A DNA stretch of 64,000 nucleotides, from contig NZ_CP048433.1 in NCBI RefSeq assembly GCF_010509075.1, forward strand, positions 1,612,001 through 1,676,000. The letters run 5' to 3'. The DNA comes from Collinsella aerofaciens ATCC 25986. GTDB taxonomy: Bacteria; Actinomycetota; Coriobacteriia; Coriobacteriales; Coriobacteriaceae. Positions 1-64,000 of this stretch are shown here, piece by piece (the first letter of the stretch is position 1; the number at the start of each line of letters is the position of its first letter). The notes under the pieces are model-generated. The model saw only the letters and a program-made list of their open reading frames with translations, was not told the DNA's origin and did no database searches. Position numbers and translations under genes: made by a program.

Positions 1-1
1 C

Positions 2-985
2 AACCACATCCGCTTTGTCACCGAGGAGCCCGAGGCCGAGCTCGTCGCCATCGCCGACGCCTTTGAGGGCGCCCGCGCCACGGCCGAGGCCGCCGGCGTG
101 CCGTTTTACACCGATCCCGCTCAGATGATGGACGAGGTCAAGCCCGAGGCCGTCATTATCGCCACCCCCAACGACCTGCACCTGGGCGTTGCCCGCGAGG
201 CTGTAAAGCGCAACATCGTGCCGCTGGTCGAAAAGCCGATCTCCAACGACCTGGAGGATGCCCAGGCCTTCGCTGCCGAGGCCGAGACCGCCGGCGTGCC
301 CGTGCTCGTGGGTCAGCACCGTCGCCACAACCCCTTCGTCAACAAGGCCAAGGAGATCATCGAGTCCGGCGAGCTGGGCAAGCTCACCGTGTCGAGCTTC
401 CACTACATGATCTATAAGAATGACGAGTACTTCGATGTCGAATGGCGCCGCAAGAAGGGTGCCGGCCCGATCCTGGTCAACCTGGTGCACGACGTCGACC
501 TGCTCCGCTACCTGCTGGGCGAGCCCGTTGCCGTCCAGGGTATGCAGTCCAGCGCCGCCCGCGGTTTTGAGACCGAGGACTCCGCCGTGGTCAACGTCCG
601 TTTTGCCGATGGCGCGCTCGCAAGCATGACCATCTCCGACGCCACCGCCAGCCCCTGGAACTGGGAGGCAACCGCTCGCGAGGACCCGCAGTACCGCCCC
701 TTCGACGCCGACGCCTACTTTATCGGCGGCACTAAGGGCGCCCTGTCGCTGCCCCGCCTGCACCAGTTCTCCTACGACGGCGCCTCCAACTGGCACAAGC
801 CGCTGCAGATGGAGATTCCGGCCGTCGACCCGGCACTGCCGCACAAGATGCAGCTCAAGCACTTTGTGAAGGTTGTCCGCCGCGAGGTCGAGCCCGTCGT
901 GACCCCCGCCGACAACGTTAAGACGCTCACGCTTCTCAACGCTATCAAGGAGGCCGCCGAGACCGGCCAGCTCGTCGAGCTGTAA
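2..985 (+). CDS. Gfo/Idh/MocA family oxidoreductase, 5' truncated by window edge
   Basis: NAD(P)-dependent sugar or inositol dehydrogenase-type protein; the exact substrate cannot be read from sequence. The frame is open from base 2, so the start codon and most of the Rossmann nucleotide-binding motif lie outside the window. The visible part has the family's EKP motif (VEKPIS, near base 230), the beginning of the alpha/beta C-terminal domain, and the catalytic-region pattern GPILVNLVHDVDLLRYLLGE, in which the conserved His-x-x-Asp is present. It ends in TAA and is followed by a clear terminator. No sugar transporter or kinase is visible next to it, so context does not narrow the substrate. 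Family assignment is confident, function is not. Confidence 0.88.
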   Translation, partial: NHIRFVTEEPEAELVAIADAFEGARATAEAAGVPFYTDPAQMMDEVKPEAVIIATPNDLHLGVAREAVKRNIVPLVEKPISNDLEDAQAFAAEAETAGVPVLVGQHRRHNPFVNKAKEIIESGELGKLTVSSFHYMIYKNDEYFDVEWRRKKGAGPILVNLVHDVDLLRYLLGEPVAVQGMQSSAARGFETEDSAVVNVRFADGALASMTISDATASPWNWEATAREDPQYRPFDADAYFIGGTKGALSLPRLHQFSYDGASNWHKPLQMEIPAVDPALPHKMQLKHFVKVVRREVEPVVTPADNVKTLTLLNAIKEAAETGQLVEL

Positions 986-1057
986 TGCCTTAAGAGCGAC
1001 CGCGGCAGAAACCCCATGCCGAACCCTTCGGTCCGTCACCAACAAGCCCCTCTTCTT

Positions 1058-1096
1058 TGCCCCGCGAGCAGCCTCCTGCCCGCGGGGCATTTTGCT
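1058..1096 (+). terminator. Rho-independent terminator of the oxidoreductase gene
   Basis: GC-rich stem GCCCCGCG / CGCGGGGC with a loop of about 14 nt, followed by ATTTTG on the plus strand, 73 nt past the stop codon. Confidence 0.75.
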
Positions 1097-1156
1097 ACCT
1101 TGCCGACGATTTTTCTGGGGCGGGGGCTATTTTGCACCTCGGCTTGATTCGTTCGC

Positions 1157-1312
1157 CACGAAATGGGCCTATCTACTACGCTTAACCGATCGCCCTCAAC
1201 CATGCCGAATTTCGCGAAATAAAAACCGCAGGTAGACGGCTTGCGTATTCTCTGAAAACCGGGGAATGGTCGACCCATATGGGTTAAACGTAGTAGATAG
1301 GCCGTTTTCGTG
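1157..1312. repeat. 156-bp element with 31-bp inverted terminal repeats (MITE-like)
   Basis: Bases 1157-1187 and 1282-1312 are inverted copies with three mismatches in 31; the inner 22 bases (GGCCTATCTACTACG...TTAACC) differ at one. The interior of about 94 bp carries no gene. It lies between the oxidoreductase terminator and tex, directly upstream of the tex ribosome-binding region, so it may also form a leader hairpin of tex. No flanking target duplication was identified. Confidence 0.6.
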
Positions 1313-1396
1313 ACGCGGGCCCAAAACAGTCTTTTGGGACGGGTGGTATCCTTGGTAGCCCTGTGCTGCAAACGCACCTTAAACGCAAGGAGTCCC

Positions 1397-3544
1397 ATGG
1401 ATCTTATCGCCCAGCTCGCCCGCGAGCTCAACCTTAAGGCTGACAACATCGAGGCAGCCGTCAAGCTCATCGACGAGGGCAACACCATTCCCTTTATCTC
1501 GCGCTACCGCAAGGAAGCCACGGGTGGCATGGACGACGTCGCCCTGCGCGCACTCGACGAGCGCCTGTCCTACCTGCGCAATCTTGAGCAGCGCAAAGAG
1601 GACGTCATTCTGCTCATCGACGCCCAGGGCAAGCTCACGCCCGAACTCGAACAGCAGATTCGCGAGGCCACGCAGCTCCAGCGTGTCGAGGACCTCTACA
1701 AGCCCTACCGCAAAAAGCGCATGACCCGCGCGCAAAAGGCCCGCGAGGCCGGCCTGGAGCCGCTCGCCAACATGGTCATCATGCAGGCCTCGGCCAAGGG
1801 CAGCGCACTCGACGCCGCCGCGGCATACGTCAACGAGGAGGCCGGCTTCGACACGCCCGAGAAGGCGCTCGCCGGCGCCGCCGACATCGTGGCCGAGACG
1901 GTAGCCGAGGACCCCGAGAACGTCGCCGACCTGCGCGCCTTTACGCAAAACACCGCCGACATCGTCGTCGAGGCCACCGACCCCGCCGAAAAGACTCCCT
2001 ACGAGCCGTACTACAGCTATGATGAGCCACTGCGCCGTATACCCAACCACCGCGTGCTGGCTATCGACCGCGGTGAGCGCGAAGGCAAGCTCCGCGTGCG
2101 CGTGAACGTCGACGGTGCTGCCGCCACGGCACGCCTCGGCAGCCGTTGACCCCGCCGTCAGGGCGTCTTCGCGCCCGTCTTTGACGCCGCCATCGCTGAC
2201 GGTTACAAGCGCCTCATGGCCCCCTCGCTGGAGCGCGAAGCCCGCGCCAAGCTCACCGTTCGCGCGCAGACCGAGGCCATCAACGTCTTTGCCAAGAATC
2301 TCGAGGGCCTGCTCTCGGCACGTCCCGTGCGCGGCGCACGCGTGCTCGCGCTCGACCCGGGCTACCGCACCGGCTGCAAGGTCGCCGTCATGGACGAGAC
2401 CGGCAAGCTACTCGACCACGGCGTGGTCTACCCCACCAAGCCGCGCCACGACGTCGCCGGCACCAAGCGCGAGCTCGCCCGCCTCGTCAAGAAGGATGGC
2501 GTCAACACCATCGTCATCGGCAACGGCACCGCCAGCCGCGAGACCGAGGAAGTCGTCTCGGAGTTCATTGCCGAGCAGGCGCCCAGCCTTCGCTACACCA
2601 TCGTCAATGAGGCCGGCGCGTCGGTGTACTCCGCCTCCGAGCTCGCCAGTCAGGAATACCCCGACCTGGACGTCACCGTGCGTGGCGCCATGAGCCTGGG
2701 CCGCCGCCTGCAGGATCCGTTGGCAGAGCTCGTTAAGATTCCGCCTCAGTCCATCGGCGTGGGTCAGTACCAGCACGACCTTGACCAGGCCGAGCTCTCA
2801 CGCACCCTGGGCCACGTGGTGGAGGACGTCGTCAACCGCGTGGGCGTCGACGTAAACACCGCGAGCGCAAGTCTGCTGGGATACGTATCGGGCATCACGC
2901 CGAGCGTGGCCAAAAACATCGTGGCCTACCGCGAGGAAAACGGCGCCTTTACCGATCGCCGCCAGCTTAAGAAGGTCCCCAAGCTGGGACCCAAGGCATA
3001 TCTCAACGCCGCGGGCTTTTTGCGCATTAGCGGCGGCAGGAACCCACTCGACGCGACAAGCGTCCACCCCGAGAGCTACGAGGTGGCCACGTCCGTCCTG
3101 GAACGCGCCGGCGTTAAAGCCAGCGAGCTCAGCCGCGGCGGCGTGCCCGACATCGAGCGCCGTCTGGGCAGCATCTCAACGCTGGCTAGCGATCTGAACT
3201 GCGGCACCCTCACGCTCGTCGACATTGTCAACGAGCTCAAGAAGCCCGGCCGCGACCCGCGCGATGACGCGCCCGAGGTGGTCTTTAGCCGCTCGGCGCT
3301 TTCCATCGACGACCTGGAGCCCGGCATGGAGCTCAAGGGCACGGTGCGCAACGTCGTCGACTTTGGCGCCTTCGTCGACGTGGGAGTGCACCAGGACGGC
3401 CTCGTACATATCTCTAAGCTGGCCAACCGCTTTGTCAAGCACCCCAGCGACGTCGTGCGCGTCGGTGACACGGTCAAGGTGTGGGTCGAAAAGGTCGATC
3501 GCGACCGCAAGAAGATCTCGCTCACCATGGTGCAGGGCAAGTAA
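1397..3544 (+). pseudogene. tex: Tex-type S1 RNA-binding protein, interrupted by an in-frame TGA
   Basis: Tex/YdcI/YhgF family, nucleic-acid-binding proteins of about 720-770 residues that affect transcription or RNA handling. The start ATG at 1397 follows AAGGAG at spacing 4-5. The order is Tex N-terminal helical domain, YqgF/RNase H-like domain (VLALDPGYRTGCKVAV), helix-hairpin-helix region (NTASASLLGYVSGI) and a C-terminal S1 domain (GMELKGTVRNVVDFGAFVDV), giving 715 codons. A TGA at 2147-2149 interrupts the frame, yet the reading continues in the same frame with family sequence (AAIADGYKRLMAPSLERE). The 20 or so residues around the stop fit the family poorly, and a neighbouring frame reads AVDPA there, so two compensating indels are as possible as a point mutation. 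It may be a real break, a sequencing error or recoding; otherwise all domains look intact. Confidence 0.85.
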
Positions 3545-3554
3545 ACCGCCAAAG

Positions 3555-3602
3555 CAAAGGTACCCCCTGTAGCGATGTGCAAAATCGCGAGTATTCTGCA
3601 AA
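3555..3602 (+). repeat. Interspersed repeat, copy 1 (inverted relative to 7495-7544)
   Basis: The segment starts CAAAGGTACCCCC and continues GTGCAAAA, GAGTATTC and GCAA. The same blocks in the same order occur on the opposite strand at 7495-7544. Conserved blocks are separated by variable bases, so this is a diverged repeat family rather than a recent duplication. It lies 11 bp after the tex stop. Confidence 0.5.
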
Positions 3603-3753
3603 TTCCACCGTTCCTGATGCCCCTCAGGGTAGCGCACAGAGATGTGGTGTAAGAGGCGGGGCATGCCCCGCCTCCGCCCTTTCTTGAAAGGGAGGGGACA
3701 CCGCCTAGAATTCGTCGTTGGAGTAATGAAGGTGACGAATGGAAGGAAAGGCG

Positions 3754-4579
3754 ATGCCCCAAGAAGAGAGTGTACTGCGCCTCGGCCGCGACGAGGCCCT
3801 CGAGGCGGCGAGGCTTTGGCAGGAGTGCGGCGACGCGCGCGAGTTCGCGTGCAGGGTGCTGGGCGGCGTGATGAACGCGCTGATGGACTCCGAGGCCCAG
3901 CAGATGTGCGGCGCGAGCCGCAATGAGCGCAGTGACGGCAGGGAGAACAGTCGCAACGGCTACCGCCCCAGGTCGCTCAAGACCGCCGTGGGCGACGTGG
4001 AGCTCGAGATACCCAAGCTCAGGCACGGCACCTACTACCCCGAGGGCATGCTCGCGCGATGGTCGCGCGTCGACACCTCGGTGGCCGCCATCGTGCAGGA
4101 GATGTACGTGTGCGGCGTATCCACCCGCAAGGTCGAGCGCGTGGCGTCCAGGCTGGGCATATCCTCGCTGTCGAGCTCGGAGGTCTCGAGCCTCTGCTCC
4201 GACCTCGACGCCGAGGTGGCGGAGTTCCGCCGCCGCGACCTGTCGGGCACGCCGTGCTGCTACCTGTGGCTCGACGCCACCTACATGAGCTGCAGGGTCG
4301 GCTCGTCGGTCGTCTCGCAGGGCGTCGTGACCGCGATCGGGCTGGGCGCCGACGGGCGCAAGCACTTCCTGGGCTGCGACGTGGTCGACACCGAGAGCGA
4401 GGACTCCTGGGCGGCATTCCTCGGCGGGCTGCGCGAGCGCGGGCTGGCCGGCGTTCGCCTCGTGGTCTCCGACAGCCACGCCGGGCTCGTGGCCGCCGTC
4501 TCGCGCCTGTTCCAGGGCTGCGCCTGGCAGCGCTGCGTGACGCACCTGCAGCGCAACCTCCAGAGCGCCTGCTCGGGCA
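3754..4579 (+). pseudogene. IS256-type (mutator) transposase, 5' fragment
   Basis: N-terminal two thirds of a DDE transposase. It contains the zinc-free mutator pattern with the first catalytic Asp in YLWLDATYMS and the second in LVVSDSHAG. ATG at 3754 is preferred over the in-frame ATG at 3739 because a GGAAGGAAAGG ribosome-binding stretch precedes it. The frame breaks at the IS21 insertion: the last element-derived base is 4579, within the duplicated GGGCA. Joining base 4579 to 6841 restores one open frame (LQSACSGRPEDSKAAV) of about 440 codons, so the gene was intact until this insertion. Confidence 0.88.
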
Positions 4580-4728
4580 TGTTAGCGCTAATCTAAAATT
4601 AACCACTTTCGCAAACGCATCTCGCCGAATGCGCTAACGCGCTTTCGCCGACCCCGCTAACGTACTTTCACCAACTGCGCTAACGGAACTATGCTCCGAT
4701 CGGGTATCCGACCCGGGAGGAGCGGGAT

Positions 4729-5961
4729 ATGGAGCGAAACGTAATGGGAGAGCTGAACGTCTACAGGGGGTCCGGCGCGAAGCCGAACTTCAGCGAGATC
4801 GCGAGGAGGCACGGCATGGACCGGCACACGGTCGCCAAGTACTGGCGGGAGGGCGAGGCCGCCGCCGACGGGAGGTCCGCGAGGGGCAGCGCCTTCGACC
4901 CGCTCGAGGAGGTGATCCGCGCGAAGGCCCAGCTGCCCGGGATGACCAAGATGGCCGTGTACGCGTTCCTGCGCGAGGGCCGCGGGGAGGGGCTGCCCGG
5001 GTACGGCGCCTTCACCGCATGGTGCCGGGGCCGCGACGTGCCCTTCGGGGGTGTGGGCGGCCGCGAGCCGCACCCGCGGTTCGAGACGCCCCCGGGCAGG
5101 CAGCTGCAGTTCGACTGGAAGGAGGGCATGAGGCTCGTCGACTCGGAGGGCGAGGTCTTCGAGTTCAGCGTGTTCACCGCGACGCTCGGCTATTCCCGGA
5201 AGCACCGCTTCATACCGGTCAGGAGCCGCACGCTCGACGACCTGCTGTCCTGCCTGCTCGCCACCTTCACCCGCCTCGGCGGCGTCCCGGAGGAGTGCAT
5301 CACGGACAACATGTCGTGCCTGGTGACCGTCTCGGGCCGCAGGAGGACCAGGCAGGAGAGGGCGTGGCGGTTCGCGCGGGAGGCCGGCTTCGAGCTCAGG
5401 CTCTGCGCGCCGCGCTCGCCGCAGACCAAGGGCAAGGACGAGTCGGCCAACCGCTTCCTGAACCGCCTGCTCGCCTACGGCGGCGAGTTCACCGGGTGGA
5501 GCGGCCTCGCCGAGGCGGTGGCCCGGATCGAGGCCCAGGCAAACTCGGAGCCGAACCGCACCACCGGCCTGCCGCCTGACGCGCTGTTCATGCGGGAGAA
5601 GGAGAGCCTGCGACCCATCGGGAACCTCCGTCTCCTCGAGTCGATGGTGGGCGACGTGAGCGTCCAGACCGTCCCGCCGACCATGCTCGTCAGGGCCGCC
5701 GGCAGGGAGTGGTCCGTGCCCAGGCGCTGCATCGGCCGGCGCGTGAGCGTCATAGCGATGCCCGGCGGCCAGGTCGTGGTGAGGATGGCCGGCGAGGAGG
5801 TCGCCGTCCACGACGCCGCGTCCGGGCCGTCGAGGCCCATCAACTACGACCCCGACCACTATGGGCAGGCCCTCGAGGGGAAGCGCGGCCTGGCCGACGC
5901 GGACATCGCCGAGGCCGCGCGCGCCAACCTCGCGCTGCTCGACTCGCTCGGAGGGGCGTGA
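4729..5961 (+). CDS. istA: IS21-family transposase IstA
   Basis: DDE transposase of 410 residues. An N-terminal helix-turn-helix (FSEIARRHGMDRHTVAKYWR) is followed by the retroviral-integrase-type core: first Asp in QFDWKEGMRL, second in ITDNMSC, Glu in the SPQTKGKDESANRF region, then a C-terminal beta-barrel-like region. The start follows GGGAGGAGCGGGAT at good spacing. The stop TGA at 5959-5961 overlaps the istB ATG. It is rich in AGG and CGG arginine codons, unlike chromosomal neighbours that prefer CGC, which supports foreign origin. No truncation or frameshift is seen. Confidence 0.95.
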   Translation: MERNVMGELNVYRGSGAKPNFSEIARRHGMDRHTVAKYWREGEAAADGRSARGSAFDPLEEVIRAKAQLPGMTKMAVYAFLREGRGEGLPGYGAFTAWCRGRDVPFGGVGGREPHPRFETPPGRQLQFDWKEGMRLVDSEGEVFEFSVFTATLGYSRKHRFIPVRSRTLDDLLSCLLATFTRLGGVPEECITDNMSCLVTVSGRRRTRQERAWRFAREAGFELRLCAPRSPQTKGKDESANRFLNRLLAYGGEFTGWSGLAEAVARIEAQANSEPNRTTGLPPDALFMREKESLRPIGNLRLLESMVGDVSVQTVPPTMLVRAAGREWSVPRRCIGRRVSVIAMPGGQVVVRMAGEEVAVHDAASGPSRPINYDPDHYGQALEGKRGLADADIAEAARANLALLDSLGGA

Positions 5962-6734
5962 TGGGCGCCGTCGCGGAGGGTAGCCCCTCGATCAGGGCGC
6001 AGGCGAACCTCTCCGCGCTCGGGCTGCACGAGATGGCGGCGTCCCTGCCCGACTACGTGAGGATGGTCGCCGCGGGCGAGCGGGGCTTCGCCTCCGCCCT
6101 CGAGGAGATGACGCGCGTCGAGGTCGCCGCCCGGGAGGTCAGGATTACCAGCCAGCGCATACGGTCGTCGGGGTTCCCCTACGTCAAGGGGCTGGCGGAC
6201 TTCGACTGGGACTTCCAGCCGTCGGTCCCGCGCGCCGAGATCGAGGAGCTCGCGACCCTGAGGTTCGTCGAGCGGGCCGAGAACGTCCTGTTCGTGGGGA
6301 GCCCCGGCGTGGGCAAGACGCACCTCGCCGTCGCGCTGGGCATCGAGGCGGTCAGGGCGGGGCGCGAGGTCAGGTTCGTGGACTGCGCCCGGCTCGTCGA
6401 GGACCTGGAGGACGCCTCGTCGCGCGGCATCCTCAAGAAGAGGCTCAAGTACTACGCCCACTCGAGGCTGCTGATCATCGACGAGCTCGGCTACCTCGAC
6501 GTCGGTAGCGCGGGCGCGGACCTGCTGTTCCAGCTGATATCGACGCGCTACGAGCAGCGCTCGACGATCATCACCACCAACGTGGGGATCAGCGGCTGGG
6601 GCAGGGTGTTCGGGGACGACGTGGCGGCGAGCGCGATCGCGGACAGGGTGTGCCACCACTGCCACCTGGTCAAGATAACGGGCAGGTCCTACAGGCTGAA
6701 GGACCTGCCGAGGGACGGTCCCGTCAAGCCGTGA
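5961..6734 (+). CDS. istB: IS21-family helper ATPase IstB
   Basis: AAA+ ATPase of 257 residues that loads and stimulates IstA during target selection. Walker A is GSPGVGKTHLA and Walker B is LLIIDELGYLD; the DnaC-like fold is clear from these and the following TTNVG sensor region. Translation is coupled to istA through a TGATG overlap. Length is normal for IstB and no disruption is visible. The right IS end starts about 20 bp after its stop codon. Confidence 0.95.
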   Translation: MGAVAEGSPSIRAQANLSALGLHEMAASLPDYVRMVAAGERGFASALEEMTRVEVAAREVRITSQRIRSSGFPYVKGLADFDWDFQPSVPRAEIEELATLRFVERAENVLFVGSPGVGKTHLAVALGIEAVRAGREVRFVDCARLVEDLEDASSRGILKKRLKYYAHSRLLIIDELGYLDVGSAGADLLFQLISTRYEQRSTIITTNVGISGWGRVFGDDVAASAIADRVCHHCHLVKITGRSYRLKDLPRDGPVKP

Positions 6735-6840
6735 CCGGAATCGGTGAAAATACGTTAGCGCAACCGGTGAAACCGCCTTTGCGCGAACGGCACGCCTGTT
6801 TAGCGAAACTGGTGAAAAATAGATTGACGCTAACAGGGCA

Positions 6841-7334
6841 GGCCCGAGGACTCCAAGGCGGCCGTCAGGGACCTCGTGCACGCCGCGGTCTACCAGGACG
6901 ACCCCGACCTCGCGCGCTGCGTGTGGGCCGAGGCGGCGCCCTGGGTGGCGTCGGTGTCCGCCAGGGCCGGCGAGGTCTTCGAGCAGGCCGAGGACTCCGC
7001 GCTGGCGTTCACGGCCTTCCCCAGGGCGCACTGGGCCAAGCTCCGCACCAACAACGTCCAGGAGCGCGCCAACCGCGAGATCAAGCGCCGCTACAGGGTC
7101 GTGCAGTCCTTCCCCTCGAGGGAGTCGATGCTGCGCCTGACGTGCGCGAGCCTCATGGAGACCGAGGGACAGTGGTCCCAGCAGCGCGTGTTCTCCGAGG
7201 CCTCGGCCGCCGAGGGCTTCGCCGAGCCCGCGGACAGGCCGGCCCCGACAGAGGGGAGGCGCCGCGCGCTCGGGCGGCGCGCCAGGGAGATAGTGGACGA
7301 GATAGTCGAGAGGCGCGGCCTCAAGAAGGAGTAA
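6841..7334 (+). pseudogene. IS256-type transposase, 3' fragment
   Basis: Continuation of the transposase begun at 3754, with no start codon of its own. It carries the third catalytic acidic residue in the typical mutator context RTNNVQERANREIKRR, then a basic C-terminus ending VERRGLKKE before TAA. The reading frame is exact when the IS21 element and one GGGCA copy are removed. A GTG at 6876 could start translation, but the product would lack both catalytic Asp residues. Confidence 0.88.
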
Positions 7335-7412
7335 TATCGGGACTTGCAGCGACGGACCTCAGGACGCTCTTACACCACGTCTGCGCGCGCCACCCCCCTC
7401 AGAGACGAAAAA

Positions 7413-7463
7413 GCAAAAAACAGCCCCCGTTTTAGCGTCGTCAGAGCCAAAACGGGGGCTGTT
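7413..7463 (-). terminator. Rho-independent terminator, minus strand
   Basis: Fifteen-bp perfect stem (7419-7433 with 7449-7463, core CAGCCCCCG / CGGGGGCTG). On the minus strand it is followed by a T-rich tail TTTTTTGCTTTTT. It is about 240 bp past the minus-strand FSA-type gene and just outside the IS256 target duplication. Confidence 0.75.
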
Positions 7464-7494
7464 CCGTGCTTCAGCTAGCTGGTAAAAGCCTTTA

Positions 7495-7544
7495 CCTTGC
7501 TGAATACTCTCAGTTTTGCACGGCGCAGGCGGGGGTACCTTTGT
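7495..7544 (-). repeat. Interspersed repeat, copy 2 (inverted relative to 3555-3602)
   Basis: Minus-strand reading gives CAAAGGTACCCCC, GTGCAAAA, GAGTATTC and GCAA in the order found at 3555-3602. Before the IS256 insertion the two copies would have been about 170 bp apart as an inverted pair between tex and the FSA-type gene. Confidence 0.5.
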
Positions 7545-7565
7545 CCACGGCAGAATATGGAAGCC
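7545..7565 (-). other. Duplicated 3' tail of the neighbouring FSA-type gene
   Basis: Minus-strand translation reads GFHILPW, repeating the GFHILP that ends the gene at 7701. The bases around it (CGGCAGAATATGGAAGCC against CGGCAGGATATGGAAACC) match. It looks like a relic of an older gene end or a partial duplication left when the palindrome at 7601-7668 arose. Confidence 0.4.
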
Positions 7566-7600
7566 AATCACCAGCCTACCGGCAAGTTCGTGTCGGCAGT

Positions 7601-7668
7601 CCCGGCCTTTCCTTTGCCTAGCGCGACCCTCGCGAAGCGCGTGAGCGATAGGGAAAGGAAAGGCCGGG
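7601..7668. repeat. Long-armed palindrome downstream of the FSA-type gene
   Basis: Arms 7601-7620 and 7649-7668 are complementary with one mismatch in 20 (core CGGCCTTTCCTTT). The loop holds a second small palindrome, CTCGCGAAGCGCG. It lies 33 bp past the minus-strand stop codon. It lacks the conserved core of the P elements described below. Probably part of a transcript 3' end. Confidence 0.55.
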
Positions 7669-7700
7669 GCGAACAACTCGCAGCGCAGCCAGTGTTCGCG

Positions 7701-8405
7701 TTACGGCAGGATATGGAAACCGAGCGAGGCGATATCCTTGGCAAAGCCGCGGACGGTGTCGAGCGAGACCTCGTACGGATCACGGCCGATGTTCTTGCGC
7801 TTGGCCAGGATGCTGTTAGGCACCGTGATGATCTGGCAACCGCAGGCTTCGGCCTGGTAGATGTTGATGAGCTCGCGCGTGGATGCCCACAGGACCTCGC
7901 AGTTGGGCTTGACGGCGGCCTTCTTGACCGACTCCGTCACAAACGGAATGGGATCGACGCCGGTATCGGCGATACGGCCGGCAAAGAGCGAGATGATGGA
8001 CGGCGTCTCGGCGTCAACGGCCTCGACCATCTCGTCGACCTGCTCGGGCGTAAAGATAGTGGTGACGTTGACCTTGATGCCATCGGCCGAAAGCTTGCGG
8101 ACCAGCTCGGCGGTGGACTCGCCCTTGGTGGTCACGCACGGAATCTTGACGTAGACGTTGTCGGCCCAGGTAGCGATCTCGCGGGCCTCGACCTCCATGG
8201 TCTCGACGTCATCGGCAAAGACCTCAAACGAGACGGACACATCGGTGATGTGAGCCAGAACCTCCTTGGCAAACGCGCGGTAATCCGTCACGCCACCCTT
8301 CTTCATAAGGGACGGGTTGGTCGTGAAACCCTGAACGTTGCCGTTCTCGTACATGTCGAGCATGCCCTCGAGGTTTGCACCGTCAGCGAACACCTTGATT
8401 GCCAT
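7701..8405 (-). CDS. Transaldolase / fructose-6-phosphate aldolase family protein
   Basis: Class I aldolase of the FSA/TalC group, 234 residues, close to the usual 215-235. The Schiff-base lysine is expected in VYVKIPC; the N-terminal VFADGANLEGM and the GFTTNPSLM motif are the family hallmarks, and ISLFAGRIADTGVDP is the phosphate-binding region. The ATG at 8405 is chosen because AAAGGA lies 9 nt upstream; an upstream in-frame ATG has no such signal. The gene appears monocistronic with its own promoter region and an operator-like palindrome. A second, distantly similar family member occurs in the sugar operon at 55892. Substrate could be fructose 6-phosphate, a transaldolase pair or another ketose phosphate. 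Confidence 0.85.
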   Translation of the reverse strand: MAIKVFADGANLEGMLDMYENGNVQGFTTNPSLMKKGGVTDYRAFAKEVLAHITDVSVSFEVFADDVETMEVEAREIATWADNVYVKIPCVTTKGESTAELVRKLSADGIKVNVTTIFTPEQVDEMVEAVDAETPSIISLFAGRIADTGVDPIPFVTESVKKAAVKPNCEVLWASTRELINIYQAEACGCQIITVPNSILAKRKNIGRDPYEVSLDTVRGFAKDIASLGFHILP

Positions 8406-8510
8406 CTGCCTGATTCCTTTCGTTAGCATGCGGCCGATAAACTGCTAAACACTTTACCTATGTTTATCAAGGCGTGAACTGCGGGTTTTTATCTTCTCGG
8501 CGAACGGTAT

Positions 8511-8526
8511 AAACGCTTTAGTGTTT
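8511..8526. promoter_or_regulatory. Operator-like palindrome upstream of the FSA-type gene
   Basis: AAACGCTTTAGTGTTT is a near-perfect palindrome (one mismatched pair) of LacI-operator type. A further inverted pair GATAAAC / GTTTATC lies nearby at about 8440-8468. The 193-bp gap 8406-8598 holds nothing else apart from this presumed promoter region. Confidence 0.35.
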
Positions 8527-8598
8527 GGTTTGATAAATCGATTGAGCATGCAAAAGCAAAGAGCCGCAGTTTAGGCAAACGTCAGAACGCGGGATTCA

Positions 8599-9426
8599 TT
8601 AGATGAGGCCGAAATGCTGCATCGCTGTGACGGTACCGTCGTGCGCGACGTCGTCGGTCACGTAGTCGGCGACCGCCTTGACCTCAGGCATGGCGTTGCC
8701 CATGGCGACAGCCGTCTCGACCGCAGCGAGCATGCCCAGGTCGTTACCCGAATCGCCGAAGCCAAAGGTGCGCGCGTTGCCGGTGCGACCCAGGTATTCC
8801 AGCGCTCGCGCCACGCCCACGCCCTTGTCGATGCCCTTGGGGCTCAGCTCGCGATTCTGACCACCGGTGTTGCACAGCTCAAACTCGCGATCGATAAAGC
8901 CATCATCGTTGGCTACGCGAGCCAGGTCGCTCGCGACGATGCCTACCTTGCCCACGCGCAGACTGCCGTCGACGCGCATCTCCTCGGTGCTGTGCGCCAC
9001 AGAAGTGCCGATCAGAGACGACTGCTCAACACCCGCGGGTTCCAGGGCAAAAGTAGCCACGTTGGTCTCGAAAAAGGCCTCAATCCCTGCCGCGGCCATA
9101 CGGCGTGCAAGCTCCTCGATAACGTCCTCGCCAAAGCAGTCCTCATGCACCACGCGGCCCTCGACCTCGAGCGTGGCGCCCGCCATGGCAACGACACCCG
9201 CGGGGTCGAGCGCACGCAAGCTGTCCGCGATGAGCCACAGGGGGCGACCCGTGCAGATAAACGCCTTGTGCCCCGCGTCGCGCAGACGATGAAACGCCTC
9301 GACGACCATCTGCGAGGGGCGAACCGCCGAAAAGTCCTTATCGGTCATATCGTCGGGATCGAACGACGTCAGCGTGCCGTCCACGTCAAAAAAGAGCACG
9401 GCGGAATCGGGGCACGCATCAATCAT
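8599..9426 (-). CDS. Cof-type HAD-superfamily phosphatase
   Basis: Haloacid dehalogenase-like hydrolase of 275 residues, a class that dephosphorylates sugar phosphates or cofactor intermediates. Motif I is FFDVDGTLTSF with both catalytic Asp residues, motif II ICTGRP contains the Thr, and the C-terminal GFGDSGNDLGML is motif IV; the inserted cap domain (about residues 85-190) is the Cof/IIB type. The start ATG at 9426 has AAAGGA six bases upstream; the longer alternative begins in the divergent spacer. It is divergent from rlmKL with 75 bp between starts. Substrate unknown. Confidence 0.88.
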   Translation of the reverse strand: MIDACPDSAVLFFDVDGTLTSFDPDDMTDKDFSAVRPSQMVVEAFHRLRDAGHKAFICTGRPLWLIADSLRALDPAGVVAMAGATLEVEGRVVHEDCFGEDVIEELARRMAAAGIEAFFETNVATFALEPAGVEQSSLIGTSVAHSTEEMRVDGSLRVGKVGIVASDLARVANDDGFIDREFELCNTGGQNRELSPKGIDKGVGVARALEYLGRTGNARTFGFGDSGNDLGMLAAVETAVAMGNAMPEVKAVADYVTDDVAHDGTVTAMQHFGLI

Positions 9427-9501
9427 ATGGGTTCCTTTCGAGGATAAGGGCAAACGAAGCATCCATCATATAATGGAGCGACGCAACCAGAGAGGTCACC
9501 C

Positions 9502-12060
9502 ATGGAATTTTACGCAAGCTGCCCCGAGGGCTTTGAGCCCGCACTCGCCGATGAGCTTAAACGCCTCGGACTTTCGCATGTCCGCCGCCTGAAAGGCCGC
9601 GCTACATTTGAGGGCGAGCTCGAAGAAGGCTACCGCGCCTGTCTGTGGTCGCGCCTGGCGAGCCGCGTGTTCGTGGTACTCGGGCGCTTTGAGGCGCAGG
9701 ATGCCGATGGGCTGTACGACGGCGTTTACGACATCGCTTGGGAGACCATCATCCGCCCCGGCGCCACCATCGCCATTACCGCCCGCGGCGTGACCGAGCA
9801 GCTGCGCAACACGCGCTTCTCGGCCCTGCGCGCCAAGGACGCGCTGTGCGACCGTCTGGCCGAGACCACAGGACGTCGCGCCGATGTCGACGCCGCCGAT
9901 CCCGACGTTCACCTGCTGCTTTCGCTGCGTCAGCGCCGCGCGAGCATAAGCCTGGGCCTTTCGGGCGATCCGTTATTCAAGCGCCTGCCGCCCGCAGCGA
10001 CCCGCGCCGGCGAGGGTGCGCACGTGCTGCGCCCCGACTACGCCGCTCTGGTGCTGGCGCAGGTCGGCTGGACCACGCTGTGCGAGCGCGAGCTGACGGC
10101 CGATGATTACGAGAACGAGGCCCTGCCCACGCTGGTCGATGCCTCGTGCGCCGGCGGCGGCCTGCTGCTGGAGGCCGTGAACATTCTGACCGACCGCGCC
10201 CCGGGCGCCGCACGCGAGCGCTGGGGCTTTGAGGGCTGGCAGCTGCACGACGCCGCTCTGTGGGAGCAGCTGCTTGCCGAGGCGCGCGAGCGCGAGACCG
10301 CGGCGCGTGAGCGCCAGGCGCGCATCGTCGCCGTGGACATTGACCCCGCCGCCCGCAAGACTGCCGAGCGCATGGTCAAGTGCGCCGGCTACAAGCGTTT
10401 TGTCGACTTTTGCGCCGCCAAGTCCGCCGCCGTGCTGGACCATGCGGGCGCCGTCGCCGGTGCCGTCGTGGTCGCAGACACCACCGAAACCCCGCTTTCG
10501 CTCATGCACGACGCCATGACGCTGGTCGGTGAGCTGCGCCGCGCGCCCGAGCTTGCCTCGGCACCGGTCGCCGCGCTCACCCGCGATGGCCTTATGGCCC
10601 GCGCACTCCATGCCGAGCCCGCGCGCTCCATTGCCGTCATGCCCAATAACGAGGAGGCGGCTATTGAGGTTTGGCCCTCGCTCGACCATGCCGCCGCGGC
10701 ATTTGAAGCTGCGACCAGTGCAGGTGCTGAGGAGCAGACCGCAGGTGCCCAAGACGAAGCCGCCGGCACCCCCATGCCCGAGCCTGCCGCCATGCTCGAC
10801 CTGGGCGACGGCAAGCCGCTGCCCGTGCTCATCCCGGAGTCGGAGCAGTTCGCCAACCGCCTGCGCAAGAATGCCCGTCTGCGCCGCAAGTGGGCCAAGC
10901 GCGAGGGCGTGAGCTGCTACCGCGTCTACGATGCCGACCTACCCGACTACTCCGCCGCTATCGACCTGTACGAGGGCTGCCCGCAGACGCCGGGCCGCTG
11001 GCTCGTCATCGCCGAATACGCCGCGCCCAAGACCATCGACCCCGCACTGGCCCAGGCTCGTATGCTCGACATTCTGGCCATCGCGCCGCGCATCCTGGAT
11101 GTCCCAGCCGAGCACGTGCACGCCAAGGCCCGCATGCGTTCGCGCGGCGGCTCGCAGTACGGCAAGCAGGGCGCCGGTAAGGGCGCATCAGGCGAGCGCG
11201 CCAACATCGCGCGCCGTCGCCTGCCGCTCATCGAAGAGGGCGGGCTCACCTTTGCCGTCAACTTTGACGACTATCTGGATGTGGGCATCTTCCTGGATCA
11301 CCGCGTCACCCGCAACCTAGTGCGCGAGCACGCCAAGCAGGCGCGCCGCTTCCTCAACCTGTTTGCCTACACCGGCACCGCCACCTGCTATGCGGCAGAC
11401 GGCGGCGTCGAGGAGACTGTGACGGTCGACCTTTCCAACACCTACCTGAACTGGGCCGAGCGTAATATGCGCCAGAACGGCTTTGTGGGTCCGCAGCATC
11501 ACTTTGTGCGCGACGACGTGCTCGCCTGGATTCGTGACCAGCGCCAGACGCGCAACCGCTGGGACCTGATCTTTGTCGACCCGCCCACGTTTTCGAACTC
11601 GTCCAAGATGGGCCGCCGTACCTGGGATGTCCAGCGCGACCATGTTGAGCTTTTGGCCGGCGTATCGCGCCTGCTCGCGCAGGGCGGCCATGCCATCTTT
11701 AGCTGCAACCTGCGCGGCTTCCGCCCCGAGACGCGCAAGCTCGCGCGCGCGGGCGTCGTGCTGGAGGACATTACGGCACAGACCATCCCCGAGGACTTCG
11801 CACGCAACCAGAAGGTGCACCATTGCTATATCGTGCGCCGCCTGCCCATCGAGGACGCCATGGCCGAGGTCGGCTTTAGTGCCGAGGAGATTGCAGAGCG
11901 AACCGAGGAGCTGCGCAACCCCGAGGCCCGCAAGTCTCGTGCGGCAGTACCCGCGCACGCGCAGGCCAGCAACGGCAAGTCCAACCTTGCCGGCAAACCC
12001 TCCCCCGCCGGCAAGCCCAAAAAGAAGAAGTTCTACGCCAGCAAGCCCAAGGGCAAATAA
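9502..12060 (+). CDS. rlmKL: Two-domain 23S rRNA guanine methyltransferase RlmKL, first catalytic half degenerate
   Basis: Homologue of the fused enzyme that makes m2G2445 (RlmL half) and m7G2069 (RlmK half) in 23S rRNA, 852 residues. The start ATG follows a GAGAGG sequence. An N-terminal THUMP domain (to about residue 160) is followed by the RlmL-like methyltransferase. Its SAM motif reads DASCAGGGLLLEA instead of the usual DPxCGSGT, and the catalytic NPPY motif is replaced by VADTTETPL near residue 323. The C-terminal RlmK half looks intact: FLNLFAYTGTATCYAA for SAM binding and VDPPTFSNSSKM near residue 692. A basic Ala/Lys-rich tail ends the protein. I infer that the RlmK activity is retained and the RlmL activity may be lost. 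Confidence 0.85.
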   Translation: MEFYASCPEGFEPALADELKRLGLSHVRRLKGRATFEGELEEGYRACLWSRLASRVFVVLGRFEAQDADGLYDGVYDIAWETIIRPGATIAITARGVTEQLRNTRFSALRAKDALCDRLAETTGRRADVDAADPDVHLLLSLRQRRASISLGLSGDPLFKRLPPAATRAGEGAHVLRPDYAALVLAQVGWTTLCERELTADDYENEALPTLVDASCAGGGLLLEAVNILTDRAPGAARERWGFEGWQLHDAALWEQLLAEARERETAARERQARIVAVDIDPAARKTAERMVKCAGYKRFVDFCAAKSAAVLDHAGAVAGAVVVADTTETPLSLMHDAMTLVGELRRAPELASAPVAALTRDGLMARALHAEPARSIAVMPNNEEAAIEVWPSLDHAAAAFEAATSAGAEEQTAGAQDEAAGTPMPEPAAMLDLGDGKPLPVLIPESEQFANRLRKNARLRRKWAKREGVSCYRVYDADLPDYSAAIDLYEGCPQTPGRWLVIAEYAAPKTIDPALAQARMLDILAIAPRILDVPAEHVHAKARMRSRGGSQYGKQGAGKGASGERANIARRRLPLIEEGGLTFAVNFDDYLDVGIFLDHRVTRNLVREHAKQARRFLNLFAYTGTATCYAADGGVEETVTVDLSNTYLNWAERNMRQNGFVGPQHHFVRDDVLAWIRDQRQTRNRWDLIFVDPPTFSNSSKMGRRTWDVQRDHVELLAGVSRLLAQGGHAIFSCNLRGFRPETRKLARAGVVLEDITAQTIPEDFARNQKVHHCYIVRRLPIEDAMAEVGFSAEEIAERTEELRNPEARKSRAAVPAHAQASNGKSNLAGKPSPAGKPKKKKFYASKPKGK

Positions 12061-12063
12061 ACA

Positions 12064-12130
12064 AAGTTGCGGTGGAATAGTTCCTAAAATGCCTGGTAAA
12101 GGCACAAACAGGAACTATTTCACCGCAACT
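12064..12130. repeat. Palindromic repeat family S, copy 1
   Basis: Arms AGTTGCGGTGGAATAGTTCC and the complement of GGAACTATTTCACCGCAACT are joined by a variable loop of about 25 nt. The element starts four bases after the rlmKL stop and ends 25 bases before the kdpE stop, so it sits between two convergent 3' ends and probably terminates both. A second full copy is at 31060-31126 and a half copy at 53439-53457. Confidence 0.7.
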
Positions 12131-12154
12131 CATATTGGGATGGTGGCCGGCGAT

Positions 12155-12868
12155 CTAGCCTTGGGTGACCAATCGGTAACCGATACCCACATGCGTCTGG
12201 ATATAGCGCGGGTGCGCGGGGTCGGACTCGATCTTCTTGCGCAACGTGCCCATAAAGACGCGCAGGCTCGCCAGATCGCTCTTAGTTGCCGTGCCCCAAA
12301 TCTCGTGCAGGATAAACTGGTGCGTCAGCACCTTGTCGGCGTTGTGCGCCAGCAGGCACAGGAGCTTGTACTCGATCGGCGTCAGATGCAGTTCCTCGCC
12401 ATCCATCGTGGCGATGCCGGCATCAAAATCGATATGCAACTCGCCGGTATCGAACGAGCCCTCGGAGACAACGCCGCCCGTTTGTGCATACGAAAGGCGC
12501 CTGAGCGTCGTGCGAATGCGCGCGAGCAACTCCTCGACCGAAAACGGCTTGGTCAGGTAGTCGTCGGCGCCGGCATCGAGCGCGCGAATCTTGTCCGCAT
12601 CCTCACTGCGCGCCGAGACCACGATGATCGGCATGCCCGACCATGCGCGCACCGACTCCACCACCTTGACGCCGTCCATATCGGGCAGACCAAGATCGAG
12701 CAGCACAATGCTCGGTGCCTGCGATGAGGCAGCGGCAATGGCGGCATGGGCGGTCTCCACGGCCATATGACGCAAGCCGTGCGCCTCGAGCGCGGCAACA
12801 ATAAGATTGCGAACGGCGGGGTCGTCCTCAACGACCAAGATGAGCGGTTTTACGGCAGAGTTCGGCAC
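12155..12868 (-). CDS. kdpE: KdpE-type response regulator
   Basis: OmpR/PhoB-class response regulator of 237 residues. The receiver domain has the acidic pair VVEDD, the phospho-acceptor Asp in VLLDLGLPDMDG and the Lys in YLTKPF. A C-terminal winged helix (LTPIEYKLLCLLAHNADKVL and GTLRKKIESDP...HVGIGYRL) binds DNA. The GTG start at 12868 follows AAGGAG at seven bases and is five bases past the kdpD stop, so the pair is co-translated. In the family this regulator activates kdpFABC when K+ is limiting; no kdpFABC is in the window, whereas kup lies directly upstream in the same direction. Confidence 0.85.
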   Translation of the reverse strand: MPNSAVKPLILVVEDDPAVRNLIVAALEAHGLRHMAVETAHAAIAAASSQAPSIVLLDLGLPDMDGVKVVESVRAWSGMPIIVVSARSEDADKIRALDAGADDYLTKPFSVEELLARIRTTLRRLSYAQTGGVVSEGSFDTGELHIDFDAGIATMDGEELHLTPIEYKLLCLLAHNADKVLTHQFILHEIWGTATKSDLASLRVFMGTLRKKIESDPAHPRYIQTHVGIGYRLVTQG

Positions 12869-12872
12869 AGCG

Positions 12873-14498
12873 CTACTCCTTATCAAACGAAACGTCGGCG
12901 ACGGGAAGCTCAATCGTAAAGACCGAGCCGTGCGGGTCCGCCGCGGCAACCTCTATGCTACCGCCATGCGCCAATGCAATGGAGCGGCAGAGCGAAAGTC
13001 CCAGGCCCACGCTACGGTGGCTGTCGGCAAGACCGTGGTTGGCGGTGTAGAACGACTCAAAGATCCGCTCGCGGTCCTCGGGCGCAATGCCCGGGCCATC
13101 ATCGGCCACTGAGCACGTCACGTGCCCACCGTCGACGCCAATCGAAATCACGATATGCGAGCCTGCGGGCGTATAGGTGACGGCGTTGTTCACCAGATTG
13201 ACCACCAGCTGCACCATCAGGCGCGCATCGACATTGACGAGCGCCGGCTCATCGCACGGCACCACCTTAAGGTCGTGCTCGCGCACGGCAGGGTTCACGT
13301 GGCGCAGTGCCTCCTCGACGATATCGTCCATGAGCTCGAGCGTGGTCGACAGGCGCATGCCGCCACCCTCGAGCTTGGTGATGGCGAGCAGATTCTCGAC
13401 GGTGGCGTTGAGCCACAGCGCATCCGAGCGAATGGATAGAAGCAGGCCGCGGCGCGTCTGGGCATCGAGCACGGCGGTGCCGGTCGAGCCCTGGTCGAGC
13501 AGCACGTCGGCATTACCCGAAATACTGGTAAGCGGTGTGCGCAGGTCGTGCGAGATGGAGCGCAGCAGGTTGGCGCGCAGCTGCTCATTTTTGGCAAGCA
13601 CCGCCGCCTCCTCGCGGGCCTCCATGGCGCGGGCGCGATCGAGCGCCAGCTCGCCTTCGCTCACGATGGCATCGGCAAGTGTCCGTTCCTCGTGCGTCAG
13701 CACGTCGGGTTCGGCAACGATAGCCAGCACGCCCACCACCGAGGCGGGGTCGCTCGAGCGCACGAAGCCGTCGCCCGTGCGAACCGTCAGGTAGATGCCA
13801 TAAAACGCCGAACCGCCAAACGTGGCGTCGAGCGGCGTTCCCACGTAGGCGGACGCCGAGAGCCTCGGCGGCATCTGCGGCGCCAGCTCGTGCACCGGGG
13901 CGGCATCGCCCACGGCCGTGTACGTCGCACGCGGCAGCAGGTCATCGCCCTCGGCGTCGGCGCTGTACCACACAACCGGACAGCCCGAAAGACGCGCCAG
14001 CTGCGTGGCCATGGCGTGAACGATCTGATGCTGATCGGCGCACCGCTGCAGCATGCGGTTGGTCTCGAGCACCATATGCGTGCGGCGGTCGCTGGCGGCA
14101 GCCTGTGCCAAGGCGCGGCGCAGGGCCAACGCAATCGAGCTCGACACAAGCGAAACCACGAACATGATGAAGAACATGCCGGGATAGCCGCGGTCGATAA
14201 GCGACAGCGAGTAGCGCGGGTCGACAAACAAAAAGTTGTAGAGCGCCACGGCGGCAGCCGAGCTCAGCAAGCAATACAGGCGACTCCAGGTAAAGAATGC
14301 GCACAGCTGAACGGCGAACACATAGACGATCATGATGCTCGGCGCGAGACCCGGATGGTCGAGCAGCGCGCCCATAATCGTCGCCGCGACCAGCAGCCCC
14401 ACCGATACGCAGGCGTCATACAGAGGAGTGCGGCGCGTCAGCGTTGTGCGCCGCCACCAAAAGCTATCGGCAATATCGCCGTCCGTACGGACGTCCAT
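12873..14498 (-). CDS. kdpD: KdpD-type sensor histidine kinase lacking the N-terminal KdpD/USP domains
   Basis: Sensor kinase of 541 residues; full-length KdpD is about 900. It begins almost directly with the four-helix DUF4118 membrane module (residues about 30-130), then a GAF-like region, the histidine box SISHDLRTPLTSISGN, the N box LVVNLVNNAVTYTP and the G box VADDGPGIAPEDRERIFE. The cytoplasmic KdpD domain and the universal-stress domain that normally precede the membrane part are absent. ATG at 14498 has only a weak ribosome-binding site (GGCGGGACGCTG). The order on the minus strand is kup, small membrane protein, kdpD, kdpE. Potassium or turgor sensing is inferred from family and context. 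Confidence 0.82.
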   Translation of the reverse strand: MDVRTDGDIADSFWWRRTTLTRRTPLYDACVSVGLLVAATIMGALLDHPGLAPSIMIVYVFAVQLCAFFTWSRLYCLLSSAAAVALYNFLFVDPRYSLSLIDRGYPGMFFIMFVVSLVSSSIALALRRALAQAAASDRRTHMVLETNRMLQRCADQHQIVHAMATQLARLSGCPVVWYSADAEGDDLLPRATYTAVGDAAPVHELAPQMPPRLSASAYVGTPLDATFGGSAFYGIYLTVRTGDGFVRSSDPASVVGVLAIVAEPDVLTHEERTLADAIVSEGELALDRARAMEAREEAAVLAKNEQLRANLLRSISHDLRTPLTSISGNADVLLDQGSTGTAVLDAQTRRGLLLSIRSDALWLNATVENLLAITKLEGGGMRLSTTLELMDDIVEEALRHVNPAVREHDLKVVPCDEPALVNVDARLMVQLVVNLVNNAVTYTPAGSHIVISIGVDGGHVTCSVADDGPGIAPEDRERIFESFYTANHGLADSHRSVGLGLSLCRSIALAHGGSIEVAAADPHGSVFTIELPVADVSFDKE

Positions 14499-14527
14499 CA
14501 GCGTCCCGCCCCTCTCTCAAAAACAAA

Positions 14528-14580
14528 AACCACCACAAAGGGGACAGGCACCCTTGTGGTGGTTTCCCCTTGTGGTGGTT
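14528..14580. repeat. GGGACAGG-type palindrome, stem A (copy 1, with extra half stem)
   Basis: Stem AACCACCACAA / TTGTGGTGGTT encloses a GGGGACAGGCACC centre. A second half stem (CCCCTTGTGGTGGTT) follows directly. It lies between kdpD and the small membrane gene and belongs to the set of palindromes with interchangeable stems. Confidence 0.65.
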
Positions 14581-14611
14581 CCAAGTGTAAAGCCTTTGCA
14601 ACCTGCGGTCG

Positions 14612-14806
14612 TTAGACAAACAGCACGTGCGCGAGCAGTGCGCACACGCACGCCGCGACAAGCACCGTCACCACGATCGAAATCACGCGGTCGGCCATAT
14701 CCATGTTGGCCCGATTCGTAAAGAACCGATCTTCGGCAGCATCGGCGCGTACCTCACGCACCAGCTCGGTCGCAAGATCGCAACCGTCAAGCACCTTTGC
14801 ATCCAT
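14612..14806 (-). CDS. Small single-pass membrane protein in the kup-kdpDE cluster
   Basis: Unrecognised protein of 64 residues. A charged N-terminal half (VLDGCDLATELVREVRADAAEDRFF) is followed by one hydrophobic C-terminal helix (VISIVVTVLVAACVCALLAH). The ATG at 14806 has GGGAGG five bases upstream, almost the same leader as kup (TGGGAGGAAACC in both). It sits 69 bp after kup and upstream of kdpD on the same strand. Its size and position suggest a small accessory subunit of a K+ transport or sensing complex, by analogy with KdpF-like peptides, but there is no sequence evidence for that. Confidence 0.6.
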   Translation of the reverse strand: MDAKVLDGCDLATELVREVRADAAEDRFFTNRANMDMADRVISIVVTVLVAACVCALLAHVLFV

Positions 14807-14875
14807 GGTTTCCTCCCAGGACTCAATCCCCGTCAATACAAACCCGCCCGTTCGCAGACAAACCTCGAGCGTCGA

Positions 14876-16903
14876 CTACGGCCGCTCGTTGGGGGCCAGG
14901 CGCTGCATCTTGTTCACGGCCTTGAACTTGGTGAACAGCGGCACGTACTCAAAGCTCACGTTGGAGTTCTCCAGGCCATACCAACGCGCAGGCGTGCCGG
15001 CGGCGCGGCGGATGATGTACTTGAGCGTGATGGCCGTACGCTCGCTCGGCTCCACATCGCTTTCAGGCGCCAGAAGCTTACGAATCAGGACGAACTTGAA
15101 CGTACCGATGTTGCCCGGATCCTTGTAGACCGAGTAGTCATGCATCTGCGCCGGTAGCTCGCCGGTGGCAGCCAGGTCCTGAACGACCTGACGCAGGTAG
15201 GCATTGACGCGCTGGTTGATCTTGTAGCCCAGGTACAGATGCACGCGGAACACGTAGTCGGTGCCGAACGTCTCGACCGAATAGGCAAAGGTGTGCGGCT
15301 CGTCCATGGTCTCGACATTCACAAACCACCAGGCGCGGGCGCGCTTGGGATGCTTGTCCAAGATCGAATAGACGATATCGCGGTCGATGTAGTCGGTATG
15401 GGTGTCCTTGGTCAGGTACACGACGTTGTCGCTCATGCGCTCGTAACGGTCGTCGTCGCGCAGGCGCTTGAGCTGCGGCAGGTAGCTGCGCAGCGGCAGC
15501 AGCGTAAACTGGCGCTGCTCGACCGCCGTGCCGTTGTACCAGCACACCATAATGCCCATGATGAGTGCGGCCATGAGGATGGTGAAGTAGCCGCCGTGGA
15601 AGAACTTGGTGAGCGAGCTCACGAAGAAAAAGCCCTCGAGCAAAAGGAAGAAGGCCGCGAAGATCCACGGAGCAACCTTGAGCTTGCGCTCCTCGTGCAG
15701 GTAGAAGAAGAGCAGCAGCGTGGTGCACATCATAGTCAGCGTGATGGCAAGGCCGTACGCGGCTTCCATATGCGCCGAGTTCTGGAACAGCAGCACCACA
15801 ATGACGCAGCCGACAAGCATGACGTTGTTGACCATGGGGATGTAGAGCTGGCCCTTGGTCTCGGCAGGGTAGAAGACCTGCATGTGCGGCATGAGGTCCA
15901 GACGGCTGGCCTCGGACACCAGCGAGAATGCACCGGTGATGAGCGCCTGCGAGGCAATGATGGCCGCGACGGTGGAAAGGCCGACGGCAAACGGGCGCAG
16001 GCCCGGGGCGAGCATCTGGTAGAACGGGTTGAGATCGGCAATGCCCATGAGCTCGGGGTTGGCAGCGTTGTTCATAAGCCAAGCGCCCTGGCCCATATAG
16101 GACAGCAGCAGGCAGCACTTAACGAACGGCCAGGTAGCGTAGATATTGCCGCGGCCGACGTGGCCCATGTCGGAGTAGAGCGCCTCGGCACCGGTGGTGG
16201 CAAGGAAGCAGCTGCCCAGAATCATGATGCCCGCGTGGTTGTTGGGGCTCAACAAAAAGGCGATGCCGCGGAGCGGGTTGAGGCACAGCAGCACGGCGGG
16301 GTGCTGTAAGACAAAGAACAGACCCGTGCCGCCCAGGAATAGGAACCACAGCGTCATGATGGGGCCAAAGGCGTGACCGATCTTGGCCGTACCGATGCGT
16401 TGCACCAAAAAGAGCGCGATGATGATGGCGAGCGTAATGGCGACGACGCGGCCCTGGTCATCGCCCAGCACGGCATGGACCGCCGGGATGGTGCGCAGGC
16501 CCTCGATGGCCGTGGTAACGGTAACGGCCGGCGTCAGGATGCCGTCGGCGAGCAGCGCGGCGCCACCCAGCATGGCGGGGATGATAAGCCACTTGCCACA
16601 GCGCTTGACCAGGCTGTACAGGGCAAAGATGCCGCCCTCACCATGGTTATCGGCGCGCAGCGAGATGAGCACATACTTGATGGTGGTCAGCAGCGTGACC
16701 GTCCACACGACAAGGGAGAGCGCGCCAAGCACGAACTCCTCCGTCACGCTTCCGATGCCGCCGTTGCCGGCAACGAGCGCCTTGGTTACATACATAGGGC
16801 TGGTGCCGATATCGCCGTACACCACGCCCAGCGTGACGAGCATCGCCGAGATGCTCACGGGAATCGCAGCGTGCGAGGCTGCCTCCTTGGCCTTCTGTTC
16901 CAT
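14876..16903 (-). CDS. kup: KUP-family potassium uptake transporter
   Basis: H+/K+ symporter of 675 residues in the cytoplasmic membrane. The signature VYGDIGTSPMYV is near the N-terminus, followed by about 12 hydrophobic segments to roughly residue 450 (for example IPAMLGGAALLADGILTPAV and ILGSCFLATTGAEALYSDMGH), then a long hydrophilic cytoplasmic domain. The ATG at 16903 is preceded by TGGGAGGAAACC; the upstream TTG would remove that signal. It heads the potassium cluster. No c-di-AMP riboswitch-like leader was recognised in the roughly 120 bp upstream. The family call is strong. Confidence 0.93.
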   Translation of the reverse strand: MEQKAKEAASHAAIPVSISAMLVTLGVVYGDIGTSPMYVTKALVAGNGGIGSVTEEFVLGALSLVVWTVTLLTTIKYVLISLRADNHGEGGIFALYSLVKRCGKWLIIPAMLGGAALLADGILTPAVTVTTAIEGLRTIPAVHAVLGDDQGRVVAITLAIIIALFLVQRIGTAKIGHAFGPIMTLWFLFLGGTGLFFVLQHPAVLLCLNPLRGIAFLLSPNNHAGIMILGSCFLATTGAEALYSDMGHVGRGNIYATWPFVKCCLLLSYMGQGAWLMNNAANPELMGIADLNPFYQMLAPGLRPFAVGLSTVAAIIASQALITGAFSLVSEASRLDLMPHMQVFYPAETKGQLYIPMVNNVMLVGCVIVVLLFQNSAHMEAAYGLAITLTMMCTTLLLFFYLHEERKLKVAPWIFAAFFLLLEGFFFVSSLTKFFHGGYFTILMAALIMGIMVCWYNGTAVEQRQFTLLPLRSYLPQLKRLRDDDRYERMSDNVVYLTKDTHTDYIDRDIVYSILDKHPKRARAWWFVNVETMDEPHTFAYSVETFGTDYVFRVHLYLGYKINQRVNAYLRQVVQDLAATGELPAQMHDYSVYKDPGNIGTFKFVLIRKLLAPESDVEPSERTAITLKYIIRRAAGTPARWYGLENSNVSFEYVPLFTKFKAVNKMQRLAPNERP

Positions 16904-17026
16904 AAGCCGGTTTCCTCCCAACTTTAATGTTCGAAGGAATTATAGGTAATCGGCCTATGTTTGAATGGTACTGTTTTCCCAGCTAGATAAACATTTATAC
17001 GGCCTTTAGGCCACCGCGGCGATATG

Positions 17027-17061
17027 GAATGTGACAAAGGGACTGTCCCCTTGTCACATTC
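17027..17061. repeat. GGGACAGG-type palindrome, stem B (copy 1)
   Basis: GAATGTGACAA / TTGTCACATTC stem around AGGGACTGTCCCC. It ends one base before the stop codon of the minus-strand nitroreductase gene, so it forms the 3' end of that transcript. Confidence 0.7.
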
Positions 17062-17062
17062 G

Positions 17063-17938
17063 TCATTTTCCGAGCCAATTTTTGAACCACCACTCCATGG
17101 AGCGGCTCATCTCGGCCATAAAGGGGCTCGTGTGCTTGCGGGTGTAGATATCCATGACGCGCTCCCCCACCTCGCGGGCATGCGGACGGAACATCGCGTC
17201 CATCTCGGCCACCTGCGCGTCCATGGTCGCGGCATCCGCGCGGCAGTAGCGCTCCTCGTGCACCAGGTTCACCACGGGATGCGCAATGGCCGGACGCTCC
17301 TTGCGAGGCGTGCCGACGATGAGCATCGACAGCGGCATGGTATAGGGTGGCAGGTCGAGCAGCTCGGCAACTTCCTCGGCGTTCTCCACGATGTCGCCAA
17401 TGTAGCAGCTTCCCAGCCCCAGGGCCTCGGCGGCAACCACGGCGTTTTGCGCGGCGATCACGGCGTCCTGGGCCGCGATGGCAAAGTCGCCCAAACCCGG
17501 CGCGCGGCGGGGCGCCTTGCCCGTACGCTCGACAAACTCGGGTTCAAAGCAGCCCACGTGCTCAAACAGATCGATCCACTTGGCATAATCGACCACAAAT
17601 ATAAGTGCCCAGGGCGCCTTGGCGATCATGGGCTGGTGGTCGCACAGGTCGGCCAGGCGGTCGAGCGTGGCATGCTCGCGGATGCTCACGATGGAATACA
17701 TCATCATGGCGCCTGCCGACGGCGCACGGCTCGCCGCATGCAAAATCGCCGCCCGCTGCTCGTCGGTCACCGCCACGGGACGGTCGTTGTCGTCACGCGC
17801 GAAGGCACGCGTGGAGGAACGGTGCTCCAACGTGTCCAGCACCGCATTGCCCGTAGTCTCGACCGGATAGCCGTTCGTATCCACGCCCTTAGCTCCGCCG
17901 CAGTACTCGGCACCCGTCATACAAACCTGCTCGCCCAT
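17063..17938 (-). CDS. Nitroreductase family protein
   Basis: FMN-dependent oxidoreductase of 291 residues, longer than the usual 170-230. The family start RSSTRAFARDD and the flavin-contacting ASRAPSAGAMM are visible, with the C-terminal half pattern AAEALGLGSCYIGDI that packs against FMN. The C-terminal extension (about 60 residues, ending MEWWFKNWLGK) is not assigned. ATG at 17938 follows GGCGAGGATAG. It appears monocistronic. Electron acceptor unknown: nitroaromatics, quinones or flavin recycling are all possible. Confidence 0.85.
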   Translation of the reverse strand: MGEQVCMTGAEYCGGAKGVDTNGYPVETTGNAVLDTLEHRSSTRAFARDDNDRPVAVTDEQRAAILHAASRAPSAGAMMMYSIVSIREHATLDRLADLCDHQPMIAKAPWALIFVVDYAKWIDLFEHVGCFEPEFVERTGKAPRRAPGLGDFAIAAQDAVIAAQNAVVAAEALGLGSCYIGDIVENAEEVAELLDLPPYTMPLSMLIVGTPRKERPAIAHPVVNLVHEERYCRADAATMDAQVAEMDAMFRPHAREVGERVMDIYTRKHTSPFMAEMSRSMEWWFKNWLGK

Positions 17939-18152
17939 AGCTCTATCCTCGCCAATTCTTTAAGAAGCCTTTACGTTTCCGTGTAATTCCCGTCCATTAT
18001 CGCGCAGGTCGCCACTACATTGCGCCACACCGCCGCACATGCGCGTTAATATGGCTGGTTGTTGTGCGCAGCCCGCAAATGCAGTGCATATTTAGGTAAC
18101 AATCGGGTAAACCCCCGCTTTCGTAGGTTTTAAGTTTGTGAGGAGTCTCAGC

Positions 18153-20453
18153 ATGTTCGCTGCCGCCATCTCGCTCGTCGGTCTTGCGGCGACCGTCTAC
18201 CTTGTTTTGCGCGAGGCCAAGGCCATTCGCGCTCAGTCGGGCACCGTCACCAAGGGCGCCTTCGCCTGGAGCGTCGCCTTTGGCCTGTTCCAGCTCTTTT
18301 TGACAGTCTGGGGCGCTATTGGCCTCGTGGCACAGAACGAGCCGCTCGCCTTTGTGATGCTCATCCTGACCAACGCCATTCTCACCAGCTGCGCCTGGGC
18401 AAGCATCGCCCGCGATCGCATCGCACCGCGCGTCTTTGCATTCGCCTCGGCCGACGCCCCCGCCCCCACGGGCAAGCTCGCCCGCCTGCGCGGCGCCTTT
18501 GTGGGCAAGCCGCTTGTCGCCGCCGTGCTGTGCCTGCTGCTTGCCGGCGTCTTTGCGCTGCTGGGCATGGAGGTCTCGTCCAACCACGACTTTACCTGGG
18601 TCTACCCCCTGTGCATCCTGCTCGAGTTGGCCATCATCACCACGCTCATGGCCGGCCTATTCTTCCTGTTCCAGCGCCACGGCGCAGCTCCGGCCGTCCT
18701 GGCCTTCGCCCTCTTTGTCCTGGGCATTGCCGAGTTCTTCGTCATCACGTTTAAATCCATGCCCATCCAGCCGGGCGACCTCTCGGCCATCTCCACCGCC
18801 GCCGCGGTCGCCGGCAACGGCTACACCTTCTCGATCTCGCTGTTCTGCGTGCTATCCATGGGCTTTACCGCCATCTCGATGCTGCTGTGCGAGTACGCCG
18901 GCATCGTGGCGCCGCACCGCCAGAAGGGTGCCGCCAACGCCAAGCGCATGCTGCTCATCAACCTGCTCGTTGCCGTGCTGTGCCTGGGCGGCGTGACCGC
19001 ACACGTCACACTCATCGACTACTACAACACCCTCGGCATCACCGTCTACACCTGGCGCCCGCTCGAGAGCTACTGGCGCGAGGGCTACCTGCCCGCTTTC
19101 ATTAGCGCAGCGCAGTCCATCAAGCCGCCCAAACCCGCCGACTACTCCGTCGACGATGCCAAGGCCACGCTCAAAAAGTACGCCAAGGCCTACGACAAGT
19201 CCGACGCGGCCAAGAGCGACGAGCGCGCCGCCGCAAAGGAGCAGTTCGACAGCGAGAAGCCCACGGTCATCGCCATCATGAACGAGACCTTCTCGGATCT
19301 GTCGATCTACCAGAACATGCGCGCCGGCTACGAAGGCCCGCAGTACTTTAAGAACCTGTCCAACTGCCTCAGCCGCGGCAAGCTCTACGTGAGCGCCTAC
19401 GGCGGCGGCACCGCCAATACCGAGTTTGAGTTTATGACCGGCAACTCCATGGCCAACCTGGGCTCGGGCGTGTATCCGTACACCATCTACAACATGGAGA
19501 CGACCGGGAACCTGGCAGAGCAGTTCAAGTCGCTCGGATATTCCACCACGGCCATGCACCCCAACCACGCCACCAACTGGAACCGCGAAAACGTCTATAA
19601 GGACTTTGGCTTTGACCAGTTCCTGTCCATCAACGATTTCCAGGGCGCCGATACCCTGCGCGGGATGGTGACCGACCAGGCTACCTACGACAAGATTCTT
19701 GAGCTGCTCGACCAGAACGCCGATCCTCAGTTTATCTTCGACGTGACCATGCAGAACCACTCGGGCTACGACACGGGCCTGCTGCCGGTCGATAAGCAGA
19801 TGCATCTGAATATCGACACGACCGACCTGGACGCCAAGACCGTCGAGGACGGCACGCTGTCCGATGTCGACGAGTATGTCTCGTGCATCGAGCAGTCCGA
19901 TCAGGCGCTGCGCTACTTCCTCAACGCCTTGAGCAAGCTCGACCGCAAGGTAGTCGTGGTGTTCTGGGGCGATCACCAGCCGTTCTTCCCGTCCAAGTTC
20001 AATGACAAGTGGTTTACCGGCGAGGACGACGCCACCCACCAGGAGCGCTTGTGGCAGACCGACTACATCATCTGGGCCAACTACGACGTTGCCGGCTGCG
20101 ACCAGACGAGCGAGACCGACGACCTGTCCACCAACTACCTGTCCACCCAACTTATGCAGCTGATCGGCGCACCCCTCTCCGACTACCAGAAGGCGCACAT
20201 GACGCTGCGCGAGTCGCTGCCCGCCATCAACTCGGTGGGCTACGAGGACGCCAGCCTGCGCTGGGCGCTCTCCTCCAACGTCACCGGTGACGACGACGCC
20301 GCAGCAGCCGCCACCAAGGCGCGCGAGGATTACGCCAAAATGCAGTATTACGAGATGTTCCGCGACGGCAAGAACGTGTACACCGAGCACTTCCAGACCG
20401 AGGCCAACGAGACCGACCCCAACTTGGCACCGGGTACGACCAAGATCAAGTAG
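18153..20453 (+). CDS. LTA synthase-like sulfatase-family membrane protein
   Basis: Membrane-anchored phosphotransferase of the LtaS/MdoB type, 766 residues. The N-terminal half has about eight hydrophobic helices; the C-terminal extracellular domain carries the alkaline-phosphatase-fold metal site: the Glu of IAIMNETFSDLS, the likely catalytic Thr in GGGTANTEFEFMTG, and the Asp-His of WGDHQPFFP. The ATG at 18153 has GAGGAG eight bases upstream. Family members add glycerol phosphate or phosphoethanolamine to lipid- or polysaccharide-bound acceptors; the acceptor here cannot be told. It has an insertion-rich loop after the catalytic Thr and a charged C-terminus. Directly downstream lies the conserved-core palindrome P1. 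Confidence 0.87.
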   Translation: MFAAAISLVGLAATVYLVLREAKAIRAQSGTVTKGAFAWSVAFGLFQLFLTVWGAIGLVAQNEPLAFVMLILTNAILTSCAWASIARDRIAPRVFAFASADAPAPTGKLARLRGAFVGKPLVAAVLCLLLAGVFALLGMEVSSNHDFTWVYPLCILLELAIITTLMAGLFFLFQRHGAAPAVLAFALFVLGIAEFFVITFKSMPIQPGDLSAISTAAAVAGNGYTFSISLFCVLSMGFTAISMLLCEYAGIVAPHRQKGAANAKRMLLINLLVAVLCLGGVTAHVTLIDYYNTLGITVYTWRPLESYWREGYLPAFISAAQSIKPPKPADYSVDDAKATLKKYAKAYDKSDAAKSDERAAAKEQFDSEKPTVIAIMNETFSDLSIYQNMRAGYEGPQYFKNLSNCLSRGKLYVSAYGGGTANTEFEFMTGNSMANLGSGVYPYTIYNMETTGNLAEQFKSLGYSTTAMHPNHATNWNRENVYKDFGFDQFLSINDFQGADTLRGMVTDQATYDKILELLDQNADPQFIFDVTMQNHSGYDTGLLPVDKQMHLNIDTTDLDAKTVEDGTLSDVDEYVSCIEQSDQALRYFLNALSKLDRKVVVVFWGDHQPFFPSKFNDKWFTGEDDATHQERLWQTDYIIWANYDVAGCDQTSETDDLSTNYLSTQLMQLIGAPLSDYQKAHMTLRESLPAINSVGYEDASLRWALSSNVTGDDDAAAAATKAREDYAKMQYYEMFRDGKNVYTEHFQTEANETDPNLAPGTTKIK

Positions 20454-20480
20454 CGACTAGCTGCGAGTTCATAACTGAAA

Positions 20481-20610
20481 CGTCTGTCCGGGCGGAGGTA
20501 TGTAAGGTTCCCTGCTCGGACAGTCCTGCGCAAGACGGAGGCCACATTAAGTGGCCTCCTTTGCGTGCGGAACTCGCGATGAACCTTACATACCTCCGCC
20601 CGGACAGACG
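20481..20610 (+). repeat. Conserved-core palindrome P1
   Basis: Two 30-base arms (20481-20510 and 20581-20610) are perfectly complementary. The 70-nt core between them contains CTCGGACAGTCCTGCGCAAG, an inner hairpin GGAGGCCACATTAAGTGGCC, and TTGCGTGCGGAACTCGCG. The core is nearly identical, in inverted orientation, to that at 25797-25925, while the arms have unrelated sequence. It starts 27 bp after the sulfatase stop codon. Confidence 0.85.
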
Positions 20611-20663
20611 CCCTGTTGTTGGAGCGTGGCTTGTCTTGGGTGTATCGCCGAACATATATAAGT

Positions 20664-20700
20664 TGAAGGCCACGTTATGTGGCCTTCTTTGTTTGCGGAA
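20664..20700 (+). repeat. Partial copy of the P-element inner hairpin
   Basis: GAAGGCCACGTTATGTGGCC followed by TTCTTTGTTTGCGGAA repeats the inner hairpin and following segment of the P1/P2 core without the long arms. It runs straight into the first unit of the hairpin array. It could act as a terminator. Confidence 0.6.
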
Positions 20701-21057
20701 AGTGTGTCCCGGAATTCTTGTCTGGAATGGGATGCAGTTTCCGCTTGGGACCCGATTGGGAAAGTGTGTCCCACTATTCAGCTGGATTCCGGGATGTATT
20801 TTCCGGTTGAGGCTCGTTGGGAAAGTGCGTCCCACTTTGGGGGCTGATTCTGGGACGTGGTTTCCGGTTGGCTCTCATTGGGAAAGTTCATCCCATTTCT
20901 CGGCCTAATTATGGGACGCAGTTTCCCGTTGAGGACCCTTTGGGAAAGTGCGATCCGGTCTGGGCGCTCAAACTGGGATGGTTTTTCCGGATGAGGGCTT
21001 GACGGAAAATGTGTCCCGTTCCGGGCGCTAATTGTGGGATGCAGTTTCCGCTTGCGG
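20697..21057. repeat. Tandem hairpin array R1 (six units of about 61 bp)
   Basis: Each unit reads GGAAAGTGYGTCCC, about 17 variable bases, TGGGAYGCAGTTTCC, then a spacer of about 15 bases often GGTTGAGGCTC. Units start near 20697, 20758, 20819, 20880, 20941 and 21003. Both half sites are complementary, so each unit forms a hairpin. Units diverge in loop and spacer but keep the complementary blocks. A matching array lies on the other side of the surface-protein gene at 25350-25757. Confidence 0.85.
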
Positions 21058-21073
21058 AGTCTCCACTCAACAG

Positions 21074-21111
21074 AAAACCCGGGTGGCCTGTTTTTTGGCT
21101 ACCCGGGTTTT
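21074..21111. terminator. Bidirectional terminator between R1 and the surface-protein gene
   Basis: Perfect 11-bp stem AAAACCCGGGT / ACCCGGGTTTT with T-runs on both strands, 28 bp past the minus-strand stop codon at 21139. Confidence 0.75.
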
Positions 21112-21138
21112 TGGGTTGTCGATATGTTCGACTGGCTA

Positions 21139-24100
21139 CTAGTGGGTCTTGCGGCGCTTGATCAGCATGATGAGGGCTATCACTACGAGCGTTGCTCCCG
21201 CTGCTGCTGCGGTGGCGACTAGGGCGAATGTTTGGTCGCCGGTACTTGCGAGGTTCTTCGCTGTGGTCGTAGTCTTAACCTTGGTGTCGGTCTTAGCTCC
21301 GTTGTCGGACTTGGGCTTGTCCGGGTTCGTCGGGGTCTCAGGAGTCTCGGGGCCCTTTGAGCCTTCGGAATCGGTTGGGCCGGCGGTGTTTACCAGCGTA
21401 TGGTCCAGGAACTTCTTGGCGCCCGCACTTGCCTGTGAGAACAGGCGGCGCGTGCGGATCGGGGTGGCGTTCACCGTTGTGGGCGCCGTCTCCTCGGCCT
21501 CGATATTCACGAGCGTCGTGCCGGTGTCGAGGCCCACGTCGTTGTATCCCACGTGGCAGTAATACTGCGCACCGTCATCGTCTGCGATCAGGTCAATCTC
21601 GAGCTTTGAGGCCGTTCCAGCCGCGAGGTTGCCATCGGCACCCACGAGCTTAAACTCTGTCTCGCCGCGGCCCTTGCGGTACCACATATAGGTCGGTGCC
21701 AGCCCTGTTTCGCTATCGTCGGCACCGAGTTGCTTCACATGGCCAATCGCCGAGAGCGTCAGGTGGCTTCCCGCCGTGCGCTCAACCGAAGAGTCGTATC
21801 CAAGATCCGACCCCTCCGCAGCATCCGCCGCAGGTCCGCTCACGGTCATCGTCATGCCATCGGGCATGGTCTTGACCGTGATAATTGCCGAACGAATACC
21901 TGTTTCAGTCGTGGATCCGTTCTTAACGGCGGCGATAGCGAATCGATACTCCGTATTGGGCTGCAACCCGTCCCAGGCAAGCGACGTCTGCGTGTTGTCG
22001 GCAATCTTCCAGCTGTTCACGACGGCGTCCGCCGCATTGCTCTGCAGCATACCCACGCCGTAGCTAAAGCCACTCTTGTTTGCGAGTACATCGTCCCAGC
22101 TAAACGTAACGCTGGTCGAATCGACAGCGTTTGCCGTAAAGCCCGTCACGGCCGGCGCGTCGGGCATCTCGACGTCCTTAACGTCATAGCCCACGATCCA
22201 GAACTGGTCGGTGTCCTTGGTGCCGAGCTTGTCGCCCGAGTCTGCCTCGAACTTGTCGACATCCACCGCGTTGACGCCCAGACGCCACACAAAACCGTAC
22301 TTGCCCTGCGCGGCCTCGGGCAGGTTGTCGACGGTGCCGCCGTATTCGGTCGATTCACTCGAGGAGTTACCCGTAGTAAAGCCGGCGTTGGCACCAAAGC
22401 ACAGGCCGCCAAACAACTCGTGCTTTGCGAGCTTCGCGCCCATGACAACGCTGCCGTTCAGCGTCAAGCCGAGCTCGAGCTCCTGCTCCTTGCCCTCCTC
22501 GACTTCGATGGTCTGCTCAATGCTCGCCCCCGACTGCGCGGCGGCGCCGTTAAACCCATCGTGCGTGTAGGCGCGCGTTACGCCAGGCTTGCCCAGGCCA
22601 AAGGAATCCCCAACGGGAGTCTCGCCGTTGAGCGTCGTTTGATAGGTTCCGGGTTCTCCCGACCGGTTGGTCAAAAAGTAGCTGAGCGGCGTCATATTGT
22701 GCTGTTTGGCAATGCGGTCATAGGCCTCGACATTAACGACCGAGGTCTGCGCGCCGAGCGACACGGGCGCCGCCATCACGCCCTTGCCACCAGTTTCCTC
22801 ATTTTCGATCTCATACTCGTAATAGACCATCGGAATCGTGTAGAGCACGGCCTTGTCACCCTCGCCGGCATGCGACTCATAGCTTACGCTTGCGCTGACC
22901 GTGCGCTCGCTCCGGTAGTCATAGCATCCCTCGGCGGCAAAATCGACTGAAGCATTCATCGCGACCAGGGGCGGACCGGTCTGCACCTCGACGGCAACGC
23001 CCAACTCGGCGCCAATGGTATAGCCCTGGGATGTCCCCGTGCCCTTTTCCTCTCCGTATGACGTGCCGCCCAACACCAGATAGCCGTATGCCTGCTCCAG
23101 ATCCTCAACATAGGGCGCATCCTGCAGCACGGCAAGCACGCGCGGGTTGGTATAGACCTTGTAGCGGTCCTTGTACGTGATCTTGACGCTGTCGTTGTCG
23201 ACATCGGGCAGCGCGAGCGAGATAAATGTGCCGTAGGTAGTGCCGCGACGGTTGCTCTCGCTAATCACCTGCTCCTCGCCGCGGCGCACCTTTCCGTTCT
23301 CGTCGAGCGAAAAATGCGAGGCGGTCATCCAATAGTAGTCATCGTTCTTGCGCAGGTCCTCGTCGAGGTGCTTGCCCACCACGGCGATAAAGCTCTCGTT
23401 ATAGCGGTCCGAACCCGAGACGCTGCCCGCCTTGACGTCGCTGATCCACACCTGCTCTATACCCTTGTGGTCATGCTTGTTGCCGCTGTTGTATTGCTGA
23501 CCGCTCATGCTCATGGTTCCGACCATGGACCCCAAGCCCTGAGCCCCGCTCTGTGCCGTGTTGCAGGCAAAGTCGCGGAACACATCGCCGCCCACGAGCA
23601 CCTCGTCGACCGCCAGCTGCTCGGACAGGCCGTCAAGGTTGGCAGTGGCAAGGGCAATAGGCGCCAAGGTGCACGGATAGCGCTTATCCTGAGCGCTATC
23701 CTTCCATGCGCTGTTGGGCACATGCATCAGCCCATAGGAGGCGAGGAGCCCGTCTCTGTGTTCCTTGCAATCGGAAAGCTTGAACTCGCCAGACTCCGAG
23801 TCAAAATACGCGTAGCGGTACAGCGCGCCGTACAGCCCCTTGCTGCCGTCAGAAGCGCCGTAATCAAAAGCGCTGCGTTGCCAGTCATAGCCCGCAAGAA
23901 TAAGGCCCGTGACGGTTTCACCCGTCTTCTTTCCTTCTTCATCGTAGGCGGCAAACGTGCCGAACGTCGCATTCGCAGCGACCATGGTCTTGCCGTTCGC
24001 GGAGAGGGAGATTGCGCCCGCGTCGCCCAGAGCATCGACATGGACGAGCGCACCCTTGGATGCATCCCACGAAAACAGCTCGCAATGCGTCGACTTATCA

Positions 24101-25227
24101 ATATTCTTCTTGCCGTAGGGTGCCGAGACCACGATGGCGAGGTCATCGCAAAAATCGCGATCGAGGTCGCCGGCCGCTAGCGAAACGACAGGAGCTGACT
24201 GAAGCTGCGTCCAGGAGTCGTTCCCGCCCTTGTTGTGCGTGGTGTAGTCCGCGGCGTTACCGGCATCGATCTTGACGACGCTTTGCTTCCAGTTGCCGCC
24301 CTCCAAGTCATACATGCCGACTACAGCCTTGCGCACGCCGTTCTCGTCGACATAGCAGCCCGCGTAGACAAAAAGCTCGTCGACGCCGTCGCCATCGACA
24401 TCGCCCGCCTCGACATCAAAGACGGCGTCGTGCTCTTGCAGGTAACCGGCATCCAGGTACTTAAAACGGCCTTCGTACATCATATTAGTGTTGACCGTCA
24501 CCGGCAGGCGTGTGTCGAGAGTGCGCGTACGCCCGTTGCTAAACGAGTAGAGGACCAGCTCAACCTTTCCGGCGTATGACTTGCCGTCAATCGTCGTGGA
24601 GGAACTGTCGCCGTAGGCACGGAGCTCGGCAACGCGGCTCTTTTTGCCCGTGCTGGCGTCGCTGCAGAACTCAACACTCGTGGCGTGAATGCCCGAGAAA
24701 CCGTTGTTGTCGTTGGCGAGTACTGTTGAGGACTCATTGTTGCTTAGGTACGACCAGGTGCCGCCACCGTAGTCGCTATGCTTGTAGAGATCGCTGTTCG
24801 TATCGAATTTGTTGACGTTTTGCCAGAACTTTGCGGCGCCCCACACACTTCCATAGCCATCGGTGAGTTTGCTGCTGCCGCCAATGTCACCGCGCTCGAC
24901 GTTCTCGAGCTTGTCGCGCAGAGTGTAGCGATTGCCATGGCTACCGTTAGCTGCCATATAGACCTCGCTGCGCGTGGCAAACGTCGTGGGGGTATCAGTG
25001 GAATAGGGGCCAACGGTATCGGCCGGAATGTCCTCGCTCGTGCCCAGACCCAGGGCTTGATAATCCTGCTCGGTCATATCGGTGATTGCGGGCGCGTCTG
25101 CCGCCTGGGCAACCTGGGGCGTGGCCGTGAAGCAGGCGACGCTCGTGGCGATCAACGCAGCAAGCGCCGCCGTCCCAACAAGCGGGATTTTCGACAGCCT
25201 ACGGATACGGGGGTGTGGAACGTACAT
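21139..25227 (-). CDS. Large LAXTG-anchored surface protein (FG-GAP-like, FN3 and Ig-like regions)
   Basis: Predicted cell-wall-anchored protein of 1362 residues. The ATG at 25227 is chosen because GCGAGG precedes it; an in-frame ATG at 25263 lacks a ribosome-binding site. An N-terminal signal peptide (hydrophobic core VGTAALAALIATSVACF, cleavage after AQA) leads to a region with calcium-loop or FG-GAP-like motifs (AGDVDGDGVDELFVYAG, AAGDLDRDFCDDLAIV). Residues about 730-1020 are beta-rich with alternating polarity (GYTIGAELGVAVEV, ELGLTLNGSVVMGAKL), reminiscent of pore-forming domains, but I cannot assign a family. An FN3 domain (PAVTGFTANAVDSTSVTFSW) and an Ig-like domain (YMWYRKGRGETEF...AQYYCHVGY) follow. 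The C-terminus has a Pro/Thr-rich stalk, the sorting motif LASTGD, a membrane helix and KRRK. LAXTG is the class E sortase motif. Codons are less GC-biased than neighbours. Confidence 0.82.
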   Translation of the reverse strand: MYVPHPRIRRLSKIPLVGTAALAALIATSVACFTATPQVAQAADAPAITDMTEQDYQALGLGTSEDIPADTVGPYSTDTPTTFATRSEVYMAANGSHGNRYTLRDKLENVERGDIGGSSKLTDGYGSVWGAAKFWQNVNKFDTNSDLYKHSDYGGGTWSYLSNNESSTVLANDNNGFSGIHATSVEFCSDASTGKKSRVAELRAYGDSSSTTIDGKSYAGKVELVLYSFSNGRTRTLDTRLPVTVNTNMMYEGRFKYLDAGYLQEHDAVFDVEAGDVDGDGVDELFVYAGCYVDENGVRKAVVGMYDLEGGNWKQSVVKIDAGNAADYTTHNKGGNDSWTQLQSAPVVSLAAGDLDRDFCDDLAIVVSAPYGKKNIDKSTHCELFSWDASKGALVHVDALGDAGAISLSANGKTMVAANATFGTFAAYDEEGKKTGETVTGLILAGYDWQRSAFDYGASDGSKGLYGALYRYAYFDSESGEFKLSDCKEHRDGLLASYGLMHVPNSAWKDSAQDKRYPCTLAPIALATANLDGLSEQLAVDEVLVGGDVFRDFACNTAQSGAQGLGSMVGTMSMSGQQYNSGNKHDHKGIEQVWISDVKAGSVSGSDRYNESFIAVVGKHLDEDLRKNDDYYWMTASHFSLDENGKVRRGEEQVISESNRRGTTYGTFISLALPDVDNDSVKITYKDRYKVYTNPRVLAVLQDAPYVEDLEQAYGYLVLGGTSYGEEKGTGTSQGYTIGAELGVAVEVQTGPPLVAMNASVDFAAEGCYDYRSERTVSASVSYESHAGEGDKAVLYTIPMVYYEYEIENEETGGKGVMAAPVSLGAQTSVVNVEAYDRIAKQHNMTPLSYFLTNRSGEPGTYQTTLNGETPVGDSFGLGKPGVTRAYTHDGFNGAAAQSGASIEQTIEVEEGKEQELELGLTLNGSVVMGAKLAKHELFGGLCFGANAGFTTGNSSSESTEYGGTVDNLPEAAQGKYGFVWRLGVNAVDVDKFEADSGDKLGTKDTDQFWIVGYDVKDVEMPDAPAVTGFTANAVDSTSVTFSWDDVLANKSGFSYGVGMLQSNAADAVVNSWKIADNTQTSLAWDGLQPNTEYRFAIAAVKNGSTTETGIRSAIITVKTMPDGMTMTVSGPAADAAEGSDLGYDSSVERTAGSHLTLSAIGHVKQLGADDSETGLAPTYMWYRKGRGETEFKLVGADGNLAAGTASKLEIDLIADDDGAQYYCHVGYNDVGLDTGTTLVNIEAEETAPTTVNATPIRTRRLFSQASAGAKKFLDHTLVNTAGPTDSEGSKGPETPETPTNPDKPKSDNGAKTDTKVKTTTTAKNLASTGDQTFALVATAAAAGATLVVIALIMLIKRRKTH

Positions 25228-25296
25228 GAGGGACCTCGCTTTATTCGAGTGGAGTTGACTCATTTTTGCAAATGATACGTCCGATGCCCGATATCA

Positions 25297-25332
25297 CGTG
25301 TCTCATTTTCGCCAACGGCGTGTCTCATTTTT
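25297..25332 (-). promoter_or_regulatory. Direct repeats upstream of the surface-protein gene
   Basis: CGTGTCTCATTTT occurs at 25297-25309 and again at 25319-25331, 22 bp apart, or two helical turns. On the coding strand these are AAAATGAGACACG. A third partial match (ACTCATTTTTGC) overlaps the region of the first ATG. They could be binding sites for a regulator of this gene. Confidence 0.4.
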
Positions 25333-25349
25333 GAGAATCCGAGATGCCG

Positions 25350-25757
25350 CGGAAATCTTATCCCAGCTCAAAGGCCATTTCTGGGATGTATTTTCCGTCG
25401 AGTGCCTCATCGGGAAACTGCATCCCATTTCAAGCGTCGATTCTGGGACGCACTTTCCCCTTAGACCCTCAACCGGAAACCGCATCCCACTTTGAGCGCA
25501 AATTCCGGGATGCATTTTCCGGTTTTGCTCTCATTGGGAAAATGCATCCCGTTTCTTGACCGAATAATGGGACGCAATTTCCCGTTGGAGCGCCTTTGGG
25601 AAAGTGTGTCCCACTTCGACCGCCCAGAGTGGGATGCACTTTCCGCAAAGCACCTCAACGGGAAACTACGTCCCATTCCAAAGGCAAATTCCGGGACGCA
25701 TTTTTCGAAAGCCTGCCCATCCGGAAAGCCCGTCCCACTTTGGACGCATCCGGGCAC
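25350..25757. repeat. Tandem hairpin array R2 (about six and a half units of ~62 bp)
   Basis: Same unit as array R1: GGAAANYGCATCCC, a variable loop, then TGGGAYGCANTTTCC, repeating from 25351 to about 25757. The last unit is incomplete. Individual units are no more alike within this array than to units of R1, which suggests long-standing maintenance of structure instead of recent tandem duplication. It lies upstream of the surface-protein promoter repeats and next to palindrome P2. Confidence 0.85.
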
Positions 25758-25796
25758 GGAACCATCGACCTATCAGGCCTCCCATCAATAAAGAGG

Positions 25797-25925
25797 CGTC
25801 CTCCCGGACGGCGGGGCACGAAGTTCATCGCGAGTTCCGCACGCAAAGAAGGCCACTTAATGTGGCCTTCGTCTTGCGCAGGACTGTAGAGCAGGGAACT
25901 TCGTGCCCCGACGCCCGGGAGGACG
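25797..25925 (-). repeat. Conserved-core palindrome P2 (inverted relative to P1)
   Basis: Arms 25797-25826 and 25896-25925 pair with two mismatches in 30. The core, read on the minus strand, is almost identical to that of P1 (GCAGTCCTGCGCAAGACG-type left part replaced only at GGA/TA, inner hairpin AGGCCACATTAAGTGGCCT, TGCGTGCGGAACTCGCGAT). The arms share only their last bases (TTC / GAA) with those of P1. It begins 42 bp after the minus-strand flavodoxin stop codon. Confidence 0.85.
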
Positions 25926-25967
25926 TTTCATTTAGAAAGATGGACCGACCGCCGTCGGCGATGGGAG

Positions 25968-26519
25968 CTACTCCCCCAGCACGGCCTTTTTGGCGGCTGC
26001 AGCCATGTTGTCCAGATCTTCCTTGGTGGGGTGATCCTTTGCGGCAACCCAGTTGTCGAGCAGCATCTTAAATCGGGCGTTGTCGGGATCTTGCTCGAGC
26101 ATGGCCTCGTAGCGCTGCTTGACCGCGGGGCCCATCTTGCCCTGGCACATCGCCCAACCCGCAAGCTCGGCATCCACAGCCAAATTGGAGGTCACACGAT
26201 CGATAATCTGCTGATAATAGCTCTGGTCGGCCCCAAAACCGCAGGTGCCAAACAGGAACACGCGCTTGCCGTGCAAGGCGGAGAGCAACGCCGCGACCGA
26301 AGGCGTGCACGCGCCCTTGTCGCACCAAAAACCGACGAGCACCGTGTCGGCCGCGCAGGCGCCCTGCGCCTCGAGCGCAACTTGATCCGCATCCGCATCG
26401 TCGCTCAACGCCGCGGCGTGGATAAACTCAACGCCCGCAGCCTGCAGAGCGCGCTTGATCGCGCCCGAAACCATCCTGGTATTACCGCTCTTGCTGTTAA
26501 CCACCAAAGAGCATGTCAT
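25968..26519 (-). CDS. Flavodoxin-family protein
   Basis: Small FMN-binding electron carrier or reductase-associated protein of 183 residues. The phosphate-binding loop is NSKSGNTRMVSGAIKRAL, close to the flavodoxin T/SxTGNT pattern, followed by GFWCDKGACTP and FLFGTCGFGAD where the other flavin loops are expected. The C-terminal third is helical and charged (DNARFKMLLDNWVAAKDHPT). ATG at 26519 is used; the ribosome-binding site is weak. It appears monocistronic. Partner oxidoreductase not identifiable from context. Confidence 0.78.
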   Translation of the reverse strand: MTCSLVVNSKSGNTRMVSGAIKRALQAAGVEFIHAAALSDDADADQVALEAQGACAADTVLVGFWCDKGACTPSVAALLSALHGKRVFLFGTCGFGADQSYYQQIIDRVTSNLAVDAELAGWAMCQGKMGPAVKQRYEAMLEQDPDNARFKMLLDNWVAAKDHPTKEDLDNMAAAAKKAVLGE

Positions 26520-26687
26520 AGTCACGTTGCTCGTTTCCCCCAAAACTAAAGCCACTAATGCAATTTATTAGATGAATATCTTAGTACTAACGCGACAGAT
26601 GTAAACCACCGTCTGTCGATTGGCGACGCAGACGACACCTTGGGTGGATTTTGGACCGCGTGTACTTGGATTAATGCCGCCGCAGAG

Positions 26688-26748
26688 TGTTTCACGGAAT
26701 ACCGTCAAATTGTGTCACGGAGTATCGTCAAAATGTATCACGCGCTGG
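26688..26748 (+). repeat. Tandem 23-bp repeats, probable remnant of an IS21-type end
   Basis: TGTTTCACGGAATACCGTCAAAT is followed directly by TGTGTCACGGAGTATCGTCAAAA and then TGTATCACGCGC. Repeated sites beginning with TGT are the architecture of IS21-family termini, as seen in the intact element at 4580. No transposase remains nearby. The rest of the gap 26520-26815 shows no gene. Confidence 0.45.
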
Positions 26749-26815
26749 TAGAACGCTATATAACAAGATGGCTCTATGGGGCAAATTAACCTGATTCATT
26801 TGTCCCGCGTCTTGC

Positions 26816-28675
26816 TTACTGGGCGAATTGGCTGCGGTAGAGTTCGGCGTAGAAGCCGCCTGCCGCTAGCAGCTCGTCGTGCGTGCCACGCTCGATAATC
26901 TGCCCGTCGCGCATCACCAGAATGCAGTCGGCGTTACGAATCGTGCTCAGGCGGTGCGCCACGACAAAGCTTGTGCGGCCAGCCATGAGCTCGTCGAATG
27001 CCGCCTGCACCTGCAGCTCGGTACGCGTATCGATGCTCGAGGTCGCCTCGTCCAGCAGCAAGATAGCCGGGTCGGTGAGCATGACGCGCGCGATGCACAG
27101 CAGCTGTTTTTGACCCTGGCTAAACGTGCCGCCGTCCTCGCCGATGACCGTATCGTAGCCGCCTGGCAGCTGCACGATAAACTTGTGCGCGTGCGCGCGC
27201 TTGGCCGCCTCGACAACCTGTTCGCGCGTGGCATCGGGACAGCCGTAAGCGATGTTTTCCGCCACCGTGCCCTCGAACAGCCAAGTGTCCTGCAGCACCA
27301 TGCCAAAGGCGCGGCGCAGGCTTGCGCGCGTGTAGTCACGCGAGGAACGGCCATCGACCGCGATGCGCCCAGCATCGATATCGTAAAAGCGCAGTAGCAG
27401 GTTGATGAGCGTCGTCTTGCCACAGCCCGTGGGACCGACGAGGGCATAGCGCATACCGGGCTTGGCATCGATGCAGATATCCTGCAGCAGTTTGCGGTCG
27501 GGCACATAGCTAAAGTCCACATGCTCAAACGAAACCTCGCCCTTCGGGGCGGCGAGCTCAATGGCATCCACAGCGTCGGGTTCCTGCTCGCGCGCATCGA
27601 GCAACGCGAACATGCGGCGCGCCGAGGCGTACGCCGTCTGGATCTGCGTGATGACGTTCGTAACCTCGTTGAACGGCTTAGTGTACTGGTTGGCGTAGGA
27701 CAGAAAGATCTGCACGCCGCCCACCGTAAGCGCCGCGGGCACGCCCGTGATCACGCCCACGCAGCCGATCACGGCGACCACGGCGTAGATGATGTTGTTG
27801 ATAAAGCGCGTGCCGGGGTTGGAAAGCGAGCCCATAAACTGCGCGCGCTCGCCCGCAGTGTAGAGCTCGGCGTTGAGGGCGTCGAAACGCTGCTGCGCGT
27901 TCGGTCCATAGGCGAAGGCGTCCACGAGCTTTTGCTCACCCACATACTCCTCGATATGGCCGCCCAGCTGGCCCTGAATGCGCTGCTGCGCTGTAAAGCT
28001 CTTGTTGGAGAGCTTGGCGATGGCGCCCGCCGCAAAGATGGAAAGAGGTGTGACAAGCACCACCACGAGCGTCATGGTCAGGTTGATGGAGAGCATAAAC
28101 GCGAGCGTGCCCACGATGGTGATGACGCCGGTAAAGAGCTGCGTAAAGCCCTGCAGCAGACCGTCGCCCACCTGGTCGACGTCGTTGACCACGCGGCTCA
28201 TAAGGTCGCCGTGGGCATGGCCGTCGATAAAGCTGAGCGGCATGCGGCTGAGCTTGTCGCTTGCCTCGACACGCATGTCGCGCACCGTCTCGTAGGACAG
28301 GCGGTTGACGCAGTAGCCCTGCAGCCACTGGAACGCCGCAGCGCCAACCACGACCAGCGCGAGTTTGGTGACGAGCGGTAGCAGTGCATCGAAGTCCACC
28401 TGTCCGGCGGCAACGATGAGGTCGATGCCCTCGCCGATGAGGATGGGCGTATAGAGCTGCAGGATCACCGAGATGGCGGCGCTCACAAACGACGCCGTAA
28501 ACGAAATGCGGTGCGGACGCACGTAGCCCATCAGGCGACGGGTCACCGTGCTCACGGGATAGCGCTCGGAATCGCCGGGCTGGCGCGGGCCGTCACCCAG
28601 ATCGTTGAGGTTATCGCTACCGGACACATTGGCCGTCATCGTGGCGACCGAACCGGAAGAAGTATACGGATTCAT
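26816..28675 (-). CDS. ABC exporter half-transporter, catalytically complete partner
   Basis: Type IV (LmrA/TM288-like) half-transporter of 619 residues: a short hydrophilic N-terminus, six membrane helices (residues about 55-340) and an ATPase domain. Walker A is GPTGCGKTTLI, the signature reads TFSQGQKQ (a common variant of LSGGQ), and Walker B ILLLDEATSSID keeps the catalytic Glu. The start ATG abuts the TAA of the upstream half-transporter with no gap, so the two are translationally coupled and presumably form a heterodimer. Substrate unknown; drugs, peptides or lipids are typical. Confidence 0.92.
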   Translation of the reverse strand: MNPYTSSGSVATMTANVSGSDNLNDLGDGPRQPGDSERYPVSTVTRRLMGYVRPHRISFTASFVSAAISVILQLYTPILIGEGIDLIVAAGQVDFDALLPLVTKLALVVVGAAAFQWLQGYCVNRLSYETVRDMRVEASDKLSRMPLSFIDGHAHGDLMSRVVNDVDQVGDGLLQGFTQLFTGVITIVGTLAFMLSINLTMTLVVVLVTPLSIFAAGAIAKLSNKSFTAQQRIQGQLGGHIEEYVGEQKLVDAFAYGPNAQQRFDALNAELYTAGERAQFMGSLSNPGTRFINNIIYAVVAVIGCVGVITGVPAALTVGGVQIFLSYANQYTKPFNEVTNVITQIQTAYASARRMFALLDAREQEPDAVDAIELAAPKGEVSFEHVDFSYVPDRKLLQDICIDAKPGMRYALVGPTGCGKTTLINLLLRFYDIDAGRIAVDGRSSRDYTRASLRRAFGMVLQDTWLFEGTVAENIAYGCPDATREQVVEAAKRAHAHKFIVQLPGGYDTVIGEDGGTFSQGQKQLLCIARVMLTDPAILLLDEATSSIDTRTELQVQAAFDELMAGRTSFVVAHRLSTIRNADCILVMRDGQIIERGTHDELLAAGGFYAELYRSQFAQ

Positions 28676-30526
28676 TTAGCGGCCCTCCTTTGCGCGGGTG
28701 GATGCAGGGGCGGAGTCCGAAGCGGGCGTCGCACTCCCCTGCTGGCCCTCGAGCTCCTCACGGCGGAGCTGCGACTGGCAAATCTCGCGGTAGAGCTGGC
28801 AGCTTGCGTACAGCTCGTCGTGCGTACCCAGGCCCGCAACCGAACCGTGATCGAGCACACAGATCATGTCGGCATCGCGCACGGTCGAGACGCGCTGGCT
28901 CACGATGACGGTCGTCAGCGGCAACCCGCCCTCGGCGGCGCCGCGCACGCTGCGCTCGCGGATGGCATGGCGAAGCGCCGCGTCGGTCTTAAAATCGAGT
29001 GCCGAGGCGGAGTCGTCCATGATCAGAATCTGCGGCGAACCCACCAAGGCACGCGCGATGGTCAGGCGCTGGCGCTGACCACCGCTGAAGTTCTTGCCGC
29101 CCGCCTCGACCGAGGCGTCGAGCCCCTGCGGCTTGTTGCGCACGAGCTCGCTGGCCTGCGCCATATCGAGCGCCGCCCAGAGCTCCTCGTCGGTCGCCGA
29201 CTCGTCGCGCCAGGTCAGGTTGCTACGAATGGTGCCGCTCACCAGCGACGCGCGCTGCGGGACGGTCGCGACCACGTGGCGCAGCTGGTCGAGCGGCCAG
29301 GTGCGCACGTCGGCACCCATTACGCTCACGCTGCCGGTACCCGCATCGTACAGGCGCGGAATGAGCGAGACGAGCGTGGACTTACCACTGCCCGTGCCGC
29401 CGATAATGCCGAGCGTTTTGCCCAGCGGCAAATCCAGAGTCACGTCGTTGACGGCATTGGCGGCGCCCGCGCCAAAGGAGAAGCTCGCGTGGCTCAAGCT
29501 CAGCGCGGGGACCGGGGCAGCTGCGCCCGCCGCGTTCGGCTCGGGCAGGGCGACCGGCTCGTTGCCCTCGTCGGTAATGCTCGGCACGCAATTGAGCACC
29601 TCGTTGATGCGCGACGCGCTGGCGCTCGCCTTGGTAAAGACCACGACCAGGTTGGCGACGTACACGATGGAGGTGAGCGTCTGCGTCATGTAGTTGACAA
29701 ACGCCATGACCTGGCCCTGCGTGAGCTCGCCCACATTCACCTGGATGCCGCCCACCCACAGGATGGCGCACACGCCCAGGTTCATCACCAAAAACGTGAC
29801 GGGGTTGAGAATCGACGAGAGCTTGCCCACCGCGATGGCGACATGCGCCTGATCGTCAGCCGCCTGGGCAAAACGCTCGCGCTCGTGATCCTCGCGCACA
29901 AACGCGCGGACCACACGAGCGCCCGAAAGCCCCTCGCGGCAAATGAGCGCAATGCGGTCGAGCTTTGCCTGCAGCTGCTTGTAGTACGGAATGCAGCGCG
30001 CCATGACAAACCAAAACACCAGGCCGATGGCGGGCGTGCAGATTAAAAAGATAATGCCGAGCTTAAGGTCGATGGCGAGGGCCGCAACCATGGAGCCCAC
30101 CGCCAGGAAAGGCCAGCGGATAAGCATGCGCACGCCCAGCGCCACGGCGAGCTGCACCTGATTGACGTCGTTGGTGATGCGCGTGATGAGCGACGGCGTG
30201 CCAAAGCGATCGAGCTCGGCATAGCTCAGCTTGTTGATATGCTCATAGAGTGCGCCGCGAATATCGGTGCCCATGCCCTGTGAGGTCAGCGCCGCCATCT
30301 TTTGGCAAACGAGCGTAAACGAGATGCCGATCACAGCCATGGCGCCAAGCAGCATACCGTAGTGGACGACGGCGCTGACGTCGTGCGCGCCGATGCCCTT
30401 GTCGATCATCTGGGCAATCACGAGCGGCGTCAGCAGGTCAAAGATCACTTCGATCAGCTTGCACGCAGGACCAATCACCATATACCGGCGAAACTTACCA
30501 CCAAAACGCCTGAGCAGCTCAATCAT
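28676..30526 (-). CDS. ABC exporter half-transporter, degenerate-site partner
   Basis: Half-transporter of 616 residues with six membrane helices and a C-terminal ATPase. Walker A is GGTGSGKSTLV and the signature NFSGGQRQRL is intact, but Walker B reads ILIMDDSASALD, with Asp in place of the catalytic Glu. That substitution marks the degenerate ATP site of heterodimeric exporters such as TM287/288 and BmrCD. ATG at 30526 has AAGGAG nine bases upstream. First gene of a two-gene operon with 26816-28675. A pair with the same division of labour occurs at 37769-41510. Confidence 0.9.
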   Translation of the reverse strand: MIELLRRFGGKFRRYMVIGPACKLIEVIFDLLTPLVIAQMIDKGIGAHDVSAVVHYGMLLGAMAVIGISFTLVCQKMAALTSQGMGTDIRGALYEHINKLSYAELDRFGTPSLITRITNDVNQVQLAVALGVRMLIRWPFLAVGSMVAALAIDLKLGIIFLICTPAIGLVFWFVMARCIPYYKQLQAKLDRIALICREGLSGARVVRAFVREDHERERFAQAADDQAHVAIAVGKLSSILNPVTFLVMNLGVCAILWVGGIQVNVGELTQGQVMAFVNYMTQTLTSIVYVANLVVVFTKASASASRINEVLNCVPSITDEGNEPVALPEPNAAGAAAPVPALSLSHASFSFGAGAANAVNDVTLDLPLGKTLGIIGGTGSGKSTLVSLIPRLYDAGTGSVSVMGADVRTWPLDQLRHVVATVPQRASLVSGTIRSNLTWRDESATDEELWAALDMAQASELVRNKPQGLDASVEAGGKNFSGGQRQRLTIARALVGSPQILIMDDSASALDFKTDAALRHAIRERSVRGAAEGGLPLTTVIVSQRVSTVRDADMICVLDHGSVAGLGTHDELYASCQLYREICQSQLRREELEGQQGSATPASDSAPASTRAKEGR

Positions 30527-30748
30527 GTATAGGCGCTCCTTATCATCATCTCTCTTCAATCTGATTCATGATAGTACGGAGAGCCCTGGAGATATGAAAT
30601 CAACTCGTCACAGAACAAGCCCCCGAAACAATCAGGAAACTAGGCACAGAGACAAAGCACCCGAACATGTTTTGGCAAAGCCAACGAGCAGCACTAGACA
30701 AGGGATTAATTGTTCAGATTAACGCGCCTCTACGGGCGCATTTTGGAC

Positions 30749-30853
30749 GATGTGGTCCCGGTGCCGGCGGGCTGTTTGGTAGTCGAGCGATTCCGCAGGC
30801 AAAGCCGAGGACCAGCGAGACACCAAACAGCCCGCCGGCACCGGGACCACATC
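30749..30853 (-). repeat. Conserved-core palindrome P4
   Basis: Arms 30749-30780 and 30822-30853 are perfectly complementary over 32 bases. The 41-nt core, read on the plus strand, contains GATTCCGCAGGCAAAGCCGA and GGACC, matching the GTTCCGCACGCAAAG and CCGAG parts of the P1/P2 core but without the inner hairpin. It begins 12 bp past the 3' end of the SRP RNA, in the same orientation relative to its upstream gene as the other P elements. Confidence 0.8.
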
Positions 30854-30865
30854 GCGGCACCAAAA

Positions 30866-30985
30866 AGCGCCCGTGCGCTCGATGGATTCGGATGCCCGAC
30901 AGAGGCTCCTTATGGCTGCTTCCTTCCGGACCTGACCAGATTCGGAACATGTCGTCATCCGAACCCATCGAACGCGCTAGGCGCT
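30866..30985 (-). ncRNA. ffs: Small signal recognition particle RNA (4.5S type)
   Basis: The minus strand carries the universal SRP RNA helix 8 core GGTCAGGTCCGGAAGGAAGC, followed by AGCC. The flanking arms GCGCGTTCGATGGGTTCGGATG region and CATCCGAATCCATCGAGCGC pair to form the long stem, extended by AGCGCC / GGGCGCT at the ends. The 3' end runs into a T5 tract. Length about 120 nt before processing. It acts with Ffh in membrane protein targeting. Confidence 0.95.
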
Positions 30986-30991
30986 CGGTAT

Positions 30992-31020
30992 ATCTTACCC
31001 GCTCCCGCCCTCCACGGCAA
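30992..31020 (-). promoter_or_regulatory. Promoter of ffs
   Basis: Minus-strand -35 TTGCCG (31015-31020), 17-bp spacer, -10 TAAGAT (30992-30997), seven bases before the predicted RNA 5' end. Confidence 0.7.
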
Positions 31021-31059
31021 GGCAGCTAATTTAGGACGGGGCCAAAAGACCACTTTTGA

Positions 31060-31126
31060 GTTGCGGTGGAATAGTTCCTGTTTTTGCCGCCTGAGCCGCC
31101 AAACAGGAACTATTCCACCGCAACTT
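31060..31126. repeat. Palindromic repeat family S, copy 2
   Basis: Perfect arms of 24-25 bases (AGTTGCGGTGGAATAGTTCC on one side, its complement on the other) around a GC-rich loop. It ends 15 bp before the stop codon of the minus-strand fusion gene, as copy 1 does for rlmKL and kdpE. Confidence 0.75.
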
Positions 31127-31141
31127 ATAGGGAGTTGGATT

Positions 31142-32923
31142 TTAGAGGCGGGCGAGGTCGTAGGATCGGGCGGCGGCTTCACCGGCGCAGATGAGGTTGG
31201 TTGTGGCTTCCTGGGGGTCGAGCGCTTGGTCAAGGGGCATGGGTCTGCGACAGACCGGCAGAACTAAGTCGACACCCTGCCCATACACCGCATCCAGGTT
31301 GTCGGCACGACCGCCCACGACGGCAACAACCGGCTTGCCATATCGCTTCGCACGACGAGCCACGCCCACCGGTGCCTTGCCGGCAGCGGATTGCTCGTCC
31401 ATATTGCCCTCGCCCGTTATGACCAGGTCGGCATCGCGCACGCACTCGTCAAACCCAATCAGATCGAGCACCGTCTCCACGCCCGAACGCAGCTCCGCAC
31501 CGAGCGCTAGCAACGCGGCGCCCAGGCCGCCGGCGGCGCCGGCACCGGGCACACCGAGCACCGAGCCAAATGTCCGTGCACCCTCGGGCACGCGCAACAA
31601 CCCCTGAGCCCGCGCCCCGGTAATCGCCGCATCGAGCAGGCGACCATAGCCGACCATCCAGCTGTCGTACCTGCGCAGCGCCTCGGCATCATCCGTCGGC
31701 AGACCCTTCTGCCCGCCAAACACCGCCAGTGCGCCTCGACGCCCCACGAGCGGATTCTCGACATCGGAAAGCACCACGACACGCGTGCCATTCAGTACCC
31801 GAAGCGCTGGTGCCAAATCGATACCCGCCACGTGTTCAAGGCCCGCCAGGCCGGGGGCGATATTGCGGCCACGCTCATCGACAAGGCGGGCGCCCAGCGC
31901 CTGCAGCATGCCGGCGCCACCGTCGTTGGTGGCGCTGCCGCCCAAACCAATATAGATCGTCTTTGCACCCGCGCGAACCGCACGAAGCATCAGTTCGCCC
32001 ACGCCATAAGTTGTGGCCGCCAACGCCGCCGACTCCGTGCAGGGCGAATACCCAATACCCGCCGCCTCGGCCATCTCAATTACAGCCGACTCGTGCTCGC
32101 CGTCCACCAGCATCCGGGCAGACACGCGGTCGCCCAAGGGGCCTGCAGCCTCACAGGTCGAGAGCTCGCCACCGCGCGCGGCGATGGCGTCGAGCGTTCC
32201 CTCGCCACCATCTGCCAGCGGCAAAGCGCCCAGCTCGGCATCGGGCCACACACGGCGCACGCCTTCGGCAACGGCTTTCTCCGCCTGCGCGCTCGAAACG
32301 CTACCCTTAAAGGAATCAATCGCCAGCAGCACGCGGCGGGGCCGGCGCTGCACGGGGCCAAAGTCAACCGCTGCGCCAGCATCCTCTTCGGCACACGCGA
32401 GCGCCTCGGCATGAGCGGTATGTGCCCCAAGATCGGCCCCACAACCGCAGCCAGCACAATCGGTGCCACGCAGCCCACTAAAATAGCTGCTCAACACCTC
32501 ACGACACTCATCCGCCAGCACGCCGGCACGTACGTTAAACCGATGGTTCAGGCGCGAATCGGCATTGAGGTCGTACAGCGAGCCCAGTGCACCCGCCTTG
32601 GCATCGGCCGCGCCGTACACGCAGCGCCCCACGCGCGCGTTAACCATAAGCCCCGCGCACATGCAGCAGGGCTCGAGCGTCACGTAGACCGTACAGTCGG
32701 AAAGGCGCCAACGACCGAGCGACTGCGCGGCGGCGCACAGGGCCGAAAACTCGGCATGAGCCGAAGGATCCTGGTCGAGCTCGCGGCGATTATGCGCCCT
32801 CGCGACGATCTCACCCGCGCGCACCACTACGGCACCGATCGGCACCTCGCCCACCGCCGCGGCGGCACGCGCCTCCGCCAGCGCCTCGCTCATGAACTTC
32901 TCATCGATTCCGGTGCTCGTCAT
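31142..32923 (-). CDS. Fusion of tRNA adenosine deaminase (TadA) and glycerate kinase
   Basis: A single frame of 593 residues joins two unrelated enzymes. Residues about 1-160 are TadA: zinc-binding and catalytic HAEF and PCCMCAG, which convert A34 to inosine in tRNA. A Cys-rich linker (CAGCGCGADLGAHTAHAEAL) follows. From about residue 205 the sequence is a type I glycerate 2-kinase: IDSFKGSVSSAQAEKAVAEG, LADGGEGTLDAIA, GLGGSATNDGGAGML and DLVITGEGNMDEQSA. The ATG at 32923 follows AGGGAAGG. No stop, frameshift or internal ribosome-binding site separating the parts was seen, so a true fusion is likely. The order tadA first means the essential tRNA function drives expression of the kinase. It faces tRNA-Ser divergently. 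Confidence 0.9.
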   Translation of the reverse strand: MTSTGIDEKFMSEALAEARAAAAVGEVPIGAVVVRAGEIVARAHNRRELDQDPSAHAEFSALCAAAQSLGRWRLSDCTVYVTLEPCCMCAGLMVNARVGRCVYGAADAKAGALGSLYDLNADSRLNHRFNVRAGVLADECREVLSSYFSGLRGTDCAGCGCGADLGAHTAHAEALACAEEDAGAAVDFGPVQRRPRRVLLAIDSFKGSVSSAQAEKAVAEGVRRVWPDAELGALPLADGGEGTLDAIAARGGELSTCEAAGPLGDRVSARMLVDGEHESAVIEMAEAAGIGYSPCTESAALAATTYGVGELMLRAVRAGAKTIYIGLGGSATNDGGAGMLQALGARLVDERGRNIAPGLAGLEHVAGIDLAPALRVLNGTRVVVLSDVENPLVGRRGALAVFGGQKGLPTDDAEALRRYDSWMVGYGRLLDAAITGARAQGLLRVPEGARTFGSVLGVPGAGAAGGLGAALLALGAELRSGVETVLDLIGFDECVRDADLVITGEGNMDEQSAAGKAPVGVARRAKRYGKPVVAVVGGRADNLDAVYGQGVDLVLPVCRRPMPLDQALDPQEATTNLICAGEAAARSYDLARL

Positions 32924-32974
32924 CGTTCGCCTTCCCTGTTGCAAATCCAAAACGATGCTATCATTACGACTCAC

Positions 32975-33064
32975 GGAGAGATGGCAGAGCGGTTGAATGC
33001 GGCGGTCTTGAAAACCGTTGAGCGCGAGAGCGTTCCGGGGGTTCGAATCCCCCTCTCTCCGCCA
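32975..33064 (+). tRNA. tRNA-Ser (anticodon TGA)
   Basis: Acceptor GGAGAGA pairs with TCTCTCC, followed by discriminator G and an encoded CCA. The anticodon arm CGGTCTTGAAAACCG presents TGA. A long variable arm (GAGCGCGAGAGCGTTC region) is typical of serine tRNA. The T arm is CCGGGGGTTCGAATCCCCC-like. Length 90 nt. Confidence 0.96.
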
Positions 33065-33066
33065 CC

Positions 33067-33651
33067 TTAGTGATTCACCGGCGTCATGGTGCGCTCGAAC
33101 AGCGCATCGACCACGTCGGCTATCTCGGGTCGACGCTCAAGATCGTGACCCGACTCCCACCAATTTGTGAACAGTCGAATAATGCCACCGGCGATAAACT
33201 CCGATGTCGTCTCGAGCGAAACGGGCGCCAGGGCATCTTCGGCAAGCGAGCTCATCACACGCTCGCGGATGGAACGCGCAATGCGGTCGCAAATCATGCC
33301 GGTCAGCATGCCCGACATGCTGCTGGCCAAAAGGTTATCCATGAGCTGCTCATGCGCCAGAATCATATTCATGGCATCGTCAAAGACCTCATGGCGAAGC
33401 GCCCGTACGTCATCAAGCGGCTCCGCGTCCGCTGCATCGGTCCGGTTTTGCGGCAAGCCCGTCATAAGCTCATCGATATAGAAGGCAAAGTAATCGTTTT
33501 TATCGCGAAAATGCTTATAGAACGTCGTGCGGCGAATCAGGGCCCGGTCGCAAAGCATGGCAACCGTCAAATCCTCAAACCGATGCTCTTCCAAGAGCTC
33601 GGTAAAAGCATCGAACAGGGCACGATAGGTTTTCTTGATGCGAAGGTCCAT
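33067..33651 (-). CDS. TetR-family transcriptional regulator
   Basis: DNA-binding repressor of 194 residues from ATG 33651; an in-frame ATG at 33663 would add four residues. The N-terminal helix-turn-helix is FEDLTVAMLCDRALIRRTTF, ending YKHFRDKNDYFAFYI, the classic TetR pattern. The C-terminal ligand domain is helical and unassigned. It ends two bases after the tRNA-Ser gene on the opposite strand. No obvious target operon adjoins it; an effect on lemA across the 212-bp divergent gap is possible. Confidence 0.85.
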   Translation of the reverse strand: MDLRIKKTYRALFDAFTELLEEHRFEDLTVAMLCDRALIRRTTFYKHFRDKNDYFAFYIDELMTGLPQNRTDAADAEPLDDVRALRHEVFDDAMNMILAHEQLMDNLLASSMSGMLTGMICDRIARSIRERVMSSLAEDALAPVSLETTSEFIAGGIIRLFTNWWESGHDLERRPEIADVVDALFERTMTPVNH

Positions 33652-33863
33652 CCATATCGCCATCCTCAAGGTGTAGACAGCATTCCTTAATTTGTCGCAT
33701 ATCTTACACCTGTACCACCCGTTCCATGTTGGCGCCCCCCTCCTTGGCGGAAACATAACGCTTACCGGAAAGTTCGGTATCGCCAAAGGTTGCGGGTATA
33801 CTAGTAGCGTTACACCAACGGCAGCCGGCGCAAAACGCCGCTGCCATTCGAAACGGAGACATC

Positions 33864-34415
33864 ATGCTTCCCGTCATCATCGGTATCGTTGTTGTCGTTG
33901 TGATCGCCAGCGCCATCGCCGGCATCTACAACAACATGGTCACCAAGCGCAATCGCATCGATAATGCCTGGCAGAACATCGACACGCAGCTGCAGCGCCG
34001 CAACGACCTGATCCCTAACCTGGTCGAGACCGTCAAGGGCTACGCCAAGCACGAGCAGGACACGCTCGCCGCCGTAGTCAACGCGCGCAACGCCGCCGTG
34101 AGCGCCACCACCCCCGAGGCCAAGATGGAAGCGGACAACGTGCTGACCGGTGCGCTGCGCCAGCTCTTTGCCGTCGCCGAGGCCTACCCCGACCTTAAGG
34201 CAAATACCAACTTTACGCAGCTCCAGTCCACGCTCGAGGACACCGAGAACAAGGTGAGCTACGCGCGCCAGAGCTACAACGATTGCGTGCTCAGCTACAA
34301 CAACGCCATCCAGACGTTCCCGGCCGTTATCTTTGCCGGCATCTTCCAGTTTAAGGAGCGCCAGGGCTTCGAGGCCGCCGAGGCCGCCCGCCAGGCACCG
34401 ACCGTCAAGTTCTAA
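33864..34415 (+). CDS. lemA: LemA family protein
   Basis: Membrane-anchored protein of 183 residues. A single N-terminal helix (PVIIGIVVVVVIASAIAGIY) precedes a helical-bundle domain with the family signatures NRIDNAWQNIDTQLQRRNDL and IPNLVETVKGYAKHE, and the C-terminal conserved segment NNAIQTFPAVIFA. ATG follows CGGAGACATC. LemA is often next to htpX or a TPM-domain gene; here it stands alone and is followed by a terminator. Function is poorly defined in the family, with suggested envelope or membrane-stress roles. Confidence 0.93.
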   Translation: MLPVIIGIVVVVVIASAIAGIYNNMVTKRNRIDNAWQNIDTQLQRRNDLIPNLVETVKGYAKHEQDTLAAVVNARNAAVSATTPEAKMEADNVLTGALRQLFAVAEAYPDLKANTNFTQLQSTLEDTENKVSYARQSYNDCVLSYNNAIQTFPAVIFAGIFQFKERQGFEAAEAARQAPTVKF

Positions 34416-34456
34416 CAATCACGGCCGAGTCTTAAGCCAGCTCATCAACCCTTTGG

Positions 34457-34487
34457 GGTCCAAGGCACAAACCTTGGGCCCTTTTCT
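34457..34487 (+). terminator. Terminator of lemA
   Basis: Stem GGGTCCAAGG / CCTTGGGCCC followed by TTTTCTT. Confidence 0.75.
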
Positions 34488-34590
34488 TATCCACGCACAA
34501 CGCGCCCACGCACAACGCGCGGCCAATAGGCCGCGCACCATCTTTACTTCAGATCTATATTGCCCGTAACGGCAGCACCGAGGTAACGCA

Positions 34591-34715
34591 GGCCCGAGGG
34601 CAACCTTCCTTTCCGGCGCACTCCGCAGGACGAAAGAACCTCCGCCGCACGAAGTGCGCAGCGGAGGTTCTTTCATGTCCGAGGACGCGCCGGAAAGGAA
34701 GGTTGCCCTCGGGCC
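34591..34715 (-). repeat. Conserved-core palindrome P3
   Basis: Arms 34591-34619 and 34687-34715 are perfectly complementary over 29 bases. The core has ACTCCGCAGGACGAAAG on the left and TGTCCGAGGAC on the right around an inner hairpin (AAGAACCTCCGC / GCGGAGGTTCTT) whose sequence differs from that of P1/P2. It starts 17 bp after the minus-strand ilvE stop, oriented like the other P elements relative to its upstream gene. Confidence 0.8.
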
Positions 34716-34731
34716 GGACAGCTAAGACAGC

Positions 34732-35784
34732 TTACGCGACGGTGTAAACCCAGTTGTGCTTGTCCTCGACAGCACCGGACTGGATACCAGTCAGGGTCTC
34801 GCGAAGCTTCTTCATCACAGGGCCGATCTCGGTGTATCCAGCCGGGAAGGTCACGGTCTCGTCGGCGCCGTAAACCTTGTTGTCGATTTCGCCAACCGGA
34901 GAGATGACGGCAGCGGTGCCGCACAGGCCGCACTCCACAAAGGTGCCGGCCTTGACCACGGCCCACTCGACGGGGCGCTGGTCAACGGTCATGCCCAGGT
35001 CCTGAGCAACCTGAACGAGCGAACGACGGGTGATAGAGGGCAGGATGGAGTCGGTGTGCGACTGCGGAACGACGAGCGTGCCATCCTCTTTCACGAACAG
35101 GACGTTGGCGCCACCGGTCTCCTCGACATAGGTGCGGGACTCGGAGTCGAGATACAGGTTCTCGGCATAGCCCTCGCGATGGGCCTCCATCGTGGGCTTA
35201 AGGGACATGGCGTAGTTCAGGCCGGCCTTGATGTTGCCAGTGCCGTGCGGTGCGGCGCGGTCGTACTCGGAAACGCGCAGCTTGACGGGCTTGAGGCCAC
35301 CCTTAAAGTACGGACCGACCGGGGTCACGAGGATGCGGAACGTGTACTCAGGAGCGGGAGCCACGCCGATCACGTCACCGGAACCGATCATAAACGGACG
35401 CACGTACAGGGTCGCGCCGGAGCCGAAGGGCGGAACCCAGGCGGCGTTGGCAGAAACGACCTGCTTGACGGCCTCAACGAACTTGTCCTTGGGGAACGGG
35501 GGCATCTCGAGGCGCTGGGCAGAGTTATACATGCGCTCGGCGTTCATGTCGGGACGGAAGCAGACGATGCTGCCGTCCTCGGCGGTGTAGGCCTTCAGGC
35601 CCTCAAAGACCTCCTGGCAGTAATGGAAGATGCCGCCGCACTCGGAGACATGCAGGGTGTGGTCGGTGGTCAGGCCGCCCTCGTCCCACTCGCCATCCTT
35701 CCAATGAGCCTCGTAGCTGTAATCGGTCTTCATGTAGCCAAAGCCGAGGCTACCCCAATCGATATCCTTCTTCTCGACAGTCAT
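34732..35784 (-). CDS. ilvE: Branched-chain amino acid aminotransferase
   Basis: PLP-dependent fold type IV transaminase of 350 residues that interconverts Leu, Ile, Val and their 2-oxo acids. The PLP lysine lies in GNIKAGLNYAMSL, the substrate region in VRPFMIGSG, and phosphate contacts in PSITRRSLVQVAQDLGM and CGTAAVISPVGEI. The ATG at 35784 follows AAGGAG at six bases. About 150 nt of leader separates it from a likely promoter; no T-box was recognised in that leader. Its 3' end carries palindrome P3. Confidence 0.95.
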   Translation of the reverse strand: MTVEKKDIDWGSLGFGYMKTDYSYEAHWKDGEWDEGGLTTDHTLHVSECGGIFHYCQEVFEGLKAYTAEDGSIVCFRPDMNAERMYNSAQRLEMPPFPKDKFVEAVKQVVSANAAWVPPFGSGATLYVRPFMIGSGDVIGVAPAPEYTFRILVTPVGPYFKGGLKPVKLRVSEYDRAAPHGTGNIKAGLNYAMSLKPTMEAHREGYAENLYLDSESRTYVEETGGANVLFVKEDGTLVVPQSHTDSILPSITRRSLVQVAQDLGMTVDQRPVEWAVVKAGTFVECGLCGTAAVISPVGEIDNKVYGADETVTFPAGYTEIGPVMKKLRETLTGIQSGAVEDKHNWVYTVA

Positions 35785-35937
35785 ATGTCGCTCCTTACAT
35801 ACACAGTTGCAAACTCGCGAACCCGCACGCAAGGACCGAGGCCGGCCGCGTCGCAACGTCGCACGCCCGGAGCGTAAAGCCGGACGGGACACGCAAACAG
35901 CATCAAAGCCGATGGCACGTCGATTCGCATGCACGAG

Positions 35938-35943
35938 ATTGTA
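35938..35943 (-). promoter_or_regulatory. Likely -10 element of ilvE
   Basis: TACAAT on the minus strand. Only a weak -35 (TTTTAT, 35961-35966) lies 17 bp further upstream. It would give a leader of about 150 nt. Confidence 0.4.
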
Positions 35944-36013
35944 CTCCGCACGCGCGTCGGATAAAACGTTTTTCTTTAACTAACTAAAGTATTTTCATTT
36001 GACCGAAGCAAAG

Positions 36014-36043
36014 AGGCCCGCCACCGCAAGCGGTGACGGGCCT
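36014..36043 (-). terminator. Terminator of the DedA-family gene
   Basis: Stem AGGCCCG-CCACCGC / GCGGTG-CGGGCCT, followed on the minus strand by CTTTGCTT, 30 bp past the stop codon. Confidence 0.65.
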
Positions 36044-36072
36044 TGACTGCACGGTTTGCGCGCTGGCTCGAG

Positions 36073-36720
36073 TTACGCGCTCTTTTTGCCCAGCTTAGCC
36101 TTAACCAGACCGACCACAGTCGGAATGATCGACACAGCAACGATGCCAACAATCAGCAACTCAAAGTGCTCCTGCACAAAGGGAATGCCACCAAAGAAGT
36201 AGCCCAGCAGTGTAAAGAGCGTTGACCAGGTAATACCACCCAGTACGTTGTAGATGACAAAGTTGCGCCAGTGCATGCCGCCCATGCCCGCGATAAAGGG
36301 CACAAAGGTGCGAATAAACGGGAAGAAGCGGCCCAGGAAAATAGCCAGGTGACCCCACTTGTCCAAGAAATCCTCGGACTTTTTGATGCGCTCGGGCGTC
36401 ATGGCCTTGACCTTGCCCGAAGCGATGATCTTTTTGCCAAAGAAGTGACCGATCATAAAGTTGCACTGGTCACCCAGGATGGCAGCAGCCCATGCGACGA
36501 CCAGCAGTGCCACGATGTTAAAACCACCGTTGTGGGCAAAGAAGCCCGAAGCAAACAGCAGTGAATCGCCAGGAAGGAACGGGAAGAACACCACGCCTGT
36601 CTCAATGAAGATAATCAGGAACACGCAGCCGTAGGCCATAAGCGGACCGGCGGCGATCCAGCTGGCAATCGCGGTGCGCGGGTCTTTGAGCAGCTCGGCG
36701 ATAAAATTGATGAAACCCAT
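36073..36720 (-). CDS. DedA-family (SNARE-associated/VTT) membrane protein
   Basis: Integral membrane protein of 215 residues. The family motifs FFPFLPGDSLLFASGFFA and GRFFPFIRTFVPFIAGMGG are present, as are re-entrant and membrane helices and a basic C-terminus (AKLGKKSA). DedA proteins are implicated in undecaprenyl-phosphate or phospholipid translocation. ATG at 36720 has GAGAGG nine bases upstream. Monocistronic, divergent from cysE with about 230 bp between. Confidence 0.92.
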   Translation of the reverse strand: MGFINFIAELLKDPRTAIASWIAAGPLMAYGCVFLIIFIETGVVFFPFLPGDSLLFASGFFAHNGGFNIVALLVVAWAAAILGDQCNFMIGHFFGKKIIASGKVKAMTPERIKKSEDFLDKWGHLAIFLGRFFPFIRTFVPFIAGMGGMHWRNFVIYNVLGGITWSTLFTLLGYFFGGIPFVQEHFELLIVGIVAVSIIPTVVGLVKAKLGKKSA

Positions 36721-36950
36721 GAAGTAAAACCTCTCAGTTGTGGGCGCGGATACGTCCAAATTGACCAGTATACGGTTGCGGCGCCCCCTCGTGCGCAACC
36801 CCACAAAAGCATGACTCCATTACCAGCAAGTTTGCATAACTCATAACTGACACTTGTCGTGCAAAGCCGCCAAGATTGTTCTTCCTAATCCCTAGCGAAT
36901 CGCTATACTTTATTGAATCGCATTGCCATGGCGCTAAGGGAGGGCGGCCG

Positions 36951-37655
36951 GTGAGCTTTATCAATACCATTCGCGAGGACATCAAGACCGTCCAGGCGCA
37001 AGACCCCGCTGCGCAAAACGGTCTGGTCATCTTCCTTTCCTATCCTGGCCTGCACGCCAAGTGGAATCACGTGCCCGAGCACTGGCTCTGGGAGCATGGA
37101 CATCGCTCGCTCGCCCGTGTGCTCTCGCAAATCACCCGCCACATCACCGGCGTCGAGATTCATCCCGCCGCGCAGATCGGCAAGCACTTCTTTATCGACC
37201 ACGCCATGGGCGTCGTCATCGGCGAAACCACCGTCGTGGGCGACAACTGTGTGCTTTACCAGGGCGTTACGCTCGGCGGCACCGGCAACGAGACCGGCAA
37301 ACGCCACCCAACGCTCGGCGATAACGTCACCGTGGGCACGGGTGCCAAGGTGCTCGGCAACATTCACATCGGCAACAACGTCAAGATCGGCGGCAACTCG
37401 GTCGTCGTTAAGGACGTGCCCGACAACTGCACCGTCGTGGGCGTGCCGGGACGCATCATCAAGCGCAACGGCTGCCGCGTGTTCGAGGAGAGCTTCGATG
37501 CCAAGCAGCATCGCGAGTACATGCCCGACGACGCCGCCGAGCAGAGTGCCCTCAACCGCCAAGGCATCACCGAGAACGCCCGCCGCGTTAAAGAGCTCGA
37601 GCGAGAGGTGGCCGAGCTCAAGGCCCTCGTCGCCAAGCTCGTGGACGAGCGCTAG
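36951..37655 (+). CDS. cysE: Serine O-acetyltransferase
   Basis: Makes O-acetylserine from serine and acetyl-CoA, the entry to cysteine synthesis, 234 residues. The left-handed beta-helix is marked by hexapeptide repeats, with the catalytic His region [18 protein letters not shown] and the [11 protein letters not shown] loop. The C-terminal 35 residues ([20 protein letters not shown]) form a predicted coiled coil, an addition to the short CysE type. The GTG at 36951 follows GGGAGGGCGGCCG; upstream in-frame codons lack a ribosome-binding site. A TATACT -10-like element is at 36904-36909. cysK is not in the window. Confidence 0.93.
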
Positions 37656-37683
37656 GAACGCAAGCGGCACAAAACGACATCGG

Positions 37684-37740
37684 CATCAACGCAAGAAGGC
37701 GCGCCAGGGAATTCATCCCCGGCGCGCCTTTGCGTTGATG
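37684..37740 (+). terminator. Long-stem terminator/palindrome after cysE
   Basis: Arms of 20-22 bases (CATCAACGCAA plus AAGGCGCGCC against GGCGCGCCTT plus TGCGTTGATG) with a two-base bulge. The loop GGGAATTCATCCCC is itself a small hairpin. It lies 28 bp past the cysE stop. Confidence 0.7.
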
Positions 37741-37742
37741 CG

Positions 37743-37770
37743 ACATGTGGGACTGTCCCTTTGTCACATT
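37743..37770. repeat. GGGACAGG-type palindrome, stem B (copy 2, left arm shortened)
   Basis: ACATGTGGGACTGTCCC followed by TTTGTCACAT: same centre and right arm as the copy at 17027, but with ACAAA missing from the left arm. It overlaps the stop codon of the minus-strand ABC gene. Confidence 0.6.
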
Positions 37771-39784
37771 ATGCGAACTGGCTCAGATAGAGGTCGGCGT
37801 AGGCACCCTCGGCAGCCAGCAGCTCCTTATGCGTGCCCTGCTCGATAATGTTGCCGTGATCCATGACCAAGATCAGGTCGGCATCCACAATCGTCGACAG
37901 GCGGTGCGCGATCACAAAACTCGTACGCCCGCGCATGAGCGCGTCCATGGCACGACCGATGGCAAGCTCGGTACGCGTATCCACGCTTGAGGTCGCCTCG
38001 TCCAGGATGAGAATCGCCGGGTTGTTGAGCAGCACGCGTGCGATGGTCAGCAGCTGACGCTGGCCCTGGCTGATGCTCTCGGCATCGTTGGCCACGCGCG
38101 TGTCGTAGCCCTGCGGCATGGTGCGCACAAAGAAGTCGACCTGCGCGGCACGAGCGGCGGCCACGATCTCGTCGCGCGTCGCCTCGGGACAGCCGTAGGC
38201 GATGTTTTCGGCAATCGTGCCATCGAACAGCCAGGCGTCTTGCAGCACCATGCCAAACTGCTGACGTAGCTCGCCGCGATCCATGCGGCTCGTATCCACG
38301 CCGTCGAGCGTAATACGCCCGCCGTCAATCTCGTAGAAGCGCATGAGCAGGTTGATGAGCGTCGTCTTGCCTGCGCCCGTGGTTCCCACCACGGCAATCT
38401 TCTGGCCCGGCTCGGCGGTAAACGACACGTCGCGCATAAGCGGCTTGTCGGGCGAATAACCAAAGCGCACGTGCTCAAAGGAGACGCGGCCCTCCACGCG
38501 ACCCGGCAGCTTGGCGGCCTTGTCCGGCAGCGGATCGGCCTCCATCTCGGGCTCATCGAGCAGGTCGAACACGCGCTCCGCACTCGCCAACGCGCTCTGC
38601 AGCGAGTTGAAGGTAAACGACAGCTGCGTCATGGGTTCGGACGCCTCGTAGATAAACTGGAAGAACGCCTGGAACACGCCGACGGTCATGTGACCGGCAA
38701 CCAGCATGCTGCAGCCCACCAGCGCAATAACGATCTGCGCCAAACGGCCGATAAAGCGCACCGCGGGGCCGACAGCATTGATCATAAAGTCGGCCTTGGT
38801 GCTCACACGAGCCAGCTCGCCCGAGGCCTCGTGCACCTCAGCGGAGCTCTGGCGCTCGCGGTTAAACGCGCGGATCACCAGACGGCCCGAGTAGCCCTCC
38901 TCGACCGCACTCGTAATCTTGGACACCCACTCCTGGCGCTCGCCCGTCACATCGTGTGTGCGGCGCGAGACGACCTTCGTCACCAGCAGCGACAGTGCCG
39001 TAAAGAACAGAAAGACGAGCGTAAGCTGCACGCTGAACACGAACATCACGCTCACAGCACCAACAACCGTGCCGATCGACACGAGCAGCTGCAGCAATCC
39101 GCGCTGCATGCTCTCGGACATCTTGTCCAGGTCATTGGTCGCGCGGCTGACGACCTCACCGGGACGATGCGCGTCAAAGAAGGCAAGCGGCAGACGGTTG
39201 AGCTTTTGCGCGATGCGGTTGCGCAGGCGTAGATTGAGGCGTTCGGCCACGCTCGACATCAAAAAGCTCTGGAGCGCGTAGAACGAGGCGGCGGCCGTCC
39301 AAATCATAAAGTAGATGAAGATGGTCCTGCCGCAGTTCTCCCAGGTGATGTTGAAGGTGGCGTTGTTGGCAAACGCCACCTGAATGTGGCCCCACAGCTC
39401 ATCGATCACACGGGCGCTATATGCCGGCGCAGCGGTGTTAAAGATGGCATAGAACACAATGCTCGCGAACACGATATAGAAGCGCCAATGGTCGCCGGCA
39501 GCCTCGCTCCACAGGCGGCGCACCGTCGCCCAGGTGTCGCGGGGTTTCTCGTCCTCGTCCTCGTCGTCCACATCGCGCATGCGCTCCGCCTCAGCGCGGG
39601 CGCGCTCGTCCTCGGCGCGCTCATTTTCCTCGTAGAGCGCTTGGCGGCGAGCCTCGCGCTCGGCTGCAGCCTTGGCGGCGTCATCCAGCTCGGTCGACGC
39701 GGCAGCCTGGTCGACCGTTTTATCGGCAGCGTCCGCAGCGGCGGCATCGACAAGGCCGCCCTGCTTCTTGAGCTCCTCGGTCAT
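37769..39784 (-). CDS. ABC exporter half-transporter with N-terminal acidic extension, catalytic partner
   Basis: Half-transporter of 671 residues. About 90 N-terminal residues precede the first helix and are highly charged (AAEREARRQALYEENERAED, then DVDDEDEDEKPRD), a likely coiled, disordered cytoplasmic extension. Six membrane helices and an ATPase follow: Walker A GTTGAGKTTLI, signature ESISQGQRQLL, Walker B ILILDEATSSVD with the catalytic Glu. ATG at 39784 follows GGGAGG and starts one base after the upstream TAG. It pairs with 39786-41510 in a MarR-controlled operon. Confidence 0.92.
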   Translation of the reverse strand: MTEELKKQGGLVDAAAADAADKTVDQAAASTELDDAAKAAAEREARRQALYEENERAEDERARAEAERMRDVDDEDEDEKPRDTWATVRRLWSEAAGDHWRFYIVFASIVFYAIFNTAAPAYSARVIDELWGHIQVAFANNATFNITWENCGRTIFIYFMIWTAAASFYALQSFLMSSVAERLNLRLRNRIAQKLNRLPLAFFDAHRPGEVVSRATNDLDKMSESMQRGLLQLLVSIGTVVGAVSVMFVFSVQLTLVFLFFTALSLLVTKVVSRRTHDVTGERQEWVSKITSAVEEGYSGRLVIRAFNRERQSSAEVHEASGELARVSTKADFMINAVGPAVRFIGRLAQIVIALVGCSMLVAGHMTVGVFQAFFQFIYEASEPMTQLSFTFNSLQSALASAERVFDLLDEPEMEADPLPDKAAKLPGRVEGRVSFEHVRFGYSPDKPLMRDVSFTAEPGQKIAVVGTTGAGKTTLINLLMRFYEIDGGRITLDGVDTSRMDRGELRQQFGMVLQDAWLFDGTIAENIAYGCPEATRDEIVAAARAAQVDFFVRTMPQGYDTRVANDAESISQGQRQLLTIARVLLNNPAILILDEATSSVDTRTELAIGRAMDALMRGRTSFVIAHRLSTIVDADLILVMDHGNIIEQGTHKELLAAEGAYADLYLSQFA

Positions 39785-39785
39785 G

Positions 39786-41510
39786 CTACTCACCTCCCTT
39801 CATTTGCGATTCCGCGATGGCGCGGTACACCTCGCAGGTTTCCATAAGCTCGCTATGCGTGCCCAAGCCCACAATCTCGCCGTCCTTGAGCACGACAATC
39901 TGGTCGGCGTGCAAGATCGTAGAGATGCGCTGCGCGATGATGAGCACCGCAGCGTCACGCGTCTCATCTTGCAACGCATGACGCAGGGCGGCATCGGTCT
40001 TAAAGTCCAGGGCCGAGAAACTGTCGTCGAAGATATATAGATCGGCATGCTTCATGAGCGCGCGAGCAATGGCTAGGCGCTGGCGCTGACCACCCGAGAA
40101 GTTCGTACCGCCTTGGGCAACCGGGGTATCGAGCCCCTGCGGCTGATCGAGCACAAAGGTGCTCTGGGCAACCCGCAGCGCATGAAGCATGTCCGCCTCG
40201 GTCGCGTCCTCGTTGCCAAAGCGCAGATTGCTTGCCACGGTGCCCGAGAACAGCCACGCCTTCTGCGGCACATAGGCGATGTGCCCGCGAATCTCACCTT
40301 GCGAAAGCTCGCGCAGGTCCACACCATTCAGGCGAATGGAGCCCTTGGTGGCATCGTGGAAGCGCAGCAGAAGCTTTGCCACCGTCGATTTGCCCGAGCC
40401 TGTCGAGCCAACGATTGCAGTCGTCTGACCGCGACGGCAGGCAAAGCTCAGGTCGCACAGGGTGTCCTCGTCGGCATCGTCAAAGCGAAACGACATGTGG
40501 TCGAACACGGCCACCGCATCGGCTTCGTCTTGGGGCTCGCGCGCCCCGTCATCCAGCGTGCGCTCGCCATCGACGATGCTCGGCTCAATCTCCAACACCT
40601 GCTGCGCACGGTTCAGGCACGCGGCAGCACGCGGAAGCGTCAGCACCACCATCTGGGCCATCATCACAAAGAACAGGATCAGAATTGCATACTCCAGCAC
40701 CGCCGAGATACTCGCAATCTGCATGGCGTGGGCGCCTACGCGGTTGCCGCCCACCCACAACACCGCCACCTCGGCGATGTTCATCAAAAAGAAGCTTGAA
40801 CTGTCGAGGCCCACAAACAGGTGGTTGACTTTGATGGCGTTGGCGGCGTAGTCGCTAAACACCTCGTCCAGACGCCGTTCCTCGTGGCGCTCCTTGTTAA
40901 ACGCACGGATGACGCGCGCGCCCACAATATTCTCGCGCAGCACCACGTTCATGCGGTCGATAAAGCCCTGTAGGCGCATAAAAATCGGCGCCGCGTTGGC
41001 AACCGTAAAGACCGCCGCCACCAGCACAATAGCAACGACTACGCCCAGAAGCGTGCCCATGGCGGGATCGATAAACCAGGCGAAGATGATGCCCGCCACA
41101 GCCAAAAACGGCACGGGCAGCACCAGCTGAATCGTCTGCAGAATCGCCTGCTGAATCACGTTGATGTCGTTGAGCGAGCGCGTGATCATCGATCCGGTGC
41201 CAAAGCGCTCAAAATCGCTGGCCGCGAGCTCGAGCGATTTGTCGTACACGGCATTGCGGATATCGCAAGCCACGTTGGCGGCCAGGCGCGCCGAAAGATA
41301 GCAGCCCAGCACCGTGCCGCCGCTAGCCATGCTGGTCGCGATAAACATGTATAGGCCGTTGCGTAAAATGTAGTCGACATCGCCCGTGGTAATACCGGTG
41401 TTGACCATGTTCGCCAGCATCGTGGGAACCAGCAACGTACCGACGTTATCCACCAGCAGCACCAGCAGCGTCACTGCGACAAGCCCTCGATAGGGCTTCA
41501 AAAACCTCAT
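39786..41510 (-). CDS. ABC exporter half-transporter, degenerate-site partner
   Basis: Half-transporter of 574 residues with six helices and an ATPase: Walker A GSTGSGKSTVA, signature NFSGGQRQRLA, Walker B LYIFDDSFSALD with Asp in place of the catalytic Glu. The ATG at 41510 overlaps the MarR stop as TAATG; an in-frame GTG four codons upstream, just after GGGGGAG, is an alternative start. Operon order marR, degenerate subunit, catalytic subunit fits a drug-responsive exporter. Substrate unknown. Confidence 0.9.
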   Translation of the reverse strand: MRFLKPYRGLVAVTLLVLLVDNVGTLLVPTMLANMVNTGITTGDVDYILRNGLYMFIATSMASGGTVLGCYLSARLAANVACDIRNAVYDKSLELAASDFERFGTGSMITRSLNDINVIQQAILQTIQLVLPVPFLAVAGIIFAWFIDPAMGTLLGVVVAIVLVAAVFTVANAAPIFMRLQGFIDRMNVVLRENIVGARVIRAFNKERHEERRLDEVFSDYAANAIKVNHLFVGLDSSSFFLMNIAEVAVLWVGGNRVGAHAMQIASISAVLEYAILILFFVMMAQMVVLTLPRAAACLNRAQQVLEIEPSIVDGERTLDDGAREPQDEADAVAVFDHMSFRFDDADEDTLCDLSFACRRGQTTAIVGSTGSGKSTVAKLLLRFHDATKGSIRLNGVDLRELSQGEIRGHIAYVPQKAWLFSGTVASNLRFGNEDATEADMLHALRVAQSTFVLDQPQGLDTPVAQGGTNFSGGQRQRLAIARALMKHADLYIFDDSFSALDFKTDAALRHALQDETRDAAVLIIAQRISTILHADQIVVLKDGEIVGLGTHSELMETCEVYRAIAESQMKGGE

Positions 41511-42010
41511 TAACAGTCGCACGACTCCCCCTCACCTTGATTCTCGGCTTGGCTCTCGGCAGCGATATGCCGCTTAAATGTCTCGCACTCCTCGCCGAGC
41601 ACCTGAGAGAATTTGCCGATCAAGCGCATAATCTCGCGCTGCTCACACGGCTCAAGCGCGCCAAAGGCTCGCTGCTCGGCCTTGAGTGCCGGCAGCGCAT
41701 AACGCTCGGCAAATCGCCTGCCCTCTTCGGTCAGGCTCACAACCTTGTTCTTACGACTGCCTTCGGCAAACTCCAACGTTGCGAAGCCCCGCGCCGTCAA
41801 GGTTTTAATTGCCGAGTTGATGGTCTGCTTGCTGTAGAACCATTCGCTTGTCAGACGGCTTACGGCAATACTGCCGCCCGCCGTGCTGGTATCAACGAGC
41901 ATCCAGTAAGCGCAGTCCGAAAGGCCGCAGGCGCGCGAGAACTCCGAATAGATATGGTCGAGTCCATTGAGCAACCGGTCGAAGTCGACCAGTGTAACCG
42001 CACTATTCAT
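41510..42010 (-). CDS. MarR-family regulator of the adjacent exporter operon
   Basis: Winged-helix regulator of 166 residues. The recognition region is GGSIAVSRLTSEWFYSKQTI followed by NSAIKTLTARGFATLEF, with the wing SRKNKVVSLTEEG. Overlap of its stop with the ABC start (TAATG) shows co-translation. Its promoter holds two direct copies of GTCAAAACTCGGAC, so it probably represses itself and the exporter. The C-terminus ends in an unusual acidic, Cys-containing tail (EGESCDC). Confidence 0.88.
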   Translation of the reverse strand: MNSAVTLVDFDRLLNGLDHIYSEFSRACGLSDCAYWMLVDTSTAGGSIAVSRLTSEWFYSKQTINSAIKTLTARGFATLEFAEGSRKNKVVSLTEEGRRFAERYALPALKAEQRAFGALEPCEQREIMRLIGKFSQVLGEECETFKRHIAAESQAENQGEGESCDC

Positions 42011-42028
42011 CTATCCCACCATTCGATT

Positions 42029-42086
42029 GTCCGAGTTTTGACCAATTTTGTGTCTCTAGATTAGTCCGAGTTTTGACTATCGTCAA
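42029..42086 (-). promoter_or_regulatory. Promoter and direct-repeat operators of the marR-exporter operon
   Basis: Minus-strand -35 TTGACG (42081-42086), 17-bp spacer, -10 TAATCT (42058-42063). The 14-mer GTCAAAACTCGGAC fills the spacer (42064-42077) and recurs exactly downstream of the -10 (42029-42042), 35 bp apart. Repressor binding there would block RNA polymerase. Confidence 0.75.
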
Positions 42087-42134
42087 CAGGCTCTCCGCAA
42101 ATGCGTGCACTTTTATGGCCTATCGGCAGAAAAA

Positions 42135-42165
42135 GACCGCCGGCGCGGGGGCGGCGCCAGCGGTC
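42135..42165 (-). terminator. Terminator of the small protein gene at 42192
   Basis: Stem GACCGC-GGCGC / GCGCC-GCGGTC with CTTTTTCT following on the minus strand. Confidence 0.7.
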
Positions 42166-42191
42166 ACGTGAAAATCGAGTTTTATTGCCTG

Positions 42192-42482
42192 TTAAGCGGC
42201 GACGGCCTCATAGACCGTAGCGCCCGAGAAGCTGTCATGCAGGCTCTTGCCGGCAATCCACGGCAGCTCGACGACCTCGCAGACCGTGTTGACCAGCTCG
42301 GAGCAGTCAGTAAAGTGGCCCTTGTCGTTGAGGGCCTCGCAATCCTGAACACGCCAATAGCCATCGGTGTGCGTGATGTAGTACTCGTGATCGTTGATCG
42401 ACACGAAAGCGCGCGTCTTGGAACGCAGCAGCTTCAGAAATCCTTCGAAGTCGGTCTCGACGACATCTCCAGCCTGGAACAT
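42192..42482 (-). CDS. Small soluble protein of unknown function
   Basis: Unrecognised 96-residue protein. ATG at 42482 has AGGAGG seven to eight bases upstream, a strong signal. It begins MFQAGDVVETDFEGFLKLL and contains aromatic-rich YYITHTDGYWRV and three Cys residues (DCEAL, DCSEL, VCEVVELP). It is mixed alpha/beta by composition, without signal peptide or membrane helix. It has its own terminator and is divergent from the nitroreductase at 42777. I do not assign a function. Confidence 0.65.
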   Translation of the reverse strand: MFQAGDVVETDFEGFLKLLRSKTRAFVSINDHEYYITHTDGYWRVQDCEALNDKGHFTDCSELVNTVCEVVELPWIAGKSLHDSFSGATVYEAVAA

Positions 42483-42776
42483 GATGTTACCTCCTGGCCC
42501 GGCGCCACCACGGCGCATTGATAAACGTTGGTCCTCCTTTAGTAAAACCTTTATCAGAGGTTATGCGTTCGTCATTTAGGCAAGTGGTAAAAAACCGCAG
42601 GGTAGACGGGATAAAACGTTTAACCATCCCATTTGTTTGTCACATTCTGAAGGTACTTTTATGCAAACCTACTTTCCCAATTGGAATCTATCCTTTTGGC
42701 CGGGCAATTGACCGTCTATCGTTTGAGCCCGACGGGTATGAACGGGGCATCTGCAACGCCACCGCAAGGAGACACC

Positions 42777-43298
42777 ATGGAGACTATCGAAGCACTCATT
42801 CACCGCCGCAGCTGCCGCAACTACAGCGATCGTCCCGTCGAGGCCGAAAAGCTTGCACGCATTATCGAAGCCGGCCAATATGCACCGAGCGGCATGGGCC
42901 GCCAGCCGGTGACGTTTGTCGCCGTCACCGACCCCGCGACCGTCGAGCGTCTCTCGCAGCTCAACGCGCAAGTCATGGGCAGCAACAGCGACCCCTTCTA
43001 TGGCGCCAAGACCGTTGTGGTGGTGCTGGTTGACCGCAGCGTGCCCACACATCTGGAAGACGGCTCGCTCGCCATGGGCAACTTGCTCAACGCCGCTTAT
43101 GCGCTGGGCGTTGATTCGTGCTGGATTCACCGCGCGCATGAGGTCTTTGACTCGCCCGAGGGCCTGGAGCTGCTGGCCAGCTGGGGCCTGCCCGCCGACG
43201 GCAGCCTGCGCGGTGTCGGTAACTGCATTCTTGGCTACGCCGAGGACACGCTACCCGAGCCCAAACCCCGCCGCGACAACATCATCTACGTAAGGTAA
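42777..43298 (+). CDS. Nitroreductase family protein (short type)
   Basis: FMN-binding oxidoreductase of 173 residues. The flavin-contacting start HRRSCRNYSDRPV, the motif GQYAPSGMGRQPVTFVAV and the later LLNAAYALGVDSCWIHRAHE are typical of the small NfnB-like branch. ATG at 42777 follows AAGGAG at five bases; upstream in-frame codons lack such a site. Monocistronic. Its 3' end is occupied by structured element Q1. Confidence 0.88.
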   Translation: METIEALIHRRSCRNYSDRPVEAEKLARIIEAGQYAPSGMGRQPVTFVAVTDPATVERLSQLNAQVMGSNSDPFYGAKTVVVVLVDRSVPTHLEDGSLAMGNLLNAAYALGVDSCWIHRAHEVFDSPEGLELLASWGLPADGSLRGVGNCILGYAEDTLPEPKPRRDNIIYVR

Positions 43299-43302
43299 TT
43301 AG

Positions 43303-43437
43303 TTCCGCCGTTCTACCGAACGGCGGGCTCGTTGACGCTGCGCGGGCCGCATTCACGCCAATCTGACGTTCAATTTCGAGGGCGCGACCAGAAGGTCAGC
43401 GCCCTCTCATTTCACGTCACCTTGGCGCAAATGCGGC
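43303..43437 (+). repeat. Structured 3' element Q1
   Basis: Starts four bases after the nitroreductase stop. Three nested parts: a hairpin CCGCCGTT / AACGGCGG, long arms 43346-43361 with 43422-43437 (two mismatches in 16), and a core TCTGACGTTCAA...TTTCACGTCA enclosing the hairpin GGGCGCGACC / GGTCAGCGCCC. Core and order are the same in Q2 (52814-52952), but hairpin and arm sequences differ with pairing kept. Confidence 0.8.
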
Positions 43438-43526
43438 TCGCTCGCTTTTGGCGGCTGACATCGAATGAGCCACTGTCTTGGGCAGCTAAAAAAGCCCCGT
43501 CCCAAATTAGCTGCCCCACTCGCAAC

Positions 43527-44102
43527 TTATCCCGCCGATGGAGTTGTCGTCGTTTCGTTCGTCTGGGCCGTTTCGGCGCCATCGCCCTGTTCGTCCTCGT
43601 CCTTTTGCGCATCGGCGATGGTGGAGGCCGCCGCAACGATACCGCGCTGGGGCGCAACGCCCGTCTGGGTCTGTGCGCCCTCGACAACTTCTGTGCCTGC
43701 ATGCGCGAGCTCGGGCGATTTAAACATTGCGTCCAAGTTGGCGCCACCGCCGGCATATCCGCGCGCAGCGAGCGCGATGACGATCACTGCAACGGCGGCC
43801 ACGATCGGAACATAACGATGCCAACCAGCAGGATTGAGCCCGCTGCGGCGAGCCGCCCCGCGGCTGATGTAACCAAGCGTTCCGTCGTGCTTGAGCTTTG
43901 AGCCCACCACGCGTTTGCGGCCCAACAGCGAGGACTCTGCCTGCATTGCCAAGCGGGCGCTTGCCGAAGGATAGCCGTATTTAGTGCGCTTGAACGAGCC
44001 ATCAAACCCCGAGGCGTGTTTGCCCCACGTCACCGATGTCGTGCGTCGGTTAACCGGCGCGGCGCTCCGCCTTCTGCGGCTCGGTTTTGAAGTCTCAGCC
44101 AT
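43527..44102 (-). CDS. Single-pass membrane protein with basic N-terminus, unknown function
   Basis: Unrecognised 191-residue protein. A strongly basic N-terminal cytoplasmic part (KPSRRRRSAAPVNRRTTS, FKRTKYGYPSASARLAM) is followed by one membrane helix (YVPIVAAVAVIVIALAARGY) and an acidic, Thr/Ala-rich external tail (DEDEQGDGAETAQTNETTTT). ATG at 44102 follows GCGAGGGCAT. The topology resembles proteins that link the envelope to the nucleoid or cell-division machinery, but there is no specific evidence. It is co-directional with the NtrC-like gene upstream (84 bp gap), so the two may share a transcript. Confidence 0.6.
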   Translation of the reverse strand: MAETSKPSRRRRSAAPVNRRTTSVTWGKHASGFDGSFKRTKYGYPSASARLAMQAESSLLGRKRVVGSKLKHDGTLGYISRGAARRSGLNPAGWHRYVPIVAAVAVIVIALAARGYAGGGANLDAMFKSPELAHAGTEVVEGAQTQTGVAPQRGIVAAASTIADAQKDEDEQGDGAETAQTNETTTTPSAG

Positions 44103-44186
44103 ATGCCCTCGCACGCCGTAACCAAATCGAAACAATAACGCTTTGGACTGTAGCACACGCGTCGCGCGCGGTCACGGGCGCCTCGC

Positions 44187-45404
44187 TCAACGGTCATCGT
44201 CCTTCAGCAAGCGCCACAGCGTTGTACGGCTTATGCCCAGCACCTCCGCCGCACGGGTTCGGTTACCGTGGAGATGGTCTACAACCAAATGCGCGATATC
44301 TCGCTCGGTATCGGCCAGCGGTCGCAGAATATACAGGTCGCTTTCGAGTGTCGGGGCGCCAAAGGTTGCGGTCTTAATCACGTCCTCTTGGGCGAGCACT
44401 TCCTCCGCCACAGCGCGGTCCACCGTGCCCGCCCCCACCAATATATACAGTCGTTCCGAGACCTCGCGGAGCTGCAGATAATTGCGCGGCCAGCGGTAAG
44501 CATCGAGCGTCTTCGTCGCCGTGGCAGACAGCGTGGGCGCTGCCGTCCCAAATGCATCAGCGAGATATTCCAAATAGCGCGCGACCTTCGTCGACGCGGC
44601 TCCCTGCTCGGCGATTGCCGGCGCCACGCTCACCGCACAGGCGAAGCGCTCGGTCACAAAGGCGGCTTGATCACTTTCGCTGCCGCCCGGCATGTCATTC
44701 GCCGTCAGCACCACATGACAGCGCGTCGCCAACGCGGTGTCGGCCATCGTGGAAACGAGTTCGCGAAGGCGCTGGGGACCAACCGCATTCCAGCCCTCAA
44801 TGCAAAGTGTCAGCCCCGTTTGGAACAGCGGCGATTCGGAGCTTTTGAGCACATGGCGCCAACCGCGATCGGTGAGTTCATCGAGCGCGACGGAAACAAA
44901 GGGCTGATCGGCAAAAGGACCGTCCAGATAGAGGCGCTTGGCGATCTCGATCTGGCCCGCGCCCAGCTCGCCCTCGAGCATAAGGGGCACGCCGCGCGCA
45001 TAGCTCTCGGAAACCGGTGCAGCTACCGCAGCGGCACCCTCAACGATGCCGTACGCGCTCGATTCATAGCGGGCCTCAACTTCGTCGGCGTTGAGCCACT
45101 CGATGCCCGCATGCGCCGCGGCACCGCGCACCTCGCGGACCACGACGACCCAAAGTCCCCCGCCCTCTTTGTCGGTGGGGCGAACGGTCAGGCTCAGGCG
45201 CGTACCCGCACGCCCCATAACCAGACGCGCGCCGTCTCCTATACGGTCGAGGCGCTCGGCGACAAAAGCCGCCACATCCCGCTCAAGCGCCGCGTCATTC
45301 ACGGTCGAGATCGCGACGTCCCCACGCGCATCGATTGCCAATGCCGAGGCCCCGGCAGCAGCCAGGGCCTCGGTCAAGATGTTCAGCTTGGCATCGCTAT
45401 CCAT
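44187..45404 (-). CDS. NtrC-like regulator with degenerate AAA+ domain and Fis-type HTH
   Basis: Regulator of 405 residues. After an N-terminal sensory region, a sigma54-activator-like AAA+ domain is recognisable from order and spacing, but its Walker A reads GELGAGQIEIAKRLY, with Gln in place of the ATP-binding Lys, and the GAFTGA loop that contacts sigma54 is missing. Walker B is likewise weak (LTLCIEGWNAVG). The C-terminal Fis-like HTH (NRTRAAEVLGISRTTLWRLL) is excellent. ATG at 45404 is used. I infer an ATP-independent DNA-binding regulator. It is upstream of the unknown membrane protein gene. A palindrome lies 24 bp upstream of its start. Confidence 0.7.
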   Translation of the reverse strand: MDSDAKLNILTEALAAAGASALAIDARGDVAISTVNDAALERDVAAFVAERLDRIGDGARLVMGRAGTRLSLTVRPTDKEGGGLWVVVVREVRGAAAHAGIEWLNADEVEARYESSAYGIVEGAAAVAAPVSESYARGVPLMLEGELGAGQIEIAKRLYLDGPFADQPFVSVALDELTDRGWRHVLKSSESPLFQTGLTLCIEGWNAVGPQRLRELVSTMADTALATRCHVVLTANDMPGGSESDQAAFVTERFACAVSVAPAIAEQGAASTKVARYLEYLADAFGTAAPTLSATATKTLDAYRWPRNYLQLREVSERLYILVGAGTVDRAVAEEVLAQEDVIKTATFGAPTLESDLYILRPLADTERDIAHLVVDHLHGNRTRAAEVLGISRTTLWRLLKDDDR

Positions 45405-45427
45405 TATTTGCCCCTGTCCGCAGCGAC

Positions 45428-45449
45428 GTGCAACCGTCGACGGTCGCAC
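45428..45449. promoter_or_regulatory. Palindrome upstream of the NtrC-like gene
   Basis: GTGCAACCGTCGACGGTCGC followed by AC: symmetric about CCGTCGACGG. A Fis-type HTH protein encoded just downstream could bind it. A GCCCCGC / GCGGGGC hairpin lies further out near 45533-45555. Confidence 0.35.
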
Positions 45450-45677
45450 GACCGAGTGTTTCAAAATTGAACGATATTGCTCACCAAACACTATAGGGCA
45501 GAAAGCGTCATCCTGCGAGTATAGGTGTTGCCCCGCATCGCCATCCTGGCGGGGCGATAAGAGCTCTTCGGGACTTATAAACCTGCGGACAAGCCATACC
45601 CGCAAGAGCTCCTATCGCTCCACTGCAGGCTTGCGCTCACCAGCAACCAACACGCAGCACGCAAACAAGCTACTTCT

Positions 45678-46712
45678 CTACCAGATTCCCAGCACGTGCT
45701 GCATTCCCAAACTCATGCACGCAATGCCAATCCAGCAGCAAAAGCCCAGCGCGATGGGCTTGCCGCCCTTTTTGACCAGCTCGACGATATCGGTATTAAA
45801 ACCAATAGCCGCCATGGCCATCACAATAAAGAACTTCGACAGCTCCTTGATGGGCGCCGTGATGGACACAGGAAGCTGAAACACCGTGGTGATCACGCTC
45901 GCCAGCACAAAGAACAGCACAAACATGGGAAACGCGCGTTTAAGCGAGAACGTGCTCTTAGCGTCGCCACCGGCCTTGCGTGCCGGATGCATCTGCCAGC
46001 ATGCGAGGACCAACGTGATGGGAATAATGGCCAGCGTCCTGGTGAGCTTGACCACTGTGGCGCTCTCGAGCACATTGGCGCCGGGATGCATGCTGTCCCA
46101 AGCGCTCGCCGCAGCCGTTACGGACGAGGTGTCGTTGATGGCGGTACCGGCAAACAGGCCAAAGCCCTCGTTGGTCAGCCCGAGCATGCCGCCGAGCGTT
46201 GGAAACACGAGCGCCGCGATAACGTTAAACAGGAAGATGACCGAAATAGCCTGGGCAATCTCGCGATCGTCGGCATCGATGACGGGCGCGGTCGCGGCGA
46301 TGGCAGAACCGCCGCAAATCGACGAACCCACACCCACAAGCGTCGCGATCTTGCCCGGCACGTTCATAACGCGGCAGAGCACAAAGGCGATGACAAGCGA
46401 GGTCGAGATTGTTGCCACGATAATCGGTAGCGACTGGGCGCCCTTGGACAGAATCTGGGAGAGGTTCATGCCAAAGCCAAGCAGGATAACCGCGTACTGC
46501 AAGACTTTTTTGGACGTATAGGTAACGCCGGCGGTGAGCTGTTCGCGACGATTCTTGGGAAAGACGAGCGCCAGGACCATGCCAAAGAGGATGGCAAATA
46601 CCGGACCGCCGACCACCTCAATTTGTTTGCCGAGCAACGTCGCGGGAATGGCGATGATCAGGCAGAACAAGACGCCTTTCCAGCGCTCGCGTACGATGTT
46701 TGCCAGTTGCAT
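45678..46712 (-). CDS. YeiH-family putative sulfate/organic anion exporter
   Basis: Integral membrane protein of 344 residues with about ten helices, of the YeiH (UPF0324) type. Conserved segments include VGVGSSICGGSAIAATAPVI, VIFLFNVIAALVFPTLG, GTAINDTSSVTAAAS and AMAAIGFNTDI. The ATG at 46712 follows GAAGGAATCC. It is divergent from the GntR regulator at 46906, which is therefore the likeliest controller. Members are predicted anion exporters; the substrate is not established. Confidence 0.88.
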   Translation of the reverse strand: MQLANIVRERWKGVLFCLIIAIPATLLGKQIEVVGGPVFAILFGMVLALVFPKNRREQLTAGVTYTSKKVLQYAVILLGFGMNLSQILSKGAQSLPIIVATISTSLVIAFVLCRVMNVPGKIATLVGVGSSICGGSAIAATAPVIDADDREIAQAISVIFLFNVIAALVFPTLGGMLGLTNEGFGLFAGTAINDTSSVTAAASAWDSMHPGANVLESATVVKLTRTLAIIPITLVLACWQMHPARKAGGDAKSTFSLKRAFPMFVLFFVLASVITTVFQLPVSITAPIKELSKFFIVMAMAAIGFNTDIVELVKKGGKPIALGFCCWIGIACMSLGMQHVLGIW

Positions 46713-46905
46713 ATGGGATTCCTTCTTTCTATTTCACGTTTGCGACGGCTTATGATACGGCAACATTGAGCGCAGCCTTGCGCAAACACAGACTAAGATG
46801 CCGCAATAGTTCTCAGGCAACAGCCGAATTACCCACCGCGGAGAGCTGATTCGCGGCATAATTAACAACTGACATATGAGTTTGATAGAACAGTTGCGAG
46901 GCGCT

Positions 46906-47607
46906 ATGGAAGAATCGATGCACGTCGGCGAGCAGGAAACGAGCCTACAGGACCAGTCCTATCACACCATTCGACGCAAAATCGTCTACCTGGACTACAA
47001 GCCGGGCGAAAAGCTGGGCGTCAAGCAGCTTTGCGACGACCTAGATATGGGTCGCACGCCCGTGCGCGAGGCACTGGTGCGTCTGGCGCAAGAGGGCCTG
47101 GTGCGCACCGTGCCCCAGAGCGGCACCTACGTCTCACCCATCAACCTCACCCTTGCCGAGAGTGCCTGTTACATCCGCGAGCATCTGGAAAAGCAGGTGA
47201 TCGTGGAGTGCTGTGCGCGAGCCACGTCGGCCGGCATCGAGCAGCTCGACCGCGCCATCGTGCTGCAGGAAAAAGCCATGGCCGAAGAGGATCGCATCGG
47301 CTTCTTTTTGAGCGACAACCTCATGCATCACATGATTTTTAGCATCGCATGTCGCAGCACCGTGTGGTCGTGGCTCGAAGAGACCAATGCCGACCTGGAG
47401 CGCTTCCGCTGGCTGCGCGCCGCCACGCAGGTTCTCGACAATCAGGACATCGTGAACGAGCACAAGCAGATTCGCCGCGCCATCGCCGGTCGCGACCCCA
47501 TCGAAGCGAGCTTTTTGGTCAGCAAGCACCTGCACATGATGTTCCGCAACCAAACCGAGGTTCTGGACCAGTTCCCCGAGTACTTCGAGACCAGCAAGCT
47601 CCGCTAA
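46906..47607 (+). CDS. GntR-family (FCD/FadR-type) transcriptional regulator
   Basis: Regulator of 233 residues from ATG 46906, which has GCGAGG upstream; an in-frame ATG at 46876 without a ribosome-binding site would add ten residues. The N-terminal winged helix is KLGVKQLCDDLDMGRTPVRE followed by ALVRLAQEGLVRTVPQSGTYV. The C-terminal all-helical FCD domain has the metal-ligand pattern with His in LMHHMIF and NEHKQI. Ligands of the family are small organic acids. Divergent to the YeiH-type exporter. A stem C palindrome begins at its stop codon. Confidence 0.9.
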   Translation: MEESMHVGEQETSLQDQSYHTIRRKIVYLDYKPGEKLGVKQLCDDLDMGRTPVREALVRLAQEGLVRTVPQSGTYVSPINLTLAESACYIREHLEKQVIVECCARATSAGIEQLDRAIVLQEKAMAEEDRIGFFLSDNLMHHMIFSIACRSTVWSWLEETNADLERFRWLRAATQVLDNQDIVNEHKQIRRAIAGRDPIEASFLVSKHLHMMFRNQTEVLDQFPEYFETSKLR

Positions 47608-47656
47608 CCTGCCAAAAAGGGACAGGTTCATTTTGGCAGGTTTTATCTGGTCAAAT
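47606..47656. repeat. GGGACAGG-type palindrome, stem C (copy 1)
   Basis: AACCTGCCAAAAAGGGACAG, then GTTCATTTTGGCAGGTTTTATCTGG. It overlaps the GntR gene stop codon. The tail TTTTATCTGG is shared with the other stem C copies. Confidence 0.7.
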
Positions 47657-47662
47657 GCAAAA

Positions 47663-47702
47663 AAGGGCCCGGCTCCGTCTAATGACGCGGAGCCGGGCCT
47701 TA
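47663..47702. terminator. Bidirectional terminator between GntR and glmS
   Basis: Perfect 12-bp stem GGCCCGGCTCCG / CGGAGCCGGGCC with A and T tracts on either side. Confidence 0.8.
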
Positions 47703-47724
47703 GTCGCTAGAACGGCGGAACCAA

Positions 47725-49572
<1,848 letters not shown>

Positions 49573-49681
49573 AAGATAAATCCCTTCGTTCGCGTGACTG
49601 CAAGACGTCCACGCACAAGGGGCGCTGAGACGTATAACGTTCGAGTATTGTACTCACGCAAACGCAAGCTGATATACCAGA

Positions 49682-49707
49682 AGTGGTATCTCAACTTAGA
49701 TACCACT
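49682..49707. promoter_or_regulatory. Operator-like inverted repeat between glmS and lacI-type gene
   Basis: AGTGGTATCT and AGATACCACT, perfect 10-bp arms with a six-base centre, in the divergent gap 110 bp upstream of glmS. The GGTAT/ATACC half sites resemble GntR-type amino-sugar operators; that is a suggestion only. Confidence 0.5.
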
Positions 49708-49732
49708 CGATGCACACACGTCCAGCCGGTCC

Positions 49733-49838
49733 AAACCACCACAAAGGTGCCTGCCCCCTTCGTGGTGGTCGCGCTGGCAATAGCGTTTGCCCAGATAAAA
49801 CCTGCCAAAATAAACCTGTCCCTTTTTGGAAGGTTTGG
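49733..49838. repeat. Adjacent GGGACAGG-type palindromes, stem A (copy 2) and stem C (copy 2)
   Basis: 49733-49770: AACCACCACAAAGGTGCCTG, CCCCCTTCGTGGTGGT, stem A with the centre inverted. 49791-49838: stem C inverted (CCAGATAAAACCTGCC, AAAATAAACCTGTCCC, TTTTTGGAAGGTTT). Two stem types side by side in one 110-bp stretch upstream of the LacI-type gene. Confidence 0.65.
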
Positions 49839-49884
49839 GATGCTACAATCTGGCTTGTACTTGAAACGCATCAAAGGGGCCGCT

Positions 49885-50997
49885 ATGGCAAAGGTAAAAA
49901 TCAGCGACGTCGCACGCGAGGCCGGGGTTTCGTTGGGCACGGTTTCCAACGCGCTCAACCACCCCGAAAAGCTGCGCCCCGAGACCCTCAAGCTCATCAA
50001 CGAGACCATTAATCGCCTTGGCTACCTGCCCAACCAAAGCGCCCGTCAGCTCGCGGGCGGCGCCACCAAGTCCTTTGGCCTGGTGCTCCCCCGTCTCGAT
50101 CACGGCTTTTCGCTCCAAATCGCCAGCGGCGCCCACAACGAGGCCCGCAAGCACGGCTACGACTTGCTCATCGCCAACGCCGATAACGACGATATTCTCG
50201 AGGACCATTACCTGCGCTACTTTATGGGCACCCAGATGTCCGGCGTCATGGTTCAGCCCATGGCATTCCCCGACTGGCACCCCGCCATGACCAAGATGCC
50301 CGTGCCGATCGTCCATCTGGACATCCATTGCTCCGAGCCCGGCTACTACGTAGCGGCCGACAACGAGGCCCAGGGTCGCATCATTGCCGAACTTGCTATC
50401 GCCCGCGGCGCGCACCATATTGTCGTCGTCGGCCGAGCAGCATTTATGCAACTCACCCTGCGCGTCCTTGGCATTCATAAGGCGCTCGCCCTGCACCCCG
50501 ATATCAAGATCGAAGTCATCGACGCCGGCGAGTGGAACACGGCGGCCGACGGCTATGGTATCGGCAACCAAATCGCCGAGCGCCCCGCGGACGAACGTCC
50601 CGATTTTGTCGTCGGCCTGACCGATGTGTTGGCCTCGGGCGTCGTTTCGGCACTGGTCGACAAGGGCATCTCTGTCCCCGGGCAAGTACGAGTGGCCGGA
50701 TGCGACGGCAACCCGCTCGCTTGGAGCGGATCGGTCCCGCTCACTACGGTAGCGCCCCCGGGCTACGAGATTGGCCGCAAGGGTATCCAACTGCTGATGG
50801 AGCAAATCGAGAACAAGGCCCCGACAAAGACCAAGCATATCCACGTCAGCTCTGCCGCGCGCACCGTCACCGCGGTCACGGCCATCGAGGACATCAACCG
50901 CCAAGAACTCGTGCGGCCGTTCCTGCTGGAACGCGCCAGCACCCAGGCAAGCAGCCAGACCGACGCCACGGCCATCAACCTCGGTGCGTATCTATAG
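49885..50997 (+). CDS. LacI-family transcriptional regulator
   Basis: Sugar-responsive repressor of 370 residues. The N-terminal HTH (VKISDVAREAGVSLGTVSNA) and hinge (INRLGYLPNQSARQLAGG) are canonical. A periplasmic-binding-type ligand domain follows, including VGLTDVLASGVVSALVDKGI and VAGCDGNPLAW. The C-terminal 25 residues are a Ser/Thr/Gln-rich extension. The start ATG at 49885 is at the classic HTH start. A TACAAT -10-like element is at 49844-49849. Divergent from glmS; regulon unclear. Confidence 0.9.
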   Translation: MAKVKISDVAREAGVSLGTVSNALNHPEKLRPETLKLINETINRLGYLPNQSARQLAGGATKSFGLVLPRLDHGFSLQIASGAHNEARKHGYDLLIANADNDDILEDHYLRYFMGTQMSGVMVQPMAFPDWHPAMTKMPVPIVHLDIHCSEPGYYVAADNEAQGRIIAELAIARGAHHIVVVGRAAFMQLTLRVLGIHKALALHPDIKIEVIDAGEWNTAADGYGIGNQIAERPADERPDFVVGLTDVLASGVVSALVDKGISVPGQVRVAGCDGNPLAWSGSVPLTTVAPPGYEIGRKGIQLLMEQIENKAPTKTKHIHVSSAARTVTAVTAIEDINRQELVRPFLLERASTQASSQTDATAINLGAYL

Positions 50998-51031
50998 CAC
51001 GCCCGCAAGTATGCTAAGTCGCCGCTCAAGC

Positions 51032-51064
51032 AAAAGGGGCCCGACCATTGCCGGACCCCTTTTG
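51032..51064. terminator. Bidirectional terminator between lacI-type and HAD genes
   Basis: AAAAGGGG-CC-CG stem with CGG-CCCCTTTT, followed by TTTGTTT on the plus strand. Confidence 0.75.
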
Positions 51065-51110
51065 TTTAAGCGCAAACGTAAGCAATTGCTCGTTTCAACG
51101 CCGCAATTGT

Positions 51111-51761
51111 CTAGCGCACGGCCTTGACCGCCGCCGCCAGGTCGAACAACGTATCGAGCACGGCCTCGCAGCCATCCACCACGTCCTGCGGCAGCGGCAC
51201 GATATCGGGGACGGCAAAGACATGGCAGCCGGCCGTAATGCCCGAGACGCAACCGTTGCGCGAATCTTCGACCACGGCACATTCCTCGGGAGCAAAGCCC
51301 GCGCGCTCGCAGGCGAGCAGATACATCTCGGGGTCGGGCTTGCCGTGCACGACGTCCTCGCCACACGTTACCGTTTCAAACTTGTCAAAGAGGCCAACCA
51401 TCTTAAGGTTGCGCTCGGCCGTAACGAGGCGCGACGACGTCGCTAGACCAACGTGATAGCCTGCAGCCAGCAGCTCGTCTAGGCACTCGGCGGCGCCGGC
51501 CTTAAGTTCCAGTTCGGTCTTGACCATCTCGTCGCGAATCTCCTTGTGGCGGACATAGACCGCCTCGGTGGTTTCGTGGCTGCCGTAATGCTCATCAAGG
51601 ATGTCCATGACATCGGGCAGCGTGCGGCCGATAAACTGATGGATCAGCGCTTCATCAATCGCGAGCCCCAGCTCAGCGGCGCCTGCCTTCCAGGCCTTAA
51701 TCCCCAAACGCTCGGTATCGACCAGCGTTCCATCCATGTCAAAAATAACAGCCTTGATCAT
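51111..51761 (-). CDS. HAD-superfamily phosphatase, beta-phosphoglucomutase-like
   Basis: HAD hydrolase subfamily IA of 216 residues. Motif I FDMDGTLVDTE, motif II LATSSR, the Lys in HGKPDPEMYL and motif IV VVEDSRNGCVSG are all present, with a helical cap after motif I (residues about 17-85). ATG at 51761 follows GGGGGACCGAT. This branch includes beta-phosphoglucomutase and small sugar-phosphate phosphatases, which cannot be separated by eye. Divergent from larE. Confidence 0.88.
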   Translation of the reverse strand: MIKAVIFDMDGTLVDTERLGIKAWKAGAAELGLAIDEALIHQFIGRTLPDVMDILDEHYGSHETTEAVYVRHKEIRDEMVKTELELKAGAAECLDELLAAGYHVGLATSSRLVTAERNLKMVGLFDKFETVTCGEDVVHGKPDPEMYLLACERAGFAPEECAVVEDSRNGCVSGITAGCHVFAVPDIVPLPQDVVDGCEAVLDTLFDLAAAVKAVR

Positions 51762-51934
51762 ATCGGTCCCCCATCGACTCTCGCTGTCGCGTTGCTGCAA
51801 CTCTACCGCATTTGGCAACTTGTATATAACGTATATGCCATATTGCACTTTCGTTACACAGATAGAAGTCTTATGGCAAGTAACGCATTAGGATTATAGT
51901 TTTCGATCGAGTACTCAACGATAAGGAACGTTTC

Positions 51935-52813
51935 ATGATTTTAGACACCACGGCACCCGCAGAGGAGCTTCAAGACAAGCTATCGGCGCTCGAACAGCTG
52001 CTTTTGGCATACGGGCGCGTGGCTATCGGGTTTTCCGGCGGCGTTGACAGCAGCTTTTTGGCCGCCGTATGCGCCCGCATCATGCCTACCAATACCCTCC
52101 TCGTCCATCTCACCACGCCGCTCATCGGCACGCCCGAGCAGGCTTCGTTTGAGCAGTCCGTTGATGGACAAGCCAATGAAGGGGCGCATTTTAAGCTCCC
52201 CGTGCTCAATCTTTCGGTCGATCAGCTGCAGCTCCCCCAAGTAGCCTGCAACGATGCTAATCGCTGCTACCACTGCAAGCACGCCGGCTTTACCGCCATC
52301 GTCAACCACGCCAAGTCGCTCGGCTTTCCCACCGTCATCGATGGCAGTAATGCAAGCGATCGCGGTGACTACCGCCCCGGCATGCGTGCGGCAGAAGAGC
52401 TCGGCGTACGCTCACCCCTTATGGAGGTCGGCTTTACCAAGGACGAAGAGCGCGAGCTGCTGCGCGCATGGGGCTATCCCGTTTGGAACCTGCCGGCGGG
52501 AGCATGTCTTGCCACCCGCGTCCCCACGGGCGAGGAGCTTACGCGCGAGAAGGTCGATTTAATCCGCGCCTGCGAGGATTACCTGCACGATCTTGATCTG
52601 GCACAGGTACGCGCGCGCTTGATCGGCGGCTGCATGCATATCGAGGCCGCACCCGCAGATGTCGCCAAGATTGCTGCCCTCGGTGGCAACGCCGTCGATG
52701 CCGAGGGCAAAACCCCGCTGCCCGCCGTTATCGAGTCCGCGCTGCGCGAACTGGGCTGCGACCATATCTCCCCTGAGGTCACCCCCTACATCCACGGCAA
52801 CATGAACCTTTAG
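51935..52813 (+). CDS. larE: ATP-dependent sacrificial sulfur transferase LarE
   Basis: PP-loop pyrophosphatase-type enzyme of 292 residues that inserts sulfur into the nickel-pincer nucleotide cofactor, in some members from its own cysteine. The PP-loop is GFSGGVDSSFLAA; the adenylation region has NRCYHCKHAGF, DGSNASDRGDYRPG follows, and the sacrificial-Cys region is PAGACLATRVPTGE, with the Cys present. ATG at 51935 follows AAGGAACGTTTC. larA, larB and larC are not nearby, so the cofactor's use here is unclear. Its stop is followed at once by structured element Q2. Confidence 0.9.
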   Translation: MILDTTAPAEELQDKLSALEQLLLAYGRVAIGFSGGVDSSFLAAVCARIMPTNTLLVHLTTPLIGTPEQASFEQSVDGQANEGAHFKLPVLNLSVDQLQLPQVACNDANRCYHCKHAGFTAIVNHAKSLGFPTVIDGSNASDRGDYRPGMRAAEELGVRSPLMEVGFTKDEERELLRAWGYPVWNLPAGACLATRVPTGEELTREKVDLIRACEDYLHDLDLAQVRARLIGGCMHIEAAPADVAKIAALGGNAVDAEGKTPLPAVIESALRELGCDHISPEVTPYIHGNMNL

Positions 52814-52952
52814 GTTACGCCGTTTTACAAACGGCGTAACTGCTCGGCGCTGCGCAGGCCCCGGGCACGGCAATCTGACGTTCAACTTCACGGGCGCGAC
52901 CAAAAGGTCAGCGCCCGCTTGTTTCACGTCACCTTACCGCACCCGGAGCCTG
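52814..52952 (+). repeat. Structured 3' element Q2
   Basis: Begins on the base after the larE stop. Hairpin GTTACGCCGTTT / AAACGGCGTAAC, then arms around 52858-52872 and 52936-52950 (CCCCGGG and CCCGGAG parts), and the core ATCTGACGTTCAACTTC...GTTTCACGTCACC with GGGCGCGACC / GGTCAGCGCCC. The core matches Q1 at nearly every base; the outer arms do not. Confidence 0.8.
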
Positions 52953-52989
52953 CTCGCTCGCATATGCTCAACCTGGACTGCGTTAACTG

Positions 52990-53036
52990 ACCTACCAAAA
53001 AGGGACAGGTTTATTTTGGCAGGTTTTATCTGGGGA
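52990..53036. repeat. GGGACAGG-type palindrome, stem C (copy 3)
   Basis: ACCTACCAAAAAGGGACAGG, then TTTATTTTGGCAGGTTTTATCTGGGG. Same orientation as the copy at 53464; the two bracket a gene remnant and a palindrome cluster. Confidence 0.7.
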
Positions 53037-53109
53037 AATATCGCGAGACAATCGCCCCTCCAGCACCCATCTGGCCTCGAGAGACACTAGAGAGGCGACC
53101 CGGCTGCAT

Positions 53110-53241
53110 CTACTTCTTCCGATATCGGCGGTTACGACTCGTCGATGAACCCATTACTTCGATGAGCCCTTTATCCGTCATTTTTGGCAGATGGTAGCTG
53201 ACGGACGAATTTTGGCATTCCGTCTCTCTAAAACAAGGCGC
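53110..53241 (-). pseudogene. C-terminal remnant of a winged-helix protein
   Basis: Forty-three codons open on the minus strand read FRETECQNSSVSYHLPKMTD and then KGLIEVMGSSTSRNRRYRKK before TAG. SSVSYHLPKMTDKGLIEV is a convincing recognition helix and wing of a winged-helix domain. The frame is closed upstream by a TGA at 53242-53244 inside the long palindrome, with no start codon, so only the tail of a gene survives. Confidence 0.5.
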
Positions 53242-53287
53242 TCATCTCTCTAACTTTAGAGAGATGAGCGCCTTGTTTTAGAGAGAC
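53222..53287. repeat. 31-bp perfect palindrome in a cluster of TCTCTCTAA motifs
   Basis: Arms 53222-53252 and 53257-53287 are exactly complementary around a four-base loop. Each arm begins and ends with the octamer GTCTCTCT or ATCTCTCTA. Further copies of the motif (TCTCTCTAA or its complement TTAGAGAGA) occur singly at about 53080-53095, 53296, 53332 and 53352-53395. The 782-bp gap 52814-53595 has no intact gene. Confidence 0.7.
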
Positions 53288-53438
53288 ATTAAGAGAGATG
53301 TATCGAATTCGCTGCTAGATTGCCTAATGCTATCTCTCTAACCAACCTTCTCTTTAGAGAGACATTTAGCGAGATGAGCGCGACCTCTCTAATCATGGGC
53401 TCCACTCTTTAAGGTGCACACTTCCTAACCGTGCCCTA

Positions 53439-53513
53439 AGTTGCGGTGAAATAGTCCCCGATTAACCTGCCAAAAAGGGACAGGTTTATTTCGGCAGGTT
53501 TTATCTTGGGAAA
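53439..53513. repeat. Half copy of family S followed by stem C palindrome (copy 4)
   Basis: 53439-53457 is a left arm of family S (AGTTGCGGTGAAATAGTCC) with no matching right arm. 53464-53513 is stem C (AACCTGCCAAAAAGGGACAG, then GTTTATTTCGGCAGGTTTTATC). The stem C copy seems to have replaced the second S arm. Confidence 0.6.
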
Positions 53514-53595
53514 CGCGAACAGGGCCGTGACACCCATACGGCGTCGCGGCCCTTTTCCTTGGAGAAGGATCAATTGATTGAACGGGATGACCGTT

Positions 53596-54048
53596 CTAGT
53601 CTTCGAGTCCGCTATTGATGAGCTCCGCAATCTCAACGGGATCGGTGCTCGCGCGCACCTTGTCACGGAAGCCGGCGTCCATCAGCATCACGGCAGCCTT
53701 GGAGAGCAAGCGCAGGTGCGTGGTTCCTGCCTCGCCGGCAGGCACGTACAGCGCGAGCGCAACATCGACGGGCACACCATCGAAGCTCGGCCATTCAACG
53801 GGCTCGACCAGCTTAAGCACGGCAACGCCCGGCGTGTGGATAACATCGCTTTTGGCATGTGGAACGGCAAAACCGGCGACAAGGCCAGTCTCGGCCTCGT
53901 TCTCGCGAGCCATGAAGGCAGTCTCTACGGCAGATGCGTCGTCAGCAAAGCCGAGCTCGACGGCCTGATCGGACAAATAATGCAGGGCATCCTCGCGCGA
54001 GGCGGCGGTATACCCTATCGTCACTTGGTTGGCAGATACAAATCCCAT
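53596..54048 (-). CDS. PTS EIIA component, fructose/mannitol type
   Basis: Phosphocarrier protein of 150 residues of the sugar phosphotransferase system, accepting phosphate from HPr. The phospho-His lies in GFAVPHAKSDVI; the surrounding pattern ARENEAETGLVAG is typical of the EIIA-Fru fold. ATG at 54048 follows AAGGAAGG and lies 11 bases after the transketolase C-subunit stop, so it is the last gene of the sugar operon. It would phosphorylate the EIIB part of the protein at 58120, which lacks its own EIIA. Confidence 0.9.
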   Translation of the reverse strand: MGFVSANQVTIGYTAASREDALHYLSDQAVELGFADDASAVETAFMARENEAETGLVAGFAVPHAKSDVIHTPGVAVLKLVEPVEWPSFDGVPVDVALALYVPAGEAGTTHLRLLSKAAVMLMDAGFRDKVRASTDPVEIAELINSGLED

Positions 54049-54059
54049 GGAAACCTTCC

Positions 54060-54998
54060 TTACAACACAGACCTGACCGCAGCTTCGATGCCGTCGGCGT
54101 CCAAACCGTACTTGTGCAGCAAATCGACCGCAGGGCCGGACTCGCCATACACATCGCGCACGCCGACGCGACGCATCGGCACCGGATACTGCTCCGCTAG
54201 CACCGAGGCAACGGCCTCGCCAAGACCGCCGATAATCGAATGCTCCTCGGCAGTGACCACGCGACCGGTCTTCTTGGCGCTGGCTACAACCAGGCGTTCG
54301 TCGAGCGGCTTGATCGTATGCATGTTGATGACCTCGGCATCGATGCCATCGGCAGCGAGCGCCTCGGCAGCCTCAAGCGCCTCGGCGACCATAAGGCCAC
54401 AAGCGATGATGGTCACATCGGACCCCTCGCGCACGACCACGCCGCGACCAATCTTGAACTCATAGTCCTCGCAGTCGTTGATGACCGGTGTTGCCAGGCG
54501 GCCGAAGCGCATGTAAACCGGGCCCTCAAACTCATAGGCGGCGCGCACACAGGCACGAGCCTCGACGTCGTCGGCGGGAACGACCACCGTCATACCCGGA
54601 ATCGTGCGCATGAGTGCGATATCCTCGCAGCACTGGTGCGTGGCGCCGTCCTCGCCCACCGAAATGCCGGCATGAGTAGCGCCAATCTTGACGTTGAGGT
54701 GCGGGTAGCCGATGGAATTGCGGACCTGCTCGTAGGCGCGACCGGCGGCAAACATCGCAAAGGTGCTCGCAAAAGCAACGCGGCCCGTGGTCGCGATGCC
54801 GGCGGCAAGACCCATCAGGTTGCTCTCGGCAATGCCGGCGTCGTAGAAGCGCTCAGGGTGCGCAGCCTTAAACTTACCGGTCTGCGTGGCGGCGGCCAGG
54901 TCGGCATCGAGAACCACAAAGTCATCGCGCTCATTGCCCAGCTCGACAAGTGCCTCGCCATAGCTAACGCGCGTGGCGACTTTCTTGACGTCTGCCAT
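54060..54998 (-). CDS. Transketolase, C-terminal subunit
   Basis: The pyrimidine-binding and C-terminal domains of a split transketolase, 312 residues. Motifs include FVVLDADLAAATQTGKF, ESNLMGLAAGIATTG with the catalytic Glu region, THAGISVGEDGATHQCCEDI and the C-terminal VVTAEEHSIIGGLGEAVASV. ATG at 54998 overlaps the N-subunit stop (TAATG) and follows GGGGAGGAG. Together the two subunits transfer two-carbon ketol units using thiamine diphosphate. Confidence 0.93.
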   Translation of the reverse strand: MADVKKVATRVSYGEALVELGNERDDFVVLDADLAAATQTGKFKAAHPERFYDAGIAESNLMGLAAGIATTGRVAFASTFAMFAAGRAYEQVRNSIGYPHLNVKIGATHAGISVGEDGATHQCCEDIALMRTIPGMTVVVPADDVEARACVRAAYEFEGPVYMRFGRLATPVINDCEDYEFKIGRGVVVREGSDVTIIACGLMVAEALEAAEALAADGIDAEVINMHTIKPLDERLVVASAKKTGRVVTAEEHSIIGGLGEAVASVLAEQYPVPMRRVGVRDVYGESGPAVDLLHKYGLDADGIEAAVRSVL

Positions 54999-55828
54999 TA
55001 GAGCTCCTCCCCTGCTGCTGCGAGCTCGGCCATGGCCTGCTCAAACTGTTCATCGTTGGGTGCCTTGCCGTGCCAGCCCACCTGGTTTTCCATAAAGGAG
55101 ACGCCCTTGCCCTTCACCGTCTCGGCGATAATGGCCACGGGCGAGTCGCTCACTTTGCGGGCCTCGGCAAAGACGGCGGCAATCTGCGCCATGTCGTTAC
55201 CGTCGGCGAGCTCGATCACATGCCACTTAAAGGCGCGGAACTTGTCAGCGAGCGGCATGGCCGAGTTGACTTCATCGATCGTGCCGTCAATCTGCAAGCC
55301 GTTGTGGTCGACGACGGCAACAAGATTGTCGAGCGCATGGTTGCCGGCGAACATGGCCGCCTCCCACACCTGGCCTTCCTCGCACTCACCGTCGCCCAGC
55401 AACGTGTAGACACGGTAGCCGTCGCCCCAGTGCTTAGCGGCAAGCGCCATTCCAACTGCAGCAGAGATGCCCTGACCGAGCGATCCGGTGGACATATCGA
55501 TGCCAGGGGCGTCGTTCATGTTGGGATGGCCCTGCAGTCGGCTGCCAATATGACGGAGCGTCTCGAGCTCTTCGACGGGAAAATAGCCGCGATTTGCCAA
55601 CACCGAATACAGGCCCGGCGCCGCGTGACCCTTGGAGAGCACAAAGCGATCGCGATCGGCCTTGTGAGGGTCGGCAGGATCGATATTCATTTCCTCAAAG
55701 TACAGATACGTCATGATGTCGGCAGCACCGAGCGATCCACCCGGGTGTCCCGACTTGGCCGCGTGAACCGCAGTCACGACACCCTTCCTGACCTCATTGG
55801 CGACCTTCGCCAGCTCCTGGTTGGTCAT
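54998..55828 (-). CDS. Transketolase, N-terminal subunit
   Basis: Thiamine diphosphate-binding half of 276 residues. Key parts: AAKSGHPGGSLGAADIMTYL, VLSKGHAAPGLYSVLANRG, MSTGSLGQGISAAVGMAL, and the ThDP motif GDGECEEGQVWEAAMFAGNH ending in the DHNG segment. ATG at 55828 follows GAGAGGAATTC. Its stop overlaps the C-subunit start. Split transketolases of this type are often devoted to one sugar pathway separate from housekeeping transketolase, which fits its PTS operon. Confidence 0.93.
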   Translation of the reverse strand: MTNQELAKVANEVRKGVVTAVHAAKSGHPGGSLGAADIMTYLYFEEMNIDPADPHKADRDRFVLSKGHAAPGLYSVLANRGYFPVEELETLRHIGSRLQGHPNMNDAPGIDMSTGSLGQGISAAVGMALAAKHWGDGYRVYTLLGDGECEEGQVWEAAMFAGNHALDNLVAVVDHNGLQIDGTIDEVNSAMPLADKFRAFKWHVIELADGNDMAQIAAVFAEARKVSDSPVAIIAETVKGKGVSFMENQVGWHGKAPNDEQFEQAMAELAAAGEEL

Positions 55829-55891
55829 ACGAATTCCTCTCTTGAGAACAACCCCGGCACCGGATGACGCGATGCCGGGGCAATCCACTCG

Positions 55892-56575
55892 TTAAGCCTG
55901 AGCGACGACCTTCTGCCAGTCAGCCTCAAAAGAGGCGAGGCCCTGGTCGGTCAGCGGATGATGCAGGCACTTCTTGAGAGCGGCCATGGGCACGGTCGCA
56001 ATATCGGCACCGAGTAGCGCGGCCTGGGTCACGTGGTTGGGCGTACGAACCGAGGCGGTGATGATCTCGACGGTGTCGTCGACGTTCTTGCCCGTCCAGT
56101 CGTAGTTCTTAATGCAGGTCACGACGTTGTCGAGCTGCGAGATACCGTCCTCGGCGATGTCATCGAAACGACCGACAAACGGGCTGATGTAGCGAGCACC
56201 GGCATTGGCGGCCATAAGGGCCTGCGTCGGCGAGAAGACGAGCGTCATGTTGACGCGCACGCCAGCATCGGCCAGTGCACGGCAGGCGGCAAGGCCGGCC
56301 TCGCACACGGGAAGCTTGACCACGATGTTGGGGGCGAGGGCGGCAAGGCGCTTGCCCTCCTCGATCATACCCTCGGCAGTGGTAGCGGTAGACTCGGCGG
56401 AAACGGGCAGGCCCTCGCAGAGCTCGGCAATCTTGAGCATATGCGGCTCAAAGTCGGCAAGCTTGCCGCCGGTCTTGGCGTACAGGGACGGGTTGGTGGT
56501 AACACCGGCCAGGCAGCCCCAGCTCTTGGCCTCGGCGATCTCGTCCAGATTGGCAGTATCGATAAAGAACTTCAT
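55892..56575 (-). CDS. fsa: Fructose-6-phosphate aldolase / transaldolase-like enzyme
   Basis: Class I aldolase of 227 residues in the FSA/TalC group. FIDTANLDEIAEAKSWG, GVTTNPSLYAK, the Schiff-base Lys in NIVVKLPVCEAG, and ISPFVGRFDDI are the family signature. ATG at 56575 follows AAGGAG. It lies between the GatZ-like gene and the split transketolase in the sugar operon. FSA-type activity would cleave a ketose 6-phosphate to glyceraldehyde 3-phosphate and a C3 ketone; transaldolase activity would instead work with the transketolase. The two cannot be told apart by eye. Confidence 0.87.
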   Translation of the reverse strand: MKFFIDTANLDEIAEAKSWGCLAGVTTNPSLYAKTGGKLADFEPHMLKIAELCEGLPVSAESTATTAEGMIEEGKRLAALAPNIVVKLPVCEAGLAACRALADAGVRVNMTLVFSPTQALMAANAGARYISPFVGRFDDIAEDGISQLDNVVTCIKNYDWTGKNVDDTVEIITASVRTPNHVTQAALLGADIATVPMAALKKCLHHPLTDQGLASFEADWQKVVAQA

Positions 56576-56612
56576 GGTGCAAACTCCTTCGAAGGAATCC
56601 AAAACTCAAAAA

Positions 56613-56682
56613 ATAGGACAAAGGGGATGTCCCTTTGTCCTATGTGCCGGGCCTGCGGCTGGGACATGCCCCAGGCCCGGCG
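56613..56682. repeat. GGGACAGG-type palindrome, stem D, followed by an intercistronic hairpin
   Basis: 56613-56643: ATAGGACAAAGGG and CCCTTTGTCCTAT around a GAT centre. 56646-56681: stem GCCGGGCCTG / CAGGCCCGGC. Both lie between the GatZ-like and FSA-like genes and could dampen or process the transcript between them. Confidence 0.65.
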
Positions 56683-56700
56683 TCGTGTAGGAAAAGCTAC

Positions 56701-57975
56701 TTAGTCCTCGAGAGCCTTCTCGATGCGGCTCGTGACGCCCTTGAGGTTAAGACCGACGACGTACTGCTTGATCGGGCGCTTGATGTGCTCGATCACAAAG
56801 CGCTTGCCGTCGATGTCCTGGGCAGCGAGGTTGCGATAGAGCTTCTCGACCTGCTCCTTGACCTCGGGATCGTTGAACGCATAGTGGCCGGAGACATCCA
56901 GGATCTTCAGGCTGAGCTCATCGTCGGCAAGGATGTCATCGACCTGCAGGTTGACGTCGTCGCCAGTCATCCACTTGCGCCAGCGCTCGGTCTTGATAGC
57001 CTTGACCAGCAGCGTGTGATACAGGTCGGAGGGGTCATCGCACAGACCGTTGTCGACCAGGATCTGCTCGGTGGCGCAGAGCTTGAGGTAGGCGCGGGTC
57101 TCCTCGGTGCCATACTGCGGAGCGACGTTGGAGGCGGTCACGTGTGCCGGGATGTGCTCGAGCAGCGTCGCGTCGTCCAGATAGTCGGCGTTGTGCTCCT
57201 TCAGGCCCACGCCATAGCGCTTGGCCATATCGGCAAGCTCGCGGGCGTTCTTGAAGTTGTAGTGACCGACCTGCTCCGTCCAGCGGGTAAGGGTGCCGGT
57301 CTGGCCGACGATAAAGGTGGGCATGGGGCAGCCGCGCTTCTCGAGCTCGGGCTGCAGCTGAGAAATGAACTCCTCGTACTTATCGGTAGAGGTCAAGCCG
57401 CCATTGGTCTCCTCGGTACCGACCTCATAGGCGACCTCGGGCAGGTTATGCTCGCGACGGTACTGCTCAAGGTAGTCGATAAGATCGATCGTGCGGCGAA
57501 GCACCACGTCGAGCGGAATAACCTTGCCGATCTGATAGGGGTCCTTGGTGGGGTCGACCATCAGCAGGTCAAAGCCCGCCTCCATGTCGGCGACGAAGGA
57601 CTTGCGGGCGAGCTCCATGGCCTCGTCCTCGGGCAGGTGGGCGTTACGCTCCTCGTCGCGCTGCCACGGACCGCCGTGATCGCGGCACAGGTAGTACGGA
57701 CCGGTGTAACCCACCTCGTCGGCAACCTTCTTGATGTCGGCGGCAAAGCGCGTCTGGTCCCAACCGTTGACGTAGCCGGCGCCCATCTCGTCCATATCGA
57801 CCTGGTTGCGGCTGGCGATAAACATGGGCGGGAAATCCTCGTCCTTGGCAAGCTCGAACACGGCCTGAATCAGGTTGGGGCTCATGGGGCCAATGCCGAC
57901 CATGGTTGCGTGATCGCCGCTATCCTGCAGCTTGAGCATGCCCTGAACGGCCTGACGGATGGTGAGGTTGGACAT
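56701..57975 (-). CDS. GatZ/KbaZ-like tagatose-bisphosphate aldolase-associated protein, orphan
   Basis: 424-residue member of the family called the non-catalytic subunit of class II tagatose 1,6-bisphosphate aldolase, which normally stabilises GatY/KbaY. Conserved segments include MVGIGPMSPNLIQAVFELA, GYTGPYYLCRDHGGPWQRDE, DLLMVDPTKDP, YEVGTEETNGGL and GVGLKEHNADYL. The many His, Asp and Glu residues of a metal-dependent TIM barrel (RDHGG, EVGTEE, KEHNADY) are retained. ATG follows AAGGAG. No GatY/KbaY partner and no tagatose-phosphate kinase is in the operon, so a partner-independent activity is plausible. Confidence 0.87.
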   Translation of the reverse strand: MSNLTIRQAVQGMLKLQDSGDHATMVGIGPMSPNLIQAVFELAKDEDFPPMFIASRNQVDMDEMGAGYVNGWDQTRFAADIKKVADEVGYTGPYYLCRDHGGPWQRDEERNAHLPEDEAMELARKSFVADMEAGFDLLMVDPTKDPYQIGKVIPLDVVLRRTIDLIDYLEQYRREHNLPEVAYEVGTEETNGGLTSTDKYEEFISQLQPELEKRGCPMPTFIVGQTGTLTRWTEQVGHYNFKNARELADMAKRYGVGLKEHNADYLDDATLLEHIPAHVTASNVAPQYGTEETRAYLKLCATEQILVDNGLCDDPSDLYHTLLVKAIKTERWRKWMTGDDVNLQVDDILADDELSLKILDVSGHYAFNDPEVKEQVEKLYRNLAAQDIDGKRFVIEHIKRPIKQYVVGLNLKGVTSRIEKALED

Positions 57976-58068
57976 TTTGTTCTCCTTCTCCAGAGGATTT
58001 TTGACAAAAGTTCCCTGGGACCCAGATGTGGGCCCTATCAGTACGGATGGATTTTGTTGTGTAGGGGC

Positions 58069-58104
58069 GGTTGTGCGGAGTCAAATCCATCCCTCCGCAC
58101 AACC
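58069..58104 (-). other. Intercistronic hairpin between EIIBC and the GatZ-like gene
   Basis: Perfect 12-bp stem GGTTGTGCGGAG / CTCCGCACAACC with a 12-nt loop and no T-run, in a 144-bp gap. Likely a transcript-stabilising or partially terminating structure protecting the upstream EIIBC message. Confidence 0.55.
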
Positions 58105-58119
58105 GGAGTCCTTAAAGGT

Positions 58120-59592
58120 TTACTTGGCCTGCTTATCGAGCGTGGGCTTCATGGCAATCAGGATTGCAGCGGCGACCACGGCGCCAATCACGATGTCCAG
58201 GCAGAACAGCGCGACGTTGTTGGTGGCAAGGGCGACGATAAAGCCACCGTGCGGGACGTAGCAGTCGATGCCCTGGAAGGCGGCAAGTGCCGCACCCACG
58301 GCAGAGCCGATGCAAATGCCGGGCAGGGTGTGACCGAGGTCCTTGACCGCGAAGGGGATAGCGCCCTCGGTAATACCGATGCAGCCCATGAACAGCGCGG
58401 AGATGCCCATCTGGCGGTCAGCGTCATCGAACTTGTTCTTGGCGATGAGCGCAGCGAGGCCACAGGCGATCGGGGGAACGGCGACGGCGACGCGGAACAT
58501 ACCGTTAGGACCGTAGATACCGGAGGCCATGATGGCCATGGTGAAGGTCGAGGCGGTCTTGTTGATGGGGCCACCCATATCGAAGGCGGTCATAACGCCA
58601 ATGACCAGACCCAGGACAACTGCGGAACCGCCCTGCAGGCTGCCGAGCACGCCGGTGAGCCAGTCCATCACAAAGCCAAGCGGCGTGGCCAGGATGTAGA
58701 TATAGGCCATGCCCAGGACAAGCGAGGTCAGAATCGGGATGATCAGGATGGGCATGATGGTCTGGATGGTGTTGTTGACCTTCCAGGTCTTCATCCAGCG
58801 GACAAAGTAGCCGCAGATGACCGCCATGATCATGGCGCCCAAGAAGCCGGTCGAAACGCTGTTGCCGTTAGGGGTAACGACTGCGTTATTGACCAGGTAG
58901 CCCAGGACAAAACCGGGGGCGAGCGCGGGCTTGCCGGCCATCGAGTAGGAGATGTATGCCGCAAGCACCGGGATCATCATGGAGATGCCGGCCATGCCGA
59001 TGGTGTTAAGGCTCACCATCAGCGGGTTCGTAACCTCCATGCCGTTGGCGCCGGCGGTACCGGATGCCAGCGAGAAGGCAAGAAACACGCCGCCGATAAC
59101 GACGATGGGGATAAAATAGGAAACGCCGGTATTGAATGCATTGAGCAGCGTCTTGCCAGGATCGGCAAAGATAGACTGCTTGGACGCCGGTGTCGGGGCC
59201 TGCGGGGCAGCGGAGACGGCCTTCTTCTCTGCCTTGGCCTCGGCCTTGGGCGCGTCAACGGCGCCACCCGTCGCCTTGATGATCTCAATGGCCTGGTCGA
59301 TGATCTTTACCGGATCGGCGATTACATCAGAGGTGCCGACCTTCAGGAACTTGCCCTCGGCCATCTTCTGCTCAAAACGGTCCTCGTTCTCGACACCCAC
59401 GTCGACGGACTCCAGGACCAGGTCGGCGGAGTCCACGTCTTCCTGCGTGAGCTCATTCTCGATACCCAGGCCACCCTGAGCCTCGACCTTGCACTCGATG
59501 CCACGGGCGGCGCATTCATCCTGAATCGCCTTCTGGGCCATATACGTGTGGGCGATACCCACAGTACAGGCGGCAACGCCTACGATCTTCAT
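58120..59592 (-). CDS. PTS transporter EIIBC, fructose family
   Basis: Sugar-transporting phosphotransferase of 490 residues. The N-terminal EIIB-Fru domain (about 1-100) has the phospho-Cys in VGVAACTVGIAHTYMAQKA; the Cys is present although the usual CPTG reads CTVG. An Ala/Pro/Lys linker (PKAEAKAEKKAVSAAPQAP) leads to the EIIC domain with about nine helices (FIPIVVIGGVFLAFSLASG, GGPINKTASTF, GITEGAIPFAV). ATG at 59592 follows AGAGGGAAGC. It is the first gene of the operon and divergent from a LacI regulator. No fruK accompanies it, so the substrate is probably not plain fructose entering via fructose 1-phosphate. Confidence 0.92.
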   Translation of the reverse strand: MKIVGVAACTVGIAHTYMAQKAIQDECAARGIECKVEAQGGLGIENELTQEDVDSADLVLESVDVGVENEDRFEQKMAEGKFLKVGTSDVIADPVKIIDQAIEIIKATGGAVDAPKAEAKAEKKAVSAAPQAPTPASKQSIFADPGKTLLNAFNTGVSYFIPIVVIGGVFLAFSLASGTAGANGMEVTNPLMVSLNTIGMAGISMMIPVLAAYISYSMAGKPALAPGFVLGYLVNNAVVTPNGNSVSTGFLGAMIMAVICGYFVRWMKTWKVNNTIQTIMPILIIPILTSLVLGMAYIYILATPLGFVMDWLTGVLGSLQGGSAVVLGLVIGVMTAFDMGGPINKTASTFTMAIMASGIYGPNGMFRVAVAVPPIACGLAALIAKNKFDDADRQMGISALFMGCIGITEGAIPFAVKDLGHTLPGICIGSAVGAALAAFQGIDCYVPHGGFIVALATNNVALFCLDIVIGAVVAAAILIAMKPTLDKQAK

Positions 59593-59752
59593 TGCTTCCC
59601 TCTTTTCATAGAGTTGCGTGCGCAAGACACCGTTTGCGGAGGCCTCCGGAGCATCCCCTGCCGTTTGGACTTGCTGTCTTTTCGACAAGAACAATATAGG
59701 TGCTCGTTTTTCTTAATGCCAGCTTATTTCGGTAAACGCGCAGGTCAGAGCG

Positions 59753-59785
59753 TTGGTTATGCGATTTAGTTATGCGTTTAACCAA
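59753..59785. promoter_or_regulatory. Operator-like inverted repeat in the divergent PTS/LacI gap
   Basis: TTGGTTA (59753-59759) and TAACCAA (59779-59785) bracket two direct copies of TTATGCG. The gap 59593-60007 (415 bp) has no gene; this is the best operator candidate for the LacI regulator, closer to the EIIBC start. Confidence 0.45.
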
Positions 59786-60007
59786 AAATGAATCCTGCGA
59801 TTTTGCCCTCGATTTCAAAAGTCAAGAAGTATTTGATTTTCTCGGTAGACGGCAGATGCGCATGCCGGTCACAAATTTCGACCCCACCCGTATGCCGCAT
59901 TTGTTGCATACTCATATGAAAGGAAAAAGCCGCTCACCGAAGCGTATCCTTCACCAAGACTCAAAGTCATCATGTTGGAAAATGCTCATCTGTCGGAAGG
60001 AGTCGCT

Positions 60008-61018
60008 GTGGCAAAACAGCGCGTTACGATCGCAGACGTCGCTCGAGAGGCGGGAACCTCGACGGCAAGCGTCTCGTATTACCTCAACGACAAACGAGAA
60101 AAGCTTAGCGAGAAGACGCAGAACAAAATCGCGCGCGTCATTAAGGAACTCGGATACGTTCCCAACGCCCAAGCGCAGACGCTCACCGGCAAGCAAACCC
60201 ACGTCATTGCCATCATCATTTTGGATAACACCAACAAATGGGCGGGGCTCGTTCTCAATGGCATGGAGCAGGTCATGCTCCCCGCGGGCTACCAGACGGT
60301 CGTTTGCACGAGCAACTTTAACCCCGAGACCGAGCTCATGTACGTCGACAAGATGCTCTCGCTGGGCGTCGATGGCTTTATCATCCAGCCCACGGCAAAC
60401 TTCAAAGCCGTGCATGACCGCATTAGACGCGCCGGCAAGCCGGTCGTCTTTTTCGATGCGGCCATCTATAGCCCAGGTACCAGCTGGATCAAAACCAACC
60501 TTTACGACGGCGTGTACAACGCCACACAGGCACTCCTCGACGCCGGCTACGAAGATTTCTTTTCCATTGCCGCCAACATGACCGAAATGCGCACCCGCAT
60601 GGAGCGTTTTCAGGGGTATGCCGAGGCGCTGGCAGCGAACGGGCAGCTCTACAAAGCGATTCCCATCGATCACAACAAGCCGTCAATCAACGAGCTCACT
60701 GAATACTTTAAATTCAAGTTCAACCCCGCCAAGCGAACCCTTATCTTCGTGCAAAATCAGTGGGCACTTCCCCGTGTCTACAAGGCCCTCCAGCCAATGG
60801 CCCATCTGCTTCCGCAGCAAATCGGCCTTTTGGGACTCAACTGCGAAGACTGGACTAATCTCACCACACCGACCGTCTCCACCATCATCGAGCCCGTCGA
60901 CCAAGAAGGTCGCGAAGCAGCCGAGATGCTGCTCGCCCTACTTGACGGAAGCAGCGAACCCGGCGAGCAGCGCATTCTCGAGTGCAAGCTCAACTGGCTC
61001 GACTCCACCTCGATCTAG
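60008..61018 (+). CDS. LacI-family regulator of the divergent sugar operon
   Basis: Repressor of 336 residues. The GTG at 60008 (AAGGAG at six bases) starts at the canonical HTH RVTIADVAREAGTSTASVSY; an ATG at 59972 would add 12 residues. The hinge KELGYVPNAQAQTLTGKQT and a sugar-binding domain follow (VDGFIIQPTANFKAV, GLLGLNCEDWTNLTTP, STIIEPVDQEGREAAEMLL). Divergent arrangement with EIIBC makes it the likely specific regulator of the PTS operon. Confidence 0.9.
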   Translation: MAKQRVTIADVAREAGTSTASVSYYLNDKREKLSEKTQNKIARVIKELGYVPNAQAQTLTGKQTHVIAIIILDNTNKWAGLVLNGMEQVMLPAGYQTVVCTSNFNPETELMYVDKMLSLGVDGFIIQPTANFKAVHDRIRRAGKPVVFFDAAIYSPGTSWIKTNLYDGVYNATQALLDAGYEDFFSIAANMTEMRTRMERFQGYAEALAANGQLYKAIPIDHNKPSINELTEYFKFKFNPAKRTLIFVQNQWALPRVYKALQPMAHLLPQQIGLLGLNCEDWTNLTTPTVSTIIEPVDQEGREAAEMLLALLDGSSEPGEQRILECKLNWLDSTSI

Positions 61019-61137
61019 ACCGCGGGACAAATGAATCAGTAGCGTTTGTCTCAAATCTTAAGTATTTGTTCGACAGAACGGCCCTTGCCGGCTCCTGCTA
61101 GACTGGTAGATTCCCAACCGTCCATCCAGGAGCCTCC

Positions 61138-62121
61138 ATGTCGCGCAAGTCCGCCTACAAGCAAGTACTTTCCATCGGCACCGCCGTGGTGCTCGGGTTT
61201 GCGCTGTTTACGGGATCGCTCGACGGAGCGCCCAAGTTACTGTCGCCGCAAAGCGATGAGCAGGCGGCGGCTCTGGCCGAAAAACAAAACGAGAGTCCCA
61301 GCCGCACCGACGACGAGGCAGACCTGGTCGCTCGGCTCGAATCGGGAACGGCGAGCTCCCCGGACCCTCAAAACAGCCAGGACTCTGGCGATGGCTCCGA
61401 TTCCGCCGCACCCGACACCGATGACGACGCTTCCGCGGACAGCGCCGCCGCCCCCATCGACGAGGTCGAAAACCCCGATCTTGACCGCGCCCGCGGCGTA
61501 TACCTCAGCAGCATTCCCGACTACGCCGGCAACCCCTACGTTGCCCTTCGCGCCGACAGCATGCACCCGCTCGGCACGCCATCATTCACACTCGATGAAT
61601 ACGATCGCGCCACCGAAGAGGGCTGCTTTAAGAAATTCTCCAAGCTCGACAGCCTGGGCCGCACTCGCAAGGCGCTCGCCTGCGTGGGCCCCGAGTCACT
61701 CGGTCAATGCAAGCGCGGCGATATCTCGCGTATCCATCCTGCCGGTTGGCACCAGCAGCGCTACGACTTTATTCCGGGCCAGAGCCTCTACAACCGCTGC
61801 CACCTTATCGCCTGGTCACTCTGCGGCGAGAACGCCAATCGCAAGAATCTCCTCACCGGCACGCGTTATCTCAACGAGACGGGTATGCTGCCGTTTGAAG
61901 AGCAGATTCTCAACTATATTCGCGATACGGGCAACCACGTGCTCTATCGCGTCACGCCCATGTATAACGAAGAGGAGCTTGTCTGCCGCGGCGTGCGCCT
62001 TGAGGCGCAATCGGTCGAGGACCACGGCAAGACCCTCTGCTTCCACGTGTACTGCTACAACCTGCAGCCGCACGTGCAGATCGACTACGCCACCGGCCGC
62101 AACCAGGCATCCGGAGACTAG
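61138..62121 (+). CDS. Secreted or membrane-anchored DNA/RNA non-specific endonuclease
   Basis: EndA/streptodornase-like nuclease of 327 residues. An N-terminal signal or anchor helix (VLSIGTAVVLGFALFTGSL) is followed by about 80 acidic, low-complexity residues (DDEADLV, DSGDGSDSAAPDTDDD), then the beta-beta-alpha-metal nuclease domain: YNRCHLIAWSLCGENANRKN with the catalytic His, and LLTGTRYLNETGM. The usual DRGH-type motif reads NRCH here. ATG at 61138 follows AGGAGCCTCC. It may degrade extracellular DNA for nutrition or in DNA uptake; no competence genes are nearby. Confidence 0.85.
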   Translation: MSRKSAYKQVLSIGTAVVLGFALFTGSLDGAPKLLSPQSDEQAAALAEKQNESPSRTDDEADLVARLESGTASSPDPQNSQDSGDGSDSAAPDTDDDASADSAAAPIDEVENPDLDRARGVYLSSIPDYAGNPYVALRADSMHPLGTPSFTLDEYDRATEEGCFKKFSKLDSLGRTRKALACVGPESLGQCKRGDISRIHPAGWHQQRYDFIPGQSLYNRCHLIAWSLCGENANRKNLLTGTRYLNETGMLPFEEQILNYIRDTGNHVLYRVTPMYNEEELVCRGVRLEAQSVEDHGKTLCFHVYCYNLQPHVQIDYATGRNQASGD

Positions 62122-62180
62122 TGCCGACCGCACCGCCCGTAACCCAAAAATGATTCGTTTTCCTCCGTCCCCATGGGATC

Positions 62181-62218
62181 AAAAAAGGCCGCCCTGGATT
62201 ACCCAGGGCGGCCTTTTC
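62181..62218. terminator. Bidirectional terminator between the nuclease and the EF-G-like gene
   Basis: Stem AAAAGGCCGCCCTGG / CCCAGGGCGGCCTTTT, with A6 on one side and TTTT on the other. Confidence 0.85.
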
Positions 62219-62250
62219 GTCAGCGTCCACATTGCAGGCAACGCCACACG

Positions 62251-64000
62251 CTACTTGGCGCGGCCCTCCTCATAGCGCTCGACCAGCTTGGCCTGAACGT
62301 CATAGGGAACCTGCTCATAGCCAGCGGGCTTCATGGTAAAGTCACCCGTGCCGCGCGTGATAGAGCGCAGGCGCGTCGAGTAATCCGTCAGCTCGGCGAG
62401 AGGTGCCTGGGCGATGACCACGGTGTCGCCGCGTTCATCGGTCTCCATGCCCGTCACGCGACCGCGCGATGCCGAGATGTCACCCATCACGGCGCCGGCG
62501 TAGCTCTCGGGAATAGTCACCGTGATTTCCTCGATGGGCTCCAGCACCACCGGGTCGGCATCGGCGCATGCCTTGCGCAGGCCGATGCGAGCCGCCGCGC
62601 GGAACGCCATCTCGTTGGAGTCGACGCTGTGATACGAGCCGTCGTACACAGCCACGCGAATGCCCGTGAGCGGGTAGCCGGCAATGATGCCGTCCTTCAT
62701 GGTCTCCTGGACACCCTTGTCCACGGCGGGGATCAGCGAGCGCGGAATGCGGCCGCCCACGACCTCATCCACAAACTCGTAGCCGTCGCTCGTGCCGTCG
62801 GGCCCAATAAGCGGCTCCACGCGCAGCCAGCAGTCGCCGTACTGACCGGCGCCACCGGTCTGCTTCTTGTGGCGACCCTGGGCGCTCGCCGTGCGGCGGA
62901 TGGTCTCGCGATACGGAATGCGGATCGGCACGCTCTTGGCCACGACCTTGGTGCGATCCTCCAAACGGTTGAGCAGCACCGAAACCTGCGCCTCACCAAC
63001 GGCGGAGATGATAGTCTGGCCCGTCTCCTCGTCACGATCGATGCTCATGGTCGGATCAGCCTTGCACGCCTTCTCGATAAACGTATAGAGCTTCTCTTCG
63101 TCGCCACGGTTCTCGGCCTCGATGGCAATGCGGTACTGCGAGTTGGGGAACTTAAACGCCGCAGCCTCGACCTTGCCGGTAATCGAGAGCGTATCGCCCG
63201 TCTCGGCCGCCAGCTTGGGCGCCACGATGATGTCGCCGGCATAGGCGTGACCGACCTCGGTCATGTCGCGGCCGCACATCACATACAGGTGGGCCAGACG
63301 ATCGCTCTTGCGGGTACGCGCGTTGATCAGCTCAAGACCCGGCTCAAGCGTACCCGTCAGCACCTTGATAAAGCTGATGCGACCCTGCTGCGGATCGGCC
63401 AGCGTCTTAAACACAAACGCCACCGGACGGTCATCGTCGCTCGAAATCTTGAGCGAATCACCGTCGATGAGCGGCATCTCGCCGTAGTCCGTCGGCGCCG
63501 GGAAGTACGTGGCGATGTCGTCCATCAGCGAGTTGACGCCCTGCTCCTTAATGCAATCGCCCGCAAAGACCGGCACAAAGATGCGCTCGGCAATCGCCTT
63601 CGACAGCAAGCCCTCAAGCTCCTCCTGCGTCAGCGTCTCCTCGCCTTCCAAGTACTTCATCATCAGTTCGTCGTCAGCCTCGGCCACCAGCTCGCACAGA
63701 TGGTCATGGGCCTCCTCGGCCTGGGCACGATACTCCTCGGGAATCTCCGACTCAACGGCTTCGGCGCCGTTGCAATGGCGCGCCTTCATGCGCACCAGGT
63801 CGATGATGCCATCAAAGTCCTCGCCCTCGCCCCAGGGAAGGGTCACGGCGCCCAGTCGCGTGCCAAAGCGCTCCTGCAGCAGGTCCATCGTGGTCGCAAA
63901 GCTGGCCTCGGAGCGCGACAGGCGGTTTACGAACACCGCACGCGCCAAGCGCAGGTCCTCGGCGGCATACCAGAGCTTAACCGTCGTAGGCTGCGGGCCG
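62251..64000 (-). CDS. EF-G-like translation GTPase, 5' part outside the window
   Basis: The frame is open to the right window edge, so the start and the first GTP-binding motifs (P-loop, DxxG) are outside. The visible 583 codons begin GPQPTTVKLWYAAEDLRLAR, the end of the G domain, then FVNRLSRSEASF. They cover domain II (GRISFIKVLTGTLEPGLELI), domain III (EAQVSVLLNRLEDRTKVVAK), domain IV (RRTASAQGRHKKQTGGAGQY) and domain V (VTIPESYAGAVMGDISASRG). The pattern fits the second EF-G-like paralogue common in Actinobacteria (FusA2/Tet(M)-like) and not housekeeping EF-G. It faces the nuclease gene convergently. Confidence 0.88.
   Translation of the reverse strand, partial: GPQPTTVKLWYAAEDLRLARAVFVNRLSRSEASFATTMDLLQERFGTRLGAVTLPWGEGEDFDGIIDLVRMKARHCNGAEAVESEIPEEYRAQAEEAHDHLCELVAEADDELMMKYLEGEETLTQEELEGLLSKAIAERIFVPVFAGDCIKEQGVNSLMDDIATYFPAPTDYGEMPLIDGDSLKISSDDDRPVAFVFKTLADPQQGRISFIKVLTGTLEPGLELINARTRKSDRLAHLYVMCGRDMTEVGHAYAGDIIVAPKLAAETGDTLSITGKVEAAAFKFPNSQYRIAIEAENRGDEEKLYTFIEKACKADPTMSIDRDEETGQTIISAVGEAQVSVLLNRLEDRTKVVAKSVPIRIPYRETIRRTASAQGRHKKQTGGAGQYGDCWLRVEPLIGPDGTSDGYEFVDEVVGGRIPRSLIPAVDKGVQETMKDGIIAGYPLTGIRVAVYDGSYHSVDSNEMAFRAAARIGLRKACADADPVVLEPIEEITVTIPESYAGAVMGDISASRGRVTGMETDERGDTVVIAQAPLAELTDYSTRLRSITRGTGDFTMKPAGYEQVPYDVQAKLVERYEEGRAK

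Follow-up and report, generated by a model that had tools for sequence, protein, structure and literature searches.

The window analyzed here, a 64,000-nucleotide stretch of the Collinsella aerofaciens ATCC 25986 genome, contains four long inverted repeats, E1 to E4, each lying just beyond the 3' end of a gene. E1 is on the plus strand and consists of a left arm (20481–20510) that begins 27 bp past the stop codon of the gene at 18138–20453, a core (20511–20580), and a right arm (20581–20610), with both arms 30 bp long and perfectly complementary. The E1 core is in the sense (F) orientation and reads CAGTCCTGCGCAAGAC-[GGAGGCCAC attaa GTGGCCTCC]-TTTGCGTGCGGAAC, the F strand being the one that reads CAGTCCT...TGCGGAAC. 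The other three elements are on the minus strand. E2 (25797–25925) has a core at 25827–25895 and 30-bp arms at 25797–25826 and 25896–25925 with 2 mismatches, 42 bp past the flavodoxin stop codon; E3 (30748–30854) has perfect 33-bp arms (30748–30780 and 30822–30854) around a short core, 21 bp beyond ffs; and E4 (34591–34715) has perfect 29-bp arms (34591–34619 and 34687–34715) around a divergent core with a long inner stem, 16 bp beyond ilvE, a gene name taken from the original prediction. These arm lengths, mismatches, and gaps agree with that prediction, which had placed the elements 12–42 bp 3' of a gene, except that E3 is one base wider on each side. On the plus strand, 54 bp beyond E1, lies an armless 3' half of a core (20665–20700; the hairpin and TTTGTTTGCGGAA), which gives a weak partial match to the covariance model described below (E 0.19) and is probably the remnant of an older element.

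Each of the four elements folds into a single long hairpin with a z-score between −12.2 and −16.8, and for each element none of 200 shuffles folds as well. The real window yields 7 counts of inverted repeats with at least 22 paired bases (largest 33), whereas none appeared in 30 shuffled windows (largest 16) in which two-base blocks were shuffled within 400-base pieces. When an arm was joined to the partner arm of another element, an arm score of 14 was reached in 1 of 454 combinations. The window shuffles and the swapped partners together rule out a chance origin of the paired arms.

The arms enclose a conserved, asymmetric core of the form CAGTCCT-[stem]-TGCGGAAC. Read inward, an element consists of the arm, then a short linker, in whose place some subtypes have a mismatch at a constant position, then a core helix, and finally a variable stem. 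The core helix, as read from the sequences and from the E1–E4 folds, is predicted to pair AGU-CC with GG-A-ACU, leaving a bulged A and a small internal loop. The inner stem is as short as a few pairs in some copies, and its mismatches comprise 9 A-C, 5 G-T, and 5 others. The proposal that all four window elements share one core is confirmed with a refinement: E1 and E2 have near-identical cores of the main type and E3 keeps TTCCGCA-N-GCAAAG, but the E3 core is short and has no inner stem, and the E4 core is more divergent. E3 and E4 have in common a TCC-TC..TGC-GGA internal loop, and a second E4-type copy is present at about position 1981425 of G000:C1.

The motif TTCCGCA-N-GCAAAG occurs 12 times in the whole genome (2.46 Mb, 3 contigs) and never when read backwards, and it is found in 34 of 43 genomes of the genus, this genome included. 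A covariance model built from 11 copies identified 28 places in the genome at E ≤ 0.0012 and, more weakly, E3 (E 0.009). Divergence puts E4 beyond the model's reach; added separately, it brings the known copies to 30, all of which were inspected individually. With stricter filters than in the own-genome search and a sample of matches inspected, the model matched 61 of 65 family members at E 0.001 and 142 of 346 class members at E 0.0001. Inspected copies from other genera and families retain the core while the arms and inner stem differ (two copies, L206 and L208, were not resolved), and three copies from other orders of Coriobacteriia (L211, L218, and L222) likewise keep it. The simplest core, GACAGTCCT-[10–40 bases]-TGCGGAACTC, is present in 17 of 38 class members versus 1 of 358 other genomes of the phylum, the single exception being a 68% complete genome (G574) whose match is possibly contamination; read backwards, the same pattern occurs in 1 of 396 genomes. 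A strict core pattern is found in at least 120 stretches of named genomes, and among the matches listed all 80 belong to Collinsella or Coriobacteriaceae. The four window elements are therefore members of a dispersed family with relatives across the class Coriobacteriia, and the core motifs survive the wider comparison, in further families within the order and, beyond it, in three genomes of the class. Carriage by phages or plasmids was considered and rejected. No phage match was found for the family, and the one pattern match among viral contigs has no arms and is taken as chance. The only plasmid record with matches (12 places) is NZ_OY725717.1 in PLSDB, a 900-kb Collinsella aerofaciens “plasmid 6” that carries rpsL, fusA, thrB, and tsaD and thus looks like a piece of the chromosome.

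To describe the arms across the family, we profiled the best copy from each of 80 loci at an arm score of at least 14; 12 of the 92 locus groups had no copy above this score. The median arm length is 28 bp. Pairing between the two arms is 93–98% from 0 to about 20 bp and falls to chance level near 40 bp; over 20 positions, with all 304 regex hits included, it is 0.918. Identity between the arms of different loci is 29–39%, where composition alone predicts 0.349 for the 12–27 bp part. The inner, AT-richer arm bases show a slight excess (29–30% versus about 0.26 predicted by composition), and the innermost three bases are 34–36% identical between loci. Arm sequence shared across loci amounts to six matches of 16–32 bp, some of which are perhaps unjoined orthologs. 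The 5' arm is 78–80% GC at 12–26 bp, compared with 50–59% from 33 bp outward, and it is G-rich (0.485 G, 0.302 C). Within the best-scoring length (arms about 31 bp; 50 locus groups), arms are perfect in 96 of 157 distinct elements and carry at most one mismatch in 127. High pairing, GC richness, and near-composition identity together indicate that the arms carry strength and complementarity with almost no shared sequence, as the original prediction had held in describing them as unrelated between copies yet always self-pairing.

The elements are placed at gene edges with a fixed polarity. Among 210 elements (orthologs included; arm score of at least 14; orientation anchored on the core), the CAGTCCT side has a stop codon no more than 60 bp away in 113 and a start codon in 26, together 139, with neither nearby in 71; for the opposite side the corresponding numbers are 11, 9, and 190. 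Genes were called with a home-made caller, so that a few distances are wrong (e.g., −937), and four stretches were compared with PGAP proteins. As predicted, the elements favor gene 3' ends and do so in one orientation; a second, smaller class stands before start codons. Counted as independent loci, 47 elements follow a stop codon (trailers), 43 of them at 4–46 bp and 41 at 4–27 bp, and 10 precede a start codon (leaders), 9 of them at 13–58 bp. Genes with an element directly before the start include thrB, serA, cysS, leuS, valS, and sdaA, and more distant leaders include those of rplJ, rplC, rpsL, groES, and ptsH (leader gene names were assigned by eye from the proteins). The PGAP proteins of one strain, from a table without RNA features, agree with the arrangement thrC-element-thrB, with tsaD, and with the rpsL leader; the thrB position is common to 10 genomes of the genus. 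In ATCC 25986 itself, what appears to be a single valS gene is flanked by an element at each end, both facing valS. Two pairs of elements face each other, 141 bp (L024/L036) and 94 bp (L042/L043) apart; the latter pair lies between convergent genes, with each element beside its own gene end.

Comparison of orthologs reveals that the two arms of an element change in concert. Across 659 ortholog pairs with coding flanks at least 90% identical, the identity of the left arm and that of the right arm are correlated at 0.962. Self-pairing in this set is 0.962 versus 0.839 for crossed arms, the former figure being biased upward because the 29 of 304 regex hits left out for an arm score below 14 mix chance hits with true non-pairing recombinants. 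Mean identities are 0.955 for coding sequence, 0.94 for the core, 0.884 and 0.882 for the arms, and 0.847 for the 3' flank. The arms thus drift about as fast as adjacent intergenic DNA, but do so together. In the 72 pairs whose arms are less than 70% identical (73 without rounding), 791 positions are compensated and 81 are otherwise changed; in pairs with arms at least 70% identical, the numbers are 232 and 152, the count having skipped 116 of 417 within-locus pairs. The cores of the 39 low-identity pairs with equal-length cores are 99% identical.

At the ffs locus (E3), the 14 sequences aligned, 10 of them distinct and with a fifteenth (L055) set aside, fall into three arm types. The E3 arms covary with a score of 0.393, compared with at most 0.093 in slid controls, so arms conserved at each locus without covariation, the outcome that would have spoken against the prediction, are not what is seen. 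Two-sided changes are present at 18 of 33 pairs and account for 50 cells versus 20.3 in shuffles, the cells counting sequences rather than events; further pair types (24) are not above the shuffled value of 22.7. Of 19 indel events in arms, 8 have a matching counterpart in the opposite arm, 7 affect one arm only, and 4 are discordant. Selection on the helix and an element that rebuilds its arms had been offered as alternatives, and the data suggest both.

Individual strains carry variant elements. Non-pairing arms are found at E1 (two distinct sequences in three strains), E3 (one), E4 (two), and further loci, and we interpret most of them as products of recombination in which the crossover fell close to the core, which is identical. 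Strain G018 (L397) has lost the 3' half of one element, and in its place stands the 5' half copied in inverted orientation over 40 bases with 0 mismatches; the arms so formed are new, perfect, and 30 bp long, they enclose a loop of 10 bases, and TGCGGAAC is destroyed. In G001 (L405, L179), the arms are of a type that other strains also have there, but the core between them is inverted; this is the only such site among 300 elements compared, the other flagged pairs being elements that face each other. A deletion in G033 (L411) leaves part of the left arm, and the element in G025 (L395) has no inner stem. At L030, the neighboring gene's final 18 coding bases recur in inverted form past the far arm in 11 of 11 strains (0 to 3 mismatches, counted by eye), which is best explained by inverted copying. 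Of 20 strains, 6 carry E2 (in one of these a contig end interrupts it), and the other 14 have a U-tract terminator at the site; the flavodoxin gene itself is 90–97% identical in 19 genomes of the genus. This one present/absent locus is not a simple insertion. Since non-pairing, half, or deleted elements exist in strains, a given copy is not essential.

Two further arrangements were noted among the variants. At the L032 locus, L374 and L379 (strains G017 and G001) have a different palindromic repeat, roughly 150–200 bp long, in place of the element's 5' half; it joins near the hairpin apex, and the 3' halves of the two strains differ. L365 and L368 (at the locus of L031) have a complete element followed downstream by a 3' half of the other allelic type, joined at GGAACTC, an arrangement suggestive of recurrent recombination that breaks within the core.

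The explanation we favor, to which we give slightly less than an even chance, is a family of gene-edge foldbacks in which a factor reads the core, the arms form a GC-rich helix renewed by template switching and selection, and the element serves as a boundary, likeliest as an mRNA hairpin. The transcribed core (CUCRGACAGUCCU and UGCGGAACUCG, separated by a stem that varies in length and sequence) would pair into a short helix interrupted by an internal loop and a bulge, to be read by a putative trans-acting factor, while the arms would supply a long GC-rich helix whose sequence is almost free. After mutation or recombination, template switching would rewrite one half from the other while selection favored a stable helix, and the hairpin, situated after the stop codon or before the ribosome-binding site, would protect or mark the end of the transcript. 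The fold-back copy, the core inversion, and the concerted arms are the features of a template-switch hairpin, the events themselves being reconstructed from extant sequences. Arms that were mere copied flanks would match the flanks in GC content, which they do not, and this counts against pure flank copying; the GC enrichment beyond what copying alone predicts points to selection for a stable helix as well. We infer with good support, then, that complementarity is made and renewed by replication template switching together with such selection; that the element bounds coding segments, most likely as an mRNA hairpin, is the weaker part of this reading. Weighed against the whole are the 71 of 210 elements near no gene edge, the 11 of 19 indels that are unmatched, and one-sided changes, which are common among closer orthologs.

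The alternatives differ in how the arms arise and in which molecule is read. An ordinary selected RNA helix, maintained by independent compensatory mutations and no special copying mechanism, would give the covariation and GC-rich arms observed, and it accords with unmatched arm indels (11) outnumbering matched ones (8); it is improbable, however, given that the arms are mostly perfect (96 of 157), that a fold-back copy and a core inversion are found, and that G-U pairs are not preferred. A mobile, MITE- or REPIN-like element that makes its arms at insertion by inverted target duplication would account for a dozen unlinked sites whose cores are near-identical and whose arms are unrelated, for presence and absence at the flavodoxin site, and for the inverted copy of a coding tail at L030. 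Against it, 7 further elements (6 regions, 10 strains each) gave no clean empty site, being intact or altered in every strain apart from one deletion that leaves a partial arm, the thrB position is shared by 10 genomes, no phage match exists and the lone plasmid record looks chromosomal, and polarity toward genes is strong; we regard this origin as quite unlikely. A more speculative possibility, rather unlikely in our judgment, is that the element propagates structure: the core alone would be inherited as sequence and, when beside a gene edge, would promote template switching that rewrites neighboring DNA into a matching arm, making complementarity the heritable trait, with arms turning over indefinitely while a class-wide factor holds the core constant.

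Termination of transcription, which the original prediction had merely proposed to test, is not favored. A non-canonical, possibly bidirectional terminator would suit very stable hairpins directly past stop codons and the canonical terminator that occupies the flavodoxin site in the 14 strains without the element, but on either strand only 2 of 73 loci have 5 or more T among the 8 bases that follow the hairpin, some copies are placed in 5' leaders immediately ahead of the ribosome-binding site, and terminator-like hairpins in the own genome often stand 50–100 bp downstream (by eye), so that this role, too, is a poor prospect. A canonical Rho-independent terminator was rejected, as the GC-rich hairpin downstream of genes is present and the U-tract is missing; so were a downstream intrinsic terminator as a constant partner (31 of 82 loci versus 21 in shuffles, a weak excess) and a CTGAW motif seen by eye in own-genome flanks (28 of 82 in the 3' flank versus 19 of 82 in the 5' flank, unconvincing). 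A DNA-level site, in which a cruciform, single-strand hairpin, or polar duplex is recognised by a gene-facing nucleoid, repair, or recombination protein, is a more serious contender, although as a full account we consider it rather unlikely. Relative to the gene, the DNA has one polarity whether the element follows a stop or precedes a start, which means that the core is transcribed in opposite senses in trailers and leaders; a single RNA-binding factor could hardly read both senses, whereas a DNA site could serve at both. Arm mismatches on the F strand (61 G-T, 73 A-C, and 62 others) show no excess of G-U over A-C and hence no sign of the preference expected under RNA selection, and leader arms lean to A-C (23 versus 11 on the F strand, in non-independent copies). 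The near-perfect arms and the recombinants that break near the core also accord with a DNA site. Set against it are the core inverted in one strain, the lack of a known protein linked to the element, and gaps at gene ends that fit a ribosome footprint or a ribosome-binding site (43 of 47 trailers and 9 of 10 leaders), a size that translation would tolerate and that the RNA reading likewise predicts and is credited with. Because most gene-adjacent copies are trailers in one sense, we lean slightly, by a small margin, to the mRNA boundary element, with the DNA-level site nearly as likely.

The family resembles several known repeats in part. REP/BIME, ERIC, RUP, and Correia repeats are, like the Collinsella element, many dispersed intergenic palindromic copies, often at 3' ends, but in those repeats the palindrome sequence itself is conserved, whereas the Collinsella arms share almost no sequence and the internal core is conserved instead. 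Integron attC sites likewise keep structure over sequence and lie just after stop codons in a fixed orientation. Their layout is the opposite, with conserved outer boxes and a variable inside, where Collinsella elements are conserved inside and vary outside, and the leader class breaks the order of a cassette array.

A search of Rfam with the window matched only the small SRP RNA and a tRNA, and the six element loci searched at E ≤ 1 returned SRP RNA and six matches below the gathering score to unrelated families. The Collinsella-1 RNA motif (RF01700), which the available portion of its source describes as a structured element from Actinobacteria and the human gut (PMC2864571), has no match in the window or the six loci. 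We found no description of the family in the literature searched, which took in candidate surveys short of their supplementary alignments. According to the accessible text of one survey of structured RNAs in the human microbiome, there are 250 palindromic candidates, of which the Collinsella one is HMP2_254, 51 bp long and upstream of L7/L12 (PMC8040213); we compared it with the present element by this description rather than by sequence. A Coriobacteria L31 leader is mentioned in an excerpt of PMC7247131. Template switching is proposed, in the part of PMC8794818 consulted, to make and keep perfect-arm hairpins with multi-base compensatory changes, and an extract of PMC8604942 names arm homogenisation and spacer inversion among its outcomes. 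As those extracts present it, template switching is a mutational mechanism rather than a repeat family with a shared core; the renewal of Collinsella arms matches it.

The element is thus genome-wide in a major gut lineage and has no Rfam family. With about thirty copies per genome, differing arms, and many sequenced strains, it constitutes a replicated natural experiment on the origin and upkeep of palindromes, in which what appear to be fold-back copying, core inversion, mismatched recombinants, and deletion can be seen side by side in single strains. A binding factor for the core, if one exists, would be new, and the genes at which it acts would include ribosomal, tRNA-synthetase, and amino-acid genes.

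The window also contains inverted repeats of other kinds. Near ffs, at 31059–31125, lies a different perfect inverted repeat with 25-bp arms and a 17-base loop (AGTTGCGGTGGAATAG...), and a similar AAGTTGCGGTGAAATAG palindrome is found downstream of the ptsH-side element (L037 and several orthologs); the type may represent a second palindrome family, one with conserved outer arms. Two others are without the Collinsella-element core: a perfect 31-bp inverted repeat with a 4-base loop at 53222–53287, and one at 1157–1312 with 31-bp arms (3 mismatches) and a 94-base loop.
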